Positions 1 to 64,000 of a DNA stretch of 64,000 nucleotides are shown here, piece by piece; the stretch's first letter is position 1, and each line of letters starts with the position of its first letter. Location: positions 1,743,545 to 1,807,544 of the forward strand of contig NZ_LT596208.1 in NCBI RefSeq assembly GCF_900092335.1, in the 5' to 3' direction. The notes below the pieces were generated by a model. That model was not told where the DNA came from. It did no database searches and saw only the letters and a program-made list of their open reading frames with translations. Origin of the DNA: Corynebacterium phoceense. Lineage in GTDB: Bacteria; Actinomycetota; Actinomycetes; Mycobacteriales; Mycobacteriaceae. The position numbers and the translations under genes are program-made.

Positions 1-187
1 CCCGCAGCGCCTCGGGTCCGTCGGCGGCACCCACGCGCCCACCGTTGCGGCGCACGCCCTCATCCGTGGCAAAGCCGAGCAGCGCCGCCCCCGGGGCGGT
101 CGAGGTATTGATGACCGAGTGCCAGCGCGCGTGTTCCGGTCCGGGTCCGTCGTTGCGGCCGGTCCATGCAGGAGCGGGAGTAAACAA
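1..187 (-). CDS. hutG: Formimidoylglutamase HutG (N-terminal part)
   Basis: Only the first 62 codons are present; the gene runs off the left edge. Read on the minus strand it starts at a TTG (187) preceded by a strong AAGGAGG. The peptide reads FTPAPAWTGRNDGPGPEHAR and continues to a GFATDEGVRRNGGRVGAA block, which is the typical N terminus of ureohydrolase-family formimidoylglutamases. HutG converts N-formimidoyl-glutamate to glutamate and formamide, the last step of this hut route. It is divergent from hutR and shares the intergenic palindrome at 262-277, so HutR probably controls it. The metal-binding Asp/His motifs lie outside the window. Confidence 0.85.
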   Translation of the reverse strand, partial: MFTPAPAWTGRNDGPGPEHARWHSVINTSTAPGAALLGFATDEGVRRNGGRVGAADGPEALR

Positions 188-261
188 GGTGCCTCCTTGG
201 TCGACGTCATGGCCAGCTTAAAGTGCGCGTGCGCTGCGCGCACCGCCTGCGGGATCTAATC

Positions 262-277
262 GTCTGAAATTTCAGAC
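262..277. promoter_or_regulatory. Palindromic operator, probable HutR site
   Basis: GTCTGAAATTTCAGAC is a perfect 16-bp palindrome in the hutG-hutR divergent region. Its core TCTGAAATTTCAGA matches the HutR consensus described for Corynebacterium resistens (TCTGwwATwCCAGA, quoted from memory) at all but one position. It lies about 23 bp before the hutR ATG and 75 bp before the hutG start, so it could serve both directions and allow autoregulation. Confidence 0.7.
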
Positions 278-299
278 TCTACCGCTAGACTTGCCTTCC

Positions 300-1040
300 A
301 TGTCGTCTTCCCGCGTTCCCGCAGCCCGCCACGCACTCGACATCCTGCGGCTGCTGTCCACCATCGACGTGCCCATTTCTGCGAGCCGCATTCGTCGTGA
401 ACTCGACTTACCCCGTTCGAGCACGTATCACCTACTCAATGAGATGGTCGCCGCCGGCTTTGTCGTGCACATTCCGGAAAATCAGACCTACGGATTGGGC
501 ATGGCGGCGTACGCAATGGCCTCGGCATATACGACACAGCAGCCGCTCGTGCGCGCAGCAACGAAGCCGCTCGAGAAGATCGCCGCGCTCGTGCACGGCT
601 CGGGACACCTCTCCCGCATGGCTGGCTCCGAGATTGTCTATCTCCAGGAAGTTCGCTCCCCTGGTGCGGTCTCGCTCGTCACCGAAAAGGGCGTGCGCCT
701 TCAAGCTCACCGCACCGCATCCGGCCGCGCAATGCTCGCCCAGCTTCCCGATGCCGAGGCGCGCGCCGCGTACTCCACCTCCAGCGACGCCGGAGCCTTC
801 CGGCAATTCCACGACATGCTCGCCCAGACTCGCGAGCGCGGTTGGGCCGAGGAGGTTGAGGAGGTCTCCCGCGGCCAAGAGTCCGTAGCCACCGCCATCG
901 TCGATCACTTAGGCCGCCCGGCCGGGGCACTCGCCGTGACATTCCCACACGGCCGCGTCGATGCCGCCACACGCGCTGACGCCATCGAACAGCTCCGCGT
1001 CTCGGCTAAAAATATTTCAGCGAAAATGTTCGGATCGTAA
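300..1040 (+). CDS. hutR: IclR-family regulator of histidine utilisation
   Basis: A 246-residue IclR-type regulator. Residues about 8-60 form the winged helix ([20 protein letters not shown], then [17 protein letters not shown]). The rest is the IclR effector-binding domain. The gene sits between hutG and the other hut genes, and the perfect palindrome just upstream suggests autoregulation. In corynebacteria the HutR homologue represses or modulates hut genes in response to a pathway intermediate; that effector is known from the family, not visible here. A TTG at 291 is an alternative start; the ATG at 300 was preferred. Neither has a clear Shine-Dalgarno, so the mRNA may be nearly leaderless. 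Confidence 0.85.
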
Positions 1041-1129
1041 ACTTCTCCCTTACGCTGCGACGACCCCGTCGAGCCCACGCCATTTTTATGCAGGCTGCCA
1101 CCCAGACAAACCCACAGGCCTTTCAAAAA

Positions 1130-1145
1130 TGTGATAGCCATTACA
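1130..1145 (+). promoter_or_regulatory. Possible GlxR/CRP-like site upstream of amiF
   Basis: TGTGATAGCCATTACA resembles the corynebacterial GlxR (CRP-type) consensus TGTGA-N6-TCACA, with one mismatch in the right half-site. It lies about 70 bp before the amiF start, where a catabolite-responsive regulator could act. This is a motif match only. Confidence 0.3.
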
Positions 1146-1213
1146 TTACACCGTTCAATCACATATCGCTGATTGACGGCACATCAGTTCCATCGAGCGA
1201 AAGGTATTCGCGA

Positions 1214-2233
1214 ATGTCCAGTACAGGAAGCATTTCTGCATCACCCGATGGCCTGCTCATGGCCCTCATCCAGTACCGAGTTCCCATCGTCAACACCCCA
1301 GAAGATGTTCAGAAGAACGTCGACGAAATTTGCCGCCGCGTCGCCAGCACGAAAGCTGGGTACCCAGATCTCGACCTCATCGTGTTTCCGGAGTACTCGA
1401 CTTCGGGCCTGAATACGAAAATCTGGTCGTACGATGAGTTCCTCATCGGGCTCGATGATCCCAAGGTCGATCAGTTCAAGCAGGCATGCATCGACAACGA
1501 TGTGTGGGGCGTGTTTTCCATCATGGAGCCCAACCACGAGGAGGGAAAGCCGCCGTTTAACACGGCCATCATCATCGACAACGAGGGCAACATCGCGCTG
1601 CACTACCGCAAGCTGCAGCCGTGGGTGCCGATCGAGCCGTGGTACCCGGGCGACCTAGGCATGCCCGTCTGCGACGGCCCGAAGGGTTCCAAGCTCGCGG
1701 TGAATATCTGCCACGACGGCATGTTCCCCGAGCTCGCGCGCGAGGCCGCGTACAAGGGCGCCAACGTCTACATCCGCATCTCCGGCTACTCCACGCAGAC
1801 CAGCGACCAGTGGATCATGACGAACAAGACCAACGCCTTCCAGAACTTGATGTTCACGGCGTCAGTCAACCTCGCCGGCTACGACAACGTCTTCTACTAC
1901 TTCGGCGAGGGAAACGTCTGCAACTACGACGGCAATCTTATCGCCGAAGGCCACCGCAACCCAGACGAGATTGTCACCGCCGAGGTATTCCCCGCGCTCG
2001 CTGACAAGGCGCGCATCAACTGGGGACTGGAAAACAACATTTTCAACCTGGGCCGTCGCGGCTACGTTGGTTATCCCGGTGGTAAGACAGAGAATTACCT
2101 CACGTGGGTGAAGGATCTCGCGGACGGAAACTACCACCTACCGTGGGGCGACGATGTCCGCATCCGTGACGGGTGGAAATACTATCCAGACGGACCGCAG
2201 CTCGGCCCACTGCCGGACGAGTTCAAGCAGTAA
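1214..2233 (+). CDS. amiF: Formamidase AmiF (nitrilase superfamily)
   Basis: A 339-residue nitrilase-superfamily amidase that aligns end to end with Helicobacter pylori-type formamidase AmiF (formamide + H2O to formate + NH3). The Glu-Lys-Cys triad is intact at E60 ([11 protein letters not shown]), K133 (YRKLQPW) and C166 (NICHDGM). The block [12 protein letters not shown] is diagnostic of the AmiF/AmiE branch. The ATG at 1214 was chosen because MSSTGSI matches the family N terminus and a GAAAGG lies 9 bases upstream; the frame is open to 1088 but that extension is not conserved. In this cluster it would consume the formamide made by HutG. A strong terminator follows. Confidence 0.92.
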
Positions 2234-2251
2234 CGCACGCGCCACACACCC

Positions 2252-2292
2252 CTGGTACCGCATGGTCGAGCCATGCGGTACCAGCACTTTTT
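2252..2292 (+). terminator. Intrinsic terminator after amiF
   Basis: Perfect 14-bp stem (CTGGTACCGCATGG / CCATGCGGTACCAG) with a 5-base loop, followed three bases later by five T. It ends the hutR-amiF unit and separates it from the YjiH gene. Confidence 0.85.
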
Positions 2293-2339
2293 CTAAAATC
2301 CTCACGTCCCGGCACGTCGTGTGTGTAAGATAAACCCAA

Positions 2340-2362
2340 CTCGTATCGGGCTGTCATACGAG
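2340..2362. promoter_or_regulatory. Inverted repeat upstream of the YjiH gene
   Basis: CTCGTAT and ATACGAG are separated by 9 bases, a plausible dimeric-regulator site about 95 bp before the downstream start. The binding protein is unknown. Similar CTCGTAT/ATACGA arms recur in the hairpin after hutI. Confidence 0.35.
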
Positions 2363-2455
2363 AAACTCACCTTCCGCGATTCCGTGCATCGATAGCGCGG
2401 GATCTTCATTCCGCACGCATGCCGTGCGCTTTCGACTTACCCAAGGTGGCACACA

Positions 2456-3808
2456 ATGACCGCAGCCCAGCCCGTCCCTCGCGAAGAACCCGCGTTAACA
2501 CCAAAGCCGTCTGCCACGCAGAGCGTGCGCGCTTGGCGTCTCGTCCTCTACAGCGCCATTGGCTTATTCGTCTTCTTCTTTCCCATGACCTACCAGGGAA
2601 AACAATCCATTCCGCTCGACCACATGGTCACGGTCCTTCGCACTCACCTGTCTGCTGTGGTGCCGTGGATCATCGTCGCCCTCGCCGTGTACGGAACCTT
2701 GCGCGGCATCGTCACGAAGACGTGGGCACAAGGACCAGTGCAATTCGTCTTCGCCATCCTCAATGTGGTGGGCACCATCGTAGGACTCCTCATGGTCCTC
2801 GACCGCTTGCCGTGGGTTTTAGGCGACGAGGACCTCGTGCCGTTCCTATGGAATTCCATCGCCGTCCCCGTGGGACTCATCGTTCCCATCGGTGGTGCTT
2901 TCTTAGCCTTCCTCATTGGTTTCGGGCTCATGGAATTCGTCGGTGTGCTCATGCAGCCCGTTATGCGCCCGCTGTGGAAGACACCTGGTCGCTCCGCGAT
3001 CGATGCCGTGACCTCCTTCGTTGGGTCCTACTCGCTTGGCATCCTCGTCACAGACCGCGTGTACCAAAAGGGCGGATACACTGCCCGCGAGGCCGCCATC
3101 ATCGCGACCGGATTTTCCACCGTGTCCGCCGCGTTCATGGTAATCGTCGCCAAGCAGCTCGATTTGATGAATGTCTGGGGTCTCTACTTCCTCGTTACGC
3201 TCATCGTCACCTTTGTTGTCACCGCCATGACGGTATACCTCCCGCCGCTGCGCACTCTTCCCGACGAGTACTACGAGGACGCCCACCCGTCACCCGAGCG
3301 CCCCGTGTCGGGCAATCGTCTCAAGGAAGCATGGGCGCAGGCCAAGGAAGCACTTGTCAACGCCCCTCCGCTGGGCAAGTCCATCGCAGAAAACTTCGCT
3401 GACGGTATCCGATTGTCCGCGGCCATCGTCCCTTCGATTCTCTCTGTCGGCTTGCTCGGTCTGCTCCTCGAGCGCTTCACTCCGGTCTTCGACTGGATTG
3501 GGTACCTGTTTTATCCCTTCGCGTGGGTCGTGCAGCTGCCCGACCCCCTCCTCGCAGGGCGCGCCGCCACGATGGGCATCGCCGAAATGTTCCTGCCAGC
3601 CACCGCAGTCGCGGGTTCGGACGACATGGTGCTCAAGTTCGTCATCGGCGTCGTCGCGGTCTCCGCGATTATCTTCTTCTCGGCGCTCGTGCCGTGCATC
3701 ATGGCCACGAAGATTCCAGTGAAGCTCTCGCACCTCGTCATCATCTGGTTCGAACGCGTGGCCCTTACCATCCTCATCGCAACCCCCATCGCCCACCTGC
3801 TGTTCTAA
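2456..3808 (+). CDS. YjiH-family membrane protein (nucleoside-recognition Gate domain)
   Basis: A 450-residue polytopic membrane protein. Hydrophobic segments start at residue about 28 (LVLYSAIGLFVFFFPMTYQG) and continue to the C terminus; a charged cytoplasmic stretch at about 275-305 separates two Gate-like halves. The PMTYQGKQSIPLDHMV block and the C-terminal MATKIPVKLSHL are characteristic of the YjiH/Gate family. The substrate is unestablished. Its position between amiF and hutH, between two terminators, suggests a role in histidine or urocanate transport or sensing, but that is inference. The start follows an AAGGTGG. Confidence 0.75.
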   Translation: MTAAQPVPREEPALTPKPSATQSVRAWRLVLYSAIGLFVFFFPMTYQGKQSIPLDHMVTVLRTHLSAVVPWIIVALAVYGTLRGIVTKTWAQGPVQFVFAILNVVGTIVGLLMVLDRLPWVLGDEDLVPFLWNSIAVPVGLIVPIGGAFLAFLIGFGLMEFVGVLMQPVMRPLWKTPGRSAIDAVTSFVGSYSLGILVTDRVYQKGGYTAREAAIIATGFSTVSAAFMVIVAKQLDLMNVWGLYFLVTLIVTFVVTAMTVYLPPLRTLPDEYYEDAHPSPERPVSGNRLKEAWAQAKEALVNAPPLGKSIAENFADGIRLSAAIVPSILSVGLLGLLLERFTPVFDWIGYLFYPFAWVVQLPDPLLAGRAATMGIAEMFLPATAVAGSDDMVLKFVIGVVAVSAIIFFSALVPCIMATKIPVKLSHLVIIWFERVALTILIATPIAHLLF

Positions 3809-3819
3809 CGAAGCACACC

Positions 3820-3856
3820 CAGCACCCCTGCCCTGTGCAGGGGCGCTGTCGTTTTT
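3820..3856 (+). terminator. Intrinsic terminator after the YjiH gene
   Basis: CAGCACCCCTGC pairs with GCAGGGGCGCTG (one internal mismatch) around a 5-base loop, followed by TCGTTTTT. It isolates the YjiH gene from hutH. Confidence 0.85.
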
Positions 3857-3951
3857 CACGCGGACCACCGCCGCGTGCGAGGAATGTTGTGTACTATAAG
3901 CGCCAACGCGTCTGGCTGTCGCGCGAGAAATCCATCCATTCCCTGCCGGGG

Positions 3952-3965
3952 TGCACTGGAGTGCA
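3952..3965. promoter_or_regulatory. Inverted repeat in the hutH leader
   Basis: TGCACT-GG-AGTGCA lies about 50 bp before the hutH ATG. It does not match the HutR-type palindrome near hutR. It may be an operator or mRNA structure; its function is unknown. Confidence 0.25.
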
Positions 3966-4013
3966 TTCACCGGTGGTGCGTCCACGCACATCATCCGCGA
4001 TAAGGAGCCAGAT

Positions 4014-5567
4014 ATGTCCCACGCTGCTACTTCCCAGACCGTGTCCGTCGGCATCGGCGCACTGACCATTGACGAGGTCGTCGCCGTCGCCCGCTACGGC
4101 GCGAAGGTAGAAATCACTTCCGAGGCGCTTGCTGAAGTCGAGGCGACGCGTGAGCGCGTCGAGGAACTCGCCCAGGATCCCACGCCGGTCTACGGCATCT
4201 CCACTGGATTCGGCGCGCTGGCGCGTCGCCACATCCCGGAGGAGATGCGAGCCCAGCTGCAGCTGTCGCTCGTGCGCTCTCACGCCGCGGGCACCGGACC
4301 AGAGGTCGAGGAAGAAGTCATCCGCGCGCTCATGCTCCTGCGTCTGTCCACGCTGTGTACAGGCCGGACCGGCGTGCGTCCCGTCGTCGCGCAGACGTAC
4401 GCGGACGTGCTGAACGCAGGCATCGTGCCGGTCGTGCGCGAGTACGGATCGCTGGGCTGCTCCGGCGACTTGGCGCCACTCGCCCACTGCGCCCTGGCGC
4501 TACTCGGCGAGGGCGAGGTCCGCGTGAACGGCGAACTCCAGGACGCGGGCGAGGCCCTCAAGGCCGCAGGCATCGAGCCGCTCGTCCTGCGCGAGAAGGA
4601 GGGCCTAGCGCTCATCAACGGCACGGACGGCATGCTGGGCATGCTGTGCCTGGCCATTACCGATCTGCGCCAGCTCGCCAAGACCGCGGACATCGCGACG
4701 GCGATGACGGTCGAGGGCCTGCTGGGCACGCTCGTCGTCTTTGCCGAAGACCTCCAGGAGCTGCGCCCGCATCCGGGTCAGGCGGCCGCGGCGGCGAACA
4801 TCCTCAAGGTCGCAGAAGGCTCGGAGATCCTCGCCGCGGCGCTCGAAGAGTTCAAGAAGAACCAGGTTCAGGACGCCTACTCCGTGCGCTGCGCGCCGCA
4901 GGTCGCCGGCGGCTTCCGCGACACCATCGAACATGCCGCCACCGTCGCGGGCCACGAGCTCGCCGCTGCCGTGGATAACCCCGTCGTCGCCAAGGACGGC
5001 CGCGTGGTGTCCAACGGCAACTTCCATGGGGCGCCGGTCGCTTACGTGCTCGACTTCCTCGCGATCGTCACAGCGGATCTCGCCTCCATTTCTGAGCGCC
5101 GCACCGACCGCTTCCTCGATCCCGCGCGCAACCGCGGCCTCAACGCCTTCCTCGCGGACGACCCAGGCGTCGACTCCGGCCACATGATCGCGCAGTACGC
5201 CCAGGCCGGCATCGTCAGTGAACTCAAGCGCCTGGCCAACCCGTCCTCGGCGGATTCCATCCCGTCGTCAGCCATGCAAGAAGACCACGTCTCCATGGGC
5301 TGGTCCGCCGCGCGCAAGCTGCGCAAGTCCGTCGACGGACTGCAGCGCGTGCTGGCCATCGAGATCCTCACTGCTGCCCGCGCCATCGACATGCGCGACG
5401 GCGCGCCCGCGAAGGGAACCGGCGCGGTCATCGAAAAACTACGTGAGACTGTCCAGGGTGCAGGCACCGACCGCTTCCTCTCCCCCGAGATCGAGGAGAC
5501 GGTACGTCTGGTCAAGGCAGGGACGCTGCTGGACGCGGTAGAAGGCGGCATCGGAAAGCTGCGCTAG
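4014..5567 (+). CDS. hutH: Histidine ammonia-lyase HutH
   Basis: A 517-residue aromatic amino acid lyase that deaminates L-histidine to trans-urocanate, the first step of the pathway. The catalytic Tyr lies in PVYGISTGFGAL (Y60). The MIO-forming triad is Cys149-Ser150-Gly151 (YGSLGCSGDLAPLAH) rather than the textbook Ala-Ser-Gly; I believe the Cys variant also occurs in other actinobacterial HutH proteins and it should still cyclise. The C-terminal SSAMQEDHVSMGW and RAIDMRDG blocks are conserved. The ATG at 4014 has AAGGAG 8 bases upstream; the frame is open to 3951 without conservation. A terminator follows. Confidence 0.95.
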   Translation: MSHAATSQTVSVGIGALTIDEVVAVARYGAKVEITSEALAEVEATRERVEELAQDPTPVYGISTGFGALARRHIPEEMRAQLQLSLVRSHAAGTGPEVEEEVIRALMLLRLSTLCTGRTGVRPVVAQTYADVLNAGIVPVVREYGSLGCSGDLAPLAHCALALLGEGEVRVNGELQDAGEALKAAGIEPLVLREKEGLALINGTDGMLGMLCLAITDLRQLAKTADIATAMTVEGLLGTLVVFAEDLQELRPHPGQAAAAANILKVAEGSEILAAALEEFKKNQVQDAYSVRCAPQVAGGFRDTIEHAATVAGHELAAAVDNPVVAKDGRVVSNGNFHGAPVAYVLDFLAIVTADLASISERRTDRFLDPARNRGLNAFLADDPGVDSGHMIAQYAQAGIVSELKRLANPSSADSIPSSAMQEDHVSMGWSAARKLRKSVDGLQRVLAIEILTAARAIDMRDGAPAKGTGAVIEKLRETVQGAGTDRFLSPEIEETVRLVKAGTLLDAVEGGIGKLR

Positions 5568-5572
5568 GCAGG

Positions 5573-5595
5573 AGGGCCCATGTGGGCCCTTTTTT
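5573..5595 (+). terminator. Intrinsic terminator after hutH
   Basis: AGGGCCCA-TG-TGGGCCCT is a perfect 8-bp stem with a 2-base turn, followed by a run of T. It lies 6 bases after the hutH stop, so hutU-hutI probably has its own promoter or is reached only by read-through. Confidence 0.85.
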
Positions 5596-5664
5596 GCGGC
5601 CCTCTGGGAGTCTCGTATCCCAGACACCCAACCCTGCAAGCGCCTCGTGCATCAACATCACAGA

Positions 5665-5745
5665 CGCTACCTTTGTGAGACATGCGCCACGGTAGAAGGG
5701 GACAGCCCCGGGTAACCGGCCCTGCAACCACGCGCAGCTTACCTG
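5665..5745 (+). other. Potentially structured leader upstream of hutU
   Basis: Between the hutH terminator and the hutU start there are several short complementary arms: CTACC ... GGTAG, GGGG-ACAG-CCCC, GGG...CCC around TAACCGG, and CTGC...GCAG. They could form a multi-hairpin RNA. I could not match them to a known riboswitch class and there is no histidine-rich leader peptide. Existence as a functional element is uncertain. Confidence 0.25.
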
Positions 5746-5763
5746 TCGAAGAAAGGAACTCCC

Positions 5764-7440
5764 ATGTCTGCACCCCGTGAAGTCCGCGCCCCGCGCGGCA
5801 CGACGCTCAACGCCAAGTCTTGGCAAACTGAAGCACCGCTGCGCATGCTCATGAACAACCTGGACCCTGAGGTCGCCGAGCGCCCCGAGGACCTCGTGGT
5901 CTACGGCGGCACTGGCCGCGCCGCACGCTCGTGGGAGGCTTTCGACTCCATCGTCGACGCGCTCAAGGACCTGGAATCCGATGAGACCCTGCTCGTCCAG
6001 TCCGGCAAGCCCGTGGGCATCTGGAAGACCAACGAATGGGCGCCGCGCGTGCTCATCGCCAACTCCAACCTCGTGGGCGACTGGGCCAACTGGGAGCACT
6101 TCCGCAAGCTCGAGGACGAGGGGCTCATGATGTACGGCCAGATGACGGCCGGGTCCTGGATTTACATCGCCACGCAGGGCATCCTCCAAGGCACCTTCGA
6201 GACCTTCGCCGCCGTCGCGCGCAAGCGCTTTGGCGGCACACTCGCCGGCACGCTGACTCTCACCGGCGGCTGTGGCGGCATGGGCGGCGCCCAGCCGCTC
6301 TCGGTCACGCTCAATGGAGGCGCGGTGCTCATCGTCGATGTGGACGAGACCCGCCTCAAGCGCCGTCAATCCAAGCGCTACCTCGACGAAGTGACGACGG
6401 ATCTGGACGAGGCCCTGAAGCTCGTGCTCGCCGCGAAGGAAGAAAAGCGTGCGCTCTCGGTCGGTCTGGTGGGCAACGCCGCCGACGTTTTCCCGGAGAT
6501 GCTGCGCCGCCAGCGCGCCGGCGAATTTACCGTCGACATCGTCACGGACCAGACGTCCGCGCACGATCCGCTCTCCTATCTACCCACGGAGATCCGCGTC
6601 GAGGATTGGCACGCCGAGGCCAAGGCAGACCCGACGACCTTTACGAAGAAGGCCCGCGAGTCCATGGCCGCCCAGGTGCAGGCCATGGTCGAGTTCCAGG
6701 ACGAGGGCGCCGAGGTCTTCGACTACGGCAACTCCATCCGCGACGAGGCCCGCCACGCCGGCTACCAGCGCGCCTTCGAGTTCCCCGGCTTCGTGCCCGC
6801 CTACATCCGTCCGCTCTTCTGCGAGGGCTTGGGCCCGTTCCGCTGGGCCGCACTGTCGGGCGATCCGGAGGACATCAAGGTCACCGACCAAGCTTTGAAG
6901 GAGCTCTTCCCGGACAACGAGCACCTCCACAATTGGCTGGATGCCGCCGAGGAGTACGTCGAGTTCGAGGGCCTGCCCGCACGTATTTGCTGGCTCGGCT
7001 ACAACGAGCGCCACAAGGCTGGCCTCAAGTTCAACGAGCTGGTCCGCGAGGGAAAAATCTCCGCGCCCATCGTCATCGGCCGCGACCACCTCGACTCCGG
7101 CTCTGTGGCCTCGCCCTACCGCGAGACCGAGTCCATGCTCGACGGCACCGATGCCGTCGCGGACTGGCCGCTGCTCAACGCCATGACGGCCGTGTCCTCC
7201 GGCGCGACCTGGGTGTCGATCCACCACGGCGGCGGCGTGGGCATGGGCCGCTCCATCCACGCTGGCCAGGTATCCGTCGCCGACGGCACGGAGCTCGCCG
7301 CGGCCAAGCTGCGCGCCGTGCTTACCAACGACCCGGGCATGGGCGTTATCCGCCACGTCGACGCGGGCTACACCCGCGCCAAGGAGGTTGCAGACGAGCG
7401 CGGTGTGCGCATCCCCATGGAATTCAAGGCGCGCGATTAA
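5764..7440 (+). CDS. hutU: Urocanate hydratase HutU
   Basis: A 558-residue NAD-dependent urocanase, full family length, that adds water to urocanate to give 4-imidazolone-5-propionate. The glycine-rich NAD site is [13 protein letters not shown] (about 167-178). The catalytic cysteine is C409 in [12 protein letters not shown], equivalent to Cys410 of the Pseudomonas enzyme. The C-terminal [19 protein letters not shown] signature is intact. The start follows a GAAAGGA. hutI begins one base after the stop, so the two genes are co-transcribed and probably translationally coupled. Confidence 0.96.
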
Positions 7441-7441
7441 T

Positions 7442-8629
7442 ATGTCCACGCTCTTTACTGGAATCAGCGAACTGCGCACTGTCTCTTCCGCTGGCACGCT
7501 TGCCGATGCCGCCCTTACCGTCGCCGACGGCGTCATCACCTGGGTTGGCTCGGCTTCCGATGCCCCCGCGCAGGCTCCCGCCTGCGAGGAGACCATCGAC
7601 CTCGGCGGCCGAGCCGTCCTGCCTGGCTGGGTCGACTCGCACACGCACATGGTCTTCGACGGCAACCGCGGCGCGGAGTTCGAAGCGCGCCTGGCCGGCT
7701 CGTCGTATGAGGCCGGCGGCATCGCGGTGACGATGGAGGCCACGCGCTCGGCCGGCGCTGACCGGCTCCGCGCGCTCGTCCGCGACCGCATCGCCGCCGG
7801 CCGCGCCGGTGGCACGACGACCTTTGAGACGAAGACCGGCTACGGGCTCAACACGGCCTCGGAGGTGGAATCCGCGCAGATTGCCGCCGAGTTCGCCGAC
7901 GATGTGACGTTCTTAGGCGCCCACCTCGTCCCGCCGGGTGCCGACGCCGACGAGTACCTCGACGAGGTCGTCGGTCCGATGCTCGACGGCGTGGCACCGT
8001 ACGTCCAGTGGATCGACGTCTTCTGTGAGCGCGGCGCCTTCAACGAGTCACAGTCCCGCCGCATCCTGGAGGCCGGCATCGCCCGCGGTCTGGGTGTGCG
8101 CGTCCACGGCAACCAGCTGGGCGACGGCCCGGGCGTCCAGCTCGCCGTCGACCTTGGCGCGGCGAGCGTCGACCACGTCAACTACGTTACGGACGCGGAC
8201 ATCGCGGCCCTTGCGAATTCTGATACCGTCGCAACACTCCTGCCCGCGTGCGATTTATCCACGCGCCAGCCGCTCGCTCCGGGCCGCCGGCTCCTCGACG
8301 CGGGCGCGACCATCGCCATCGCATCCAATCTCAACCCAGGCACCTCGTATACCTCGTCGATGAACTTCTGCGTGGCCACCGCGGTTCTGCAGCAACACCT
8401 CACGCTCGACGAGGCCATTGCCGCCGCGACGACCGGCGGTGCCAAGGCACTGCGCCGCCACGACGTGGGCGACGGCCGCGACTCCCAGGGCCGCCCGGCC
8501 AAGGGAACACTGGTGCCCGGCGCGGCCGCGGACCTCCACGTGCTCCAGGGTGCCTCCGCCATCGACTTGGCGTACCGCCCCGGCATGCCGCAGACGTACC
8601 AGACCTACGTCGCTGGAAAGCTGGTCTAG
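7442..8629 (+). CDS. hutI: Imidazolonepropionase HutI
   Basis: A 395-residue amidohydrolase-superfamily enzyme that opens imidazolonepropionate to N-formimidoyl-glutamate, the HutG substrate. Metal ligands visible are H67 and H69 (VDSHTHMVFDG), H222 (RVHGNQLGDG) and H245 (SVDHVNYV). The segment that normally carries the metal-binding Asp reads ASNLNPGTSYTSSM here, with Asn at the expected position; activity should be checked. The ATG at 7442 lies one base after hutU; a longer frame to 7388 overlaps hutU and was rejected. A long hairpin follows. Confidence 0.94.
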   Translation: MSTLFTGISELRTVSSAGTLADAALTVADGVITWVGSASDAPAQAPACEETIDLGGRAVLPGWVDSHTHMVFDGNRGAEFEARLAGSSYEAGGIAVTMEATRSAGADRLRALVRDRIAAGRAGGTTTFETKTGYGLNTASEVESAQIAAEFADDVTFLGAHLVPPGADADEYLDEVVGPMLDGVAPYVQWIDVFCERGAFNESQSRRILEAGIARGLGVRVHGNQLGDGPGVQLAVDLGAASVDHVNYVTDADIAALANSDTVATLLPACDLSTRQPLAPGRRLLDAGATIAIASNLNPGTSYTSSMNFCVATAVLQQHLTLDEAIAAATTGGAKALRRHDVGDGRDSQGRPAKGTLVPGAAADLHVLQGASAIDLAYRPGMPQTYQTYVAGKLV

Positions 8630-8640
8630 CGTTCATAACT

Positions 8641-8694
8641 CGTATGAGTTGCCGAAAATTTTCTGGTTTTCGCGCGACTCATACGAATTTCATT
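8641..8694. terminator. Hairpin between hutI and a convergent gene
   Basis: CGTATGAGT (8641-8649) pairs with ACTCATACG (8677-8685), and the inner arms GAAAA/TTTTC extend the stem. T-rich sequence follows on the plus strand. It lies between convergent genes and probably terminates both directions, at least the hut transcript. Confidence 0.6.
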
Positions 8695-8760
8695 CTTTTC
8701 TTGACCGCACGCGCACCACCCGTCGCTAATTTTTCGCCTTGCACCTATAGCTGCCCGTCT

Positions 8761-9595
8761 TTAGCCAACTGCCGCGGCAATGGCCTCCGCCATCGCACGC
8801 TGCCCCGCCGCCGTGGGGTGCATGGGGTACGAGCCCGTCGCCTCGCCCGTGAAATCCACCCACGGCTCCGCCGAGCACCCAGTGTGCTCCCCCGCGCCCG
8901 CCGGCATCACGTACGTCGCGCCATGCCTCTCGGCGGCCGCGCGCACTTCCCCGTTGATGCGAGTGATCTGCTCCGCGAGCCACGCCGCGTCGGGCACGTC
9001 CGTACATGCGTCGTTGAGCAACGGCATGTACCCCGTGGCGACGACGCGCGCACCCGGTGCTCGTTGTTCAATCGCCACGTACACATCGTCCAGCCGCGCT
9101 GGCAGCTCTTCAAGCTCGCCCGCCACCTTCTCGCGCAGCCCCGCCGGGCACGCGTTCTCGAAGCACCGCGTCATGTCGATGAAGCTCACATCATTGCCAC
9201 CGATGCTCAGCGTCACCAGGTCCGTCTCTTCCCCCAGCGCCGCCACCTGCGGCGAGCCTTCCGATGCCGCCGTCCCCAACGCCGTCTTCTCCCCCACGTC
9301 CGCGGTCACGGCGCCTTGGCACGACGCGTTGACGAAATCTTCCACTCCCAGCGCGTCCGCAAGGAGAACAGGGTACGAATCCGCCGCGACGGCACAGGGG
9401 TCGCCGGGATCCGTGACAGCGCGCGAGCCCATCGCGGCATAGGAATCCCCGAGAGCGACATAGTGCACCGGTTCCTCGACCGGCGTTGTCAACGTCATCT
9501 GCTCAGACGCGGTATCTGAGCTACATATCTGAGCTACATGCGGCAAGACACCCTGCAAGAATTAAGAAAGCGAGACCGATGAGCAGGCGATTCAT
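8761..9595 (-). pseudogene. SGNH/GDSL-hydrolase lipoprotein split by a 13-bp tandem duplication
   Basis: From ATG 9595 (GGGAG upstream) the minus strand encodes the lipoprotein signal MNRLLIGLAFLILAGCLAAC, then meets a stop at 9523. The hydrolase body continues in another frame from about 9525 to 8761. It has an SGNH fold: catalytic Ser in VALGDSYAAMG, Gly/Asn block SIGGNDVSF, and His in YPMHPTAAG. The break coincides with two adjacent copies of a 13-bp unit (9513-9525, 9526-9538). Removing one copy gives a continuous secreted esterase or lipase. The hydrolase frame alone could start at 9558 but would lack the export signal. Loss of function, or reversible slippage, are both possible. Confidence 0.8.
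9513..9538. repeat. 13-bp tandem duplication in the SGNH lipoprotein gene
   Basis: TATCTGAGCTACA occurs twice back to back (9513-9525 and 9526-9538). The unit is not a multiple of three, so it shifts the frame right after the lipobox. It looks like a replication-slippage product. Confidence 0.95.
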
Positions 9596-9627
9596 AATTC
9601 TCCCGAGTTTAAGTACAAAGTGACCGC

Positions 9628-10020
9628 CTAGAACAGCGGAATCCCCGGTTGCTCTGCAAGCTCCGCTCGCAGCGACGGATTCGCCATGATGCACAGCCCC
9701 GCAGCAGTAAAGCGCACGCCGCCCAGTGGACTGGACGAGGTAAGGAACTTCGCGCACTGGTCCACCTTGCCGAAGGCTCCTGGGTAGGTGTCGCTCGGCG
9801 AGCCCATCGAATACACCGAGGCCACCGACATCGCGACCGGGTCACCGCGGAGCGCATTCGAACTACTCTTAATACCGGTCCACAGCACGGCGCCCAGCGG
9901 ATCGGTGCGCCACTGGTCGCGTTCCTGTTGCGTCATATCGGACGATTGAGCAGAGGCGGCCACGGGTGCGAGCATACTCAAGCACAGCGCAGCCGCGGCG
10001 ATGAGAGCGAGACGTTTCAT
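9628..10020 (-). CDS. Small secreted protein of unknown function
   Basis: A 130-residue protein with a clear Sec signal peptide: MKRLALIAAAALCLSMLAPV then an AxA cleavage site at ASA-QSS (about residue 25). The mature part has two cysteines (in DQCAKFL and GLCIMAN) that could form a disulphide after export. No family is recognised. The start at ATG 10020 was chosen because it begins the signal peptide; an upstream in-frame ATG at 10047 would add nine uncharacteristic residues. It lies upstream of, and in the same orientation as, the broken SGNH lipoprotein gene. Confidence 0.7.
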   Translation of the reverse strand: MKRLALIAAAALCLSMLAPVAASAQSSDMTQQERDQWRTDPLGAVLWTGIKSSSNALRGDPVAMSVASVYSMGSPSDTYPGAFGKVDQCAKFLTSSSPLGGVRFTAAGLCIMANPSLRAELAEQPGIPLF

Positions 10021-10145
10021 GCTGCATAACCTAGCACTACAGAGCACGCTCTACGTCTGGTTTCAAGACGGCCGCGTACAAACACCCTTGGCGCGCCGCG
10101 CATTGTGCCTACGATGAGATAAACGACGTCTACCTTCTCTCACTC

Positions 10146-11176
10146 ATGACCACATTCTCACTCAATTTCAAGCGCTGGGAGATCGACTCCAACTCCCCTG
10201 TCGCTCCTCTCGTCGGTACGAGGTTCCGGCGCGGAATTTATATTCTGGAATTCACTAACGGGGAACGCTACGTCGGCCTTACCGAAAAACATCGTCCAAC
10301 GTTTCCGTACCCACGCACATGGTTCGAAGCATCACCCCCGCATGGACGGATATTTCTCCGCTCCGATTCGCCCGCGTTCCCCAGAAAGAGGCCCTCAGCC
10401 CGCTCGAGAAAGCCATGATTGCCGAGCAGCTCAACGAGCAGCAACGCCTTCGAAATCGCACGTTTAACTTTGACTCGAGCGAACACAGACCGCTGGATTT
10501 CACCATTAGCGTTGAGGAGCAAAAGCACTGGATTCAAGAAACCTGGGTCCGCGAAGCCTATAACTTTAGCCAGTTGCCCAATCTCGGGCCGCTCCCAAGC
10601 CCTAAAGTCCAACGTTCCACCGACGCAGAAACGTATGCCAAGATCCTGGCCGATCTCTCCTTCGCGCTGTCCGACATCATTCCGCTCGCGCCGGATACCG
10701 AGAAAGAGTTCTGGACGCTGACCGATCTCCCTTCGACGAATCGCAACAGCCGGTACGCCGCTATCAATACTGGCGTGGTGGAAATGCTCGTCCTGCTCAA
10801 CGAGGAGTTCTATCCGATGGTCGGCGTCGACCATCTACCGGGGCCTTCCGGTTTCCTCAACGTCTCGCCCGGTGACGAGAACACCACCGATTTCATCACG
10901 GCCATGCGCAAGGCCAAGAAGCCCGGTCAGGTCCCCATCCAGTTCTCGATTCATCGTTACAAGCCGATTGAAGCGGTGCCCGTCTACTATCCCCTCGGCA
11001 GGCTCAGCGACGTTATGCACGAGCGCCCCGAGTTGCTGCAGGCGGCGCGCGAATTCGCCGTGAAAAATATGCGCTATCGCAACGGTGAGCTCTTCCGACG
11101 CTTCCATAGCCGCGCGCTTACGGACGCGGTGTACCAGCATCTCATCGATGTCGGAGGGACAACAAAGCGCGGCTAG
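10146..11176 (+). pseudogene. GIY-YIG domain protein with two +1 frameshifts
   Basis: Three frames join into one protein. The first starts at ATG 10146 and carries GIYILEFTNGERYVGLTE, the GIY-YIG core. It shifts at an A5 run (10285-10289) into NIVQRFRTHAHGSKHH, then at a C5 run (10335-10339) into AWTDISPLRFARVPQKEAL, which continues uninterrupted to 11176. Removing one A and one C restores an open frame of about 340 codons. GIY-YIG domains are endonuclease folds; the long C-terminal part is not recognised. The C-terminal piece alone could initiate at 10319. Homopolymer errors in the assembly are an alternative to true mutation. Confidence 0.7.
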
Positions 11177-11793
11177 AACGAGGATGCACCAGCGCCGGCA
11201 ACGCCTAGCACCACCAGCTCCGCGACCGCGATGGGATCGTCGAAGTCAATCTCGAGAATCTCGGCGGCGTCAGCAATGCGCTTGCGCACGGTGTGTCGGT
11301 GGGTCTTAAGCGCATCAACGGTGCGCACATAGTGCCCGCCGTTGCGCAGATAGGCCTGCGGCGTCTGTGCATACTCGCTGCCGTGGGCCTCGTCGTACTC
11401 GCGCAACTTGCCCCAGGTTTCGGCGAAGCGGTGGGCGACGGCGACATCAACGCCTTCGTCGCCTAGCCAATTGAGCGTGCCAGGTTGCAAGCCAAAGGCG
11501 ACCTTCTCCAAGTCACGGACAGTACATTCGCGCAGGCGCGACCACTCGAGGGGTGAGCCGACAACCATGCCGCACGATGGCGTCAAGCACGTCATTCGAC
11601 GCGCGACCCGCATTGAGCATGTGCGAGACTTCCAAAATCTTCGTCGACATGCGCGCCACGTGCGGTTGGAATCAATGGTGTTTTCCAACAAGCGCAGCGC
11701 CGAAAGCTCGTCCTCCTGCAAAGGCGCGAGCAAATGATCAGGGATGGTTACCGAGCTGTTGAGTCTGCGCAGGATTTCGCTCAATGCTGACAC
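11173..11793 (-). pseudogene. PucR-type regulator remnant, internally frameshifted
   Basis: The start is a GTG at 11793 with an AAGGAGG. The C-terminal part (NGGHYVRTVDALKTHRHTVR, then KRIADAAEIL) resembles the HTH_30 domain that ends PucR/CdaR regulators. In the middle the open frame becomes Cys/Arg-rich and unlike a protein. Another frame from 11650 reads MSTKILEVSHMLNAGRASND and continues plausibly for about 30 residues before the original frame resumes near 11550. This indicates two compensating indels. It is also much shorter than typical PucR proteins. Its stop overlaps the end of the convergent GIY-YIG gene. Confidence 0.6.
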
Positions 11794-12129
11794 AGCGTCC
11801 TCCTTTTCCTTCGCACACGACTGTGATGTGTGTCCATCTTGGCACACGCGGGGACGACGCACTGGCGCTTTCGGCACATTCCCACTCAATGTCGACTTCA
11901 TTCCGGTCGTAAAAAGCTCATCGAGGTAGCGACGTGTGGCGGAATTTCCATCCCCTTCAATCGAAGCCGCAAAACTCCCCAGATACGAATAATGCTCCAG
12001 CACGGTCTACGACAGGCATTCCGCCGTGCTGAAGCATACTACCGGCGTCTAGTATCCAGCGTGCTAATGCTGTGTAGCGCACAGCATCAGCACGTCACGA
12101 TGAGAATCACCGCCCCTCTCAGCGCTCCA
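11794..12129. other. Intergenic region with one hairpin
   Basis: No convincing gene lies here. An in-frame upstream extension of the PucR remnant (to 12003) is open but not protein-like. The only clear structure is a hairpin at 12060-12094 (CGTGCTAATGCTGTG / CACAGCATCAGCACG, one mismatch). It lies just past the stop of the minus-strand dehydrogenase and may act as its terminator, although no T run follows. Confidence 0.5.
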
Positions 12130-15012
12130 CTACTTCATGGAGGAAGCAGCCAAGACGTCCCTCACAATCTCCGCGATATGCTTCGCCTGCGCACCAGTAC
12201 CCTGTTCGATCTGGGTGCGGCACGAGAAACCGTCAGCGATAACGATGGAGCCTTCCTTCGTAGCCTTACGAACTTTGGGGAAGAGCTCTCGCTCGCCGAG
12301 CGCCATGGAGACCTCCGCGTGACCCTTCTCGAAGCCCCAGTTGCCGGCAAGGCCGCAACACCCTGTGGCGATTGACTCGTCGCTGATACCGAGGGCATCG
12401 AGAAGCTGCTGCGATTGAGACGGATCACCCAGCGACTTCTCATGGCAATGGACCTGGGTAAGTGCCGAGACATCGCCCGGAACGATCTTTCCTTCAGCAA
12501 CGAGCTCCTTGATGCGCGGGACGACAAACTCGGAGAACTGCGTGGTCGCTTGCGCGAGGCGCTTGATGTCAGGGTTCGGGGAAAGCTCGGTCGCCTCAGA
12601 GCGCAACATGACGGTGCACGAAGGTTCCACACCGATGACGGGTAGACCACGGTCAAGGTAAGGCTTCATTACCTTCGCGGTCTGCTCCAGCACACGCTTG
12701 GTCATATCGAGCTGTCCGGTGGAGTGCCACGTCAAGCCACAGCAGACAAACTCCTGAGGAATTTCCACCGTGTAGCCCAGCGCTTCGAGTACCTCAACTG
12801 CGGCCGTAGCCGGCGACGTGCCGAGCGAAGAGTTGAAGGAGTCCGGCCACAGCACGACCGTCATCGAGTCATCCCGCTGGGGTTGTACACGCTTGGCATG
12901 CCACGTGCGCAGCGAGGTATGCGCGAAATGGATGAGCGGACGGTTGGGGTCGAGCCCACCCACACGTGCGATGAGCTTATCCAAGCCCTTCGTGGACATC
13001 GCCTTATCGATGAGCGTTGGTACCAACGGAATCTTGTGCGCGACATAGCCCAACAGCGGCAGCCAGCCCATGACGTAGTGCGCACCCGGGCGCAGCTTGC
13101 CCTTGTAATGCTCGTGGAGGAACTCCGCCTTGTACGTCGCCATGTCGACGTTTACGGGGCACTCGGAAACGCAAGCCTTGCAGGACAGACACAGGTCAAG
13201 GGCCTCCTCGACTTCCTTGGATTGGAATCCATCCTTGATGGATTCACCACGGAACATCTCGGAAAACAAGCGGGCACGGCCGCGGGTTGAATGGATTTCA
13301 TCGCCGGTGATCTGGAAGGACGGGCACATGGAGCCGGTCTCAGAGCGACAGGCGGACACGCCCACGCAGCGATTGATGGCGTTGACCATCGATCCCTTGT
13401 CGTGACTAAAAGCATGGACTGGGGTGAGCTCGAAGGTGCGCTGGCCGGGCGCCATGCGCAGGCCCTGATCCGTGGCATCCGCCCACACAAGCACGCCGGG
13501 ATTAAAGAGCTTGTCGGGGTCGAAGATGAGCTTGAATTCCTCGAAGACGCGACGCATTTCCGCCGAGTACATACGGTCTAGGAGCGCAGAACGTGCGCGG
13601 CCATCGCCGTGCTCGCCCGACAGCGATCCACCGTGAGAAGACACGAGCTCCGCGGCGTCCTCCATGAACGCCTTGAACTGGCGCACACCTTCCTCGGTAC
13701 CGAAGTCGAAAGAGATACGCACGTGCACGCAGCCCTCACCGAAGTGACCAAACGGAATGCCGCGCAGAGAGTATTTATCCATGAGAGCGTAGAGATCGCG
13801 TAGATATTCGGCGAGATTTTCCGGTGGCACGGCAGAGTCCTCCCAGTTCGGCCAAGCCTCACCGCCATCAGGTAGGCGCGTGACGATGCCCGCTGATGCC
13901 TCACGGATACGCCACAACCCGCGCATCTCCGCGTGTTCATGGACGATGACGTGGTCCACAGTCTCAACGGACGCCGCGACGTCTTCGGCCAGCGTCAACG
14001 CTTCCTCGAGAGTATCGCCACCGGTCTCGCAATAGAGCCAACCGCCAGCTTCGATGCCCTTACGGTTACCAGGCAGGTTTTCACCGGCATGCTCTTGGCC
14101 GACCTTGGAACGCAGCGCCCCGAGTAGGTCACCACCCATGCCCTCGATGGTCGCTACACCCGGCAGGCGCAGCTTCGCGGCCGCAGCCGCTGCATCGAAG
14201 ACTGTCTCAAAGGCAAGCACGGCCAAGGCCTTGACCTTAGGAACCGGGACAAGCTTGACGGTGAGCTTGGTGATGATGCCCGTGGTTCCTTCAGAACCGG
14301 CAAGCGCCTTCGCCACGTCAAATCCCTTGCGGTCCAGCAGGTAGTGCAGGCCGTAGCCAGAGACCTGGCGAGGGAAACGGCCGAGTTCCGCCTCGATGAG
14401 CTCAGCGTTGTCGGCTACGAGCGCACGCAGTTTGGTCTCCAGTTCCGGATCGGAGCAGCCACCTTCGCTGAAAGTCACCTCACGCCCGTCGGCCAGCATG
14501 ATGGTGACATCAATGAGGTTCTCCGCTGCAGTACCAAAGGCCACGGAGTGGGAGCCACACGCGTTGTTCGCAACCATGCCGCCTACAGTGCAGCGTGAGT
14601 GAGTTGAAGGATCTGGTCCATACGTCAGGCCGAACGGCACAGCAGCGTCACGCAGTGCGTCGCACACTACCCCCGGCTCGATGGTCGCTGTCCGTGCTTC
14701 CGGATCAATATCAAGGATGCGATTAAAGTAGCGAGAGGTGTCAATTATGAGTCCCTCGCCAATGGCATTGCCCGCCACCGAAGATCCGCCCCCACGGCCC
14801 ACAACTTTCCATCCACGCTCGCGTGCAACCGAGATACCGTCGCGCACGTCATCAACGGTCTTAGGCTCGAGCACAGCCGCAGGAACGCGGCGGAAAATCG
14901 AGGCGTCCGAAGTGTACGCCGCGCGCGTGGTCATATCCATGCGCAACCCGGAACGCGCAATCTTCGCGTACACACTGGGTTCAAGGCGATCAAACTTGAT
15001 GGTGCTAGTCAT
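12130..15012 (-). CDS. FAD-linked 2-hydroxyacid dehydrogenase with C-terminal Fe-S domains
   Basis: A 960-residue fusion. Residues about 30-220 are the FAD-binding PCMH domain (GRGGGSSVAGNAIGEG and DPSTHSRCTVGGMVANNACG). About 250-510 is the FAD-oxidase C domain ending in GEHGDGRARS and LFNPGVL. A ferredoxin-like region holds CLSCKACVSECPVN, and the C terminus has two CCG domains (CCGLTWHSTGQ, CCGLAGNWGF). This matches D-2-hydroxyglutarate/glycolate dehydrogenase-type enzymes that pass electrons to quinone or an electron carrier; the substrate is not decided by sequence. The ATG at 15012 with GGAG upstream was preferred over 15048. It is divergent from the GntR regulator across a palindrome. 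Confidence 0.85.
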   Translation of the reverse strand: MTSTIKFDRLEPSVYAKIARSGLRMDMTTRAAYTSDASIFRRVPAAVLEPKTVDDVRDGISVARERGWKVVGRGGGSSVAGNAIGEGLIIDTSRYFNRILDIDPEARTATIEPGVVCDALRDAAVPFGLTYGPDPSTHSRCTVGGMVANNACGSHSVAFGTAAENLIDVTIMLADGREVTFSEGGCSDPELETKLRALVADNAELIEAELGRFPRQVSGYGLHYLLDRKGFDVAKALAGSEGTTGIITKLTVKLVPVPKVKALAVLAFETVFDAAAAAAKLRLPGVATIEGMGGDLLGALRSKVGQEHAGENLPGNRKGIEAGGWLYCETGGDTLEEALTLAEDVAASVETVDHVIVHEHAEMRGLWRIREASAGIVTRLPDGGEAWPNWEDSAVPPENLAEYLRDLYALMDKYSLRGIPFGHFGEGCVHVRISFDFGTEEGVRQFKAFMEDAAELVSSHGGSLSGEHGDGRARSALLDRMYSAEMRRVFEEFKLIFDPDKLFNPGVLVWADATDQGLRMAPGQRTFELTPVHAFSHDKGSMVNAINRCVGVSACRSETGSMCPSFQITGDEIHSTRGRARLFSEMFRGESIKDGFQSKEVEEALDLCLSCKACVSECPVNVDMATYKAEFLHEHYKGKLRPGAHYVMGWLPLLGYVAHKIPLVPTLIDKAMSTKGLDKLIARVGGLDPNRPLIHFAHTSLRTWHAKRVQPQRDDSMTVVLWPDSFNSSLGTSPATAAVEVLEALGYTVEIPQEFVCCGLTWHSTGQLDMTKRVLEQTAKVMKPYLDRGLPVIGVEPSCTVMLRSEATELSPNPDIKRLAQATTQFSEFVVPRIKELVAEGKIVPGDVSALTQVHCHEKSLGDPSQSQQLLDALGISDESIATGCCGLAGNWGFEKGHAEVSMALGERELFPKVRKATKEGSIVIADGFSCRTQIEQGTGAQAKHIAEIVRDVLAASSMK

Positions 15013-15061
15013 GGTCAGATGCTCCAAATCTTCACGAGGGCAACTCAACGCCGTATCTTGG

Positions 15062-15073
15062 GTAACATGTTAC
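15062..15073. promoter_or_regulatory. Palindromic operator GTAACATGTTAC, probable GntR site
   Basis: A perfect 12-bp palindrome in the 95-bp space between the dehydrogenase and gntR-type gene. A copy with one mismatch (GTAGCATGTTAC) lies upstream of the TRAP permease at 17593. FadR-subfamily GntR proteins bind short palindromes of this size, so these probably define a small regulon. Confidence 0.65.
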
Positions 15074-15107
15074 ATGTTTCGTGGTTTCTGTAGGTAAAAT
15101 TCTCCGA

Positions 15108-15863
15108 ATGACCCCCTCTTCAAGCTCCCCCACTCCCCGAGTCACTGCGGCGCCCAACATGGCCACCCAGGTCATGAACCACGTCCGCGACTGCATTCAC
15201 GACGGCACGATGTCGACCGGCAACTGGTACAGCGTGTATCAGCTCTCCGAGGAGTTAGGTATTTCCCGTTCCCCCGTGCGCGACGGCTTACTGCGTCTCG
15301 AAGAAGTTGGTCTCATCGAATTCGTCCGCAATCGTGGCTTCCGTATCGTCGAGTCTCAGCCTTCCGATGTCGCGGATATCTTCGACCTTCGATTAAGCAT
15401 CGAGCCCAACGCCGCAGCTCGCGCTGCACGCGACCGCAGCGCGGACGAGCTCGCACACATGAAGGACATTATCGCGGCAATGAAGGTCAGCTGTACAGAT
15501 GGCGACGAGAACGTTTTCTTCACGTGGGACCAAGAACTACACGACGCCATTTTGGCCGCCGGACATGCCCGCCGTGGCCGCGACATTCTATCGAAGCTGC
15601 GGACACATACGCGCCTGCTTTCGGATTCAACGGTGCGACGCTATCGGTCGCTCGAGCAAGTCCACTCCGAGCACCTCCCTATCATCGAGGCCATTGCCGT
15701 ACGTGACAGCGAAGCAGCACACACAGCTATGACCGAGCACATCACCGCAACCGGCCGTCTGCTACTCGAGCAGGCGGTGAGCAAGAAGCATCCCGAATAC
15801 TCAGAGGACGAATTATCGACCGCAATCGAAGAGATCTGGCAACAGCAAGTCGCACAGTTTTAA
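15108..15863 (+). CDS. GntR-family regulator (FadR/FCD subfamily)
   Basis: A 251-residue transcription factor. The N-terminal winged helix (about 22-85) includes YQLSEELGISRSPVRDGLLR and LEEVGLIEFVRNRGFRI. The C-terminal all-helical FCD domain (about 95-235) has the FDLRLSIEP entry and metal-ligand-like His residues (ELHDAIL, VHSEHLPIIEAI). FCD regulators sense small carboxylates or acyl compounds. It is divergent from the hydroxyacid dehydrogenase and 0.1 kb from the palindrome shared with the TRAP permease, so it probably controls uptake and oxidation of one hydroxyacid. The ATG at 15108 was chosen; no strong RBS is seen. Confidence 0.85.
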   Translation: MTPSSSSPTPRVTAAPNMATQVMNHVRDCIHDGTMSTGNWYSVYQLSEELGISRSPVRDGLLRLEEVGLIEFVRNRGFRIVESQPSDVADIFDLRLSIEPNAAARAARDRSADELAHMKDIIAAMKVSCTDGDENVFFTWDQELHDAILAAGHARRGRDILSKLRTHTRLLSDSTVRRYRSLEQVHSEHLPIIEAIAVRDSEAAHTAMTEHITATGRLLLEQAVSKKHPEYSEDELSTAIEEIWQQQVAQF

Positions 15864-15900
15864 AGCAGGTCACACACTAGGACTGAGAGGGAAGTACATA

Positions 15901-15938
15901 AAGCGGGCGCCCGTGGATTGCTCCACGGGCGCCCGCTT
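15901..15938. terminator. Bidirectional hairpin between convergent genes
   Basis: A perfect 17-bp stem (AAGCGGGCGCCCGTGGA and its complement) with a TTGC loop, between the GntR gene and the convergent small membrane-protein gene. T runs are weak on both sides, but the stem is very stable. Confidence 0.75.
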
Positions 15939-15952
15939 CCAGCGTTAAGGAC

Positions 15953-16189
15953 CTAGTGCTTGGTGCTCTGCGGCTTCGGGCGATAAGTCAGCACGAACGC
16001 GCAGACAGCACAGAGTGTGGCACAGCTGTAGGTAACCGGAGCAAGCCAATTCTCCACTCCGGAAACCACGTCGCCACTACCAATAACGATGCCGAAGGTC
16101 TGGGTGAGAATGATGCACACGCCGCCGATAAGAAACAGCGCCATGAATACGAAGAACAGCACTTGAAATGCGCTAAAGACCATTTTCAT
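15953..16189 (-). CDS. Small two-helix membrane protein, possible TRAP accessory subunit
   Basis: A 78-residue protein with two hydrophobic helices (about 5-35 and 48-68) and a basic C-terminal tail. It begins 16 bases after the TRAP permease stop and has a GAAAGGGA RBS, so it belongs to the same operon. Canonical TRAP small permeases (DctQ) have four helices and about 160 residues; this is half that. It may be a reduced small subunit or an unrelated accessory protein. The assignment rests on context. Confidence 0.6.
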   Translation of the reverse strand: MKMVFSAFQVLFFVFMALFLIGGVCIILTQTFGIVIGSGDVVSGVENWLAPVTYSCATLCAVCAFVLTYRPKPQSTKH

Positions 16190-16205
16190 TTTTGGTTTCC
16201 CTTTC

Positions 16206-17549
16206 TTACTGAGCGACGTAGATGGGCAACCAACCCATTCCGATGAGCCAGGACAACGCGATCATCGGCAACACAAAATAAACAATGAGCGGCACGAACA
16301 TCTTCGGCGGATTAGCATCCGCCATAGCTGCCGAGAGATAAATGGGTGCGCCAACCGGCGGGGAGGCTCCCTCAGTGGAGGTACACAGCAGGATGGCGAC
16401 AATGGCAACAGTCGGGTCGAGCCCCACAGCTATTAAAGCCGCCATAGCTGGCGCACCGATAGCCGCCGCAGTTGCAGTCGAAGACAGTGGCGTGGCGACG
16501 AGGACTGCAAGGACGCCGACGACAATAAGCATGAGCCAGCGCGGCAGACTCATCGAGTCAAGTAGGCCAGACAGCTGCGGTCCGACGCCGAGTTCCTCCA
16601 TAATCTTCGCTGCAGCCAAGGCAGCAAAGAGGGAAATTCCTACCGTGGCGAACTGATGCGCGTCCTGCTTAAGCTGAATACGGAAATGCTCGTTGTTGTT
16701 ACGGATATGTTTCGCACCTTCGAGAAGCGCGATGAGCGTAATAAGAATCGGCACCCACACGATGATCGAGATCGACTTCACGGCATCCTTGCCCAATTGG
16801 GACGTGAGGTAACCGGCAACCGGGCCGATCGTGAGAATAACTGGGATGATGATTCCCAAGAAGATAGACGGCGAGCGCCAGCCTTCCTTCATCGCCTGCG
16901 CGAATGACTTGAGGTCTTCACGCGGAGTGGCCGCGATCTTATCGGTACGCGTCCACAAGAACACGACCGCCAAACGGTAAAGGACCGCGTAGGCGCCACC
17001 ACATGCTAGAGCGACATAGACGCTTGAAGCCGATGCACCAGTAGCTGCTGGCAGCGCCAGGATGATAAACATCGTAGAGTTCGGCGGCAACGCGACGCCG
17101 AGTCCGGAGTTGCCAGCGACGAGCGTCGCGGCGCGTTCCGAAGACCACCCAGCACGCTTCATCCATGGGATAGTCACCGAGCCAACCGTTGCAGAGTTTC
17201 CAGCGGTTGAACCAGCAATAAGGCCAATCATCGCAGAACCCAGTGTCGAGACGTACGCAGCGCCGCCACGCAACCGACCGAAGATGGAGTTCAAAATTTC
17301 AATGAGACGGTCGATGAGACCCGTCGACTGCACGACAATGCCCATGAACACGAAAGCCATACCTGCGAACGTGACCTCTGATTGCGCCGCACCAAAAACT
17401 GCTTTGCCCAGCATCGCGGGGGCATGGGTGCCGCCCAGCAATGCCGTGGCAATGAGGGCTACGACCAGAGACTCCGAAATCTCGCGCTTAAGGGCGGTGT
17501 TCATAATCACCGTCACCGCGATAAAGACCACAAGGGCTGCGATGCCCAT
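16206..17549 (-). CDS. TRAP/DctM-like large permease
   Basis: A 447-residue polytopic protein of the TRAP large-permease (DctM-like) superfamily. It shows the glycine/serine-rich re-entrant loop GSTAGNSATVGSVTIPWMKR (about 115-135), GNSGLGVALPPNSTMF, and a second-half repeat ending in STEGASPPVGAPIYL. Import of a carboxylate driven by a cation gradient is expected from the family. No periplasmic binding protein gene is adjacent. The ATG at 17549 has AAGGAGG 6 bases upstream. The palindrome at 17593 links it to the GntR regulator and the hydroxyacid dehydrogenase. A small membrane-protein gene follows in the operon. Confidence 0.78.
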   Translation of the reverse strand: MGIAALVVFIAVTVIMNTALKREISESLVVALIATALLGGTHAPAMLGKAVFGAAQSEVTFAGMAFVFMGIVVQSTGLIDRLIEILNSIFGRLRGGAAYVSTLGSAMIGLIAGSTAGNSATVGSVTIPWMKRAGWSSERAATLVAGNSGLGVALPPNSTMFIILALPAATGASASSVYVALACGGAYAVLYRLAVVFLWTRTDKIAATPREDLKSFAQAMKEGWRSPSIFLGIIIPVILTIGPVAGYLTSQLGKDAVKSISIIVWVPILITLIALLEGAKHIRNNNEHFRIQLKQDAHQFATVGISLFAALAAAKIMEELGVGPQLSGLLDSMSLPRWLMLIVVGVLAVLVATPLSSTATAAAIGAPAMAALIAVGLDPTVAIVAILLCTSTEGASPPVGAPIYLSAAMADANPPKMFVPLIVYFVLPMIALSWLIGMGWLPIYVAQ

Positions 17550-17592
17550 ATGCGCCTCCTTATAGTGCTCCAATTAAGTGATACGAGTCACC

Positions 17593-17604
17593 GTAGCATG
17601 TTAC
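17593..17604. promoter_or_regulatory. Second copy of the GntR-type palindrome
   Basis: GTAGCATGTTAC differs by one base from the perfect palindrome at 15062-15073 and lies about 45 bp upstream of the TRAP permease start. The pairing suggests common control by the GntR regulator. Confidence 0.6.
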
Positions 17605-17704
17605 ACGTCACACGTTTAAAGTTTGCTAATTTTCAAACACCCCCGAATACCCCACTTCTTCGGTGCTAAACCACGAAGAATGCACGGGTTCCCCTCCATC
17701 AGTG

Positions 17705-17747
17705 ACTGAAAACAAAGAAAGCCGGGGCGGTGCAACCACACCCCGGC
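17705..17747 (-). terminator. Terminator of the abgT-M20 operon
   Basis: GCCGGGG-c-GGTG pairs with CCAC-a-CCCCGGC (17721-17747). On the minus strand it is followed by TTTCTTTGTTTT. It lies just past the M20 amidohydrolase stop. Confidence 0.8.
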
Positions 17748-17763
17748 ACAATAGATACAGAAA

Positions 17764-19134
17764 CTAAATCTGATGCTCCCCACTCAACAATTGCTCCACC
17801 GATTTGGCGCCACCGGCGGCGGCAAACTCGGCACGGGCGGCATCGAGAAGCTCCGGGTCTGCCAGAACGTCGAAGGCGGTCTGGGCGAGCCCCACGGCGG
17901 CATCGGCAGCGGCGGTGCGGGCGTTGTCGCTGATAGACCATTCGCGGAAGGCTTCGGTATGCAGGACGACATCGTCGGGCGAGACCTTGATAACGGGGTG
18001 GATACCGGGCACAAGGTGCGAGATGTTGCCAAAATCCGTGGACGCAGCGAGGGTCTCCGGAACGACGCCGGCAGGCAAGGCAACACGGCCGCGCAGGGAC
18101 TGCGTGCGCGCCCACCGCTGTGCGAGGACCTCGTTGTTGCGCACCGGCAGTGACATGGGATTGAGGTCCCACTCGACGCGGTAGCCGCAGCCAGACATGA
18201 GTGCGGCACCCTGCATGATGTCGTCGACGCGGCGGGACAAATCGAGGAGGGTTTCCACCTCGCCCGAGCGCACGTAGAGGTTGAGCGAGGCATGTCGCGG
18301 GATGACGTTGGGTGAATCGCCGCCGTCCTCGATAATCGCGTGGAGCCTATCCCCCGGCGGCATCTGTTGGCGCAAAAGTCCCAGGCCCTGGTATGCGAGT
18401 GTTGCAGCATCGAGCGCGTTGCGCCCCATGAATGGGCTTGCGGAGGCGTGCGCGGGCACGCCCTCAAACGTGATGGTGGCGCTGCGACGTCCCAGCCACA
18501 CGTGTGAGGCGATGTCATAGCCGAAGCCGTGGACCATCATCGCGCAATCGACGCCGTCAAGGGCGCCGCCGCGAATCATGTATTCCTTCCCCGTATGCCC
18601 CTCTTCGGCCGGGGTCCCCAGCACGACGATGCGCCCCGCGGGCACCGTCTCTATCCGCTGCAGCGCCGCAGTGAGCGCGAGAAACGCGCCCACGCCCGCG
18701 GCCGCAATGATGTTGTGGCCGCACGCATGACCGATGCCAGGCAGAGCATCGTACTCAGCGAGGATAGCGACGGTGGGGTGCTTACTTTCGTCGAAATCGG
18801 GGCTTTGCCAGGACGCTTCAAAGGCGGTCCCGACGCCGTAGGCACCGCGCGTGACGGTGAAGCCGCGTTCTTCGATAATGTCCGCGAGCAGGGCGGAGCT
18901 GCGGTATTCCTCGAAGGCGGTCTCAGGATGTGCGTGAAGATCCGCCACGATGTGGTTAAGGGTGTCCGTGAGGTCCTCCACGCACTTTTCGATGAGATCC
19001 CACGCTGCAGTGGGTGCGGTGGGGGCGACGGCGGCCTCAATGACGCGCTCGATATCGCCCTCAAGCTGGCGATGCATCGCGTCGAGGTACGCCGTCGACG
19101 GCACAGTGGGATGTTCTTCAGGTGAATCAGCCAT
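17764..19134 (-). CDS. M20-family amidohydrolase (AbgB-like)
   Basis: A 456-residue metallopeptidase of the M20 amidohydrolase group. It has the zinc-site blocks AEYDALPGIGHACGHNII (about 143-160) and PAEEGHTGK with the catalytic Glu, the dimerisation domain starting near GVPAHASASPF, and a C-terminal STDFGNISHLVPG. It starts 3 bases after the AbgT stop, so the two are co-translated. AbgT/AbgB pairs import and cleave p-aminobenzoyl-glutamate or similar acyl-amino acids; the exact substrate here is not determined. A strong terminator follows. Confidence 0.82.
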   Translation of the reverse strand: MADSPEEHPTVPSTAYLDAMHRQLEGDIERVIEAAVAPTAPTAAWDLIEKCVEDLTDTLNHIVADLHAHPETAFEEYRSSALLADIIEERGFTVTRGAYGVGTAFEASWQSPDFDESKHPTVAILAEYDALPGIGHACGHNIIAAAGVGAFLALTAALQRIETVPAGRIVVLGTPAEEGHTGKEYMIRGGALDGVDCAMMVHGFGYDIASHVWLGRRSATITFEGVPAHASASPFMGRNALDAATLAYQGLGLLRQQMPPGDRLHAIIEDGGDSPNVIPRHASLNLYVRSGEVETLLDLSRRVDDIMQGAALMSGCGYRVEWDLNPMSLPVRNNEVLAQRWARTQSLRGRVALPAGVVPETLAASTDFGNISHLVPGIHPVIKVSPDDVVLHTEAFREWSISDNARTAAADAAVGLAQTAFDVLADPELLDAARAEFAAAGGAKSVEQLLSGEHQI

Positions 19135-19137
19135 GCA

Positions 19138-20676
19138 TTATCCCTCGATCATAATTCCGTTGCCCGGCCCCAGCGGCAGGTCCGCGTAGAACCAGATGGC
19201 GAGCAGGATGACCCATGCCGTGAAGAACGGGATGACGAAAGGAATAAGACGCGACATCAGCGTGCCCAGGCCCGCCTTCGGTTCGTAGCGCTGGAGCAGG
19301 CCCAGCATAACAATCATGTACGGGTTAAGCGGGGTGATGATCTGCGTCGCGGAGTCACCCACGCGGAACGCGGCCTGAATGAAGGCCGGCTCATAGCCCA
19401 GCAGCGCAAACATCGGGACGAAGACCGAGGCCATGAGCGTCCACATGGACGAACCTGAGATGATGAGCAGGTTGAGCAGCGAGGCCAGCACGATGAACGC
19501 GAGGACTGCCGGGAAGCCGGTGAGCCCGATGGATTCGAGGAAGGCCGCGCCATGGACCGCCGTGAAGGTACCGATGCCGGTCCATGCGAAGAGCGCGACG
19601 AACTGGCCAAGGATGAACGCGAGGACGAGGAAGGACAACATGTCCTTGAGCGAGCCAATCATCATGTCCACGACGTCCTTGACGTTCTTCACCGTGCCCA
19701 CGTTGCGGCCGTAGACGATGCCCATGACGAGGAAGTAGAGGAAGACGATGAAGACAATGGAGCTCAGCAGCGGCGACTTGGGCAAGTAACCGCCCGTCTC
19801 GTTGCGCCACGGGGAGTCCGGGATGAGCGCTGCGAAGAGGATAACCGCGGTGACGATGACGGCCGCGAGGACCGAGAAGATGAGGCCACGCATTTCCTTC
19901 TTGGACAGTTCGGCACTGAGCTCTTCGCCGTTCTCGTCGCGGTCGCCGCGCTTGGCGGCCTCCTCCAGGTTGATGTGCTCCTCGGTGGGGACCTCCTGCT
20001 GCCACATGCGCTTCTCAATGACCTTGTCGATGATGAAGCCGGCCACGATGCCGAGGACAATCGAGCTCGTGATGTTGAAGAAGTAGTTACTCACCGCGTT
20101 GACGTCCGCGAACTGAAAATTCGGCAGCGTCTGCATGACGGCGTTGGTGATTCCGGCGAAGAGGGCATCCAAACTCGTGGGCACGAGTGCTGTGGAGTAG
20201 CCCGCGCCGACGGCCGCAAAACCGCCGATGAGACCCGCGACCGGGTGGCGGCCCGCCGCCTTAAAGACCATCGCGGCGAGCGGCGGCACGACGACGAACG
20301 CGGCATCCGCCATGACGGACGCAGTGACGCCGATGACGCCGACCGCGTACGGCAGCAGCGTGGGATGCGCCGAGCCGAAGAGCTTGCGAATGAGCGCGGA
20401 GAGCATTCCGGAGCGCTCCGCCACGCCGACGGCCAGCAGGATGGGAAGCACCGTGAGCAGTGGCGGGAAACCAATGTAGTTCTCACCCAGCGTCGTGGTG
20501 AACCACGCCATGCCTTCGCCCGTAAACAGGCCCTTGATGGCCAGTTCCTCATCGCTGCCCGGAACCATGACTTTCGTGCCATTCCACGCGAGGATAGACG
20601 AGGCTACCGCCGTGATGACGTAGAGAATGAGGAAGATAGTAAACGGCTCGGGCAGCTTGTTGCCTACTGCTTCCAC
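19138..20676 (-). CDS. abgT: AbgT-family transporter, N-terminal segment interrupted by TAG
   Basis: A 512-residue polytopic transporter of the AbgT (p-aminobenzoyl-glutamate) family, recognised by GNKLPEPFTIFLILYVITA, GVTASVMADAAFVVVPPLAA, ISGSSMWTLMASVFVPMFAL and DSATQIITPLNPYM. The likely natural start is ATG 20784, which follows a good GGAG, but codon 17 of that frame is TAG (20736-20734). The only later in-frame initiator before the first helix is a GTG at 20676 without an obvious RBS. The missing part is a soluble tail before helix 1, so a re-initiated protein could still work, at lower yield. It forms an operon with the M20 hydrolase. Confidence 0.75.
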   Translation of the reverse strand: MEAVGNKLPEPFTIFLILYVITAVASSILAWNGTKVMVPGSDEELAIKGLFTGEGMAWFTTTLGENYIGFPPLLTVLPILLAVGVAERSGMLSALIRKLFGSAHPTLLPYAVGVIGVTASVMADAAFVVVPPLAAMVFKAAGRHPVAGLIGGFAAVGAGYSTALVPTSLDALFAGITNAVMQTLPNFQFADVNAVSNYFFNITSSIVLGIVAGFIIDKVIEKRMWQQEVPTEEHINLEEAAKRGDRDENGEELSAELSKKEMRGLIFSVLAAVIVTAVILFAALIPDSPWRNETGGYLPKSPLLSSIVFIVFLYFLVMGIVYGRNVGTVKNVKDVVDMMIGSLKDMLSFLVLAFILGQFVALFAWTGIGTFTAVHGAAFLESIGLTGFPAVLAFIVLASLLNLLIISGSSMWTLMASVFVPMFALLGYEPAFIQAAFRVGDSATQIITPLNPYMIVMLGLLQRYEPKAGLGTLMSRLIPFVIPFFTAWVILLAIWFYADLPLGPGNGIMIEG

Positions 20677-21004
20677 GCCGTTGAGGAATGTATCGAGCCA
20701 GCCGCCCGATTGTCGTTGCGCGGCGGCCTTCTTCTAGGAACGGTCCTCGGCGCGCGGCGCACCTTCGGATGTCGGTGTTGCCATGGCTGGCTCCTTACAT
20801 TCAGAGTCAATGACGTGACGGTAGAGACGAACTTCTTTCAGTGTGATACAAGTTACTCACTATGTGCGTGACTATAACCGACATCGCGCCGAAGTGCGCG
20901 AGTTCTGCGAAGTTCCTCTCCCCCATCACATCGCCCAATCCTCCCTGCCCGCACGTCAGTAGTTCCACGAAGGAAGGAGAACACTTCAGTAGAAGGAGTA
21001 CGTC

Positions 21005-21235
21005 ATGACATTTCAGTGGGGCACCAAGGATAAGGTCGCGTTGCTGGATTATGCGGAGGATGCGGTGACGGGGGCATCGGAAAGCTTGAGCGACGTGGAG
21101 CGTGGACAGCGTCGCGCCATCGGGAAACTCCATATCCCGATAGATAGTTTGGGTGAAAGGTGTGCCCCAGTGTGGAGAGGCATCCGTGTCGAGGGCAATG
21201 CGCAGCGCGTACGACATGGCTACACATTGTGCGGT
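21005..21235 (+). pseudogene. Possible gene fragment with a strong RBS
   Basis: An ATG at 21005 follows AGAAGGAGTACGTC and encodes MTFQWGTKDKVALLDYAEDA then a plausible hydrophilic peptide for about 45 residues. The frame then runs without stop through the neighbouring terminator and into the antisense of the downstream dehydrogenase, so the real 3' end is missing. It is probably a remnant of a small host gene; the end given marks where protein-like composition fades. No family is recognised. Confidence 0.3.
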
Positions 21236-21245
21236 AGATGGCCCC

Positions 21246-21306
21246 TCAAAAAGGCCATAGCCGCAGGTCGCGCTCTTCGCGGAGAAAAGCGCAACCTGCG
21301 GCTATG
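21246..21306 (-). terminator. Terminator of the second FAD/Fe-S dehydrogenase
   Basis: CATAGCCGCAGGT (21256-21268) pairs with ACCTGCGGCTATG (21294-21306), with inner GCGC arms. On the minus strand GGCCTTTTTGAG follows. Confidence 0.8.
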
Positions 21307-21339
21307 TCCAACCTCAATGGGCCAAGTAGCGACTAGGAA

Positions 21340-24147
21340 CTACCGGCTCGCGACTTCCAGCAGCTCCAGCACATGCTGGTACTCGTGTCCAGTCGCACGC
21401 GACAGACCGAGCTCGCAGGTGCGGTTGAGCGAGGCGTGGTGCGCGGAGTCGATCTCCGCGACCTCCTTCGCCTCATCGCGCGTCGCCGAGGCGGTGAGCT
21501 CCGGGTGGAGCATGCCGCGGTCGCCGGCGTAGCCACAGCAGTTCCAGTCGGCGGGGATGTGGACCTCACGGGCGGCGGCCTTGGCGACGGTCTCGAGGTC
21601 ACCGATGATGTCGAGGTGCTTCGAGGAGCACGTCGGGTGCAGCGTAATCGAGGAGACCTTGTGCTTGACCTCGAGGGTGGGCAGGATGTGCTCCACGGTG
21701 AAGGCCACGGCATCGATGACGGTAAGGCCCGCGGCTTCGGCCATGGCCTTGAAGCCTTCGGAGCAGGAGGAGGCATCGGAAAGCACGGGCAAACGGCCGT
21801 GATCCGTGGCGGCCATGAGGGAGGCTTGGACGCGCTTTTCCATGATCGCGTGGCCCTTCTTCATACCCTTCGAGGTCCACGGGGTGCCACAGCAGAGTGC
21901 ATCGATGTCCTTGGGCACGCGGAGGCTCACGCCGGCGCGCTCGGCGAGGGCCACAAAGGCATCGGTAGCGCCGACGCCCGAGCCAGACGGGCCGAACATG
22001 GTGTTGACGCAGGCCGGAACGTAGACGGCAATGGGCTCGCCCGGCGCGCCGACATGCTCACCCAGACGCGAGCGCAGCTTGCCGCCCTTGCCCAGCTCCG
22101 GCTGGTACTCGGGCATGATGTCCTCGCCCACCAAGGCACGTGCGACATCGGTGACCTTTTGTACCAGGCCAGTAGGCAGGACGTTGACGCCGGTCAAGGC
22201 TGCCGATGCCACCGTGGGCACCGCCGGCCACGCCTTCGCCGCCCCAGCCCACACGGCACGGGTAACTTCTTGCTTGGCGCCGGTGCGCTGGGAGCGCAGC
22301 TTCTTCACGAACTTGCCGGTGTCGATGCCCACGGGGCAGGCGGTAACGCACATGGAGTCGACCGCACAGGTGTCGATGCCCTGGTACTCGTAGGCCTCGG
22401 CGAGCTCCTTGGCATCCTCTTCGCGGCCTTCGGCGCGGGCCTTGGCCATGGCGCGGCGCACGACGATGCGCTGGCGCGGAGTCATGGTGAGGTTGCGCGA
22501 CGGACAGACCGGCTCGCAGTAGCCGCACTCGACGCAACGGTCGATGTCGATTTCGACCTCATGGTTGAGCTTGATGTTGCGGATGTGGGCCTCCGGGTCA
22601 TCGTCGATGATGACGCCCGGGTTCATGGTGCCGCGCGGGTCAGCGGCGCGCTTGAGCTCCAGGTGGACGTCGTAGAGTTCGTCACCGTACTGGCGGCGCA
22701 CATACGGTGCCATGGCGCGGCCGGTGCCGTGCTCGGCCTTGAGGTTGCCGCCAGCGGCGAGGATGAGGTCGACCATGCCCTCGTTGAAGTTGTTGTAGCG
22801 GCCCAGTGCCTCGTCGCCCTCAAAGCGGTCCGTGAGCAGGAAGTGGATATTGCCGTCCTTGGCGTGGCCGAAGATGACGGCATCGTCGTAGCCGTACTTT
22901 TTGAACAGCTCTTGGAGAGACTCACACGTCGGCGCAAGATCTGGAACTGGCACCACGACGTCCTCGAGCAGCGCCGTCGTGCCGGACTTACGAGCGCCGG
23001 CGACGGAGGCGTAGAGGCCGTTGCGGAAGGCCCATGCCACCGCGCGGTCCACGCGGTCCTGGGAGAACTCCGCCGGTGCGCGCAGCGGCAGCTCACGCAG
23101 GAGCGCCGAGCCCTTGTCCTGGAGGCAGCGTAGTTCCTCTTCCTCGTTGGCGTGATACTCGATGAGCAGCGCGGCCTGCTTGTCCACGTCGAAGCCCGTG
23201 ATCGCCGCAGGCACGCCCTTCAATTCCTGGCCCACGCGGATAGACGAGGAGTCCATGAGCTCCAGCGTCGCAGCGCCAGAATCCAGCAGGTCCGGCAGTG
23301 CGCGCGTCGCGGAATCCAGGTCGTCGAAGACCGCGACCGTGGTGGTGGCGAATTTGGAAATGGGCACGGTGCGGAAGACAGCCTCGGCGACGAAGGCGAG
23401 GGTTCCCTCGGAGCCGATGAGCAGGTGTTCGAAGAGCTTGACCGGATCCTCAAAGTCGAGGAAGGAGTTGAGACCGTAGCCCATCGTGTTCTTCAGCCCG
23501 AAGTGGCGGCGGATGATGTCCACGGACTCCGGGTTGTCGTTGACCCGGCGGCGCAGGCGCTCCAGCGTCTCCACGAGCTCCGGCTCCTGGGCCTTGAACT
23601 GCGCGTTGGCGTCCTTGTCCGCGGTATTGATCATCGTGCCGGACGGCAATATGAACGTCATGGATTCGAGCGTGCGGTACGTGTTGAATTCGGTGCCACA
23701 CGCCATGCCGGACGAGTTATTCGCGACGACGCCGCCAATGGTCGCAGCCGAGCTCGAGGCCGGGTCCGGTCCAAGCTTGTAGCCCCACAGCTGCAGGCGC
23801 GCATTGACTTGGCGGACTGTCGCACCCGGCTGCACGCGCACGCGCTTGCCTTGGTCGAGGACCTCCACGTCCTTGAAGTGGCGGCGGGTATCGACCAGAA
23901 TGCCGTCACCCGAGGCCTGGCCGGCCAGCGAAGTGCCGCCGGAGCGCAGCGTCACCGGCTTGCCATCGCGCGCGGCGGCTTTGAACACCGCGGCGACCTC
24001 GGCCGCATCTTTCGCGACGACGACGGCCTCCGGCATTTGATAGTAGTGGGACGCATCCGAGGCGTACTTCACGCGCTCCACGAGCTGCGTGCGAACATCC
24101 TGGGCGGGCAGGGACTTATCCAAAACAGGCGTGGTCATGTGCTTCAT
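21340..24147 (-). CDS. FAD and Fe-S D-lactate-type dehydrogenase
   Basis: A 935-residue fusion paralogous in layout to the enzyme at 12130-15012. The FAD PCMH domain (about 35-215) has RSGGTSLAGQASGDG and SSSAATIGGVVANNSSG. The FAD-oxidase C domain (about 225-535) ends with GRAMAPYVRRQYG and TMNPGVIIDD. Then come two 4Fe-4S clusters (CVECGYCEPVCPS, CAVDSMCVTACPVG) and a CCG region (ALCCGTPWTSKG, WNCCGYAGDRG). The family oxidises D-lactate or related 2-hydroxyacids into the respiratory chain. It appears monocistronic with its own terminator. The start may be ATG 24147 or the third residue Met at 24138; neither has a strong RBS. Confidence 0.82.
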   Translation of the reverse strand: MKHMTTPVLDKSLPAQDVRTQLVERVKYASDASHYYQMPEAVVVAKDAAEVAAVFKAAARDGKPVTLRSGGTSLAGQASGDGILVDTRRHFKDVEVLDQGKRVRVQPGATVRQVNARLQLWGYKLGPDPASSSAATIGGVVANNSSGMACGTEFNTYRTLESMTFILPSGTMINTADKDANAQFKAQEPELVETLERLRRRVNDNPESVDIIRRHFGLKNTMGYGLNSFLDFEDPVKLFEHLLIGSEGTLAFVAEAVFRTVPISKFATTTVAVFDDLDSATRALPDLLDSGAATLELMDSSSIRVGQELKGVPAAITGFDVDKQAALLIEYHANEEEELRCLQDKGSALLRELPLRAPAEFSQDRVDRAVAWAFRNGLYASVAGARKSGTTALLEDVVVPVPDLAPTCESLQELFKKYGYDDAVIFGHAKDGNIHFLLTDRFEGDEALGRYNNFNEGMVDLILAAGGNLKAEHGTGRAMAPYVRRQYGDELYDVHLELKRAADPRGTMNPGVIIDDDPEAHIRNIKLNHEVEIDIDRCVECGYCEPVCPSRNLTMTPRQRIVVRRAMAKARAEGREEDAKELAEAYEYQGIDTCAVDSMCVTACPVGIDTGKFVKKLRSQRTGAKQEVTRAVWAGAAKAWPAVPTVASAALTGVNVLPTGLVQKVTDVARALVGEDIMPEYQPELGKGGKLRSRLGEHVGAPGEPIAVYVPACVNTMFGPSGSGVGATDAFVALAERAGVSLRVPKDIDALCCGTPWTSKGMKKGHAIMEKRVQASLMAATDHGRLPVLSDASSCSEGFKAMAEAAGLTVIDAVAFTVEHILPTLEVKHKVSSITLHPTCSSKHLDIIGDLETVAKAAAREVHIPADWNCCGYAGDRGMLHPELTASATRDEAKEVAEIDSAHHASLNRTCELGLSRATGHEYQHVLELLEVASR

Positions 24148-24270
24148 CGTAGGAGCTCAAACCTACTTGAACGATGAAGTATTGCCTTAGTTTTACCCCG
24201 CTTAGGGGGCTGCCACAGGGCCGCTTGTGGCCTTCTGGGTCTAGCCCAGCCCCTGCAGCGCGGCTGTATC

Positions 24271-24471
24271 GTGTGCACCGCCAAGCTAACCATCACTGTG
24301 GTCGAACACCGACCACATCTGGGTGCGCTCCCGGATCATGACCATGACCGGAAACCTCGCGGCCGCGTGGGGAACACCTCGACGATTTCGAAGGCACCGA
24401 ATACTCCCGCGTCGAGGTCACCGCCCGCACGGAGCACGACCCAGTGGCACCATGGGAATATGCACTCGCCT
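24271..24471 (+). pseudogene. Possible gamma-glutamylcyclotransferase-like (AIG2) fragment
   Basis: Just before the sulfatase-like gene, a frame from 24375 reads HLDDFEGTEYSRVEVTARTE and ends at a stop after PWEYALA. This resembles the C-terminal LDxFEG-Y-RV core of AIG2/gamma-glutamylcyclotransferase-like proteins. Upstream the same frame is blocked by TGA at 24345, while a neighbouring frame (VVEHRPHLGALPDHDHDRKP) could be the preceding part, implying a frameshift. The resemblance is short, so this is tentative. Confidence 0.3.
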
Positions 24472-25119
24472 AGCCTTATTGCCCTCGCCACCTTCGCTGC
24501 CCCGCTTACCGATGCCCCCGGCCAAGCCTTTAGCCGTTGCTACAACCCCGCCCCGGCCTATCCGGCTAACCGCCGAGCCGCACTGACCGGGCAATATCCG
24601 CAGCGAGAAGCGACGAAGCGAATCACCGATGTATTCGCCGAGGCTGGCTGGACCGTCACCGAGGATCCCACCGCGCAACACGCTGGGCCCACATTCCTCT
24701 TGTTGGAAGAACCCGACCCCGCGATTCTCACAGACCTGCTCGACACGAACCCACAGTGCGTGCTGGCAGCCGTGACGCTCACAGGCGACCACACGACGAT
24801 GTCGTTGCACTGGCCTGGCGTTGCCGAGGATGGCGACTGCGCCGAGCTCGTCTCGCCTCTTGATCTGGCGCCGACGCTCGCGGCTATCGCCGGACTCGAC
24901 GTGCGCCCTAACGCGCGCCTGTCCTTCGACGGGCTCAACCTCGTGCCCGTCCTGCGCTACGGCGCGGCGGGACACGCGGCCCTGTTCTTTGACAACGGCA
25001 TCCGCACCATCGACGCCTCTCTCATCGACGGCGAGGCCCACCCCGAAAGCCTGCGCGCGGCGCTCCAGGACGAATGGGACACCTGGCGCGGCTTTATGGG
25101 GTTCGGACCGCTGCAGTAG
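24460..25119 (+). CDS. Degenerate sulfatase-like (alkaline phosphatase superfamily) protein
   Basis: A 219-residue protein that reads like a shortened sulfatase. Near the N terminus YPANRRAALTGQYPQ resembles the sulfatase CxPSRxxLLTGxYP signature, but the formylglycine Cys/Ser is absent. Near the C terminus HWPGVAEDGDCAELVSPLDL then APTLAAIAGL matches the WPG...DLxPTLLxLAG block. The metal-binding centre that usually lies between them is missing, so catalytic activity is unlikely. The start at ATG 24460 is uncertain because no strong RBS is seen. It is the last recognisable host gene before the prophage. Confidence 0.5.
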   Translation: MHSPSLIALATFAAPLTDAPGQAFSRCYNPAPAYPANRRAALTGQYPQREATKRITDVFAEAGWTVTEDPTAQHAGPTFLLLEEPDPAILTDLLDTNPQCVLAAVTLTGDHTTMSLHWPGVAEDGDCAELVSPLDLAPTLAAIAGLDVRPNARLSFDGLNLVPVLRYGAAGHAALFFDNGIRTIDASLIDGEAHPESLRAALQDEWDTWRGFMGFGPLQ

Positions 25120-25368
25120 CGAGATGACAGTGCCTAGATGGCCGGGCCCTCGGGGATGATCCACCACATGAGGGCGGGGTGGTTTTGTTACCTGCGACTT
25201 GGTTGTTTCTGCTGGTCATGGCTGTTCACCTTGTCCGGGTAGTCCGGCTTTTCCAGCGGTTCCGGGGTGAGGTGCGGGATCCTTGCGGGATTTTCCCCGC
25301 CCGACATGCGCCCTCTCCCAACCCGTTTTAGAATCAGGGGTGCCCGTTGAGCTCAGCTCCGGGGCGAG

Positions 25369-25402
25369 GCCCTGCCACACACCCCCGAGGTGGCAGGGCT
25401 TT
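25369..25402 (+). terminator. Hairpin upstream of the early promoter
   Basis: GCCCTGCCAC (25369-25378) pairs perfectly with GTGGCAGGGC (25390-25399), followed by TTT. It insulates the prophage early promoter from upstream transcription. Confidence 0.65.
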
Positions 25403-25424
25403 CGCTTTGCCATAAACATTCTTT

Positions 25425-25463
25425 GCAACCCAGGTTGCATTATCTACCGCGCTTGCATATACT
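25425..25463 (+). promoter_or_regulatory. Early prophage promoter 1 with overlapping operator
   Basis: TTGCAT (25435-25440), a 17-base spacer and TATACT (25458-25463) form a sigma-A-type promoter. GCAACC-CA-GGTTGC (25425-25438) overlaps the -35, and a degenerate second copy lies in the spacer. The same arrangement precedes the next gene. Confidence 0.7.
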
Positions 25464-25501
25464 AGAGATGTAAGCAAGGAAGCCCGCAAAAGGAAAAGAA
25501 A

Positions 25502-25978
25502 ATGCGCAAGTTCATCGCCGTAGCAACCAAGGTCCAGGAAGCAACCCCCCACTTCACCATCTTCCACACCACCGAAACCTCCAAGGCCAATGATGGAATG
25601 CGGGGGCAGCGTGAGCCGGGCTACTACATCGTCAACGGCCACATCGAAAGCGCCCCGGAATACTGCCCCAAGCGCTTCGAGACGATTGAGGAAGCGATTA
25701 CCCGCGCCGAGCTTGAAGAAGAGCGCATCGCAGAGCGCGCCGCCGCCCGTAAGGCCACCAAGGCGGCCACCGCCAAGGCTCCCACCAAAACTGCCACCGC
25801 CCCCACTGCCGTCAACCTTGCCACCCCGCGCCAGGTCGAATACATCATGGCTCTTATCGACCGTGGTGCGCACGAGGAAGGCGGCTTTTACAGCGGCCCC
25901 ACGACCCGCGAGAAGGTCGCGATGATGGACCGCAAGTCCGCTTCTCTTTACATCGACTCCCTCAAGGGCAACTACTAG
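25502..25978 (+). CDS. Prophage early protein, unknown function
   Basis: A 158-residue protein, first gene of the plus-strand early cluster, with an AAAAGGAAAAG leader just before the ATG. Three parts can be seen: an N-terminal globular region to about 60, a charged then Ala/Thr/Lys-rich linker (70-105), and a C-terminal module TPRQVEYIMALIDRGAHEEG ending in ASLYIDSLKGNY. That C-terminal type (a TxxQ...YI..L...ASxxIDxL helix pair) recurs in actinophage DNA-binding or zinc-ribbon proteins, but I do not assign a function. It is transcribed from the operator-bearing promoter at 25425-25463. Confidence 0.75.
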   Translation: MRKFIAVATKVQEATPHFTIFHTTETSKANDGMRGQREPGYYIVNGHIESAPEYCPKRFETIEEAITRAELEEERIAERAAARKATKAATAKAPTKTATAPTAVNLATPRQVEYIMALIDRGAHEEGGFYSGPTTREKVAMMDRKSASLYIDSLKGNY

Positions 25979-26003
25979 AGATGTCATCCCCAGAATATTA
26001 TTT

Positions 26004-26042
26004 GTAACCCCGGTTGACGCAGTAACCGAGGTTGCATATACT
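26004..26042 (+). promoter_or_regulatory. Early prophage promoter 2 with two operators
   Basis: TTGACG (26014-26019), a 17-base spacer and TATACT (26037-26042). GTAACC-CC-GGTTGA (26004-26017) overlaps the -35 and GTAACC-GA-GGTTGC (26022-26035) fills the spacer. A protein bound to these inverted repeats would block RNA polymerase. Confidence 0.75.
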
Positions 26043-26072
26043 AGGGGTATAGGCAAGAGAGAGGAAAAGAAA

Positions 26073-26414
26073 ATGACCACCTACTACCGCATCCAGTCCC
26101 AGAACCGACCCAACATCCTCAACCCGGAAAACCAGTACTCCTACTCCTGGAACGACCAGGGCGCAGACCCCCGGCACGGCATCAGCGTCATGGACGACCG
26201 CGAAGCCCTCGCTGAGTACATCGCCCAGACCGGAATCCAGTGGGACGAAACCTGGGAGCTTCTCGAGGTCGAAGGCACCACCTCCGAGGATGAGGACGAG
26301 GACGCTCACATGGGCGCTCGTCTCATTATCCCCACCGCCATCGTCTCCCGTGAGCCCATCGAGGAGTCCTTTATGGAGGAGATCTTCGACGCTTTCGAGC
26401 AGCTCGCCGCCTAA
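26073..26414 (+). CDS. Prophage early acidic protein, unknown function
   Basis: A 113-residue acidic protein (for example the run TTSEDEDEDAH near residue 70) directly downstream of the second operator-bearing promoter, with GAGAGGAAAAG as RBS region. The N-terminal YYRIQSQNRPNILNPENQYS and the segment EALAEYIAQTGIQWDETWEL give no family match to me. Small acidic early proteins in actinophages often modulate host proteins, but nothing here proves that. The next gene follows after 27 bases with its own RBS. Confidence 0.7.
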   Translation: MTTYYRIQSQNRPNILNPENQYSYSWNDQGADPRHGISVMDDREALAEYIAQTGIQWDETWELLEVEGTTSEDEDEDAHMGARLIIPTAIVSREPIEESFMEEIFDAFEQLAA

Positions 26415-26441
26415 CCACCACCACCATCTGAAAGGAACCCC

Positions 26442-27110
26442 ATGTACACCCTCATCACCCCCAACGCAGACCGCACCATCACCGGCGGCACCCTAGAAGA
26501 TCTCCGCTACAAGCTCATCGAGTATCACGAGAGCAACCGCCGCGACCCCCAATACGGCGACTACACCGACCAATTCCACGCAGTCTACCCCCTCGACGAA
26601 TCCGAGCTTGATGACGGCGAGACCCCAGAGCAGCCCCGGCCACTCACCCCAGAAATCCTAAAAGGACTCGCCAAGCACATCTGGGACACCCCCGCCGTCT
26701 CCCTCACTGAGGAAAAAGGCACCGACATTACCCGCCTCGCTGAGACCCTGCACTACATGCTCGATATGAACACCGATGCCGCCGAAGATGCCCTCCGCAC
26801 CTACATCACTCAGATTGAGGAACTGGAAAGCCGCAGCATTGACGAGGATGAAATCGCAGAGGTAGACGCGGACTTCCTTATCGGCGCGGTGAAATCCGCA
26901 CGCCGCACCGGAGACCTTGGGCTCCACGAGCTAGACCTGATTTCCGATGCCACGCGTGAAATGGAATCGCAGGAGGATAGGCTCCGCGCCGCCCGCGCTG
27001 AGCGTGACGCCGCTATCCGCGCCGCAGTACACGCCGGGGCACGCATCCAGGACGTGGCCACCGCTGCCGGAATTTCTCGCCAAGCGGTAGACAAGATCAT
27101 TCGCGCATGA
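26442..27110 (+). CDS. Prophage early protein with C-terminal helix-turn-helix
   Basis: A 222-residue, mostly acidic and helical protein. The last 30 residues, AGARIQDVATAAGISRQAVD KIIRA, form a typical helix-turn-helix of the sigma-like or Fis type, so it probably binds DNA. The N terminus (MYTLITPNADRTITGGTLED) is a small beta-rich module. The start follows GAAAGGA. Its stop overlaps the next start (ATGA), so the two are translationally coupled. Whether it recognises the early operators is untested. Confidence 0.7.
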   Translation: MYTLITPNADRTITGGTLEDLRYKLIEYHESNRRDPQYGDYTDQFHAVYPLDESELDDGETPEQPRPLTPEILKGLAKHIWDTPAVSLTEEKGTDITRLAETLHYMLDMNTDAAEDALRTYITQIEELESRSIDEDEIAEVDADFLIGAVKSARRTGDLGLHELDLISDATREMESQEDRLRAARAERDAAIRAAVHAGARIQDVATAAGISRQAVDKIIRA

Positions 27111-27760
27111 AACCCGGCGATAGGGACGGGTATGGCCGGTACGGCTACCTCGATGGTGATGATGAGCGCATCGTCTGCCATGAGTGCGGGAAGCTGTACC
27201 GGGCGCTTGGCACACACCTGATTAAAGCCCACGACATGATCGCAGCAGAGTACAAGCAGGCGCACGGCTTGCCTCGCGGCATGGGCCTAGTAGCCCCTGA
27301 GACGCGACGCGCCCAATCACTCCACGCTCTAAGCCAGGTGGGCACGCCGGAGTGGGAGCGGATGGTGGAAAAGCGTAATCCCGCAGCTGCGTCGCATGCC
27401 CGTACAGAAGAGTCTTTCACCTCCCGTGGCGTGGTTGCTGAGCGGAAAGCCGCGACGGCGCGAGCAAATATCAAAGGTGTGAGAAAGCCTGTCACACGGC
27501 GCTGCGTAGTCTGCGGCGAGCTGCTTACCGGGGTGCGCGGGCGCGCTACGTGTAGTGACCGGTGCTCCCACATCAATCGGTATGAGCGGGCCGCGAAGCC
27601 AGGCGCGAGGGTATGGATGGAGCGTCGAGACGCAGGAGAATCACTATCGGCAATTGGGCGTAGCGCGGGCGTATCTCATGTAGCGGTGAGAGTGCGGATT
27701 GAGAAATTCCGGGCCTATCTCAACTTGTGCGAAGAGCTCGGGCGCACACCTATAGAGTAA
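27107..27760 (+). CDS. MucR/Ros-like zinc-finger protein of the prophage
   Basis: A 217-residue protein. Residues about 20-60 (IVCHECGKLYRALGTHLIKA, then HDMIAAEYKQAHGLPRGMGL) match the single C2H2-type zinc finger of MucR/Ros regulators. A second cysteine cluster (CVVCGELLTG...CSDRCSHINRYER) at about 125-150 looks like another zinc site, and the C terminus (ESLSAIGRSAGVSHVAVRVR) is an HTH. It is thus a three-part DNA-binding candidate, either a phage regulator or a homing-type protein. It ends the plus-strand early cluster, just before a bidirectional terminator. Confidence 0.72.
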   Translation: MKPGDRDGYGRYGYLDGDDERIVCHECGKLYRALGTHLIKAHDMIAAEYKQAHGLPRGMGLVAPETRRAQSLHALSQVGTPEWERMVEKRNPAAASHARTEESFTSRGVVAERKAATARANIKGVRKPVTRRCVVCGELLTGVRGRATCSDRCSHINRYERAAKPGARVWMERRDAGESLSAIGRSAGVSHVAVRVRIEKFRAYLNLCEELGRTPIE

Positions 27761-27772
27761 AACGCAGAAAAA

Positions 27773-27806
27773 GACCCCGCACTCTCCAATCGGAAAGTGC
27801 GGGGTC
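27773..27806. terminator. Bidirectional terminator between early and lysis genes
   Basis: GACCCCGCACTCTCC pairs with GGAAAGTGCGGGGTC (one mismatch) around AATC. The minus-strand side is followed by TTTTTCTG, so it is a good terminator for the late operon; the plus-strand side has ATTT only. Confidence 0.85.
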
Positions 27807-27813
27807 ATTTGGG

Positions 27814-28164
27814 CTATTCGCCGAATACGTCCTCGTGGACGTCCTTGGGGAGGGCTGCGGTCTCCACCGTGTGCGGGTGGGTGGTGAAAACCCGGCGGAG
27901 TGCCTGGACGGCGCGCCAGTACTTTTGCGCGAGCGAGTCGAACTTCTCACGCAGCGCGTTCATCTCCTTCTTAAGGCCGTCGATTTCCGCCTGCTGCGCA
28001 TCCATTCGATCCATGATGAGCTGCGAGAATGCCTGCCACTGTGGGCCAACCGTTTCGACCTTCTTCGCGTCGACTTGCGAGCTGCCTGTGGCTTTCGCGG
28101 CGAGCCAGCCGAACAGGCCTGTGAGCAGGGCAACCACCCCGCCGCTAAGAATGGTTGTCAGCAT
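27814..28164 (-). CDS. Small membrane protein, holin/spanin-like
   Basis: A 116-residue protein with one N-terminal transmembrane helix (LTTILSGGVVALLTGLFGWL, about 2-25) and a long coiled coil (QLIMDRMDAQQAEIDGLKKE, onward to about 90). This plan is common for actinophage proteins encoded after the endolysin and may act as a holin accessory or span the envelope. It is the last gene of the late operon, one base from its upstream neighbour and just before the terminator. Function is assigned by position and topology only. Confidence 0.6.
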   Translation of the reverse strand: MLTTILSGGVVALLTGLFGWLAAKATGSSQVDAKKVETVGPQWQAFSQLIMDRMDAQQAEIDGLKKEMNALREKFDSLAQKYWRAVQALRRVFTTHPHTVETAALPKDVHEDVFGE

Positions 28165-28596
28165 CTAGACCTCCTTCGGCGGGAATGTGGGCACGAGCTC
28201 CGGCTCACGGCGGCCGCGTGCGAACGCCCAGAACGCCAGGCCAAACACCGCCAGATAGGCAATCGCAGTCACCCAGCCGCGGCCACCACCGAAGATGAAG
28301 CTGACGGCCCAGAGGAAGTGCATGCCGACCATCACGCCGACCGCGAGCGGCTGCGTACGCCGCCACGCCATAGCAACGAAACAGCCAATACCGGCAAGCA
28401 TCCACAAAGTCCCCCACACAGGCGGCGGGAAGAAATGCTCGAGCAGGTGCGCGGGCGAACGGCCTGGGTCGACCATCGGCGGGAAGTAGGAGATTCCGCG
28501 CGCCAGGCCCAGGACGCCGAGGATGAACAGGCCCATCTCGTCCGACAGCAGGCGGCGTTTCCACCGGGCCTTCGTGCATGGGTCGATTCCAATCAT
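28165..28596 (-). CDS. Polytopic membrane protein in the lysis cassette
   Basis: A 143-residue protein with about four hydrophobic segments (for example MGLFILGVLGLARGISYF, LWMLAGIGCFVAMAWRR, VMVGMHFLWAVSFIF, WVTAIAYLAVFGLAFWAF). It overlaps the end of the upstream holin gene (ATGA) and lies between it and the 116-residue membrane protein. Actinophage lysis cassettes often carry two or three small membrane proteins; this could be a second holin. No specific family is recognised. Confidence 0.6.
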   Translation of the reverse strand: MIGIDPCTKARWKRRLLSDEMGLFILGVLGLARGISYFPPMVDPGRSPAHLLEHFFPPPVWGTLWMLAGIGCFVAMAWRRTQPLAVGVMVGMHFLWAVSFIFGGGRGWVTAIAYLAVFGLAFWAFARGRREPELVPTFPPKEV

Positions 28597-28976
28597 GCTG
28601 CGCTTGTGGGGCCGGTGTAGACCGGCAAGGTTGGGGCGGCGGTGGTCGTGGTGTCCTTTGCTGCGTGCTTGCCTACAGAGATGAGGGCGTCGGCGGTGGC
28701 CTGGTCTACGCCGAGGGCGGCGAGGATGCCGTTAGCGCGGCCTACCGTCGCGGCTTTCTCCACATCATCGGTGGTGACTTTCTCATCCGAGTGCTGGCCC
28801 GTGAAAAGCGCGGCGATAAGCGGGGCCACCGCGCCCGCCGCAGTACCGATAGCGATAGCCACCTGCTCCCCCGTCTGCTCGTCGACGAGTCCGAGGGCGG
28901 CGAGGACTGCCAGGCCGATAGACGCCAGCAGGTAGCAGATTTTGCGGATGAACCAAGGTTGGGTGAGATTGCGCAT
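28593..28976 (-). CDS. Putative holin
   Basis: A 127-residue protein starting at ATG 28976, overlapping the endolysin stop (TAATG). Two hydrophobic helices are visible (KICYLLASIGLAVLAALGLV about 11-30; VAIAIGTAAGAVAPLIAALF about 39-58), followed by a soluble helical tail. Position directly after the endolysin, small size and two helices fit a class II holin that releases endolysin across the membrane. A longer frame to 29099 is antisense-like and was rejected. Confidence 0.68.
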   Translation of the reverse strand: MRNLTQPWFIRKICYLLASIGLAVLAALGLVDEQTGEQVAIAIGTAAGAVAPLIAALFTGQHSDEKVTTDDVEKAATVGRANGILAALGVDQATADALISVGKHAAKDTTTTAAPTLPVYTGPTSAA

Positions 28977-30370
28977 TAGTTTTCCTCCACGTGCTTGTCG
29001 AATTCGGCGCGGAACTCGGCGAGCTCCACTCGGAGAGCTGCGATGGCGTCCACGACGGTGAGGTTGCGTCCCTGCGAGTCCTTGCCGAGTTGGGGCCATC
29101 CGCGGTAGTCGCCCGCGTCACGTCCGCCTGTGAGCTGTTGGCGTACGTCTTTGGTGTCGGAGCCGATGGGGCCGACGAAGCCTGAGATGTAGTCGGTGAT
29201 GTGCTTGATGATGCGGTCTGCTTCGGACACGGTGAGTTCCTCCTGAGGTTGGGTGTCGCCGTTGAAGATTGCGGCGATTTGTTCGCGGGTTCCGCGAAAT
29301 GCGTTGATGTCTACGATGCGGCCTGCTACGTGGGCGTTGGAGCCGTATTGGAGCAGGTCGGGTTTGCGGTTTCCGAGCGGATAGGACCAGCCTGCGTGCC
29401 CGTCGCCGCCGTCGCCTTGGTAGAGGTCGCGGGGCACGCCAGTGCGATTCCGCCCATAGGAGGACACCCAGAGGTAGCCGAGACCATCCATGGACGGCTC
29501 GCCGCCTGGCATTTGCTCCCAGTACCACGCGCCGGAGTAGATACCGGGGACGTGGTAGCCGCGCTTCTCTAGCTCACGCTTCGCGGCCCACACATCCGCG
29601 CCGGTGAGTAGCTTGCGGCTGCCCGATACAGACTCCACGTCGATCCACACGCCGAGGTCGCGACGCCCACCCATCTGCTGGTCGATGACATCCACCTGCT
29701 GGGCGATGGTGCTGCCCTCGGACGGGGCACGGAGATACCAGTAGGTGCTCACGAGCAGGCCCGCACTTTCCGCGTCGGCAAGGTGTGAGCGGAACGTGCG
29801 GTCACGGTACGTGCCATCGCACAGACGGAGGATGGCGAAATCCATGCCCTGAGCCTTAGCCGCCGCGAGCGACATGCCGTCCTGGTGCTCGGACACGTCA
29901 ACTCCGAAGATGGTGGTCATAGGTTCCTCCTTTGTGCTGTCGCCTACCCACTTCGCCCCGGCGAGGACATTCTGCATGGGGTCGAGTCGGTCAGGGCCAG
30001 GCTGCGACCACACATAGCGGTGGTGCTCGAAATGCAGGTGCGGGGCCACACCACCATTGGTGGAGCTGTCGGGGTTGATGTGGCCGATGCGCTGGCCCTC
30101 GATGACGCGCTGACCCACGGTGACCTCCGGGATGATGTGGCCGTAGACGTAGAGTCCACCACCGTGCTGCGCGTCCACGTCGAGTGTGATCCACTGCCCG
30201 AAACCAGACGCGGAACCGGCGCGGGTGATAAGACCGTCACGGACGGCGTAGATGGGCTGGCCGCCGGAGCCGCCAGCTAGGCCGAAGTCGGTGCCCCAGT
30301 GGGTCCTGCCCCAACGTGGGCCAAAGCCGGACGTGACCACGAACCCCTTGGGGACTGGCATAGTTGTCAT
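28976..30370 (-). CDS. Modular endolysin: M23 peptidase plus GH25 muramidase
   Basis: A 464-residue lysin. Residues about 8-120 are an M23/LytM endopeptidase domain with zinc ligands H24 and D28 (RTHWGTDFG) and the HLH pair H111/H113. From about 152 a GH25-like muramidase follows (FGVDVSEHQDGM, AILRLCDGTYRD, LGVWIDVESVSG with the acid residues, and a DINAF end block). The C terminus (about 380-464) is a charged helical extension with ADRIIKHITDYISG, perhaps for wall binding. It would cut both peptide bridges and glycan. The start has AAAGGAGG upstream. An IS inserted 30 bases upstream separates it from the tail genes. Confidence 0.85.
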   Translation of the reverse strand: MTTMPVPKGFVVTSGFGPRWGRTHWGTDFGLAGGSGGQPIYAVRDGLITRAGSASGFGQWITLDVDAQHGGGLYVYGHIIPEVTVGQRVIEGQRIGHINPDSSTNGGVAPHLHFEHHRYVWSQPGPDRLDPMQNVLAGAKWVGDSTKEEPMTTIFGVDVSEHQDGMSLAAAKAQGMDFAILRLCDGTYRDRTFRSHLADAESAGLLVSTYWYLRAPSEGSTIAQQVDVIDQQMGGRRDLGVWIDVESVSGSRKLLTGADVWAAKRELEKRGYHVPGIYSGAWYWEQMPGGEPSMDGLGYLWVSSYGRNRTGVPRDLYQGDGGDGHAGWSYPLGNRKPDLLQYGSNAHVAGRIVDINAFRGTREQIAAIFNGDTQPQEELTVSEADRIIKHITDYISGFVGPIGSDTKDVRQQLTGGRDAGDYRGWPQLGKDSQGRNLTVVDAIAALRVELAEFRAEFDKHVEEN

Positions 30371-30391
30371 GCGTGCCCTCCTTTGGGCATG

Positions 30392-30399
30392 AGTAAACC
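30392..30399. repeat. 8-bp target duplication, left copy (IS copy 1)
   Basis: AGTAAACC directly abuts the left inverted repeat of IS copy 1; the same 8 bases follow the right end at 31862-31869. Confidence 0.9.
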
Positions 30400-31861
30400 G
30401 GCTCTTCCGGTTTTAGAGTGCATTGATTTTGTGTCGGATGTTGGCGGCGTGAATCAGGCACCGCAATATGTAGTGGTCGAGGTTGCGGAATCCCAGGGCG
30501 ATGCCGCGTAGGAATTCCAACCGACCGTTAATCGCTTCGACAGGTCCGTTGGATACTCCGTGGTCGAAGTAGGCGAGGATGTCCTTGCGGCGTTTGTTCA
30601 TGGTCCTGCCTAGCTGCGCGATCTCAGCGATCCCGGCGTCTTTGATGTCAACAAGCGTGTCAATGAGCGTGCTCATGGCTTTCTTGGCTGCTTGCTTGTT
30701 GGGATTGTTGTAGCAGCTTATGACTTGTTGGTAGTAGGTCCAGGTCTCTTGTAGCGGCGCGTAGTCGTCGTCGAAGTCAAACAGTTCCTCAAGCCTCCCG
30801 CGCTGCTTGTCGGTGAGCAAGCCCTCGGTGGTCAACAGAGTTTTCCGGTTGCGGTAGAGCGGGTCTTTGCTGCGGCCACGTCGGCCTGTTGTTTCTAACT
30901 GGAGCCTGGCGCGGCACTTGGTGAGCTTGTCACCGGCCAGGCGTACAACGTGGAACGGGTCCATGACTTGGGTGGCGTTGGGAATGACTTCGCCAGCGGC
31001 GGTGGCATAGCCTTGGAAGCCGTCCATGCTGATGATCTTGACCTGATCGCGGAACTGCTCGCTGTGATTATTCAGCCATGTTCGTAACGCGTCAGCGCTT
31101 CTGCCTGGGACAACGTCAAGAAGCCGAGCGGGGCGGATGACGTTTCCATCCTTGTCGTGGTGGTCGGTCATATCAACGATGACGGTGACGTATCCGTCGC
31201 GCCATGTGCGTCGGTTGTGCGACCAGCGATGCTCATCAACACCGATGACCTTGACCCCGTCGAGGTAGTGCTCGTCGTTGTAGATCAAGTCCTGGACAGC
31301 GGCTAAGGCCAAGGCGTTGGTGGTATCCCACCCCAGGCCTAATGACTTGGCTGCAGCGGCAACGCTCATCCGATCTAGGCAGAGTCGTTGCAGTATCCAG
31401 CGGGTCACCCTGTCCGTGGTCTTTGAATTGTCGGGCGCGCAGGTAAGGCCCGCGCGGAAGATCTTCTGCAAGCAGCGCTTGTTGGTGCACCGGTAGCGTG
31501 GAAGGCGCACATGAAGGCGTGTTGGGTGGCCGACGATGGGCAGATCGACCAGGCTGCGGATGACGTGGTCGCGGAATACTCCAGGCTGACCGCACGTGGG
31601 GCATTCATTGATGGGCTCGACGGGCTCGGCTTCGATGACGGTGACATCGCCGTGTTCTGCGGCCCCGGTGATAGTAACTCCTAGTTCTGCGGTGCGGCAG
31701 ATGGTATCGACGATGACATTTCCGTTAGGCTGCACAGTAGGTCCTTGGTTTGTACGGATGGATTAGACACCCTTATTCCTACAAAGCCAAGGACCCCAAT
31801 ATCTTGTGCCACGCCCGAACCCCCGGCGAACTAATCAATGCACTCTAAAACCGGAAGAGCC
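30400..31861 (-). mobile_element. ISL3-family insertion sequence, copy 1
   Basis: A 1462-bp element bounded by 29-bp perfect inverted repeats beginning GGCTCTTCCGGTTTTAGAGT, flanked by 8-bp duplications (AGTAAACC), the size expected of ISL3 elements. It carries one minus-strand transposase gene. It lies between the tail-fibre region and the endolysin, 30 bases before the lysin start and in the same orientation. It appears identical to copy 2 at 61737-63198 but inverted. Confidence 0.93.
30413..31735 (-). CDS. ISL3-family transposase, copy 1
   Basis: A 440-residue DDE transposase starting at GTG. The N terminus has a zinc-binding motif (CPTCGQPGV ... RYRCTNKRCLQKIF) typical of ISL3. The catalytic domain contains VIGVDEHRWSHNRRTW, IISMDGFQGYATAAGEVIPN with MDPFHVVRLAGDKL, and the C-terminal Glu block NGPVEAINGRLEFLRG. 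The stop codon lies inside the left inverted repeat. The protein is residue-for-residue identical to copy 2, which indicates recent transposition and an active family. Confidence 0.95.
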   Translation of the reverse strand: MQPNGNVIVDTICRTAELGVTITGAAEHGDVTVIEAEPVEPINECPTCGQPGVFRDHVIRSLVDLPIVGHPTRLHVRLPRYRCTNKRCLQKIFRAGLTCAPDNSKTTDRVTRWILQRLCLDRMSVAAAAKSLGLGWDTTNALALAAVQDLIYNDEHYLDGVKVIGVDEHRWSHNRRTWRDGYVTVIVDMTDHHDKDGNVIRPARLLDVVPGRSADALRTWLNNHSEQFRDQVKIISMDGFQGYATAAGEVIPNATQVMDPFHVVRLAGDKLTKCRARLQLETTGRRGRSKDPLYRNRKTLLTTEGLLTDKQRGRLEELFDFDDDYAPLQETWTYYQQVISCYNNPNKQAAKKAMSTLIDTLVDIKDAGIAEIAQLGRTMNKRRKDILAYFDHGVSNGPVEAINGRLEFLRGIALGFRNLDHYILRCLIHAANIRHKINAL

Positions 31862-31869
31862 AGTAAACC
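31862..31869. repeat. 8-bp target duplication, right copy (IS copy 1)
   Basis: AGTAAACC, matching 30392-30399. Confidence 0.9.
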
Positions 31870-31965
31870 CCTGCCGCATGCGCGGTCAGGGGCTTGGTTT
31901 TTGGTGGGTGCGGGGTGGTCATGCGGCCACCTCCCCGATGGCTACTCCTTGAGCAGCGCGGTCAT

Positions 31966-32121
31966 CTACACCGCCGCCCGGCGGGCAGCAGCTATAGCAG
32001 CTTCTGCCTGCTTGACGGCGTTCTGCGCGGCGGCTAGCGCGTCTTTAGCTTGGTCGTATGCGGTGCGGGTATCCGCGAGAGCCTGCTCGGCAGTCTGCAC
32101 GGCTTGCTGAATGCTATCCAT
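31966..32121 (-). CDS. 51-residue coiled-coil tail-region protein
   Basis: A short gene from ATG 32121, overlapping the end of the upstream fibre gene by 8 bases. The product (MDSIQQAVQTAEQALADTRT, then Ala/Lys/Glu heptads ending in IAAARRAAV) is an uninterrupted amphipathic helix. The overlap and the protein-like heptad pattern support it as real. It was the last gene before the lysin in the ancestral operon; IS copy 1 now lies just downstream. Confidence 0.6.
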   Translation of the reverse strand: MDSIQQAVQTAEQALADTRTAYDQAKDALAAAQNAVKQAEAAIAAARRAAV

Positions 32122-32725
32122 TGGCTTTCACCTGCTTCCAGCCTGCGGGGTATGCGGACGGGCTATAAGCATTGGCGTCGAGCAGTGATTCGTACACCTT
32201 GCCCTCAAAGGACACCCGGGCACCCTTGGCATAAGCATCATGCGCGCCCGTCGGTTGCACGAACAGCTTAGGGGTGTCCACGGTGGGGGTTTCCTCCGGC
32301 ACGTCTGCCTGTGCCACGTAGCGGTCGGTGACATCGAGAACATAACGGGAGTCAATGCCGGGCACGGTGGGTTCCCAGTTATACCCGTCAATTTGGGCTT
32401 CCCAAATACGCCCATCGAATACGAATTTTGCGCCCTTGGGGTATGAATTATGCACCCCCGTGGGCTGCTTAAACGGCTCGATGCCTGCTTGTTTTGCTGC
32501 TTCATCCACAGTTGGGGCGATAGGCTCAGCCGGGGTTTCCTCCACCGCCGGTTTAAGCTCGGGGTGTTCTTCCCACAGGGCTTGCGCGTCTTCGGCACGC
32601 TGCTGGCGGCTCGCGTCCTCGGCTTCACGCCGGGTGCGTTCGCGTGCGCCCTCAAGGCCGAGTAGGCGTAGCCTGTCCTCGGGCACCTGCACGATTTGTG
32701 CGATCCATTCGTCGTAATCGAACAT
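32114..32725 (-). CDS. Tail-tip protein with two carbohydrate-binding-like repeats
   Basis: A 203-residue protein starting at ATG 32725 (GAAAGGA upstream). After an Arg/Glu-rich helix (about 15-55) and a Pro/Glu linker come two related modules: FKQPTGVHNSYPKGAKFVFD at about 85 and FVQPTGAHDAYAKGARVSFE at about 155. Each has the QPTGxHxxYxKGxxxxFxGxxxE pattern of small CBM5/12-like domains. These probably bind cell-wall glycans and aid host attachment. Position downstream of the coiled-coil tail protein supports a tail-fibre tip role. Confidence 0.68.
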   Translation of the reverse strand: MFDYDEWIAQIVQVPEDRLRLLGLEGARERTRREAEDASRQQRAEDAQALWEEHPELKPAVEETPAEPIAPTVDEAAKQAGIEPFKQPTGVHNSYPKGAKFVFDGRIWEAQIDGYNWEPTVPGIDSRYVLDVTDRYVAQADVPEETPTVDTPKLFVQPTGAHDAYAKGARVSFEGKVYESLLDANAYSPSAYPAGWKQVKANG

Positions 32726-32746
32726 GATTTCCTTTCTCATGAGTAT

Positions 32747-33106
32747 TTACAGCTTGAGCATGGCTGTGGGCAGTATCTTGAGTGTGCCGCGTAGCTTCGA
32801 GTCAGACGCGGGAAAAGTGGAAGCGCCCGTGATGGTGAGCATGTCGCCGTCCCTGGCACCCAGCGTGTACCGGATGATCTTTTTGCCAGTGGCGAGCGTG
32901 CGCCGCGAGCCGTCCGAGGTGACGAGGACGAGAACCATTTCCGTCTCTCCCTCCCACGTCACGTAAATATCGACCGGTCCGGCGACGCCGATCGGAATGT
33001 TTGTGCCGACCGCAGGGTCTGTGAGCACCCAGTCTGCGGTGCGGACGAGCGTGTAGCCGCGAGGCATAATGCTCTTAAGGTCCAGGTTTTCAATAGGTGT
33101 AGTCAT
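32747..33106 (-). CDS. Small tail-associated beta-rich protein
   Basis: A 119-residue protein dominated by beta strands (VGTNIPIGVAGPVDIYVTWE, MVLVLVTSDGSRRTLATGKK), compatible with a trimeric receptor-binding or tail-tip domain. It has a GAAAAGAGGAAG leader. It lies between the coiled-coil tail protein and the CBM-like protein, all in one direction. No family is recognised. Confidence 0.62.
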   Translation of the reverse strand: MTTPIENLDLKSIMPRGYTLVRTADWVLTDPAVGTNIPIGVAGPVDIYVTWEGETEMVLVLVTSDGSRRTLATGKKIIRYTLGARDGDMLTITGASTFPASDSKLRGTLKILPTAMLKL

Positions 33107-33124
33107 TCTTCCTCTTTTCTCCTT

Positions 33125-35338
33125 CTACTTCAGCCCAGCCAGCCCGCGCTGGTAGAAACGATTTTTCGTCGCTTTATCCGGCCACAAAGGAAAAATCTCG
33201 AACACGTACCGCTCAGCCCATGAATTCTGATAGTTTTCATTCAGCCGAATATCTTTCGCAGACCAGCCGAGAACGTCCTCAACGGTGATTCCGAGTTTCG
33301 AATCGGCTGACATTATCGTGGTCTTTAAATATCCCTCCCATGAGCCGTCCACATGGATCACCATGCCTGACGAGTCCGCGTCAAAAGTAAGGGCCGTCGT
33401 CCGGTCATCCCACAGGATCTTGACTCCAGTCACAGAATCGGAATCAGTTTTACGCTCATAGATGAAAACTCGGGTGCGCCGGAAATGCGTCAACCGCGCC
33501 ATGTCGTTCGTGTCGTTGACCGTCGCCTGTTGAGCATTGACCGCCTTGGTGGCCGCGTCGCTTGCGGCTTTAGCGTCCTGCGCCACTTTCTCTGCCGTGG
33601 TTGCTTGACGTGATGTTTCTTTCTGCACCTCAGTCAACGTCTCCACGGCCAGGTTCGTCGCGGCGTTGGCTTTCCGGTTCTCATCCGCCGCCAAAAGCGC
33701 AGACTGAGACGCAGCGGAGTTAGCTGCGACACCCGCCGCGAGGATCTTCACTGCCTGCGCAAGCAGCTCACCCGCTTTACGCGTCTCATCAATCTGTGCC
33801 TGTAGCTTCCGGTCTGCTTCTTTTAGCTTTTCGTCCGCCTGGCCTAGAGTGACAATCGCCGCCGCATTCTCCTCCGCAGCACGATTAGCATGCCCCGCAG
33901 CCGTCGCCGCATCATCCGCCGCTTTAGCCGCTTCCGATGATGCACGCAAAGCGTCCTGCGCCGCCTGAGACGCAGACTGAGCCGCCGTCGATGCCTGAGA
34001 CGCAGCCATAGCAGCCCACCGAATCGCCTGCCCGTGCTTCTCCAGCACGTCACGGTGAGCGTCCAGAATGTCGGTATGCGTCTCCAACACTTCTTGGTGC
34101 ATAGACACAATCTGCGTCAACGCTTGTGGCAAAGAAGTGCCCTTACCATCCACATCATTAAGCAGCTTGCCTGCATCTTCCAGCGCTTTCTTAGCGGCCT
34201 GCGCGTCCGCATTCGTACCATCCAACACAGCCTGCGCGTCACCCACAATCTGCTGCGCCCGAGACGCATACTCCTGCGCCGCCGTGGCCTGCACACCAGC
34301 ATCCGCCACATGCTGCTCACCAGCCTGCGCCTGCTCCAAAGCCTTAGCCGCATAAGCCTTAGCCGTTTCAACATACTGCTTACCCAAAGCCGCTTCCTCA
34401 GCCGCCTGCTTCGCATGACCAGCCGCCAACAACCCCAAGCGCGACACCTCAGCATGAATACTTTCCACATCATCACGAAGCGGATCCATATTCGCGTAAA
34501 TCTGCTCAGCCTGCGTAGCCATCTCGCCTGCTTGCTGCGCCATAGCCGCCGCAGACTCCGCATGCTGCCTACCCTCAGCAACATAAGCCTTGACGTTCTC
34601 GAGATAGACACCCGAATCCGCGATAGAACTACGCACATCCGCGAGCTGGTCATCCACGTATGCGCGGGTGTCACCGGCGGCTTCCAGAGCGGAGTCGGCA
34701 GTGCTTTTTGCAGACTCCGCCGACTCCACCGCTTTCGAAACCTGGGACTTAAGCCCAGCCAAATCACGGCGGTCCTCCACCAAAGCACGACGAATAGTCT
34801 CATTCTCGGCCAGCCGCGCATCCTCATCAGACACCAGCTGGCCACCCACATGGACCCGAAAGTCCACCACGGAATGGTCCGACACCACCGGCTCGATACG
34901 AGTCACCGGCAGCTGAACAACCCGCCCCCAAATATCAACATTGGCCGTGTCCCCCACCTGGAAGTCCACAAACGGTACCCACGGTCCGAGGCCCGCCAGC
35001 GTGATGTCAGACTCGAGGAAAAAGTCGCCGCTGACCCGCTGTTCAGCCTCACGCAGCACCTGGTCCACGTTAGAATCTGGCACCCAACTTGGGTCCGACT
35101 CATTAGCCGCGGTGACTGACACGTCGGCGCGGACGAAGCGGCGCATCATGCCACCTACTCGTTCCCCTGTCAGTCCGGCTACGTAGCCGAGCTCATTACC
35201 CGGCGCCGCGAAGCTATGAATGTCCTCCAGGTCGATGCCCTCCGGCACCTGCAGCTCATACTTACCGAAAGCAGTAGAAGCCACGGAGCGCAACACCGTC
35301 ACATTCGCCGCATCAGCCACGAAATACGGGGTAGTCAC
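33125..35338 (-). CDS. Long coiled-coil tail protein
   Basis: A 737-residue structural protein. Residues 1-180 form a globular domain resembling the back half of actinophage Gp37-like baseplate proteins (YELQVPEGIDLEDIHSFAAP). About 180-600 is an Ala/Gln/Lys/Glu-rich coiled coil with many degenerate 11- to 14-residue repeats (SAAMAQQAGEMATQAEQIYA). The last 120 residues (HFRRTRVFIYERKTDSDSVT ...) are a compact beta domain. It resembles a fibre with a long rod. It starts 3 bases after the upstream tail gene, so it is translationally coupled. Confidence 0.75.
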   Translation of the reverse strand: MTTPYFVADAANVTVLRSVASTAFGKYELQVPEGIDLEDIHSFAAPGNELGYVAGLTGERVGGMMRRFVRADVSVTAANESDPSWVPDSNVDQVLREAEQRVSGDFFLESDITLAGLGPWVPFVDFQVGDTANVDIWGRVVQLPVTRIEPVVSDHSVVDFRVHVGGQLVSDEDARLAENETIRRALVEDRRDLAGLKSQVSKAVESAESAKSTADSALEAAGDTRAYVDDQLADVRSSIADSGVYLENVKAYVAEGRQHAESAAAMAQQAGEMATQAEQIYANMDPLRDDVESIHAEVSRLGLLAAGHAKQAAEEAALGKQYVETAKAYAAKALEQAQAGEQHVADAGVQATAAQEYASRAQQIVGDAQAVLDGTNADAQAAKKALEDAGKLLNDVDGKGTSLPQALTQIVSMHQEVLETHTDILDAHRDVLEKHGQAIRWAAMAASQASTAAQSASQAAQDALRASSEAAKAADDAATAAGHANRAAEENAAAIVTLGQADEKLKEADRKLQAQIDETRKAGELLAQAVKILAAGVAANSAASQSALLAADENRKANAATNLAVETLTEVQKETSRQATTAEKVAQDAKAASDAATKAVNAQQATVNDTNDMARLTHFRRTRVFIYERKTDSDSVTGVKILWDDRTTALTFDADSSGMVIHVDGSWEGYLKTTIMSADSKLGITVEDVLGWSAKDIRLNENYQNSWAERYVFEIFPLWPDKATKNRFYQRGLAGLK

Positions 35339-35341
35339 TAG

Positions 35342-36310
35342 CTACACCTCCTTTACGGTGAGCACAATCATGGCGTGCGGGAACTCCCGCTCCCCGACTG
35401 TGCGGTGAGATTCGCCCTTCGATGGGCTGATATCTACCTCGGCGGGTTTCATCGTCGACCTAGCTTGAGACCAGCACCGCACCGGCCTATCCCCCGGCCA
35501 CCAGATATAAGCACCCAAAATCACGCCGGCGTTCTTCGCCTGCGCGAGCACCGTCTCCCACAAGAACCCATCACGGGCTTCCAGTGAAATCTCCGGCGTC
35601 GTGTCCTTCTCGGGGACCTCAACTACGTGGTAGGGGTCATCGACCCAGCGTGTCCCGTCGGGGTCGGACTGTGTCATCATCGCCGCATCCAAAGACTCTT
35701 GCGCTAGGCGCCGAATCACGAAACCAGCCTGGCCGTGCTTCCAGGTGAATGTGGTGCGGGTGGCGAGCTCCACGCGGGCCATATGGTGCGGCCTGTCGTA
35801 CGGAATCTTCGATTCATCCGTGGTCTTCTCGTACGGTGTGGCTGCCCACCACGCGGCAGGCCACGACACCGCAGGAATCGTATTCCACACATCCATCGCA
35901 TTAAGTGCATGCAGCGTGATGATGTTGGGTAGCCCATCGTTTTCAGGGTCATCCGCATCCGCATGCGTGATAGCCCCACCGCGGCGCTCCACCTGACCGT
36001 CCTTACCGGGGAATGCGACGAGGAGCATGTACTCTCCCGGCGCTACCGGCAGCTGCCCGGACGGGTCGAACTTATCGAGGGCGTCAAGGATGAAGGTTTC
36101 CGCCAGGCGGTTCGGTTGGCCTTCGGGGGTGAGTGCTGGGAATGAGATTTCTAGGTCGGGGGATTCCATCCACTGCTCCGGGGTGTCCGAGGACAGCGGG
36201 GCTGGAAGGGTGAATATTGGTACTCCGTCACCGTTTCCGATTCCGTACCAGCGCCCCTGGGTGGCTACCACGTAGTCGACGGTCTTTTTCCACGATGCCC
36301 AATCAGTCAT
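35342..36310 (-). CDS. Minor tail/baseplate protein (Gp37-like)
   Basis: A 322-residue protein encoded right after the distal tail gene, in the place where actinophages carry the ReqiPepy6 Gp37-like tail protein. Features include LEISFPALTPEGQPNRLAET, PHHMARVELATRTTFTWKHG and the Trp-rich AYIWWPGDRPVRCWS. I recognise the position and general type rather than catalytic motifs. It probably forms the hub below the tail tube, and the next gene (coiled-coil rod) would attach to it. Confidence 0.62.
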   Translation of the reverse strand: MTDWASWKKTVDYVVATQGRWYGIGNGDGVPIFTLPAPLSSDTPEQWMESPDLEISFPALTPEGQPNRLAETFILDALDKFDPSGQLPVAPGEYMLLVAFPGKDGQVERRGGAITHADADDPENDGLPNIITLHALNAMDVWNTIPAVSWPAAWWAATPYEKTTDESKIPYDRPHHMARVELATRTTFTWKHGQAGFVIRRLAQESLDAAMMTQSDPDGTRWVDDPYHVVEVPEKDTTPEISLEARDGFLWETVLAQAKNAGVILGAYIWWPGDRPVRCWSQARSTMKPAEVDISPSKGESHRTVGEREFPHAMIVLTVKEV

Positions 36311-36377
36311 CCGCTAGCCCCTCCATTAAATTTTCATATTTGAAACTGGGCGAGGTGGGCCAGCCTCGCAAAAATTT

Positions 36378-37103
36378 TTAGGCCCAGGGGTCAACCACTA
36401 GTAGCGTCCACTCAAGGGACGCCCCGGCGGGCAGAACCCATGTCCCCGACTTTCCTGGGGGTACCGACTCGGGGAATGCGCCAGGCAGGCGCAAGCGACG
36501 TGGGTCAGTGTCAACCACCGTCGCCGTCGTCGACTTCGGGAGTGTGAATCTTGCGCCGGATGGTGTGGTGACTACTCCCCCGGCGCCCAGATTCCGAATT
36601 TTGGGGTATATAGGAACATCCCCGACATTCGTCACTGTGACGCTTCCGGTTCCCGTCTTCAACGCCGAGCGAAACATCCCACCCGAATTGAAAACCGGAA
36701 CCGTCACCACCGCCGACGTTCGCCGACTCATGTCCACCGGCACGCCACCCAGATGACGGTCCAGTACCAAGTCCACGAAGTACGGCCCGCCGGGCCGGTC
36801 GGCCTCCACCTGCATCACGCACGGCTTCGACCGCGACCAGCCCTGGCGGAACTCGCGGTACAGGGCCTCCATCTTCTCCCCCGTGTCCGCATTCAGCATG
36901 AACGGGAGTTCTGTCTGGATAGCCCCGTACCGGGCTTGACCGGCAACCACGCCGGGCGCTCCCGGCACGGCCACATCAGTACGGCTCTCCTCGGCGACGA
37001 GACCAACGAGAGCCTCCTCGGGGCACACCACAGGACTCGACTGCTGCGTGCCCGTAAGCAGGTATTTCTTGCCGATGACACTGGTCAGAGTGACTTTCAG
37101 CAC
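36378..37103 (-). CDS. Distal tail protein (Dit-like)
   Basis: A 241-residue protein starting at GTG 37103, overlapping the tape-measure stop (TAGTG), with AAGGAG upstream. The location immediately after the tape measure, the size and the two-domain beta pattern (YGAIQTELPFMLNADTGEKM; PIYPKIRNLGAGGVVTTPSG) fit the siphoviral distal tail protein that links tube and baseplate. Confidence 0.72.
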   Translation of the reverse strand: MLKVTLTSVIGKKYLLTGTQQSSPVVCPEEALVGLVAEESRTDVAVPGAPGVVAGQARYGAIQTELPFMLNADTGEKMEALYREFRQGWSRSKPCVMQVEADRPGGPYFVDLVLDRHLGGVPVDMSRRTSAVVTVPVFNSGGMFRSALKTGTGSVTVTNVGDVPIYPKIRNLGAGGVVTTPSGARFTLPKSTTATVVDTDPRRLRLPGAFPESVPPGKSGTWVLPAGASLEWTLLVVDPWA

Positions 37104-40100
37104 TAGATACGCTCCTTCCTACGAGCAGCCGCAACCTTCGTCGACGACTTATCCCACTTGTAGGTCACATTCGACCCGGCAGTGATTTCACGCAGCAGAG
37201 CATCCACCTCGTCCGCGGTGTACGTACGATTGCCCTCCATATGGATCGTCACCTCCTTGGTGACCTGGTCACGCACGCCTGGGGTGGCGTACTTAGAATC
37301 CAGCTTCCAGTCCACGCCCGCGGACTGAGCCGCCGCATGATTCGCCCTAGCCGCAGCCAGGTACTCGCCGCGCAGCTTCTCATTACCGTCCGCGAACGCG
37401 GCCGAGGCCTGCTCCAAGGACTGAATCGTGTAATCCAGCCCCTTGAGCGTGCGCTCCAGCGGGGAGGTCTTCTCATACAGACCAATCTCCGCAGTGAAAT
37501 CCTCCACCTGGCGAGCCAGGTCTGCCTGCTGGTCACGCGCCTCCTGCACCGGCTTCAACGCCTCGTTGACACGCAACGCGGTCTCCGCCTGCGCGAGCTC
37601 CGGCATCTGGGCGCGCAGCACCGCCATGGCGTCACCCCCACGGAACGCTGCTCTGCCCATGAGCTTGAGCGTGCGGTCAAGGCTCCCACGGTCAATCTTG
37701 ACCCCAGTCTCCGCAAGCACCGCATCCAAAGCCCGCTGCAGCGACTCATACTGCGCCTGCTGGCCACGGTACTCATTCGCATAAGAACCATTAGCCCCAA
37801 GGCCAACTCCCCAACGTCCGAGGACGTTTTTGTCCATGGCCTGCTTGACTTCCGCCATCTCAGCCATGAGCTTCGCCACCTGAGCGGTACCGGTGGCCTC
37901 TACGAGGTCCACACCGGCCACCTTAGCGGACATACGAATCAAACGCTCCTGCGCCACCAACAGGTCCTGCTGGTTCCGCACGTTCTGGCGCTGCGCCTCA
38001 GCCAAGGCGGCCTCGGCCTTTATCTGCTCAAGACGAGCAGTGACCTCACCCTTAAGCGCCTCAGCACGCGCCTTCTCATACGTAAACAGCGCGGAGATAG
38101 CCGAATCTGACCACTCCTTGAGCACGCCCTGGGCCTCCAGGGCCTGATAGGCCATGTAAGAATCCCAGTCCTCATGCAAGCCCAGCAGCTTCAGCTGCGC
38201 CGCAACCGCCCCACGACGAATCTCTTCATCCAAGGCTAGGCGCGCCTCAGCTACCCGCAAAGCCCCGTCGGCTTCGGCTATATAGCGGTCATGCTGCGCC
38301 AACATGAGGTTGTACTCCGCCTCCCGCTGAGCGTTAGCACCACGAATCAGCGCCTGCTGCAAGGAGGTCACCCTACCCTGCAGTTCGACGACAAGATTCG
38401 CATAGTCAGCGATGACTGCCCACCCGTCAGCAAGCGCCTTCAGCGCCTCCAGCCGGGCCTTGCGAATCCGATTCACCAGCTCCACAATCGCTTCGACGAT
38501 GGACTTGATGATGCTGATACCGACCTTGAGCATGTCCATAGCCATGCCCAGGGTCAGGCCTGTCGGGCCTGCCAGCCCCGCGAGGCTAGCGAGCTTGCCG
38601 ACCACCATGCCCAGTCCAGCATTAACCGCCTGAGCCGGAGCACCCATACCAATCAGCTTCGAGGCCAACCCCTCAGCCTGAGGAATCAGCCCCTCAATCT
38701 GACGCTGCGAGAGCAATACAACGTTGTCGAGGTCCTCGGCCTGCTTCTTGCGTGCCGCAACGAGGTCACCCTCCGCCTTGGTCACAGCCTCGTTAGCCTT
38801 CTCGATTTCCTCGGCGCGCTTCGCCTCATCCTCCTCCTGCTTAATCCCCAAATCCTCACGGACACGGGACAGCTTCTCCTCAGCCTTGGCAACCTTATCG
38901 TTTGCCTTCTCCGAGGACGCGGTGGACTTCTCACGAGCGCGGCTGAGCTTCTCCTCGGCCTTGGCGACCTTCTCAGCGTCACCGCTCTCACGGGCCTTCG
39001 CCAGTGCATCTTCGGCATCAGCGACCCGGTCAGCAGCGGTGGCTGAGCTGCTGGTGGACTCACCTGCCTCTGCCTGGGCCTCAGCCAGAGCTTTCTCCGC
39101 ATCGGCGAGCTTGCGCTTGTCCTTGACAGACAGCTCTACCTCGCCAGTCTCCAGCTCGTGCAGCTTCTTCTTCGCGTCCGCGAGGGCCTGTTCCTTCTCA
39201 GCCAGTGCCTCCGTATGACCGACGGCACGAGCTCGGGAATCCCATAGGGCTTTCTCCCCATCAAGAATGACACGAATCTGCTCTGAGCCGGGCAGGTCCA
39301 GACCGAGGTCGAGGACACGCCGCACAGTCTGACGAGCATTAATACCCTCCGTCGAGTTGTAGTCTCCTGTCTTCGCCATCCACGCCTGTGCATTGTCGGC
39401 GAACTTGGCGACGGCTTCGGCCTGGTCCTGCAGGGCGGGGACGAGGCGCCCGAGCTCGCGGGCTACATCGCCCATGGACGCACCGGAGCGGATCATCTGG
39501 GTGATTATCGTCCACTGGTCGTGGTTGAGCACCGGTTCCGGCTTGCCGCTCATGTTGAACGCGGCCTTACCGTGCTCCAGCCAGCCACCCTGGTCGTACA
39601 GCTTCATCAGGTCGACGATGCCGCCCAGGGCGTAGCCACCTGCACGGTCATACGCCGCAGGCAGCGAACCGTAGGTCGCCACCGCGTAGTTCATCGACGC
39701 ACGCAGGTTCGCCTCAGGGTCCCAAATATTGTCATACCCAGGGTCCTTATGCGCCTGGAACGTTGGGTCAATAACCTGCATCAAACCCTTCGACGGGGTG
39801 CCACGCTGCGCGTTGATATCCCAGTCGTTGATAGCCCGAGCGTTACCGCCGGACTCCTGATTCATACGACGCAGCACGCTATTGGCGAGGGACAGCGGGA
39901 AGCCTTTGTCCTTAAGGACGGCTTCGACCATGGGGCGCCACTGCTCCACACCAGCGCCCGGGTCGCCCTGGAATGCGGCCTCTTCCTTCGCGGCTTTACC
40001 AGACACGAATTCCCAGGCTGCATCAATGAGCTTTTTCGCCATCGCCCCAGGCAGCTTGCCCCACTCGCCAAACTTCTCGGCGCCGGGGAATTCACCAATC

Positions 40101-43100
40101 TTGGAGACGATACCGTCCCACAGGCGCTTAACCATATTGATGGGGTTCCACCCGCCGCCACCTTCGCCGGCAACGTCGTCCAGGACGATGTCATCACCGT
40201 CGAAACGCAGAGGCGAGTTAGTACCCCAGTGCACGTGGTTACCGTGCTGAGAGTTAGTACCCGGCCCGTAATCAAAAGGCGCGCCGTTCAGCAAGTTCTG
40301 CCACCCGTCCAGCGGGTGGTGAATCAACTGGGTGGTGTTCGGGAAATTCTTATGAATCGCCCTCGCCAGCGCTTTCGACGCCGGGGTCGGCATCTGAGTC
40401 GCGTACTGGCCATCAGCCGCCTGCCAGTCCGTCGCCGCAGCACGTGAGAAGTCGTGCATCGAGCCGGGCTCGCTACGTGACGCCGAGGTCAGCGTAAACA
40501 TCCCCGGGAAGAACCTCGAGACGAATTTCGCGTGTGACTGCTGAATCGCAGACAAAGCACCGGCCAGGTTGGTGAAACCGCCCTTGGCGAAGTTGCCGAG
40601 GTCGATGATTCCGCCATTCGCGAAGTGGGAGTGCTTCAGGCGCTCACGGACAGCGGACACCCCGCCCTTGCGAGCAGCAGCATTAACGTTGTCCAGCCAG
40701 TCCTTGCCCAGGGCGCGGGTGGCCTCCGGGCGCAGGATACCTTCGCCGCCAGACAGGCCGATACGCATACCGGTGCGCGGCTCGATGAAGGTGTACGGGT
40801 CGCGGCCCGGGGTGTAGCCAGGTAGGATGCCGCCGGTGGCGAACTTAATCTCCTGCAGCTTATCCAGACCGACGAGGCCAGCAACAGCGTTCCACGCCTT
40901 ACGGATACCGTTGTTGTAGACCACATCCACAACGAACTGCACCGGGGCTTTAGTCTTTTCCTTGATGCCATCCCAAATACGGCCAATGGCATCCACAGTG
41001 GTACGGAACCAGCTCTGCATGGTATCCAGCGCCCCCTTGAAGGGCTGGAACACGTACTGGTTGACGAATTGCCAACCAGCCTGCAGCAAGTTTTGGAATC
41101 CTTGCCAGATAGCCAGCATGTCGTCCACACGAGCACGGAACCAGTCGGCCACAACCTGCAGGCCAAAGCGCAGCGGCGCAAGGACATAGCTGTCGATGAA
41201 CTGCCAGCCTGTCTGCATCAGCCCCTGGAACCACTGCCACGCGGCGACCATGTCATCCACGCGGGCCTGGAACCACTCCGCCAGGGCGGACAAACCGTCC
41301 ATGAACGGGGTGAAGATATTGTCTCGAAGCCATCCCCACACCACACCCATGAGGTCTGCGAACTGCTGCCACTTCTCGCCCATCCACCCAAAGACAGATT
41401 CCATAATCGGCCACAGGGTGTTTTGCGCGAAGTCAGCAATCGCCTCCCATACCGGCTTAATGACGGTCTCCCACGCGGCCTGGATACCCGCTGATAGAAC
41501 GTTCCAGGCAATGAGGAAGGGAGCGAGCACCAGCGTGCCAATCACACCGACAGTGGCCTTTGCTACCTGCAGAATGGCGTTGAATACCGGCTGGATGACG
41601 TTCTCCCATACCCAGGAAATCCCCTCAGACAGCAGGTTCCATGCGCCCATGAAAACCCCACCGATGAAACCGGCAACAGCTTGCAGTGCGGGGATAACAC
41701 CGGAGAGGAATCCGCCAACCAGATTGCCGATAATGTCTATCAGCGGCACCAGGGCATTGTCTATGAGCCACTGCACAGCGGTCAGCAGTACATTAAACAG
41801 CTTCGCTGCGTACTCGATGACCTTTACCGCGGCCATGATGGAGCCGACGATGACGCCGCCGATAATGGCGCCGAGCACTTTCAAGGTGGGTACGAGGAGT
41901 GGGCCGATAAGGTCCCACAATCCCTTCAGCACGTTGAGGAGTGCGCCGCCGACGGACTTGCCAAGGCTGACGAGTATTTCCACCAGCTTGCCAGCGGACT
42001 CGCGCAAAGCCGCGAAGGATTCGGCTAGGGAGCCGGTGATGAAGTCCTTCAGCCACACAAGGCCCTTAAACAGGCTCGAGTCAGTGTCCATGCCGAACAT
42101 GTTCTCCAGCAGGCCCTTGAAGTCGCCGGTGGACAGGTAGCCCCACAGTTCACTGAGAGTGTCTTTCAGCCACTCGATGCCCTTGGTGACCTTTTCCACG
42201 GCCTTGTCCCACGCGTCGGACAGGAAGGTGGTAAAAGTCTCCCAAATCTCCCGACCTGTTTCGGTCTTCGTAAAGAACGCCCACAGGGCTACCCCCAACG
42301 CAGCTACTGCAGCAATCACCGCGACCACCGGGGCAATCGCAGCAATAGTGGACGCAGCCAGCCCCATCATCGAGGTGTTCGCTGCCGTTGCCGCCGCAGA
42401 CCAAGCCGTCAGCACTGGCGCAATCATCGCAGCGCCCACAATCGCAGCCGACAACGTCCCCACAGCACCAGCAACCGCAATAAAAATCGCCGGATGCTCA
42501 CCAATGACCTGCGCCACAGACGCAGCCTTATCAGCCAGCTCAGACATGATAGGCAGCAGTGCAGTACCGATAGCTTCCTTCGCATCGTTGTACTTCGCGG
42601 TCGCCACCTGCTGCTTATGCGCAGCGGTATCAGTCTCACGGGCGAACTGCCCCTGGGCGCTAGCTGTCTGCTCGGTCAGCAGCTTCAGCAGGGTCTGTGC
42701 CTTCGCTTGCTTCTCAGCCTCACCAGACAGATTATCCAGACCGTCAGCGGCCATACGCGCCTCAATGTCAGCCTGCTTAATCGAGACACCGTACTTCTCG
42801 ATGGGGTCAGTCTCACCGCGCAGCAGCGAGGTCACCGACTCCACTGCCTCCTTGGTGGTACCGCCGAAGGTTGCGGCCAGGTCAGCGGCCACGCCTACGA
42901 GGTTCTGGGACTTGTCCGCGACCTCGTCCATGGGCATGCCCATGTTTTTGAGCATTGCGCCCATATTGGCGGACAGCTCACGGTACTCACGACCGGAGAC
43001 ACCGACCTCGGTCGCGGCCTGCTTCGACTTGTCGATGATGCCCTGGGCATGGTCAGCGAAGATGGATTCGACTGCGCCGTAGGACTGCTCAGCCTCAGCC

Positions 43101-43771
43101 GCGTAGGCCATCGACTCCTTCGCGATGAGACCGATACCGCCAAGGGCGGCGGTGGCGTGAATCTTGTACTTCTCCGCGAACTCGCCGAACTTCGCCGCAC
43201 CATTCTTAGCCGAATCGGCCATGGACTGGATCTTGTCCTTCGCCCCGCCGAAAGCCCCGCCGGACTTCTCTAGCTCACGGTTCAGCTCGGACTGAGAGTC
43301 CTGCAGCTTCGCCAAGGTGTTGTTGAGGTCTTCGAGCTGGTTCTTGTGTTTCTCCTCAGCCACACGAACATCAATCTCGGCCTGCTCGAGCTTCTCTGTC
43401 TCCCCAATGACCGAGGCCTTCGCCGCCTTTACCTTCGCCAGCTCAGCAGTGCCCTTACCGCCTTTTTCGAGGGCTTTCTGGTACTTCTCCTCAGCATCTT
43501 GCAGGCGCAGGGTGACAGCCTCCAGCTTCTCCTGCTGTGCGGCACGCTTGCCGACGGATACCTCGTAGGCATGGTCCAAGTCCTTCAGCTTCGAAGAGGA
43601 GGCCTTCACCTGGCGCTCGATGTTCTCGACCGCGCTCTCGAGGCCCTTAGTCATGGCTTCGCCGGCACGCTTACCCGACTCCTGAGCAGGCTTCTCTAGG
43701 CGCTGCGAAAACTCCTTGCTCATCCCCTTGAACGTGGGAACGACGGGAACCGACACGAAACCAGCAGACAT
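37103..43771 (-). CDS. Tape measure protein with M15-like and SLT domains
   Basis: A 2222-residue tail-length ruler. The N terminus is coiled coil (15-170), followed by the tape-measure core (about 210-350; SIFADHAQGIIDKSKQAATE, ELSANMGAMLKNMG). Hydrophobic helices lie near 430-490, and Trp-rich repeats of about 60 residues (WFRARVDDMLAIWQGFQNLL) around 810-940. At about 1080-1195 is a peptidase-M15-like domain (SRAAATDWQAADGQ, GTNSQHGNHVHWGTNSP) and at about 1270-1385 an SLT lytic transglycosylase (RMNQESGGNARAINDWD, GLMQVIDPTFQAHK). A long coiled coil follows. Both wall-active domains would help DNA pass the thick envelope. The ATG at 43771 has AGGAGG. Confidence 0.9.
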   Translation of the reverse strand: MSAGFVSVPVVPTFKGMSKEFSQRLEKPAQESGKRAGEAMTKGLESAVENIERQVKASSSKLKDLDHAYEVSVGKRAAQQEKLEAVTLRLQDAEEKYQKALEKGGKGTAELAKVKAAKASVIGETEKLEQAEIDVRVAEEKHKNQLEDLNNTLAKLQDSQSELNRELEKSGGAFGGAKDKIQSMADSAKNGAAKFGEFAEKYKIHATAALGGIGLIAKESMAYAAEAEQSYGAVESIFADHAQGIIDKSKQAATEVGVSGREYRELSANMGAMLKNMGMPMDEVADKSQNLVGVAADLAATFGGTTKEAVESVTSLLRGETDPIEKYGVSIKQADIEARMAADGLDNLSGEAEKQAKAQTLLKLLTEQTASAQGQFARETDTAAHKQQVATAKYNDAKEAIGTALLPIMSELADKAASVAQVIGEHPAIFIAVAGAVGTLSAAIVGAAMIAPVLTAWSAAATAANTSMMGLAASTIAAIAPVVAVIAAVAALGVALWAFFTKTETGREIWETFTTFLSDAWDKAVEKVTKGIEWLKDTLSELWGYLSTGDFKGLLENMFGMDTDSSLFKGLVWLKDFITGSLAESFAALRESAGKLVEILVSLGKSVGGALLNVLKGLWDLIGPLLVPTLKVLGAIIGGVIVGSIMAAVKVIEYAAKLFNVLLTAVQWLIDNALVPLIDIIGNLVGGFLSGVIPALQAVAGFIGGVFMGAWNLLSEGISWVWENVIQPVFNAILQVAKATVGVIGTLVLAPFLIAWNVLSAGIQAAWETVIKPVWEAIADFAQNTLWPIMESVFGWMGEKWQQFADLMGVVWGWLRDNIFTPFMDGLSALAEWFQARVDDMVAAWQWFQGLMQTGWQFIDSYVLAPLRFGLQVVADWFRARVDDMLAIWQGFQNLLQAGWQFVNQYVFQPFKGALDTMQSWFRTTVDAIGRIWDGIKEKTKAPVQFVVDVVYNNGIRKAWNAVAGLVGLDKLQEIKFATGGILPGYTPGRDPYTFIEPRTGMRIGLSGGEGILRPEATRALGKDWLDNVNAAARKGGVSAVRERLKHSHFANGGIIDLGNFAKGGFTNLAGALSAIQQSHAKFVSRFFPGMFTLTSASRSEPGSMHDFSRAAATDWQAADGQYATQMPTPASKALARAIHKNFPNTTQLIHHPLDGWQNLLNGAPFDYGPGTNSQHGNHVHWGTNSPLRFDGDDIVLDDVAGEGGGGWNPINMVKRLWDGIVSKIGEFPGAEKFGEWGKLPGAMAKKLIDAAWEFVSGKAAKEEAAFQGDPGAGVEQWRPMVEAVLKDKGFPLSLANSVLRRMNQESGGNARAINDWDINAQRGTPSKGLMQVIDPTFQAHKDPGYDNIWDPEANLRASMNYAVATYGSLPAAYDRAGGYALGGIVDLMKLYDQGGWLEHGKAAFNMSGKPEPVLNHDQWTIITQMIRSGASMGDVARELGRLVPALQDQAEAVAKFADNAQAWMAKTGDYNSTEGINARQTVRRVLDLGLDLPGSEQIRVILDGEKALWDSRARAVGHTEALAEKEQALADAKKKLHELETGEVELSVKDKRKLADAEKALAEAQAEAGESTSSSATAADRVADAEDALAKARESGDAEKVAKAEEKLSRAREKSTASSEKANDKVAKAEEKLSRVREDLGIKQEEDEAKRAEEIEKANEAVTKAEGDLVAARKKQAEDLDNVVLLSQRQIEGLIPQAEGLASKLIGMGAPAQAVNAGLGMVVGKLASLAGLAGPTGLTLGMAMDMLKVGISIIKSIVEAIVELVNRIRKARLEALKALADGWAVIADYANLVVELQGRVTSLQQALIRGANAQREAEYNLMLAQHDRYIAEADGALRVAEARLALDEEIRRGAVAAQLKLLGLHEDWDSYMAYQALEAQGVLKEWSDSAISALFTYEKARAEALKGEVTARLEQIKAEAALAEAQRQNVRNQQDLLVAQERLIRMSAKVAGVDLVEATGTAQVAKLMAEMAEVKQAMDKNVLGRWGVGLGANGSYANEYRGQQAQYESLQRALDAVLAETGVKIDRGSLDRTLKLMGRAAFRGGDAMAVLRAQMPELAQAETALRVNEALKPVQEARDQQADLARQVEDFTAEIGLYEKTSPLERTLKGLDYTIQSLEQASAAFADGNEKLRGEYLAAARANHAAAQSAGVDWKLDSKYATPGVRDQVTKEVTIHMEGNRTYTADEVDALLREITAGSNVTYKWDKSSTKVAAARRKERI

Positions 43772-43800
43772 TAAAGCCTCCTCAAAAACTAAAACCGCCC

Positions 43801-44502
43801 TCACTGGGCGGCAGCAATCTCTTCCAACATGCGCAAAGACTCAGACTTCGACGACTCAAACGACCCACCAGAACCATCCGTGAGCACTGTCTTACGGTCA
43901 CGACTCATACGCTCACGCTTCTCAGCCGCGATACGCGCATCCTCCAACTCCTGGGCGAGCTTCTTCGGCGACTTAAGGAAACTATGCTCATCCCCCGACT
44001 CATTGAAGCTGGAATGAAACAGCGCAACCGCTAGGGCGGCTTTATCCGCCGGTTTAATATCCCAGCGCTTCGCCCCCACCAACGTCTCAGGTCGCTCCAA
44101 CAGGTCCTCGTAGAGCGCCACCACGCGCCGCGTGGATAGTCCACCTTCGGGGTCGAGCCAGTCACGCACATCAAGACCGATACGCAGCAAATCAACCTCA
44201 AGCAGGTCAATGTTCTCTACCGCGAGCGCAGCCAAAGCCACCTTGTACACTGACAGGCCGGTCGCCTCAAAGTAGGCGTCCATCTGCTCATACAGGCCAC
44301 CCTGCGCGTAGGCGGCGGTCATGGCCCGAATCTGCGAAGACTCATCAAACAGCCTCCAAATGAGACGCGGGTTTTCCGGCAGTTGGGTCACGAATTCGTG
44401 CCCGAGGTCCATGGGGTCGCGGCGTGCGCGGTACCGCGTCCCGGCGTGGATGAATTCGACCCAGGTGCCCGGCTCATCCTCGAGAATCAGCCGGGCGGAC
44501 AT
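43801..44502 (-). CDS. Tail assembly chaperone, second reading frame (gpT-like)
   Basis: A 233-residue protein between the first chaperone and the tape measure. Its ATG overlaps the stop of the upstream gene (TAATG). In most siphophages this product is made as a frameshift extension of the first chaperone; here the sequence suggests stop-start coupling. The helical region around SSQIRAMTAAYAQGGLYEQM is typical. The C terminus is charged and Ser-rich. Confidence 0.68.
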   Translation of the reverse strand: MSARLILEDEPGTWVEFIHAGTRYRARRDPMDLGHEFVTQLPENPRLIWRLFDESSQIRAMTAAYAQGGLYEQMDAYFEATGLSVYKVALAALAVENIDLLEVDLLRIGLDVRDWLDPEGGLSTRRVVALYEDLLERPETLVGAKRWDIKPADKAALAVALFHSSFNESGDEHSFLKSPKKLAQELEDARIAAEKRERMSRDRKTVLTDGSGGSFESSKSESLRMLEEIAAAQ

Positions 44503-44855
44503 TACTTATCAGCCAGCTCCGTGCCGCGCTGAACAACCGGAGAAATCACCTCATGCAGGTCCTTGCGGGTTGCGCCGGTCAGGTCGAGCAGCTTGCGGGT
44601 CAACGGGGTGACCTGCGCAAGAATCATGCCCTCCAGGTTCCCCTCGAACATCAACGACGCCATGGAGGCCGGCAGCTGGTCCTTGTCGACGATGACCTCA
44701 ATCTTGAGGGCTACACCGTTGGTGAGGGTGGCCTCTTCGGTGTAGATGCCGTCCACGATGGCAGGCTTCTCAGTGTTGGTGTCAGCGTCGAGGACTTCAA
44801 CCTCCTCGGCCTTCGTGGTGGACTTGCGGGTGGTTTTGTTGTTGGCGGTTGCCAT
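44502..44855 (-). CDS. Tail assembly chaperone, first (gpG-like)
   Basis: A 117-residue protein with a Lys/Thr-rich N terminus, an acidic linker and a folded C-terminal part (VALKIEVIVDKDQLPASMAS, LTRKLLDLTGATRKDLHEVI). Location between the major tail protein and tape measure matches gpG-type chaperones that load the tape measure during tail tube assembly. It is preceded by a structured 119-base intergenic region that may adjust expression relative to the major tail protein. Confidence 0.72.
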   Translation of the reverse strand: MATANNKTTRKSTTKAEEVEVLDADTNTEKPAIVDGIYTEEATLTNGVALKIEVIVDKDQLPASMASLMFEGNLEGMILAQVTPLTRKLLDLTGATRKDLHEVISPVVQRGTELADK

Positions 44856-44893
44856 GGCGATTCCTCCTTATGGAATTGGAAAGTGAAAGGTGT

Positions 44894-44961
44894 GGCGGTT
44901 CCTAGACTTCGATAAAGCCTGGGTGGGCTGTGCGCGGAACCGCCAAGAAAACACACAGCCC
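44894..44961 (-). other. Overlapping alternative hairpins before the chaperone gene
   Basis: GGCGGTTCC (44894-44902) can pair with GGAACCGCC (44936-44944), while GGGCTGTG (44925-44932) can pair with CACAGCCC (44954-44961). The two stems interleave, so they exclude each other or form a pseudoknot. The element lies between the highly expressed major tail gene and the chaperone gene, a place where attenuation would be useful. Confidence 0.5.
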
Positions 44962-44974
44962 GGTCAGTCAGTGA

Positions 44975-45766
44975 CTACTGGTCGGAAGCGCCAGGAACAC
45001 CGCCGGAGGCACGGACACCCGCGTTGGAGCCCTCAGCGACCTTGCCGGTCTTCGGGTCCTCGTACTCGTGCAGGGTCACGTCACCGGACTCATCGTCCTT
45101 GACCACCATCGCGGTCAGGCCACTTGCCGAGGCCTGCGGGTGGAACGCGGTACCGGCCTTAATCTGGGCCTCCACATCCGAGATGTCCTTAAAGATCTTC
45201 TCCTCGACGCGGGTCACGGAGCCGTCCTTTCCGACGATGTAGAACCGCTCCTCGTAGTAGCGCTCATCGTCACCATTGTTGAAAGTGATCTGAACCGGGC
45301 GGGCCTGCGGGTCCTTCGCGGTCACACGCTCATTAATCACCAGGTCAGCCTTCTCACGAGACACCCAAATATGCACCAGGCCAGAGGTGAACTTATGAAC
45401 GAAGGCGACGTAGCCCTTGGCGACCTCGTCGGAGTGCTTGCCGTAGGTGGTGCCCTCCTGGACCACAGCGCCCGGGTTTTCGATATACCGCATCACCGGG
45501 GAGCCAGCGATACCGTCCACCGCGCCGGTGATAGCGCCAGCGGTGTAGGAAGTAGCAGTCTGGCCACCGGTCAGGTTGGTGGTGTTGGAAGACACCTCTC
45601 GGGTGTGGCCATGCTGGGAGTCGGTGGGCTCCAGGCCGAGGGATTCCCACTCACCGACGAAAGCGCCGGTCTTCTTATCAATGATTGCAGTGTCAGAGAA
45701 GTTGACCAGGACCTCGCGGTCCTCAAGGACGCGCAGGTCAAGGCCAACGCTACGATTCTTAGCCAT
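44975..45766 (-). CDS. Major tail protein
   Basis: A 263-residue protein at the canonical major-tail position, between the tail-completion gene and the chaperone genes. The body is beta-rich (TATSYTAGAITGAVDGIAGS, GYVAFVHKFTSGLVHIWVSR) with a C-terminal acidic, Gly-rich tail (DPKTGKVAEGSNAGVRASGG). The family polymerises as hexamer rings around the tape measure. Hairpins lie on both sides of the gene (45797-45816 upstream, 44894-44961 downstream), consistent with separate expression control. Confidence 0.82.
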   Translation of the reverse strand: MAKNRSVGLDLRVLEDREVLVNFSDTAIIDKKTGAFVGEWESLGLEPTDSQHGHTREVSSNTTNLTGGQTATSYTAGAITGAVDGIAGSPVMRYIENPGAVVQEGTTYGKHSDEVAKGYVAFVHKFTSGLVHIWVSREKADLVINERVTAKDPQARPVQITFNNGDDERYYEERFYIVGKDGSVTRVEEKIFKDISDVEAQIKAGTAFHPQASASGLTAMVVKDDESGDVTLHEYEDPKTGKVAEGSNAGVRASGGVPGASDQ

Positions 45767-45790
45767 TGTTATCCCCTTTCAAAAGGACAT

Positions 45791-45816
45791 AGAAAAGGCC
45801 ACCCCGCAGGGTGGCC
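45791..45816 (-). terminator. Intrinsic terminator or attenuator before the major tail gene
   Basis: GGCCACCC-CGCA-GGGTGGCC (45797-45816) is a perfect 8-bp stem; on the minus strand TTTTCT follows. It sits in the 77-base gap upstream of the major tail gene. Confidence 0.6.
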
Positions 45817-45843
45817 AAAAAGGAAAAATTGGTTGATGAGGGT

Positions 45844-46266
45844 TTACGTCGACGGCTGGAAGAAGAGCTTGGCGATACCGACCGACAAACTCATCGTCGA
45901 TACGAACCCCGTGGGCTTATATGAAGGCCCCGACCCGAAGAACTGGGAAGCAGACCGGGAAACACCCAGCCCTATTCCGGTCATTCCCTGGGTTAGGGCG
46001 GTGTAAAGGTTCCTGCCGAGGCGGCGCACCTGGTCATGGTCAGGACCATAAACACTGATTTTGACGAGGTCACGCGAGTGCGCCGACTCATCCACCTGCG
46101 CCACATCGCTCGAGACCACGACCCCTACACCGTCGTTGTGGCAGTTATAGCCGTCGGGTAGGAAGTGCAAATGAACCATGTCCTGGTCCGCCTCAGGAAA
46201 CAGCTTCAGGACATGCTTATGGACAAGGACGACAGGGTCAGGGGTAAGACCGAACTCAGGAGACAT
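45844..46266 (-). CDS. Tail completion/terminator protein
   Basis: A 140-residue protein directly upstream of the major tail gene. Its pattern (DPVVLVHKHVLKLFPEADQD, then AHSRDLVKISVYGPDHDQVR and NLYTALT) resembles tail-terminator proteins that cap the tube and contact the head connector. The start at ATG 46266 overlaps the upstream gene by a few bases. Confidence 0.68.
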   Translation of the reverse strand: MSPEFGLTPDPVVLVHKHVLKLFPEADQDMVHLHFLPDGYNCHNDGVGVVVSSDVAQVDESAHSRDLVKISVYGPDHDQVRRLGRNLYTALTQGMTGIGLGVSRSASQFFGSGPSYKPTGFVSTMSLSVGIAKLFFQPST

Positions 46267-46555
46267 CCTTCACCGCCTTCGTCACGAAACCGTCCTTCGC
46301 CTGCTTCGCCACCGCACCAGGATGACGCACCGTCACCACATGCGTAGGGCGATTCGTGCCTTGCGTGGCGTGAGTGACCTGCACGACGTCCCCGCCACCC
46401 TCCAGATAGGCGCGGTCACGGTCAGAGAGCTCATTGACATCAGGCCAGCGAAGCTCAATGAGCTTCTTCACCTGGTCCGCCTTCTTCTTCGTCGCCGCCT
46501 TCACCTGCGGTGTAGCCGCCATCTGCTTAAACAACTCGTTGTAGTTAAGAGACAC
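46256..46555 (-). CDS. Neck protein (HK97 gp10-like)
   Basis: A 99-residue basic, helical protein (ELFKQMAATPQVKAATKKKA) ending in a strand-rich tail (RPTHVVTVRHPGAVAKQAKD), the general form of HK97 gp10-type neck proteins. The GTG at 46555 with GGAGG upstream was chosen; an ATG at 46573 would give 6 extra residues. It overlaps both neighbours, as in a tightly packed connector operon. Confidence 0.62.
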   Translation of the reverse strand: MSLNYNELFKQMAATPQVKAATKKKADQVKKLIELRWPDVNELSDRDRAYLEGGGDVVQVTHATQGTNRPTHVVTVRHPGAVAKQAKDGFVTKAVKDVS

Positions 46556-46916
46556 TTCCGCTGACCTCCCCACGCTCCACGATGAAGACGACCTTGGGCT
46601 GGTGCCAGGACACCACCGGGCGCCGGCCGACGCTGTAGTCGAAGGACTGCAGCTGGTCGACTCGGTACTCGACGCCGCGAATCATGACGGTGTCGCCGTC
46701 CTGGACGCGAGTGCCAGCCGGGGCAAGCACCTGCAGGCGGCTAATGTCGCCGTGCACGAAGTCCTTGCCCTTGATGACCTGGTCTCCGGCCGGGGACACG
46801 ATGCAATGTTCCACGACCGTGTCCGCACCAAAGATGGGGCGGCCACGGTGGTCACGGCCGGTCATCTCACCACGAATGGTGATTGGCTCGCCGAATTCAT
46901 CAGGGCGCCATGCCAT
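46545..46916 (-). CDS. Head closure / head-tail connector protein
   Basis: A 123-residue beta-barrel-like protein (EPITIRGEMTGRDHRGRPIF; LAPAGTRVQDGDTVMIRGVE) similar in plan to gp9/SPP1 gp16-type head-closure proteins. It is the third small gene after the major capsid and overlaps both neighbours. The role is inferred from gene order and size. Confidence 0.6.
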   Translation of the reverse strand: MAWRPDEFGEPITIRGEMTGRDHRGRPIFGADTVVEHCIVSPAGDQVIKGKDFVHGDISRLQVLAPAGTRVQDGDTVMIRGVEYRVDQLQSFDYSVGRRPVVSWHQPKVVFIVERGEVSGSVS

Positions 46917-47374
46917 TAGAATCGCCCCCGCTCACTGAACTCAGCGCCGCTGACCAACACATGAGCCCCGAAGGGGACTACTGGCCCGCCACGGCCGAGA
47001 GGAACCGCAGCAACGACCAGCCCCAGCAGCTTCAGCACCTCCGGGGTGATGCCGACGCCTCCCCATTGGATGCCGATGCCTTGCGACCAGGTGATGGTGT
47101 CAGACTGCGGGCCGGTGGTGGAGGATGCGGACGCTCGGCCCACGTTCTCCCCCACGATGACCGCCTTAGACACCATTTCCCGCACGGCCTGCTTCACGGC
47201 AACGCTTAGCCATGACATGGCTGTGAGCTCATGGTCGAGGTTTCGCCCGCGGCGGGCGAACTCCATCCCGATGAGCTCGAGCGACTGGACGATGAGATTT
47301 TCGGCGAGCGTCATCTCGAATTCAGTCAGCGGACGGGGAAAAATCTCCACCACATCATCAACGGTGGCGGTCAT
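46916..47374 (-). CDS. Head-tail adaptor protein
   Basis: A 152-residue protein whose N-terminal half is helical (TVDDVVEIFPRPLTEFEMTL; AVKQAVREMVSKAVIVGENV) and whose C-terminal half is Gly/Val-rich. This resembles actinophage Gp19/Gp15-type adaptors that join portal and connector. It lies between the SAP-like gene and the head-closure gene. Confidence 0.62.
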   Translation of the reverse strand: MTATVDDVVEIFPRPLTEFEMTLAENLIVQSLELIGMEFARRGRNLDHELTAMSWLSVAVKQAVREMVSKAVIVGENVGRASASSTTGPQSDTITWSQGIGIQWGGVGITPEVLKLLGLVVAAVPLGRGGPVVPFGAHVLVSGAEFSERGRF

Positions 47375-47393
47375 GGTGAATCACTCCCCTTTC

Positions 47394-47777
47394 CTAGCTG
47401 GCGGCGCCGGCCGCCTTCGTAACAAATCCGATGATTTCGTTTCGCTTGGTCAGCCCGGTGAGCTTGATGCCGTTGAGCCGGGCGTATTCGCGCCACTCGG
47501 CGACTGGCGCGGTCTTTTCCGGAAGCGGTACCCGCGGGGCGGGCTTCACCGTCGGCTCCGCTGGCGCGGGCACCTCCGGTTCCAGCTCCTGGTCCTCGCC
47601 CGTGGTCTCCTGCTCGTGGTCATCCGACTCCGGCTCGACAACATCACCGGGAGCAATCGCCCCCAGCTGCTCGAGCCGGGTGTAGGTCGCGTCATCGACA
47701 CTGACCATCTGGCCTGCGCGTGCGATAGGCCTGTCCGCAGCCAGACGGACAGACTTCGTCAGCACGACCTCACGCAT
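47394..47777 (-). CDS. Small head-region protein with SAP-like C terminus
   Basis: A 127-residue protein with an N-terminal beta module (VRLAADRPIARAGQMVSVDD), a 45-residue acidic Pro/Glu linker and a C-terminal SAP-like helix pair (VAEWREYARLNGIKLTGLTK RNEI). Such proteins often follow the capsid gene in actinophages; the SAP-like end may contact DNA or the portal. Its start overlaps the major capsid stop (TAATG). Confidence 0.62.
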   Translation of the reverse strand: MREVVLTKSVRLAADRPIARAGQMVSVDDATYTRLEQLGAIAPGDVVEPESDDHEQETTGEDQELEPEVPAPAEPTVKPAPRVPLPEKTAPVAEWREYARLNGIKLTGLTKRNEIIGFVTKAAGAAS

Positions 47778-48718
47778 TAGGCAGAGGCCAGGCCAGTGAT
47801 GTGGACGACGGACTTCGGATGGTCAATGTAGAACGCGCGGCGGTGGCTGTAGTTGGCGCGTGCGGTCTGGCGCTTGCCCAGACGCAGGTCAACCGCGCCA
47901 CCATCCTCGGCGTAGAACGGCGAGGTGTACTCATCCTCGCGCTGCGCAAGCTTGCCCGGCTTCTGAGTAGAAGCCATCCACAGCTCACCACGAGGCACCG
48001 CGTAGTCCTTGAGGACGATGAGAGAATCGCCCAGCAGGGAGGTGAGCTGGCCAGCGCCCGCAAAGAGCGGGTGCTCGGAGCGCATGTCACCGTTGAAGAG
48101 GTCATCCATGGACTTGGAGCGCTGGATGTCCATGACAGTCAGCGGGTTAGCCCACACGGTCTTCGGCTCATAGTTGAACGGGTCGCCGTTCTCGTCGACG
48201 GCGCCCAGGATGAGGCCCATGGCGTCCATGAGGTCTCCCTTGACGTCACCGTCGGCATCCCACGGCGTAGTGACCGCGAGCTGATTGACCGGAGCAGCCT
48301 TGAGCGCCGCCAGCGCTTCGCGCTTCTTCTTGCGGGTCACGGAGTTAGCCTTGGCGAGCAGCTCTTCGGCGACAGCGTCACGCTTATCGTCGACAATCTG
48401 CTCCCAGGACACACGCAGACCAATCGCCTGCTTGCGAATGTCCGCGTAGTGAAGCTCGGAGGCCAAGACCGGGTCAGAGACCGGAATCTCGCCGCCCTCG
48501 GCGACGAAATCCGGCTCATCCTCGAGGTAGGAGGCGGTCGCATGACGGTAAGCGACAACGTCGCCAGGAACGTTGCGAATGTCGAAGAGAGCATCGAAGG
48601 CCGCGAATTCGTCAACCTTCTCGCCGAAAGCGGTAGACAGCAGGGTCGGATCCGCGAGCATCTCTTCGACGGAGAGGTACTGCAAGGAGTCCCACACGCT
48701 GTTAATAGTGTCAGCCAT
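47777..48718 (-). CDS. Major capsid protein (HK97 fold)
   Basis: A 313-residue capsid subunit. Diagnostic parts include the N-terminal arm (DSLQYLSVEEMLADPTLLST), RKQAIGLRVSWEQIVDDKRD, YEPKTVWANPLTVMDIQRSK (P-domain) and the C-terminal RRAFYIDHPKSVVHITGL. It follows the protease and decoration genes, the standard order for this type of actinophage. There is no obvious delta-domain; the scaffold is supplied by the protease gene. Confidence 0.85.
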   Translation of the reverse strand: MADTINSVWDSLQYLSVEEMLADPTLLSTAFGEKVDEFAAFDALFDIRNVPGDVVAYRHATASYLEDEPDFVAEGGEIPVSDPVLASELHYADIRKQAIGLRVSWEQIVDDKRDAVAEELLAKANSVTRKKKREALAALKAAPVNQLAVTTPWDADGDVKGDLMDAMGLILGAVDENGDPFNYEPKTVWANPLTVMDIQRSKSMDDLFNGDMRSEHPLFAGAGQLTSLLGDSLIVLKDYAVPRGELWMASTQKPGKLAQREDEYTSPFYAEDGGAVDLRLGKRQTARANYSHRRAFYIDHPKSVVHITGLASA

Positions 48719-48737
48719 TGTGATTCAGATTCCTTTC

Positions 48738-49133
48738 TTAGCCTGCTGCCGGTGCAGCCACCGGAAGGCCGTTGAGAATAGTGAGGACTGCGTCCCCCTT
48801 GCCTGCGCGGGCTGCGACGCCCACCTGGACGGTGCCGGTGGCAGCAACCTCGCCGTTAGCGGCCGCGAAGATAGCGGCACCTGCCTTGATGGCGGTGGCG
48901 TCACCGCCTGCGAACTTGAGCTTCACCGCGACGTCGCCGTAGTGGACGGCAACGTCGTTGGGGCGGTGATTGTCCGCCGGGTCGGCGATTTCAGTGACGG
49001 CGCCGAAGATAGCGCCGGCAGCGTCGGAGTGCTTGACCTTGCCGTCAGCGTCGACGGTGACGAGGTGGCCCTTCTCGACGCGCGCGGACGCGTCGAAGGA
49101 AATCGGGCCGCCGGTAAATACCGGATTGGACAT
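48738..49133 (-). CDS. Capsid decoration protein (DUF2190-like)
   Basis: A 131-residue protein with regular beta strands and many Ala/Gly residues (ARVEKGHLVTVDADGKVKHS, IKAGAAIFAAANGEVAATGT, VGVAARAGKGDAVLTILNGL). This is the pattern of DUF2190/capsid-cement proteins. It is placed between the protease/scaffold and the major capsid protein and would coat the mature head. Confidence 0.75.
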   Translation of the reverse strand: MSNPVFTGGPISFDASARVEKGHLVTVDADGKVKHSDAAGAIFGAVTEIADPADNHRPNDVAVHYGDVAVKLKFAGGDATAIKAGAAIFAAANGEVAATGTVQVGVAARAGKGDAVLTILNGLPVAAPAAG

Positions 49134-49136
49134 GGT

Positions 49137-49982
49137 TTACTTTCCTTCCTTCTTGGCGGCGCGCGCCTTTGCGCGCTCCATCAGCTCTTCACGGGTGGTG
49201 TGACCCTTGCGCGGGTCATTAGCTGCGGCCATTGCAGTCTTGACCGCGGCGGTGCCGGCATTACCAAGCTCGGCCACCGGGATGGTGCCCTTCGGCAGCG
49301 CACCCCAGGTCGCGGCGTACTGGGAGGGGTCGCGTGCCAGGTCCGCCAGCGCCTTAGCGCGGTTCGCTGCTGCGAAGCGTCCCTCTGCGATGGCCTGGTC
49401 GACGGTCTTCTCGTGCTCCTGGGCTTCGAGCTTCGCCTGCGCCTCCGCAAAATTAGCGGCCACGCGGTTGAGGTAGTCGAAGTGCGCGCGCGGCACGGTC
49501 ACCACATCAGCAGTGTCCGCGGTGTTGCCCGGCGCGGCCGGGGCCTCCGTCGGCGCCGGGCCCGTGGTCTGCTCGCCATCATCGGACAGCGAACGGACAG
49601 CGAATCCCGCAGCAACGTCAACCGTGCCGTTAACCGACACAGTCACCTCGGCGGTCGCACCGACCTCCACGCCGGACGGCGCGGTCACTGTCAGCACACC
49701 GGTGGCCTCGTCGACCGTGACTGTCCAGCCGTCAGGTGCGGTCTTCACGGCGAAGGTCAGGCCGAGCGCGCCGGCGTTCGCGGCCGTCGGCTCGCCATTC
49801 TCGCCGCCGATGACCGGCTCGACAACAACCTTCTCGGTCGGCGCAATGGCAGTGGCCTCCGGGTAGGTCACATCAACCTCGCTCGAGACCTGAACGACCT
49901 CATTAAAAAAGCCGGAGAGTGCGTCGCGCACATCCTCCGGCTTCTTGCCCAGCTCCTGGGCAAGCTGGTCCAAGATATTCAT
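49137..49982 (-). CDS. Nested in-frame scaffold protein (internal start)
   Basis: Within the protease gene, ATG 49982 is preceded by AAAGGGGAAAAG and begins MNILDQLAQELGKKPEDVRD right after the protease linker. Separate initiation here would give a 281-residue scaffold without the protease, as with lambda C/Nu3. The RBS and domain boundary coincide well, but expression is unproven. Confidence 0.5.
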   Translation of the reverse strand: MNILDQLAQELGKKPEDVRDALSGFFNEVVQVSSEVDVTYPEATAIAPTEKVVVEPVIGGENGEPTAANAGALGLTFAVKTAPDGWTVTVDEATGVLTVTAPSGVEVGATAEVTVSVNGTVDVAAGFAVRSLSDDGEQTTGPAPTEAPAAPGNTADTADVVTVPRAHFDYLNRVAANFAEAQAKLEAQEHEKTVDQAIAEGRFAAANRAKALADLARDPSQYAATWGALPKGTIPVAELGNAGTAAVKTAMAAANDPRKGHTTREELMERAKARAAKKEGK

Positions 49983-50618
49983 CTTTTCCCCTTTCTGCCC
50001 ATTGCTGGGCGTCGTTGATTTCTCCCCCGATTCCGACCGGGTGGAGGGCGGTGGCGGTGCCGCCGCCCGGTTCGCGTACTTGAATCGTGCGACCATCCGC
50101 GACTGCAGGTTGGTCGCAGCAGCGGGTGCCTTGGCGTCCTCGATGGCGTCGACCAGGCCGGCGTCAAGTGCTTCCTGCGCCGTGTACCACGTCTCGGCGC
50201 GCATGCGCTCGAGCCATTCATCTGCAGTGCCGCCGGCGCGGCCGGCGTAGATGTTGGCGATTTTCACGTCCTGGCGCTCGAGGTCAACGCGGGCCTTCTC
50301 GAGGTCGTCCGCGTTTCCCCACCAGTCGGCGGAGGCCTTGTGAATCATCAGCTCCGCATTAGGCCGCATGATGACGCGGCCGCCGCAGCCCACGGCGATG
50401 AAAGACGCAGCCGAGCAGGCCCGCGACTCCACCACGACAGTCACCTCACCGGCGTAGCCGCGCAGTGCGTTGAGAATAGCGATGCCCTCATAGACCTGCC
50501 CTCCGTCGGAGTTGATGCGGACGCGGATTGGCTCGCCGTTGAAGCTGGCGAGCTGCTTTTCAATACCGGCGGCGGTATTGTCGCCACCGATGTCGCCGTA
50601 AATCATTAGGTCATTCAT
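49137..50618 (-). CDS. Head maturation protease (ClpP-like) fused to scaffold with Rib-like domain
   Basis: A 493-residue protein. Residues 1-170 are a ClpP/S14-like protease: the SDGGQVYEGIAILNALRGY block, catalytic Ser69 (RACSAASFIAVG) and His93 (ELMIHKASAD). After a Pro/Ser linker an internal Met213 with its own RBS begins a scaffold-like part (MNILDQLAQELGKKPEDVRD). Residues about 248-335 form an Ig/Rib-like module (TYPEATAIAPTEKVVVEPVI; PDGWTVTVDEATGVLTVTAP). The C terminus (400-493) is a helical scaffold. Portal stop and this start overlap; GGAGGTGA precedes the ATG. It processes the prohead during assembly. Confidence 0.85.
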   Translation of the reverse strand: MNDLMIYGDIGGDNTAAGIEKQLASFNGEPIRVRINSDGGQVYEGIAILNALRGYAGEVTVVVESRACSAASFIAVGCGGRVIMRPNAELMIHKASADWWGNADDLEKARVDLERQDVKIANIYAGRAGGTADEWLERMRAETWYTAQEALDAGLVDAIEDAKAPAAATNLQSRMVARFKYANRAAAPPPPSTRSESGEKSTTPSNGQKGEKMNILDQLAQELGKKPEDVRDALSGFFNEVVQVSSEVDVTYPEATAIAPTEKVVVEPVIGGENGEPTAANAGALGLTFAVKTAPDGWTVTVDEATGVLTVTAPSGVEVGATAEVTVSVNGTVDVAAGFAVRSLSDDGEQTTGPAPTEAPAAPGNTADTADVVTVPRAHFDYLNRVAANFAEAQAKLEAQEHEKTVDQAIAEGRFAAANRAKALADLARDPSQYAATWGALPKGTIPVAELGNAGTAAVKTAMAAANDPRKGHTTREELMERAKARAAKKEGK

Positions 50619-51933
50619 TTGTCACCTCCGTGACCGTGTCAGGCTCAGGGCCAAGCGTCACGCCCTCACGGGCCTCGGCCTCCTTGAGCTTCTTCTTCGC
50701 CTTCAGCGCCTCCACCAACGGGCGCGGCGCCGGGATACGGAATGTGGACCGCAGCCAGCCCTCAAGGTTCGGCTCCTTCGTCAGCGCCCCCTGTGCGACA
50801 AGCTGCGACACATCACCCGGCGTCAGGTCCTTCTGAACCTGGATCCGCGTCGACGTAATCAACGGCAGCGGCCCGTCATAATCTGGGAAGCCATACCGCA
50901 CCATATCGGTCACAAGATGCTGCGACGCGGTGTCCGCAATCGTCTCCGCGTAGGACTGCAGCCCCTGGATGAATTCGCCGAGCTGGACGTTAGCCAGCGC
51001 GTACGAGCCACCGGAGCCGGTCAGGTTCAGGTGTGTCGCGTTGCACGCGATGGCGATTTGATTCGCGTGATACTCGACCGCCGCGCCGATATCAGGAAGG
51101 GAACCGGATACACCCTCGACAGGCATCTCCGCACCCGGCGGCAGCGAATAGCCCGCGACCTCGCCGGCGGCGAAAGCCTCCGCCAGCTCCTGGCCGACCT
51201 CCATCTCCGCCGTCACATCCTCTTTCGCCGTCAACGGCGAAGCCTTGTACTTCGGGATGCCCATGCCGTTGCGCTGCAGCACCAAAGAATGCAGCTGCTG
51301 CATCTTCATCAGCTCAAGCCAATTCTCATACGCCGGAGCGAACACCGACGTGCCCTGCCACGTCTCATCACGGCGCCCATTCCGATACACGACGAGGCGC
51401 TGGACTGGGATGAACACGTCCGCGCCACCGTCCACACCGGCCTGCGTGATTCCCTCAAGACCACCGTCATCAGCGACGTGAATCTTTCGGATGGACGCGT
51501 TCGGGCGGAGTGCAAGCTTGCGCAAGTGGGTGCGTCCATCCTTGCCGGTGTAATACACCTGCTCGAAGAAAGCGACGCCCATGAATACCGACTCGAGAGC
51601 CTGCTTCAGGTGCTCGCCCCAGGACACGCGCCCCAGGCTGCGCGCCGTCTGACCTTCCTCGCCCTTGACCGGTAGGCGCAGGTCTTCACAGATGAAGTCC
51701 ACAATCTCGCCCGGCGCGCCGTTCGGCTCCACCGACCACGACGCCTGCTCCACAGGCTTACGAATCGCGTTCTCAACCTGGGCGACCTTCGCCGTCGACC
51801 GCATACGGGACAGTTCAACCTGCATGCGCTTCCACGACATACCCGCGGGTATGCCGACGCGCGGCGTCCACTTCGGCACCTGCGCGTGACCTACCTCGGT
51901 TACCACCGGCGTCACATCATTACTAGGCGGCAC
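50611..51933 (-). CDS. Portal protein
   Basis: A 440-residue portal of the actinophage type. It starts at GTG 51933 with GGGAGGTG. Conserved parts are SRMRSTAKVAQVENAIRKPV (clip/wing region), ESVFMGVAFFEQVYYTGKDG, the stem-like region around AVEYHANQIAIACNATHLNL, and QSYAETIADTASQHLVTDMV. The dodecameric portal forms the DNA channel and docks the terminase encoded upstream. It overlaps the terminase by 11 bases and the protease by 8 bases. Confidence 0.85.
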   Translation of the reverse strand: MPPSNDVTPVVTEVGHAQVPKWTPRVGIPAGMSWKRMQVELSRMRSTAKVAQVENAIRKPVEQASWSVEPNGAPGEIVDFICEDLRLPVKGEEGQTARSLGRVSWGEHLKQALESVFMGVAFFEQVYYTGKDGRTHLRKLALRPNASIRKIHVADDGGLEGITQAGVDGGADVFIPVQRLVVYRNGRRDETWQGTSVFAPAYENWLELMKMQQLHSLVLQRNGMGIPKYKASPLTAKEDVTAEMEVGQELAEAFAAGEVAGYSLPPGAEMPVEGVSGSLPDIGAAVEYHANQIAIACNATHLNLTGSGGSYALANVQLGEFIQGLQSYAETIADTASQHLVTDMVRYGFPDYDGPLPLITSTRIQVQKDLTPGDVSQLVAQGALTKEPNLEGWLRSTFRIPAPRPLVEALKAKKKLKEAEAREGVTLGPEPDTVTEVTNE

Positions 51934-53500
51934 GGCTTACACCTCCCTTCCAGTCTTGCTTTGTCTTAAACCGCGGCAACGTGCCGCGGGGATTCACCGG
52001 AGCTTCCTCGACCGCCTTCCGTGCGCCAAGCTCCGATTCAGCTGCGTAGCGTCCAAGGCCCCACACGGCAAGCGTCATCGCCACGAGCGCTGGCACTCGG
52101 CCGGAGTACCGGTCAATGCACTCGAATTTCTTGCCCTCGTCGCGCAGCGTTGCAAGCTGCAGCTCCTGACCCCACGACCCGGACACGTCATGGGTGAGCG
52201 TGCCGTCGCGCACTGCCTGGCGCGTAACCGCGTACGCGGACGCGACGTTCGCACCAGTGGCGAGCACCGGCTCAATGTTGACGAGCATGAGCTCCGGGGC
52301 GAGCACGTTTCCATGCCAGTCCCTATCCAGCACTACCGCGGCCAGGCCGAAGCCGTCGCCGCGCAGCTGGTCACGCAGCCGGACAATCTTGCCCACCACA
52401 TCCGCGACAGTAAATCCCGCCATCTCATCGACCAGCTGCACATGTATACCACGTGTGGTGCGTCCCGCGACCACCATGGCGATATCCTCGCCGTCGGCGG
52501 ACACCTCTACGGCGAGGACAGCCTCGCCGACCGCGACATCACGCTCAACCGCACCGGCGGCCCACCGGTCAAGCGGCAGCACCGGCACAAAATCGGACCG
52601 GTCATTATCGCGCGGGTACCAGTCCCCCGCAGCCAGCGTCTCAACCATGAAAACCTTGCGCAGGACTTCCGAGTTTTTTGCCGACTCCGCGTCGGACTCA
52701 ATGTCGACGAGCTGCGCGCCGGGGCCCTCATCGACGAGCGACGGGTTGCATCGCGCCCACGTCTCCTGAAGAAAAGGATCATCACCCTCGGCGGGCGACC
52801 ATTCTTTGAAGAGCGTGCGCTTCGCACCGTCAATCGCGGCCCACCGCTTCGCCGAGAACACCGCGCCGTGCGCGTGCTCGGAGCGGTTCACCGGCGACGA
52901 GATGAAGATGATTTGCGCGGACTCACGAGCACGAATCAACTTGCCCAGCGCGGCAAAGATTTCATTCGGAAGGTCAAAGCACTCGTCAAGAATCAACGTG
53001 TCAACCGACAAGCCGCGGCCAGTCTTCGCCGTGCGCGTGCGAAAAAGCACCGTCGCATCATTCGGGAAGGTGATGTTCTCCTTGCCGTTGGTCTTCCCCT
53101 TGTGAGGAATACCCAGGCCCTCATCCTCCCACCAATACAACAGGTCAGGATTGGACTCGATGACCTCCCACAGGCGACTCTGCGCGTCAATGGCGGTGTC
53201 CATGAAGTGGGCTGTGTGAAGAATCGTCTTCTCTTCGAAGAGGTAGATGCCGGCAAGCTCACGCGCGACGAGCACCTCGCCCTTGCCGTTCTGGCGGGCC
53301 ACAACGGTGACCACCTCGCGCGCGGCCCAGCGGCCTTTCGCATCGGTGCGGCACATATCCCGCAGCAGGTCTTCCTGCCAGGGGTACAGGGTCAGGCCGC
53401 ACCAGCGGGCGAATTCCACCGCCTGGTCACCGCGCGCCGTATCCCCATCGGGAATGAGAGAGAGTCGTGGCTCCTGGACTCCGAGCAAAGTCACAGCCAC
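51923..53500 (-). CDS. Terminase large subunit
   Basis: A 525-residue packaging ATPase/nuclease starting at GTG 53500 (GGAGGTGA upstream). The Walker A-like motif is ARQNGKGE (about 68-75), Walker B is TLILDECFDLP with D172/E173, and the FISSPVNRSEHAHG coupling motif follows. The C-terminal nuclease domain carries LAVEVSADGEDIAMVV and GFGLAAVVLDRDWHGN, with acidic residues that bind metal. It lies between the small subunit and portal. The nearby HNH gene is typical of cos-packaging phages. Confidence 0.9.
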   Translation of the reverse strand: MAVTLLGVQEPRLSLIPDGDTARGDQAVEFARWCGLTLYPWQEDLLRDMCRTDAKGRWAAREVVTVVARQNGKGEVLVARELAGIYLFEEKTILHTAHFMDTAIDAQSRLWEVIESNPDLLYWWEDEGLGIPHKGKTNGKENITFPNDATVLFRTRTAKTGRGLSVDTLILDECFDLPNEIFAALGKLIRARESAQIIFISSPVNRSEHAHGAVFSAKRWAAIDGAKRTLFKEWSPAEGDDPFLQETWARCNPSLVDEGPGAQLVDIESDAESAKNSEVLRKVFMVETLAAGDWYPRDNDRSDFVPVLPLDRWAAGAVERDVAVGEAVLAVEVSADGEDIAMVVAGRTTRGIHVQLVDEMAGFTVADVVGKIVRLRDQLRGDGFGLAAVVLDRDWHGNVLAPELMLVNIEPVLATGANVASAYAVTRQAVRDGTLTHDVSGSWGQELQLATLRDEGKKFECIDRYSGRVPALVAMTLAVWGLGRYAAESELGARKAVEEAPVNPRGTLPRFKTKQDWKGGVSRAA

Positions 53501-53509
53501 TCACCTCCA

Positions 53510-53821
53510 CTAGACGGCCTTAAATCCGCCAAACTTCTCACGCCGCGGGCGCTCAGCACCCTTATGCTCGCCAAAAAGGTCAGGCCGATCCTTCACCCAG
53601 CCACGCAGCTCCGCCGAGGCGCGCTTCTCGATTAACAACGCCGGGTGCTCCACCGGAAAGCCCTTACCGTCGTCGATGATGGTGCCCTCGCGCTCAATCG
53701 CTTCGCGGGCGTCCTGCAGGCGAAGAGTTAGGCCGGCCACTGTCTCCACGACCGACAGATCAAATTCCGAGAGCTCGCGCCCGGCGCGGATACGGTCAAC
53801 CTCCACAGCAAGTCGAGCCAT
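53510..53821 (-). CDS. Terminase small subunit (P27-type)
   Basis: A 103-residue helical protein. The ATG at 53821 follows GGAGGTGATTGTG. It has a central helix pair (SVVETVAGLTLRLQDAREAI) and a Lys/Arg-rich C terminus ending in EKFGGF. The NPALLIEKRASAELRG-like block (here HPALLIEKRASAELRGWVKD) is the hallmark of P27-family small terminases. It binds the packaging site and recruits the large subunit, whose gene starts 9 bases downstream. Confidence 0.82.
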   Translation of the reverse strand: MARLAVEVDRIRAGRELSEFDLSVVETVAGLTLRLQDAREAIEREGTIIDDGKGFPVEHPALLIEKRASAELRGWVKDRPDLFGEHKGAERPRREKFGGFKAV

Positions 53822-53892
53822 CACAATCACCTCCCCAAATTTTGGGCATGAAAAAAGCCCCACCCAAAAGCGAGGCAAAAATCAACCAAAAA

Positions 53893-54672
53893 CTAGCCAG
53901 CATCCAACATGACAGACCCCATACGAATCGGAGCCGTATTTCGCTCAACACCCGGCAACCCAACAACCGAACGCGACGGGTCAACCGACCGCAAACCAGG
54001 CATCACACGCCCGAAGCTGCGGGATGCCGGAGCCTCCTCAAAAGCGGCCCGCACAAAGTCCTCAAACATCTCGCACCGCTCCACATCATCCGTCATCTCA
54101 AACTGCTCGCAACGAATATTTTTGTTCAAGTTCATCGAGCTGGTGATGCACACATCCCACTCCTCATTCCGAATAAGCACGAATTTTGCGTGCGTACGAA
54201 TCTGGATGAAAGAATCAGGGCCGAAAATCTCCCCGACCTCATGAACACCAGCCTGCCCCTTCTTCGCGCGGCCGGAGTCCATGACGAAACGAATAGAGCG
54301 AATCATGCCGCAGTCCCGAAAATTCTCCGCAGCCTCAAGGTCATAAAAACCAGCAGACCACGTAGCAATAGTCACATCAGCCGGACCCGTAATCTCCAGC
54401 GTCGCCTGCACGAGGTCAATCAAAGAGAACTGACCATAAGTCAGACCGAGGATGTCCATGCCATGGTCGAACCCGGCGATCGTCTGCCGCGCGGCGCCAG
54501 CGCGAGAAAAACGCGCCTGTACGCGACGATTAGTCCGCGCATCAGCCGGCCGCAGCTCCGAAAAGCCAACAGCTTCGGTCGCCAAGTGCTTCGCCTGAGC
54601 CTTCGTCAACTCCACACCATGCGCAGCAGCCAACTTCTCGAGCTCACGCTGGAAAGTACTAAGATTACTCAT
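53893..54672 (-). CDS. PLD-superfamily-like phage protein of unknown role
   Basis: A 259-residue protein between the HNH and terminase genes. Residues 95-190 look like half of a phospholipase-D/Nuc fold: a strand with DVTIATWSAGFYDLEAAENF, then IQIRTHAKFVLIRNEEWDVC with His161-x-Lys163, and the SSMNLNKN motif (178-185) equivalent to GSANLT. The Asp normally four residues after Lys is absent. A single HKD set suggests a dimeric Nuc-like nuclease. The ATG at 54672 with GGAG was chosen over GTG 54681. A hairpin upstream and an AT-rich gap make it look like an inserted cargo gene. Confidence 0.62.
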   Translation of the reverse strand: MSNLSTFQRELEKLAAAHGVELTKAQAKHLATEAVGFSELRPADARTNRRVQARFSRAGAARQTIAGFDHGMDILGLTYGQFSLIDLVQATLEITGPADVTIATWSAGFYDLEAAENFRDCGMIRSIRFVMDSGRAKKGQAGVHEVGEIFGPDSFIQIRTHAKFVLIRNEEWDVCITSSMNLNKNIRCEQFEMTDDVERCEMFEDFVRAAFEEAPASRSFGRVMPGLRSVDPSRSVVGLPGVERNTAPIRMGSVMLDAG

Positions 54673-54702
54673 ATCAATCACTCCGTTTTAGTGGTTGGTC
54701 AC

Positions 54703-54733
54703 GCCACCGGATAGCGCCAACTATCGCGGTGGC
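54703..54733. terminator. Hairpin upstream of the PLD-like gene
   Basis: GCCACCGGATAG pairs with CTATCGCGGTGGC (one bulged base) around CGCCAA. CTTTC follows on the plus strand. It could be a terminator or part of the packaging region. Confidence 0.5.
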
Positions 54734-54926
54734 CTTTCACCCTATCTTACCAGCTCAAAGCGTGTTTTCATAGCCCAAAAGGCCACAAATTCCATAACAT
54801 TCAAGTGCATATATCAGCCCATGCGACTTAACCCACAGGAATAAATGCAGGTCGCGGGGAGAGAGACCATGAGAGCAAGCCGAGGGGGGAGTCATCTACC
54901 CATGAGCCAAATATTATAGCCACCCC
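54734..54926. other. AT-rich intergenic region, candidate packaging (cos) region
   Basis: About 190 bases without a gene between HNH and the PLD-like/terminase genes. It contains a purine tract (GCGGGGAGAGAGACCATGAG) and GAGGGGGGAGTC, but I cannot mark a cos overhang. In cos phages that encode an HNH next to terminase, cos lies in this position. Confidence 0.35.
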
Positions 54927-55268
54927 CTAGTCTGCAACTAGACCAATCACCCGGCCTCCCGGCCAGTCAATCGGCGACGCTACCCCGACCTGCAACTGGT
55001 ACCAGCCGGGACCGTGTTTCACCCACTCATTGGCGATGGCACGGTTGCACCGGCGATGCAGCAGGCGATTCGCAAGGCGTGTCTTATCCCCTTCTTCGTG
55101 GTCGGCTTCCAGGGCCGCGCCGTCGAAGTTCCGCCCGGCCTCGCGATACATCGGCTGGCCGCAGTATTCGCAGGGTGTGCCGTCGATGAGGTTGTAGATG
55201 AGCTGCTCGCGGGCCTTGGCGTGATTCCCGCCGTATCCGCGCTGGGCGGTGGTGAGCTTCGTGTCCAT
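54927..55268 (-). CDS. HNH endonuclease
   Basis: A 113-residue HNH protein starting at ATG 55268 (GGGGGTG upstream). Zinc ligands C33/C36 (CEYCGQPMY), the catalytic D56-H57 (LEADHEEGDK) and the second metal pair H71/C74 (LLHRRCNRAIAN) are all present. HNH proteins next to terminases assist cohesive-end cutting during packaging in many siphophages. It is the first gene of the late operon, with a promoter and hairpin just upstream. Confidence 0.85.
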   Translation of the reverse strand: MDTKLTTAQRGYGGNHAKAREQLIYNLIDGTPCEYCGQPMYREAGRNFDGAALEADHEEGDKTRLANRLLHRRCNRAIANEWVKHGPGWYQLQVGVASPIDWPGGRVIGLVAD

Positions 55269-55280
55269 GGTCACCCCCAT

Positions 55281-55314
55281 AAAACGCGAAATACCCCGGC
55301 GCGTGCCAGGGTAT
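55281..55314 (-). terminator. Hairpin at the early/late boundary
   Basis: ATACCCCGGC (55291-55300) pairs with GCCAGGGTAT (55305-55314), one G-T pair, four-base loop; TTCGCGTTTT follows on the minus strand. It probably ends the early minus-strand transcript, and it also lies in the leader of the late mRNA. Confidence 0.6.
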
Positions 55315-55331
55315 AAGTTGTCGTCGCGTCG

Positions 55332-55340
55332 ATTATATCA
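55332..55340 (-). promoter_or_regulatory. Candidate late promoter (extended -10)
   Basis: On the minus strand TGATATAAT gives a TGn-TATAAT extended -10. No good -35 is visible. The predicted start is about 55,325, just upstream of the hairpin at 55291-55314 and 57 bases before the HNH start. Confidence 0.45.
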
Positions 55341-55397
55341 CGTTTGTGGGGAACCGCTAGTCACAGCGTTATACGGAATCCCATGCACTGTGTTCCA

Positions 55398-55985
55398 TTA
55401 CGGCTGCCCTACCAAGCTGGCTAGGCATTCGGACAGTAGGTAGCCGCCTCTCCCGTTGGGCATGATCTCGCGGGTAATGTAGCCAGCTCTCGCCCAGCCA
55501 CGGACCATGTCTGCGGTGACGTGATGGCGGCGGGCGCGGAGTTGGCGGGCGATGGCCTCGGCGCCGAGGCGGCGTTCTTCCGCGTCGGCTACCTCGCGGG
55601 CGGTGCGTGGCCGGCAGTGACGTCCGATGACGCGCACCTGGTGCTCGAGCTCGTCGACGAGATCGCTTGCCCAGTCGAGCTCCGAGATGGCTTGGGCGTG
55701 GAAGGCAAGCTTCCGGCACAGGTCGATGGGTCCGGTTTCATCGTCTCGGATGTGGACGCCGGTATCGCCGAGGGCGTTGAAAGCGACCTCGCGCAGGAGC
55801 GTGGATTGTTCAAGCCAACAGGCGACGTAGAGCCAATTGCCGGGTGATTGCGGTCCCGGCGCAGGCTTCATGGTGCGGACCTCGGGCGGTGCGGGACGTG
55901 AGTATTTGAGGCTGTCGAGTTCGCGGTAGAGGTTGGCGAGGTCACGCGCCAGATGGCGCAGATGTTGCTCGTCTACTTGGCTCAT
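55398..55985 (-). CDS. Phage regulatory protein with MerR-like C-terminal HTH
   Basis: A 195-residue protein starting at ATG 55985 (ATGA overlap with the upstream nuclease gene). The N-terminal 140 residues are helical (HLRHLARDLANLYRELDSLK; SDLVDELEHQVRVIGRHCRP). The C terminus (AIARQLRARRHHVTADMVRG WARAGYI) is a MerR-type helix-turn-helix. It is the last gene before the late promoter, so it could be the switch activating late genes, as seen for position-equivalent genes in other phages. A longer frame to 56240 is antisense-like. Confidence 0.68.
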   Translation of the reverse strand: MSQVDEQHLRHLARDLANLYRELDSLKYSRPAPPEVRTMKPAPGPQSPGNWLYVACWLEQSTLLREVAFNALGDTGVHIRDDETGPIDLCRKLAFHAQAISELDWASDLVDELEHQVRVIGRHCRPRTAREVADAEERRLGAEAIARQLRARRHHVTADMVRGWARAGYITREIMPNGRGGYLLSECLASLVGQP

Positions 55986-56335
55986 GGTTCTCCTATGAGT
56001 TCGGGCAGGTGGTTGAGGGTTGTGATTGTGCGCCAGGTGGCGGGGTTGGCGCTCCCCCGTGTCTTCCAGATGAGGACGCCTCCGATGACTGGTTTGGTGG
56101 TGTTGGCGCGTAGCGTCTGTACTTGGTCTTCGAGTTGGGCGAACCAGGTTTTCCATTGGGGTGTGGCGACGTCTTTGACTTGGATGCAGAGAAGACCTCG
56201 GGGTGTGTCTGCTATGACGTCTCCGAGGTCTTCGTCCCATCCTGCGCGTGTGCGGCGTGTGTGGGGCCAGATGGTTTGTAGGTAGTCGCGGACGGCGCGT
56301 TCTGCGCGGTCGCCTTTGGCTTTGTTCTTATTCAA
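55982..56335 (-). CDS. Holliday-junction-resolvase-like nuclease
   Basis: A 117-residue protein of the PD-(D/E)xK fold: KGDRAERAVRDYLQ with E12, DLGDVIAD with D39, and CIQVKDV with Gln52-x-Lys54. This is the catalytic layout of Hjc/VRR-type phage resolvases that cut branched DNA before packaging. It overlaps dUTPase upstream and the regulator downstream, consistent with one polycistronic unit. Confidence 0.72.
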   Translation of the reverse strand: MNKNKAKGDRAERAVRDYLQTIWPHTRRTRAGWDEDLGDVIADTPRGLLCIQVKDVATPQWKTWFAQLEDQVQTLRANTTKPVIGGVLIWKTRGSANPATWRTITTLNHLPELIGEP

Positions 56336-56747
56336 TGCCGCTGCTTCCGAATCCTTGAGCGCTGCGTTCTGCGGTGCCTTCGCCGAAGTACTGCACGCCG
56401 AGGTGCGGCATGATGAGTAGCTGCGCGATCCGGTCGCCGGGGTCTACTCGGAAGGCGGAGAACCCCTGGTTTTTGATAATCACCTGGATCACGCCCGTAT
56501 AGCCCGCGTCCACAACACCGGGGGAGTTAGCCACCGTGATGCCCCTCGCGGCGAGCCCGCTGCGGGGGCAGACGAGGGCGACATGGTGGGCATCGAGGTT
56601 CAGCATTTCGCCGGTGATTTCAGTGGGGATTATGCGGATTGCCCCTGCCGGGATGTGGCGTGGGGCGTCGCCTGCGGCTCGTAGGTCGAGGCCCGCGTCA
56701 CCGGACCGGCGGTCGTGGGCGTAGCCAGTGGGGAGATTAGCTTGCAT
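56328..56747 (-). CDS. dut: dUTP diphosphatase
   Basis: A 139-residue trimeric dUTPase with all five motifs: DAGLDLRA (I), PRSGLAARG (II), GVVDAGYTG (III, catalytic Asp80), GDRIAQLLI (IV) and RSAQGFGSSG (V). It hydrolyses dUTP to dUMP, preventing uracil incorporation in phage DNA and feeding dTMP synthesis. It is cytoplasmic. It lies among replication and repair genes of the prophage, overlapping the resolvase gene by 8 bases. Confidence 0.93.
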   Translation of the reverse strand: MQANLPTGYAHDRRSGDAGLDLRAAGDAPRHIPAGAIRIIPTEITGEMLNLDAHHVALVCPRSGLAARGITVANSPGVVDAGYTGVIQVIIKNQGFSAFRVDPGDRIAQLLIMPHLGVQYFGEGTAERSAQGFGSSGIE

Positions 56748-56762
56748 CGTGTTCCTTGTTTG

Positions 56763-57092
56763 TCATTGGTTCTCCTTGAGGGGCCATAGGGTGTCTGGGG
56801 TCCATTCTTTGGGTGCGTGGTCGCGGCAGTATTGCCAGGCGCGGTGCCAGTCGGGATCGTCCACGCGGGAAAGGCTGCTACGGTCGGTTGTTTCCCGCCA
56901 GTACATTTCTTCCTGCAGGTCACGCAGGATAACGACCTGGTCGTGGGGGTGAATGTGCTCCCACTCCGTTATGAGCAGGTCTACGGTCATGCCGACAATG
57001 TAGGTGGCGCGGCCCCGTGCGTAACGCACAGCAGACGTAATCACCCAGCCGGGAACCTGGCAGGCGGATTGGTAGCGGTCGATAGGTTTCAC
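56763..57092 (-). CDS. Prophage hypothetical protein (109 aa)
   Basis: Starts by ATGA overlap with the upstream gene. Features: SACQVPGWVITSAVRYARGR near the N terminus, an acidic helix (DQVVILRDLQEEMYWRETTD) and a Trp-rich C terminus (DPDWHRAWQYCRDHAPKEWT). The HRAWxYCRDHxPKEW pattern may be a small conserved actinophage motif, but I cannot assign a function. Confidence 0.68.
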   Translation of the reverse strand: MKPIDRYQSACQVPGWVITSAVRYARGRATYIVGMTVDLLITEWEHIHPHDQVVILRDLQEEMYWRETTDRSSLSRVDDPDWHRAWQYCRDHAPKEWTPDTLWPLKENQ

Positions 57093-57451
57093 TGGCCCAT
57101 CCTTTCTGCGTGTGCGAGTAGTGCCAGGGCGACTTCTTCCGCAACTTCGGGGTACATGATGATCACTTCATCCTCGCCAGGTTTGTCAAAATTTGGCTGC
57201 GCGATGCCGATGCCGTTATCGACGCTTACTACCATGATGTCCAGGTCGTTTTCGTCAATGAATGTGGTGTCATTGACTCGCGGCAGCACGACCTCCCGCG
57301 TCCTTGCCCGCTTGTCTGCGTAGGCCATGGCCTCGGCGTGGGTGGGGAATCCTCGGCATTTTGTCCAGCCCCCTTTGGGCCAGGCCACCCATTCAAGGTG
57401 GCCTGGGGAGAAGAAGTCATCACAGAATTTCTTGACTTTCCATTTACTCAT
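57089..57451 (-). CDS. Prophage hypothetical protein (120 aa)
   Basis: Starts at ATG 57451, overlapping the upstream stop (ATGA). The N terminus MSKWKVKKFCDDFFSPGHLE continues into WVAWPKGGWTKCRGFPTHAE AMAYA, a small beta-alpha module seen in phage proteins that resemble a DUF fold with aromatic strands. The C-terminal part has an acidic patch (YPEVAEEVALALLAHAERMG). Function unknown. Upstream frame extension to 57568 was rejected because it overlaps coding sequence. Confidence 0.68.
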   Translation of the reverse strand: MSKWKVKKFCDDFFSPGHLEWVAWPKGGWTKCRGFPTHAEAMAYADKRARTREVVLPRVNDTTFIDENDLDIMVVSVDNGIGIAQPNFDKPGEDEVIIMYPEVAEEVALALLAHAERMGQ

Positions 57452-57762
57452 GGCTTCACTTCTTCGGGTTGGGAGACCAGGCGGCGGATGATGCGTTCTT
57501 CTCGTCCTAGTCGTTTCCCCGGGCGGAATGGATTTGGGTCTGTGCTCCATTCGGTGACTTGATGCCATGTGGTGATTTGTCGGTGTTTATCGCCGGAGTC
57601 CCAGCGCACTTGCACCGCGTACTCGTAGGTCATTCCTGCGATGGTTTCAAGCATGGCGATTATCGCTTCGTCTACTTCGGCGTACACGGGGTCATCAACG
57701 TTTCCGGCGTGCTTCAGGCGGTCGAGTAGGGTTCGTGCTTCTTCTGGGGTCATGTTAGGCAT
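57448..57762 (-). CDS. Prophage hypothetical protein (104 aa), paralogue A
   Basis: Shares MTPEEAxxLLDx, ETIAGxxxEYAVQ and RRLVSxPEE with the 109-residue product of 58005-58334, so the two are tandem paralogues separated by one gene. The fold is likely a small helix plus a beta sheet. It overlaps both neighbours by a few bases. Function unknown. Confidence 0.7.
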   Translation of the reverse strand: MPNMTPEEARTLLDRLKHAGNVDDPVYAEVDEAIIAMLETIAGMTYEYAVQVRWDSGDKHRQITTWHQVTEWSTDPNPFRPGKRLGREERIIRRLVSQPEEVKP

Positions 57763-58012
57763 TGGTGGTTTCCTCGATTCGTTCTTTGACCCATGTGAGT
57801 GCGCCTTTTACGGCGAAGTCTTGTGTGGCCATGATTTCGATTTCGATGTCTCGCAGTAGCCGCGTGAGTTCGTCCCCTGACTCCTGGGCGAGTATGTCGC
57901 CGTCTAGCTCTTTGAGCATGTCGAGTAGTTCGTCGCGGGTGAATGAGACTTCGACATCTACGCTGGTGTCTACGTCTACGTTGACGGTTGTAGAGTAAGT
58001 GGGGTTACGCAT
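57755..58012 (-). CDS. Prophage hypothetical protein (85 aa)
   Basis: A small acidic protein: an N-terminal strand of alternating Val/Asp (TTVNVDVDTSVDVEVSFTRD) followed by a helical half (ELTRLLRDIEIEIMATQDFA). It lies between two paralogous genes and overlaps both. Function unknown. Confidence 0.62.
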   Translation of the reverse strand: MRNPTYSTTVNVDVDTSVDVEVSFTRDELLDMLKELDGDILAQESGDELTRLLRDIEIEIMATQDFAVKGALTWVKERIEETTNA

Positions 58013-58334
58013 TGGGGGTTTCCTCGGGGTTGCTTACTAAGCGGCGGACGAGGCAGACGGGGTGGGCGCTCTTCTCGCGGGTTTTGTCTGCCACGGCGTG
58101 GGCCTCGCTGGGCTTGGAAGTCCACCATGCGCAATCGGGGTATTTCGTGCAGATTCCGGGGCGGACATACAGGCGCGCTCCGGTGGGATAGTCGATTTGC
58201 ACCGCGTATTCCCAGCTCAACCCAGCGATAGTCTCTACCGCGTCGGCTGTGTCTTTCCCGTCCATGACGTGAGGAAGGTCTACGTCCGGTTGGTGGCATT
58301 TATCAAGCAGCCATTGTGCTTCTTCCGGGGTCAT
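58005..58334 (-). CDS. Prophage hypothetical protein (109 aa), paralogue B
   Basis: Paralogue of the gene at 57448-57762: MTPEEAQWLLDK, ETIAGLSWEYAVQIDYPTG and RRLVSNPEE align without large gaps. It has an extra Cys/Trp-rich segment (CTKYPDCAWWTSKPSEAHAV). Overlaps the next upstream gene by ATGA. Function unknown. Confidence 0.7.
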   Translation of the reverse strand: MTPEEAQWLLDKCHQPDVDLPHVMDGKDTADAVETIAGLSWEYAVQIDYPTGARLYVRPGICTKYPDCAWWTSKPSEAHAVADKTREKSAHPVCLVRRLVSNPEETPNA

Positions 58335-58771
58335 TGCTGTTCACCCCATCCCCATCGGAGGGTTTTCCACGGGCTGCTGGCGGCCATTTCTTTAGCGTCG
58401 AGTTCGTCGTCATAGCTCTCCCAGTATTTGGCGAAGACCTTTTGATACGCGTTTCCTTGCGGTGCGGCAACAATGGTTCCCTCTGGCGCGTTCTCGAAGT
58501 CCTCAACGGTGGTGAGTTCTACCGGGTCAAGGGTGAGAGATTCGAGATATACTTGCGCTTGCCACGCTTTACCGCTTGTGTCTACTTTTTCGCGAGCAAG
58601 CCATACGGCGTTAAATTGGTCTGGGTGTGCGCTGATGATGATTCCGCGCCCGTATTCGGGGTGTTCCGCCCACCTGCCAAACAGTGACTCCGGCTTGGGT
58701 AGCAGTTCGCGGATTGCGCCAAGGTCTCCCGCCTTGATCAGCGAGATAGGAACTTCGATAGTGTCAGTCAT
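58331..58771 (-). CDS. Prophage hypothetical protein (146 aa)
   Basis: Starts at ATG 58771, overlapping the upstream stop (TAATG). The C-terminal part has TTVEDFENAPEGTIVAAPQG NAYQK, a motif also present in the product of 59082-59447 (TRQEFFNLPIGTVVKIPHVG). The N-terminal half (SLIKAGDLGAIRELLPKPES; GRGIIISAHPDQFNAVWLAR) is unassigned. Probably a small phage regulatory or structural accessory; function unknown. Confidence 0.66.
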   Translation of the reverse strand: MTDTIEVPISLIKAGDLGAIRELLPKPESLFGRWAEHPEYGRGIIISAHPDQFNAVWLAREKVDTSGKAWQAQVYLESLTLDPVELTTVEDFENAPEGTIVAAPQGNAYQKVFAKYWESYDDELDAKEMAASSPWKTLRWGWGEQQ

Positions 58772-59085
58772 TAGATGTCTCCGTTCAGGATGTTGTGGAT
58801 TTGTTGGATTTCCCATCGGAGGCGGGATTGCGCGTCCATGGTGTCCCATTTGCCGAAATCGGCTTGATCGTCTTTCACGATTTCTCGCGTCTCCTCGAGT
58901 GCGTGGCGCATGTGTAGCCAATCTTGGGCGAGTTCCGGGGCGAGGGCGGCGAGTTTCTGATTCGCTACTGCGTGCTCGTTGTCAATAACGCCGGTGTCGC
59001 GGTGGAGGTCGAGCATGGCGACATTACACGGCCCGGGTGTGGCCTGTTCGAGTAGTTCGCGGATGGTGTTTTCGTTGAGGGTCAT
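58771..59085 (-). CDS. Prophage hypothetical protein (104 aa)
   Basis: Starts at ATG 59085 (ATGA overlap). The N terminus TIRELLEQATPGPCNVAMLD resembles the ead/Ea22-like motif (L-E-x-A-T-P-G-P) common in phage early proteins; the middle reads ANQKLAALAPELAQDWLHMR, again Ea22-like (xxxLIAxxPexV). I would call it Ea22-like with moderate confidence. Its role is unknown. Confidence 0.68.
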   Translation of the reverse strand: MTLNENTIRELLEQATPGPCNVAMLDLHRDTGVIDNEHAVANQKLAALAPELAQDWLHMRHALEETREIVKDDQADFGKWDTMDAQSRLRWEIQQIHNILNGDI

Positions 59086-59447
59086 GCCTGCACCTCCGGG
59101 GTAAACATGACGGTGGCGGGAGCATTGACGCTGATGGTGAAGCTCCACATGGCATCATTGCCGTGAATAGGACGCGATTCCGGTAGTTGTTTGACCCAGG
59201 AGCTAATGCCGATCTTGTAGTACGTGCCGACATGAGGGATTTTCACGACGGTACCAATCGGCAGGTTGAAAAATTCTTGGCGTGTACGAACTTCCTGCGG
59301 TTTGCTTGCCGCTGTGTAGGTGAGTCCGAGTTCGTCCAAGCAGTAATCGAGGTCTGGGGCGTGGTCTTTTGCCAGGTGTTCCAGCAGCTCCATGAGGGGC
59401 GTGTTTTCGCATGTCACGAGGACTTCATTTCGGGTGATGATGGACAC
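59082..59447 (-). CDS. Prophage hypothetical protein (121 aa)
   Basis: A 121-residue protein with an N-terminal helical region (TPLMELLEHLAKDHAPDLDY) and a beta-rich C-terminal part starting at the FxxxPxGTVV...Y-K motif (TRQEFFNLPIGTVVKIPHVG). The latter module is shared with the gene at 58331-58771. It overlaps both neighbours. Function unknown. Confidence 0.66.
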   Translation of the reverse strand: MSIITRNEVLVTCENTPLMELLEHLAKDHAPDLDYCLDELGLTYTAASKPQEVRTRQEFFNLPIGTVVKIPHVGTYYKIGISSWVKQLPESRPIHGNDAMWSFTISVNAPATVMFTPEVQA

Positions 59448-59773
59448 TAGAGTTCCTCCGATTTCAGTAGTTCGCCGTCGAGGTGGCCAAGTTCGGCAAT
59501 CTCGCGGATTTGGTCGAGGGTGAGGGTGGGTGTTTCGTAGTCGGGCATGGATGCCACGAGCTCGGGCTCATAGTCGAGTACCAAATCCCACAGGTAGGGC
59601 AGGTCGTCGGGATCGTCCTGGGTGATGACCTTGATGAGGCCGTAGGAGTCCTCCGGGGTGATTCCATCGTCGTAGGCTTCCCACACGGTGAAGATGTTCA
59701 CCATCTCAGGCGGCTCTACCGCGTTGCAGATGGGGCAGCTACCGCCAGGGGCGCAGCAGTCGTTGAGATACAT
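59447..59773 (-). CDS. Prophage hypothetical protein with N-terminal Cys motif (108 aa)
   Basis: An acidic protein whose N terminus has CCAPGGSCPICN, three closely spaced cysteines plus one, a possible zinc site. The remainder is rich in Asp/Glu (DDPDDLPYLWDLVLDYEPEL). It overlaps the next gene. Function unknown. Confidence 0.62.
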   Translation of the reverse strand: MYLNDCCAPGGSCPICNAVEPPEMVNIFTVWEAYDDGITPEDSYGLIKVITQDDPDDLPYLWDLVLDYEPELVASMPDYETPTLTLDQIREIAELGHLDGELLKSEEL

Positions 59774-59878
59774 GGTTAAAAACTCGTTTCTCGCCGTTTT
59801 GCGGCGTTTAAAAGTGTTGGGGGCATGACGGTGGCGGCTAGGCGGTTTTCGTGCGCCAGGCGTGATTCTGGGCGGGTT

Positions 59879-60718
59879 TTATCCTGCTTTGCGTGTCTGT
59901 GCGTGGTGGTCGCATTTGTAGGCCACGCCGTCGATGAGTCGCCAGCCGTTTTCATCGCACAGACCGCAGGCGTCAATGGCGGCGCGGCGTGCGGCCTTGG
60001 CGGCGTCGCCGGCGTGGAGGTGTTCTTCCTCCGTGGCTTTACGAGCCCTGGCGCACTGCCAACAGTTGGGTACTTCGTCGGCAGGTAGGCCTTGATGGTC
60101 TGCGCAGCGGGTCGGGTCGTAGGCTGGCGCGGCGTAAGCCGCCGCCAATTCGTCTAAAGATTGGGGGGACGATTCGGCGTCGGGAATTGGGGCAGAACCG
60201 TGGTCTGTAGACCCGTTTCCCCCCTCCTTCTTATTTCTTACTTCTGCTTCACTTCTGCTTGGCGTTTGCTTGAGCGGCTGCTGTAGCAAACTTGAAGCAC
60301 CTGCTATAGCACTTGCTTTAGCACCTGCTAAGCGGCTGCTTTCTTTGCTTTTTGTATGCCTTGACCTGCCTTTTCTCGCAAGTCCACCCTTGCGCCCAGC
60401 CTCCTGTTTCTGCTTTCGGCGGGCTTCAATCTCCGCTTTTGTGGTCTGATGTTCCGCAAAATCATGAATAATCCACGCGTCTTCGGTCTCCAAAAGCGAC
60501 GGTTTTTCGTCATCATTTGTCGCCAATTCCTGGCACACGTCAAGCGACCACTTAGCAGCTGCTAAGCGCTTGCTTAACACCCCATCCGTCTGCATTCGAC
60601 AGCTGTAGAGAATCATCTCGAGGTACGCCCACCGGGCTTCCACAGACACAATCTGTAGCTTCGGCGAGTCCGCAAAATCATGGGTGATATTCGCATAAGT
60701 TCTAGGGTCGCGGGGCAT
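59879..60718 (-). CDS. Phage replication protein (primosome/DnaD-like) with zinc-binding C terminus
   Basis: A 279-residue protein starting at ATG 60718 (GGAGGAG upstream). The N-terminal winged-helix-like region (RTYANITHDFADSPKLQIVS; GVLSKRLAAAKWSLDVCQEL; EDAWIIHDFAEHQTTKAEIE) resembles phage replisome organisers that load the helicase. A basic linker (GRKGGLARKGRSRHTKSKES) follows. The C terminus has paired cysteines and histidines (CADHQG...NCWQCARARK; ACGLCDENGW...CDHH), a possible zinc ribbon. Position next to ssb/recT supports replication. Confidence 0.72.
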   Translation of the reverse strand: MPRDPRTYANITHDFADSPKLQIVSVEARWAYLEMILYSCRMQTDGVLSKRLAAAKWSLDVCQELATNDDEKPSLLETEDAWIIHDFAEHQTTKAEIEARRKQKQEAGRKGGLARKGRSRHTKSKESSRLAGAKASAIAGASSLLQQPLKQTPSRSEAEVRNKKEGGNGSTDHGSAPIPDAESSPQSLDELAAAYAAPAYDPTRCADHQGLPADEVPNCWQCARARKATEEEHLHAGDAAKAARRAAIDACGLCDENGWRLIDGVAYKCDHHAQTRKAG

Positions 60719-60840
60719 TACTCTCCTCCTTCCATTCGGTAAGTAATGAGTGCGATGGCGTGTATGACCTCCGGGGCAAGCCGGAGTTGGTACGCGGCGG
60801 CCGCCATGACCACCTGCCGCGCATGGTCGTAGAGGTTCAT
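60718..60840 (-). CDS. 40-residue prophage protein
   Basis: A very short gene: ATG 60840 overlaps the upstream stop (ATGA) and its stop overlaps the replication gene start (TAATG). The peptide MNLYDHARQVVMAAAAYQLR continues to end in ITYRMEGGE, and its last codons form the RBS of the next gene. It may serve translational coupling as much as encode a functional peptide. Confidence 0.55.
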   Translation of the reverse strand: MNLYDHARQVVMAAAAYQLRLAPEVIHAIALITYRMEGGE

Positions 60841-61103
60841 TCGTTGACCTCGATGAGTAGGTATTGGTCTCCGTATTCGGTCGGCACGGTCGCTGGCTCT
60901 GGCACGTCGATGTAGACGTAGTCGGTGGGGTCCAGGACGAAGCGTCCATCACGTGTGGCGCCGTCGATATAGCCGTCCCTGGCTACGGCGTAGATAATCC
61001 GATCCGGGATATTTGAGGCCGGGTCAAAAGTCTTAGGGTCCAGCCACACCCGCGCGCCGACAAAAGACGGCATGCGGGCGGCTGGGAGTTCATGCCACGT
61101 CAA
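60837..61103 (-). CDS. Prophage hypothetical protein (88 aa, TTG start)
   Basis: Starts at TTG 61103, with GGAGAAAGAC just upstream; an ATG at 61073 is the alternative. The product (MTWHELPAARMPSFVGARVW, YIDGATRDGRFVLDPTDYVY) is a compact beta-rich protein. The open frame extends to 61346, but that part is Thr/Ser/Pro-rich and antisense to another gene. Function unknown. Confidence 0.6.
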   Translation of the reverse strand: MTWHELPAARMPSFVGARVWLDPKTFDPASNIPDRIIYAVARDGYIDGATRDGRFVLDPTDYVYIDVPEPATVPTEYGDQYLLIEVNE

Positions 61104-61356
61104 AGTCTTTCTCCGTGAGTCCGAGCTCGTGGGCGCGGGCAAGGCTGGCGTCAAGGTGGTCGGCGAACTGCGGGTATTTGCGGCATGCCCATACGTGATT
61201 GATGGCACCCCATTGGGTGACGCAGTAACCGTCATGCCGGCCCGCCCCGATAGCGTGGTTGAGCTTGTGGACGTATTCGTTGGGGCTTGATGTGCCGCAG
61301 GCCGGGCAGATGTAGGTTCCATCTGTGCCCGGCCCGATGAGCGCAAGCTGCTCCAT
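61090..61356 (-). CDS. Prophage zinc-finger-like protein (88 aa)
   Basis: An 88-residue protein with YICPACGTSSPNEYVHKLNH at residues 15-34 and later single Cys residues (GYCVTQW, VWACRKYPQF). The CxxC-x(n)-H-x3-H arrangement suggests one zinc-binding site. It lies immediately downstream of ssb and may aid DNA metabolism. Function unknown. Confidence 0.65.
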   Translation of the reverse strand: MEQLALIGPGTDGTYICPACGTSSPNEYVHKLNHAIGAGRHDGYCVTQWGAINHVWACRKYPQFADHLDASLARAHELGLTEKDFDVA

Positions 61357-61358
61357 TC

Positions 61359-61736
61359 TTAGAAGGGCGGCTGCTCATTCATGACAGTGTTGACGTTCGC
61401 CTGGGCTTGCTGCATGCCCTGCTGGTTGGTGGCGGCTGGCGCTGCCCAGTTCCCCACCTGCGGCTGCTGAGCCTGCTGATTCCAGCTGCCGCCCTGCTGC
61501 TGGGGTGCCGCGGCATCGCCCTGCGGCACGACGTAGAACTCGCGGGCTTGGAACTCGACACGCGAGCGGTTATTGCCCTGCCGGTCCTCCCACTGTCGAG
61601 TAATCAGCTTGCCAGCAACAGCAACCTTGTCGCCCTTCTTTAAGCCCGCCGCGAGTTCCGCCCACGGGGTCGGGTTCTGCTTGTACTGCGAGTTCTCATT
61701 CCAGATGGTCACATCGAGGTACAGGGCTTGTTTAGT
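61359..61736 (-). pseudogene. ssb: Single-stranded DNA-binding protein, 3' part (IS-interrupted)
   Basis: The C-terminal two thirds of an SSB cut by IS copy 2. After the junction it reads ALYLDVTIWNENSQYKQNPT, then LAAGLKKGDKVAVAGKLITR, then the end of the OB fold. A Gln/Ala-rich linker follows and the acidic tail MNEQPPF, where the usual DDDIPF-type tip is less acidic. It cannot be translated as part of an SSB in its present state. Removing the IS and one target copy joins it in frame to the 5' part at 63199-63341. Confidence 0.9.
61729..61736. repeat. 8-bp target duplication, left copy (IS copy 2)
   Basis: TGTTTAGT precedes the left inverted repeat and is repeated at 63199-63206. Confidence 0.9.
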
Positions 61737-63198
61737 GGCTCTTCCGGTTTTAGAGTGCATTGATTAGTTCGCCGGGGGTTCGGGCGTGGCACAAGATATT
61801 GGGGTCCTTGGCTTTGTAGGAATAAGGGTGTCTAATCCATCCGTACAAACCAAGGACCTACTGTGCAGCCTAACGGAAATGTCATCGTCGATACCATCTG
61901 CCGCACCGCAGAACTAGGAGTTACTATCACCGGGGCCGCAGAACACGGCGATGTCACCGTCATCGAAGCCGAGCCCGTCGAGCCCATCAATGAATGCCCC
62001 ACGTGCGGTCAGCCTGGAGTATTCCGCGACCACGTCATCCGCAGCCTGGTCGATCTGCCCATCGTCGGCCACCCAACACGCCTTCATGTGCGCCTTCCAC
62101 GCTACCGGTGCACCAACAAGCGCTGCTTGCAGAAGATCTTCCGCGCGGGCCTTACCTGCGCGCCCGACAATTCAAAGACCACGGACAGGGTGACCCGCTG
62201 GATACTGCAACGACTCTGCCTAGATCGGATGAGCGTTGCCGCTGCAGCCAAGTCATTAGGCCTGGGGTGGGATACCACCAACGCCTTGGCCTTAGCCGCT
62301 GTCCAGGACTTGATCTACAACGACGAGCACTACCTCGACGGGGTCAAGGTCATCGGTGTTGATGAGCATCGCTGGTCGCACAACCGACGCACATGGCGCG
62401 ACGGATACGTCACCGTCATCGTTGATATGACCGACCACCACGACAAGGATGGAAACGTCATCCGCCCCGCTCGGCTTCTTGACGTTGTCCCAGGCAGAAG
62501 CGCTGACGCGTTACGAACATGGCTGAATAATCACAGCGAGCAGTTCCGCGATCAGGTCAAGATCATCAGCATGGACGGCTTCCAAGGCTATGCCACCGCC
62601 GCTGGCGAAGTCATTCCCAACGCCACCCAAGTCATGGACCCGTTCCACGTTGTACGCCTGGCCGGTGACAAGCTCACCAAGTGCCGCGCCAGGCTCCAGT
62701 TAGAAACAACAGGCCGACGTGGCCGCAGCAAAGACCCGCTCTACCGCAACCGGAAAACTCTGTTGACCACCGAGGGCTTGCTCACCGACAAGCAGCGCGG
62801 GAGGCTTGAGGAACTGTTTGACTTCGACGACGACTACGCGCCGCTACAAGAGACCTGGACCTACTACCAACAAGTCATAAGCTGCTACAACAATCCCAAC
62901 AAGCAAGCAGCCAAGAAAGCCATGAGCACGCTCATTGACACGCTTGTTGACATCAAAGACGCCGGGATCGCTGAGATCGCGCAGCTAGGCAGGACCATGA
63001 ACAAACGCCGCAAGGACATCCTCGCCTACTTCGACCACGGAGTATCCAACGGACCTGTCGAAGCGATTAACGGTCGGTTGGAATTCCTACGCGGCATCGC
63101 CCTGGGATTCCGCAACCTCGACCACTACATATTGCGGTGCCTGATTCACGCCGCCAACATCCGACACAAAATCAATGCACTCTAAAACCGGAAGAGCC
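61737..63198 (+). mobile_element. ISL3-family insertion sequence, copy 2
   Basis: A 1462-bp element identical in length, ends and transposase to copy 1 (30400-31861) but in inverted orientation. The terminal inverted repeats (GGCTCTTCCGGTTTTAGAGT and onward, 29 bp) and 8-bp duplications (TGTTTAGT) are intact. It interrupts the prophage ssb gene within the OB fold. Confidence 0.93.
61863..63185 (+). CDS. ISL3-family transposase, copy 2
   Basis: A 440-residue DDE transposase, identical in sequence to copy 1: zinc motif CPTCGQPGV, catalytic blocks VIGVDEHRW, MDGFQGYATA and NGPVEAINGRLEF. GTG start at 61863; the stop is inside the right inverted repeat. It is antisense to the interrupted ssb gene. 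Both copies look fully functional. Confidence 0.95.
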   Translation: MQPNGNVIVDTICRTAELGVTITGAAEHGDVTVIEAEPVEPINECPTCGQPGVFRDHVIRSLVDLPIVGHPTRLHVRLPRYRCTNKRCLQKIFRAGLTCAPDNSKTTDRVTRWILQRLCLDRMSVAAAAKSLGLGWDTTNALALAAVQDLIYNDEHYLDGVKVIGVDEHRWSHNRRTWRDGYVTVIVDMTDHHDKDGNVIRPARLLDVVPGRSADALRTWLNNHSEQFRDQVKIISMDGFQGYATAAGEVIPNATQVMDPFHVVRLAGDKLTKCRARLQLETTGRRGRSKDPLYRNRKTLLTTEGLLTDKQRGRLEELFDFDDDYAPLQETWTYYQQVISCYNNPNKQAAKKAMSTLIDTLVDIKDAGIAEIAQLGRTMNKRRKDILAYFDHGVSNGPVEAINGRLEFLRGIALGFRNLDHYILRCLIHAANIRHKINAL

Positions 63199-63206
63199 TG
63201 TTTAGT
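63199..63206. repeat. 8-bp target duplication, right copy (IS copy 2)
   Basis: TGTTTAGT, matching 61729-61736. Confidence 0.9.
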
Positions 63207-63341
63207 CTGCCACTCCCCCTGGTCGTCCTTATACCGGTCGGATTGGGCGAGGGTGAAATTAGTGACTGCCTGGCCGGAGCTGGTGAATCTTAGTTCCGCG
63301 TCGCGAGTGAGCCCACCAGCAATGGTGATGATGTCAATCAT
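63199..63341 (-). pseudogene. ssb: Single-stranded DNA-binding protein, 5' part (IS-interrupted)
   Basis: Encodes MIDIITIAGGLTRDAELRFT then FTLAQSDRYKDDQGEWQTKQ, the first strands of the SSB OB fold. At TKQ the reading frame enters IS copy 2. The ATG at 63341 overlaps the recT stop (TAATG), the normal coupling of recT and ssb in a phage recombination operon. The truncated product of about 84 residues (SSB part plus IS-derived tail) should not bind DNA normally. Confidence 0.9.
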
Positions 63342-64000
63342 TACTGTGCTCCGTTCAGGATTGCGGCGCGCTGGTCAGCGGCCTTGGTGTATTCGGCCCA
63401 CACAGCCGGGTCAACGCCCTGCAGACCATTCATGATGTCACCGAGCTGGTCCACGCTCTCGGCCGTGTTAATAGCTTCGAGCGCCTTGGGTTCCGGCTGC
63501 GGTGCCGTCGACTGCTCCGGCTGCTGCTTCTGCGCGAGGGCTGCACGCACCGCATCCACCACCTCCGGCTCCGGCTTCTTCTTGGTCAACGCCGGCACCG
63601 GGGCGGCCTCCGCCTTCGCCCGCACATCCTCACGAGTAGCAGTCATCTTGACCGGCTCCAGTTCCAGGTCTTCGGCGGCGTACTTGATGCCGAGGAGTAC
63701 ATCCGGGGCAAGCTTGCGGGACACCTCAGATGCTGCTTTGGCGTACAGCATGGCCTGCGGGTCAGTCTGATACTTCTTGTTGCTGGTATAGCCCGCCTTC
63801 TTAGCGCGCTCAATAGTCCAGGTGGATTCCTCAGTCTCACCCGCTGGTGAAGTGCCGCGTACCGTAACGGATTCATCGCTGGTTTCTACGGTCTGGAATC
63901 GGTACCCCTTTGCTTTGAGGAGCGCGACCATGGTGCGTGCGTAGATTGCGGGCTGTCCGTGGACTACGAAGACTTGCTGTAGGGCCTGCTGTGGCTTCAA
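63341..64000 (-). CDS. recT: RecT-family annealing protein (C-terminal part)
   Basis: At least 219 residues of a RecT-type single-strand annealing protein; the N terminus lies beyond the right edge. Conserved parts visible are GQPAIYARTMVALLKAKGYR, the WTIERAKKAGYTSNKKYQTD block and AMLYAKAASEVSRKLAPDVL, characteristic of RecT. The C terminus (from about 125) is a Pro/Lys/Glu linker plus a short helical domain. RecT promotes strand annealing for phage recombination. It is coupled to the now-broken ssb. The partner exonuclease, if any, would be outside the window. Confidence 0.8.
   Translation of the reverse strand: MKPQQALQQVFVVHGQPAIYARTMVALLKAKGYRFQTVETSDESVTVRGTSPAGETEESTWTIERAKKAGYTSNKKYQTDPQAMLYAKAASEVSRKLAPDVLLGIKYAAEDLELEPVKMTATREDVRAKAEAAPVPALTKKKPEPEVVDAVRAALAQKQQPEQSTAPQPEPKALEAINTAESVDQLGDIMNGLQGVDPAVWAEYTKAADQRAAILNGAQ

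Follow-up and report, generated by a model that had tools for sequence, protein, structure and literature searches.

What does a PLD-like protein do in a place where phages usually keep their packaging genes? The question is raised by a 64,000-nucleotide stretch of the Corynebacterium phoceense genome (the window), in which a preliminary description had placed such a protein between an HNH gene and the terminase genes. The open reading frame and the HNH, TerS and TerL genes were located as claimed. Read along the minus strand, HNH (55280-54927) comes first and is separated by a 245-nt gap from the PLD gene (54672-53893); terS (53821-53510), terL (53500-51923), portal and head protease follow. 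PLD and the packaging genes have the same orientation. The HNH endonuclease gene, which lies across the predicted cos site from PLD, matched PHROG 1808 (E 1.3e-26), with a Pfam HNH score below the cut-off. By its profile matches, terS encodes a small terminase of the P27/Terminase_4-like kind (PHROG 34315, E 8.5e-43; PHROG 34561, E 7e-20; Pfam Terminase_4, 24.3 bits and slightly short of the 24.7 cut-off), and terL was assigned to PHROG 9. The frame of the ClpP-type head protease (49137-50618, minus strand) carries a weak match to Long Rib in its C-terminal half (PF18957, E 6e-4, below cut-off). Prophage relatives are represented by phi16 and by C. macginleyi and C. lemuris, and a 47-kb IMG/VR record holds an identical PLD protein.

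The PLD frame, which stops at 53893, encodes 259 amino acids from an ATG at 54672, with an SD-like GGAG 8 nt 5' of it, or 262 from the GTG at 54681 that mechanical ORF calling selects. We number residues from that GTG; H164 and K166 here are therefore the H161 and K163 of the preliminary description. The same description had the gene bracketed by a hairpin and AT-rich sequence. This also held: a hairpin lies at 54690-54737, and GC content is 51% in the HNH-PLD gap and 48% in 53850-53949, against 61% for the 48-60 kb region. A terminator scan placed a terminator-like hairpin with a T6 run between the PLD stop and terS (53857..53876, minus strand), and found 6 terminator-like sites in 2 kb where 2.5 were expected. 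This element is not a general one: in some relatives the end of PLD and the TerS frame overlap.

The protein belongs to a known, uncharacterised phage family, PHROG 16945 ('endonuclease'), whose profile it matched at E 2.3e-102 over positions 2-252 of 252. At E≤1, the only further match in Pfam and PHROG was to PLDc_2 (PF13091), at 14 bits and E 0.047 against a gathering score of 27 bits; neither an HNH domain nor a specificity domain was recognised. Sequence searches of the PDB returned nothing useful (the second gave a single chance match, E 0.5), and a scan of five PLD proteins against NCBIfam assigned none to a family. An AlphaFold (AF2) model was built from a 26-sequence alignment (pLDDT 83.4, pTM 0.72). 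Its VIA-align Z values were 11.0 for SauUSI (7clg), 10.6 for PLD4, 10.5 for both Helicobacter pylori NucT (6ehi) and vaccinia F13, 10.2 for mouse Zucchini, 10.0 for Salmonella Nuc (1byr), 9.6 for NgoAVII R (4rct) and 9.0 for BfiI (2c1l), with 137-146 residues aligned to SauUSI, NucT, Nuc, NgoAVII R and BfiI. The comparison with Nuc and BfiI that had been proposed at the outset thus returned a predicted PLD fold. Because the match to PHROG 16945 covers the full profile and is joined by this predicted fold, the PLD assignment is not a chance one, despite the sub-threshold PLDc_2 score, and on the model we place the window protein in the PLD superfamily.

Fold does not prove nuclease activity, because polyphosphate kinases and non-nuclease PLD folds also match: the top PDB rows in Foldseek were polyphosphate kinases (E 4.6e-5), followed by Zucchini (E 3.2e-4), and the fold matches also include FAM83 and lipid synthases. 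The latter are PLD folds without nuclease function, and several of the matched PLD folds are non-nucleases. The HAK and SSMNLNKN motifs of the preliminary description are both present, and H164, K166, N172, N184, N188 and E192 are invariant in all 26 aligned sequences, the window included. Position 182 is S or T in 26/26, which gives an [ST]xN downstream of the HxK pair as in Nuc and NucT; the position of the HKD Asp (171) is occupied by T, R, S, E, Q, H or C and never by D. The active site of BfiI is made of H, K, N and E, with no HKD Asp there. Values of dN/dS ranged from 0.027 to 0.148 in 7 close PLD pairs (three pairs that include the window, near saturation, gave 0.12, 0.14 and an undefined value), and the gene is under strong purifying selection. 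Taken on the model, the product is a PLD-fold protein with a predicted nuclease role and very likely a nuclease.

NucT and Nuc share with the window protein the PLD fold in a single HxK domain. They differ in that no sequence match to them was found, in that the HKD Asp is not conserved in the window protein, and in context, which is phage packaging here; the role of NucT is in DNA uptake. BfiI, NgoAVII R and SauUSI resemble it through the PLD nuclease domain of restriction enzymes. These enzymes are longer (347-806 residues) and have further domains, and such domains were not recognised in the window protein.

Closer relatives are found in phages. A tblastn search returned 55 phage records with a PLD homologue (37 from Arthrobacter, 16 from Gordonia, phi16 and one faecal contig), in which annotated homologues are labelled hypothetical, endonuclease or, mostly, NucT-like nuclease. 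The PHROG 16945 proteins of Gordonia phages (Betterkatzvirus) and of Arthrobacter phages (Coralvirus, Galaxyvirus), like gp1 of phi16, are homologues with 35-54% identity in the alignment, have the active-site residues of the window protein and are encoded 5' of TerS, as it is. The window protein differs in its prophage origin and in an N-terminal extension common to the Corynebacterium group, and its gene directly precedes terS, whereas BetterKatz has three small genes between the two. The function given to the family comes only from annotation. The preliminary description knew of no characterised homologue in this position, and we too found no characterised homologue in the open-licence literature; homologues annotated 5' of TerS are nevertheless common, as these records show.

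Pattern scans yielded 31 PLD loci in viral contigs and 5 in genome contigs. After removal of 12 redundant or partial loci, a TerS profile that had itself been built from PLD loci placed TerS (E≤1e-3) 3' of PLD, in the same orientation, in 29 of 32. The distance from the PLD stop to the TerS open frame was below 80 nt in 26 of these 29 and 693, 346 and 185 nt in the others (L002, L037 and L046). There were three exceptions to this order: L006, where profile search recognised no TerS; L048, where (as in L053) the PLD frame is cut short by an early stop and no TerS matched; and L041, where the gene after PLD has a weak match to a small terminase (PHROG 309, E 0.0012) next to one to a DNA-binding PHROG at 0.0016, and where TerL belongs to PHROG 2, against PHROG 9 in the window. 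Two distant types of TerL occur near PLD across the loci. In two Arthrobacter phages the distance from the end of the PLD-TerS pair to the right genome end is about 4.0 kb (Kepler, whose TerL is at the left end) and about 2.7 kb (Abidatro). PLD is therefore tied more closely to TerS than to TerL or the genome end, and all 37 PLD-bearing Arthrobacter records also have this TerS. The linkage may reflect common descent of the cassette instead of a common step.

Two candidates were set aside. L017 was a spurious match to a membrane-like protein. In L012 and L024 a 361-codon frame joins PLD to a DNA-binding domain (PHROG 645 at the N-terminus), which we did not take as evidence of a fusion; the frame is possibly open by chance, since it contains both a promoter-like element and the leader hairpin (L024:404-449). 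As a separate observation, PHROG 645 ('Rnase E') matched a small protein directly 5' of TerL (L028:10497-10862) and the frame before PLD (L024:38-400). The label is doubtful, and these may be DNA-binding packaging proteins.

Is the gene then part of the packaging machinery? Relatives of the window TerL (46-67% identity in the best segment) show HNH, a short gap, TerS and TerL without PLD. We examined 88 TerL loci, drawn as 9 from one search and the best 80 of 490 from another; 21 had this TerS family, and PLD was present in 4 and absent from 17 of these (redundant records included). Searching whole records found PLD in 0/9 records of this TerS-bearing kind whose TerL locus had none, which may be fragments and two of which share lineage, while the positive control was found. 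Since TerS occurs without PLD in these 17/21 loci and in these nine records, PLD is not an essential packaging part, and, contrary to the alternative that the preliminary description allowed for, the gene does not belong to a packaging core conserved in all relatives. The closest TerL over its full length (L061, 55%) is itself without PLD. A TerL tree with 17 rows, of which 9 have PLD and 8 do not, requires 5 changes in PLD presence, at least 3 of them forced by well-supported branches; PLD presence is not more clustered on it than shuffled labels are (179/500 as low).

Within close clusters the picture is different. PLD was present in 37/37 Arthrobacter records with TerS at ≥60% identity, and the 14 of 51 Arthrobacter records that have this TerS and show no PLD all have a TerS less than 60% identical to that of Kepler. 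In Gordonia it was present in 16/16 records covering at least 80% of the terS-terL region, a count that leaves out the other 13 of 29 records, which matched near portal only. PLD is thus patchy overall and fixed within close clusters. Because relatives with and without it exist, its position is informative, though not unique.

The position can also be described relative to the genome ends. The ends of phi16 were mapped by run-off sequencing and have 14-nt 3' overhangs (PMC5506516). The phi16 record starts 203 nt before annotated ORF1, which is the PLD gene, and that of BetterKatz 138 nt before gene 1; the annotated PLD start of phi16 overlaps the leader hairpin discussed below, and the real start is therefore probably about 50 nt further on. 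The left-end motif of phi16 (CTCAGG, then TCTCTCC) can be recognised by eye in the gap that separates HNH from PLD, both in the window and in relatives. Where relatives lack PLD, the motif is likewise seen by eye in the gap separating HNH from TerS, and HNH-cos-terS-terL would therefore be complete without PLD. From eye alignment with the mapped phi16 cos and the gaps of relatives, we place a predicted cosN, the 14-nt 3'-overhang stretch, at 54874..54887 and a predicted left genome end at 54873, both on the minus strand. The prophage is accordingly predicted from its sequence to be cos-type, with PLD between cos and terS. At the right end of phi16, beside cos, gp101 ('putative ATPase'; KY250482.1 57765-57992) contains an HNH stretch akin to the window HNH (E 4.2e-16).

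The hairpin 5' of PLD proved to be a subject in its own right. It is a leader stem-loop (54690..54737, minus strand; paired part 54703-54733), called from covariance-model matches and covariation, with a 7-bp stem, a single bulged C, a 5-bp stem, a 6-nt loop and then GUGACC (an RUGRCC-type tail); the fold z for 54660-54745 is -2.46. A covariance model made from four copies gave 11 strong copies in PLD loci, those four included, a set picked by score from 40 sources. In these, 95% of cells pair, 9 of 12 pairs show double-sided changes and slid partners pair at no more than 45%; four of five covariation measures exceed all 500 shuffles, and the fifth was reached in 7/500. Among 29 distinct new matches, which were aligned to the model in a way that favours pairing, 94.5% were paired, double changes occurred in 10/12 pairs and slid partners paired at no more than 57%. 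For the flanks we used 47 hairpin matches, consisting of the 11 seeds and 36 of 60 genome-search matches, the omitted 24 being mostly weaker or partial. An extended -10-like element, TGG-TAAGAT, can be read by eye at 54744..54752 (minus strand), and TANNNT occurs in the 22 nt 5' of the hairpin in 23/47 matches against 8.5 in shuffles; a sigma-70 consensus scan called no promoter at this element. The predicted fold also has a short CACU/AGUG stem (54679..54693, minus strand), whose loop and 3' arm contain the SD-like GGAG. A second stem of at least 4 bp was found in 38/47 matches against 18.7 in shuffles (sd 3.1), and of at least 5 bp in 20 against 8.8 (sd 2.4); a mean-MFE test of the region 3' of the hairpin was not significant (z -0.9).

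The distribution of the hairpin separates it from PLD. It was found in 46/301 genomes of the family at E≤1e-3 and in 29/296 genomes of a sample of the phylum, Actinomycetota, at E≤1e-5, the window genome being counted in both; copies are present in L149-L164, L179-L198 and L087. In 34/47 matches it is followed by an SD and by a start codon with an open frame of 60 codons or more, against 2.4 at random places, and by eye the following genes include integrase-, HNH- and antirepressor-like starts (the one checked, in L087, is HNH). At PLD loci, the covariance model gave a weak score in L019 (E 0.06) and no clear match 5' of PLD in L022, L050, the BetterKatz group or the Arthrobacter types; similar stem-loops can be seen by eye in L019, L022 and BetterKatz, and in L028 the leader stands 470 nt 5' of PLD and precedes two small frames. 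Among the TerL relatives without PLD that were searched, none had a hairpin match at E below 0.2. We rejected the ideas that the hairpin regulates PLD specifically or is a substrate of PLD: of 30 hairpin loci from the 301-genome search, scored for PLD within at most 3 kb, only the window's own has PLD. It is not a terminator, as no T-run follows it, and it is not ESAS/SAS, as it differs from the cluster K mycobacteriophage element. The likeness to SAS/ESAS is that these are repeats 5' of start codons in actinophages; the difference is that the authors see little support for pairing of an ESAS mRNA hairpin, whereas the window element covaries strongly (PMC3203893). Rfam had no match in 53400-55400 at E≤5 and, at E≤0.5, only tRNAs in 14 hairpin loci, and the open-licence literature yielded no description of the hairpin. 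Judged from these sequence matches, it is a predicted leader of genes that look like those of mobile elements across Actinomycetota and not a part of PLD. The GUG at the hairpin base also opens a four-codon frame, GUG ACC AAC CAC UAA (54688-54702, minus strand), and ATG or GTG is found at that fixed offset in 27/47 matches; the frame is possibly a leader peptide, or merely conserved RNA sequence.

In the reading that we prefer, and that we hold at about even confidence, the PLD protein is an accessory, TerS-linked DNA nuclease for late phage DNA handling. We favour it because the gene is optional yet strongly constrained, is linked to TerS across different packaging modules and has an active site like that of PLD nucleases; catalysis, DNA substrate, timing and TerS contact are inferred. 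By analogy, the enzyme would have a single HxK...N...E active site and would probably be a homodimer that, like NucT and BfiI, needs no metal. It would act on phage DNA late in infection, coupled to TerS, and would cut or trim single-stranded, branched or cos-proximal DNA so that TerS and TerL could start or finish packaging efficiently. The Nuc-type nuclease proposed in the preliminary description is upheld to this extent, by the PLD fold, the nuclease-like active site and the slot beside cos and terminase; its suggestions of exclusion and anti-competitor defence found no specific support.

The main rival, which we think unlikely, is that PLD is a selfish homing or marker-exclusion endonuclease that cuts cos-terS of PLD-minus phages and is copied in by repair. 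Its optional presence, with at least three changes forced on the TerL tree, and the existence of PLD-fold restriction endonucleases (BfiI, NgoAVII) fit such a history, but there is no presence/absence polymorphism in the close Gordonia and Arthrobacter clusters, where PLD is fixed, purifying selection is very strong and no specificity domain was recognised. To our knowledge, PLD is also not among the known homing nuclease folds. The setting does suit homing: the region 5' of the terminase in HK97 relatives is described as a hotspot of homing-type nucleases (PMC10448857), and the HK97 HNH nuclease in that hotspot also promotes cos cleavage (PMC9410871). That nuclease, gp74, resembles the window case in having its gene beside cos and terminase (PMC9410871, PMC10448857), and differs in being HNH, whereas the window nuclease is PLD with an HNH gene as a separate neighbour. 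PLD could instead assist cos cleavage by supplementing the HNH protein, much as gp74 aids TerL (PMC9410871), a reading that we regard as improbable. The annotated PLD gene is indeed near the left end in phi16, with its mapped cos, and in BetterKatz, and in the window, as in relatives, the predicted cos separates HNH from PLD. Against this, an HNH neighbour of cos is found in Corynebacterium-type phages whether they carry PLD or lack it (the HNH part of phi16 gp101 is one case), so that PLD does not replace HNH, and in Kepler and Abidatro PLD is kilobases away from the genome end.

Readings outside packaging are less probable still. Being accessory, and flanked in the window by a leader and a terminator-like element, the gene could serve in a defence expressed from the prophage, acting by superinfection exclusion or breakdown of incoming DNA, and PLD nucleases are known in restriction systems. 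The window protein had no PADLOC match at E≤1, however (one of the five PLD proteins scanned had a weak one, MkoB, E 0.039), and the gene is on the packaging-gene strand and tied to TerS as a defence gene would not need to be; these results lend no specific support to the superinfection exclusion or competitor killing that had been suggested for it, and we give defence little credence. Homing, if true, would also produce the anti-competitor effect, and it is only as such a by-product, or in a putative defence role, that an exclusion or anti-competitor effect is possible, with a correspondingly slight likelihood. Least probable of all, in our estimation, is a role unrelated to packaging, in which host DNA or RNA is degraded late in infection (nucleotide salvage, mRNA turnover). 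Nucleases like NucT can lack specificity, and Zucchini, a PLD-fold RNase, is among the fold matches, but this leaves the TerS linkage in 29 of 32 loci unexplained.

Returning to the accessory, TerS-linked nuclease, we note that nucleases which home or which aid cos cleavage are kept by phages in the slot next to cos and terminase (PMC10448857, PMC9410871). Our open-licence literature search found no characterised PLD packaging nuclease. It is conceivable, though we rate it as less likely than not, that no PLD-fold enzyme had been connected with phage packaging sites before this one, as far as literature and database searches reach; the enzyme would be either TerS-coupled near cos or homing at the cos-terS hotspot. 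In the window and its Corynebacterium-type relatives the gene stands behind a leader RNA that is widespread in actinobacteria and absent from Rfam. An optional PLD that keeps with TerS while TerL and the neighbours change is a natural experiment on accessory nucleases in packaging. The leader RNA is the most unexpected by-product of the analysis and merits separate study; if transcribed, it would be a new structured-RNA class marking actinobacterial mobile-element genes.
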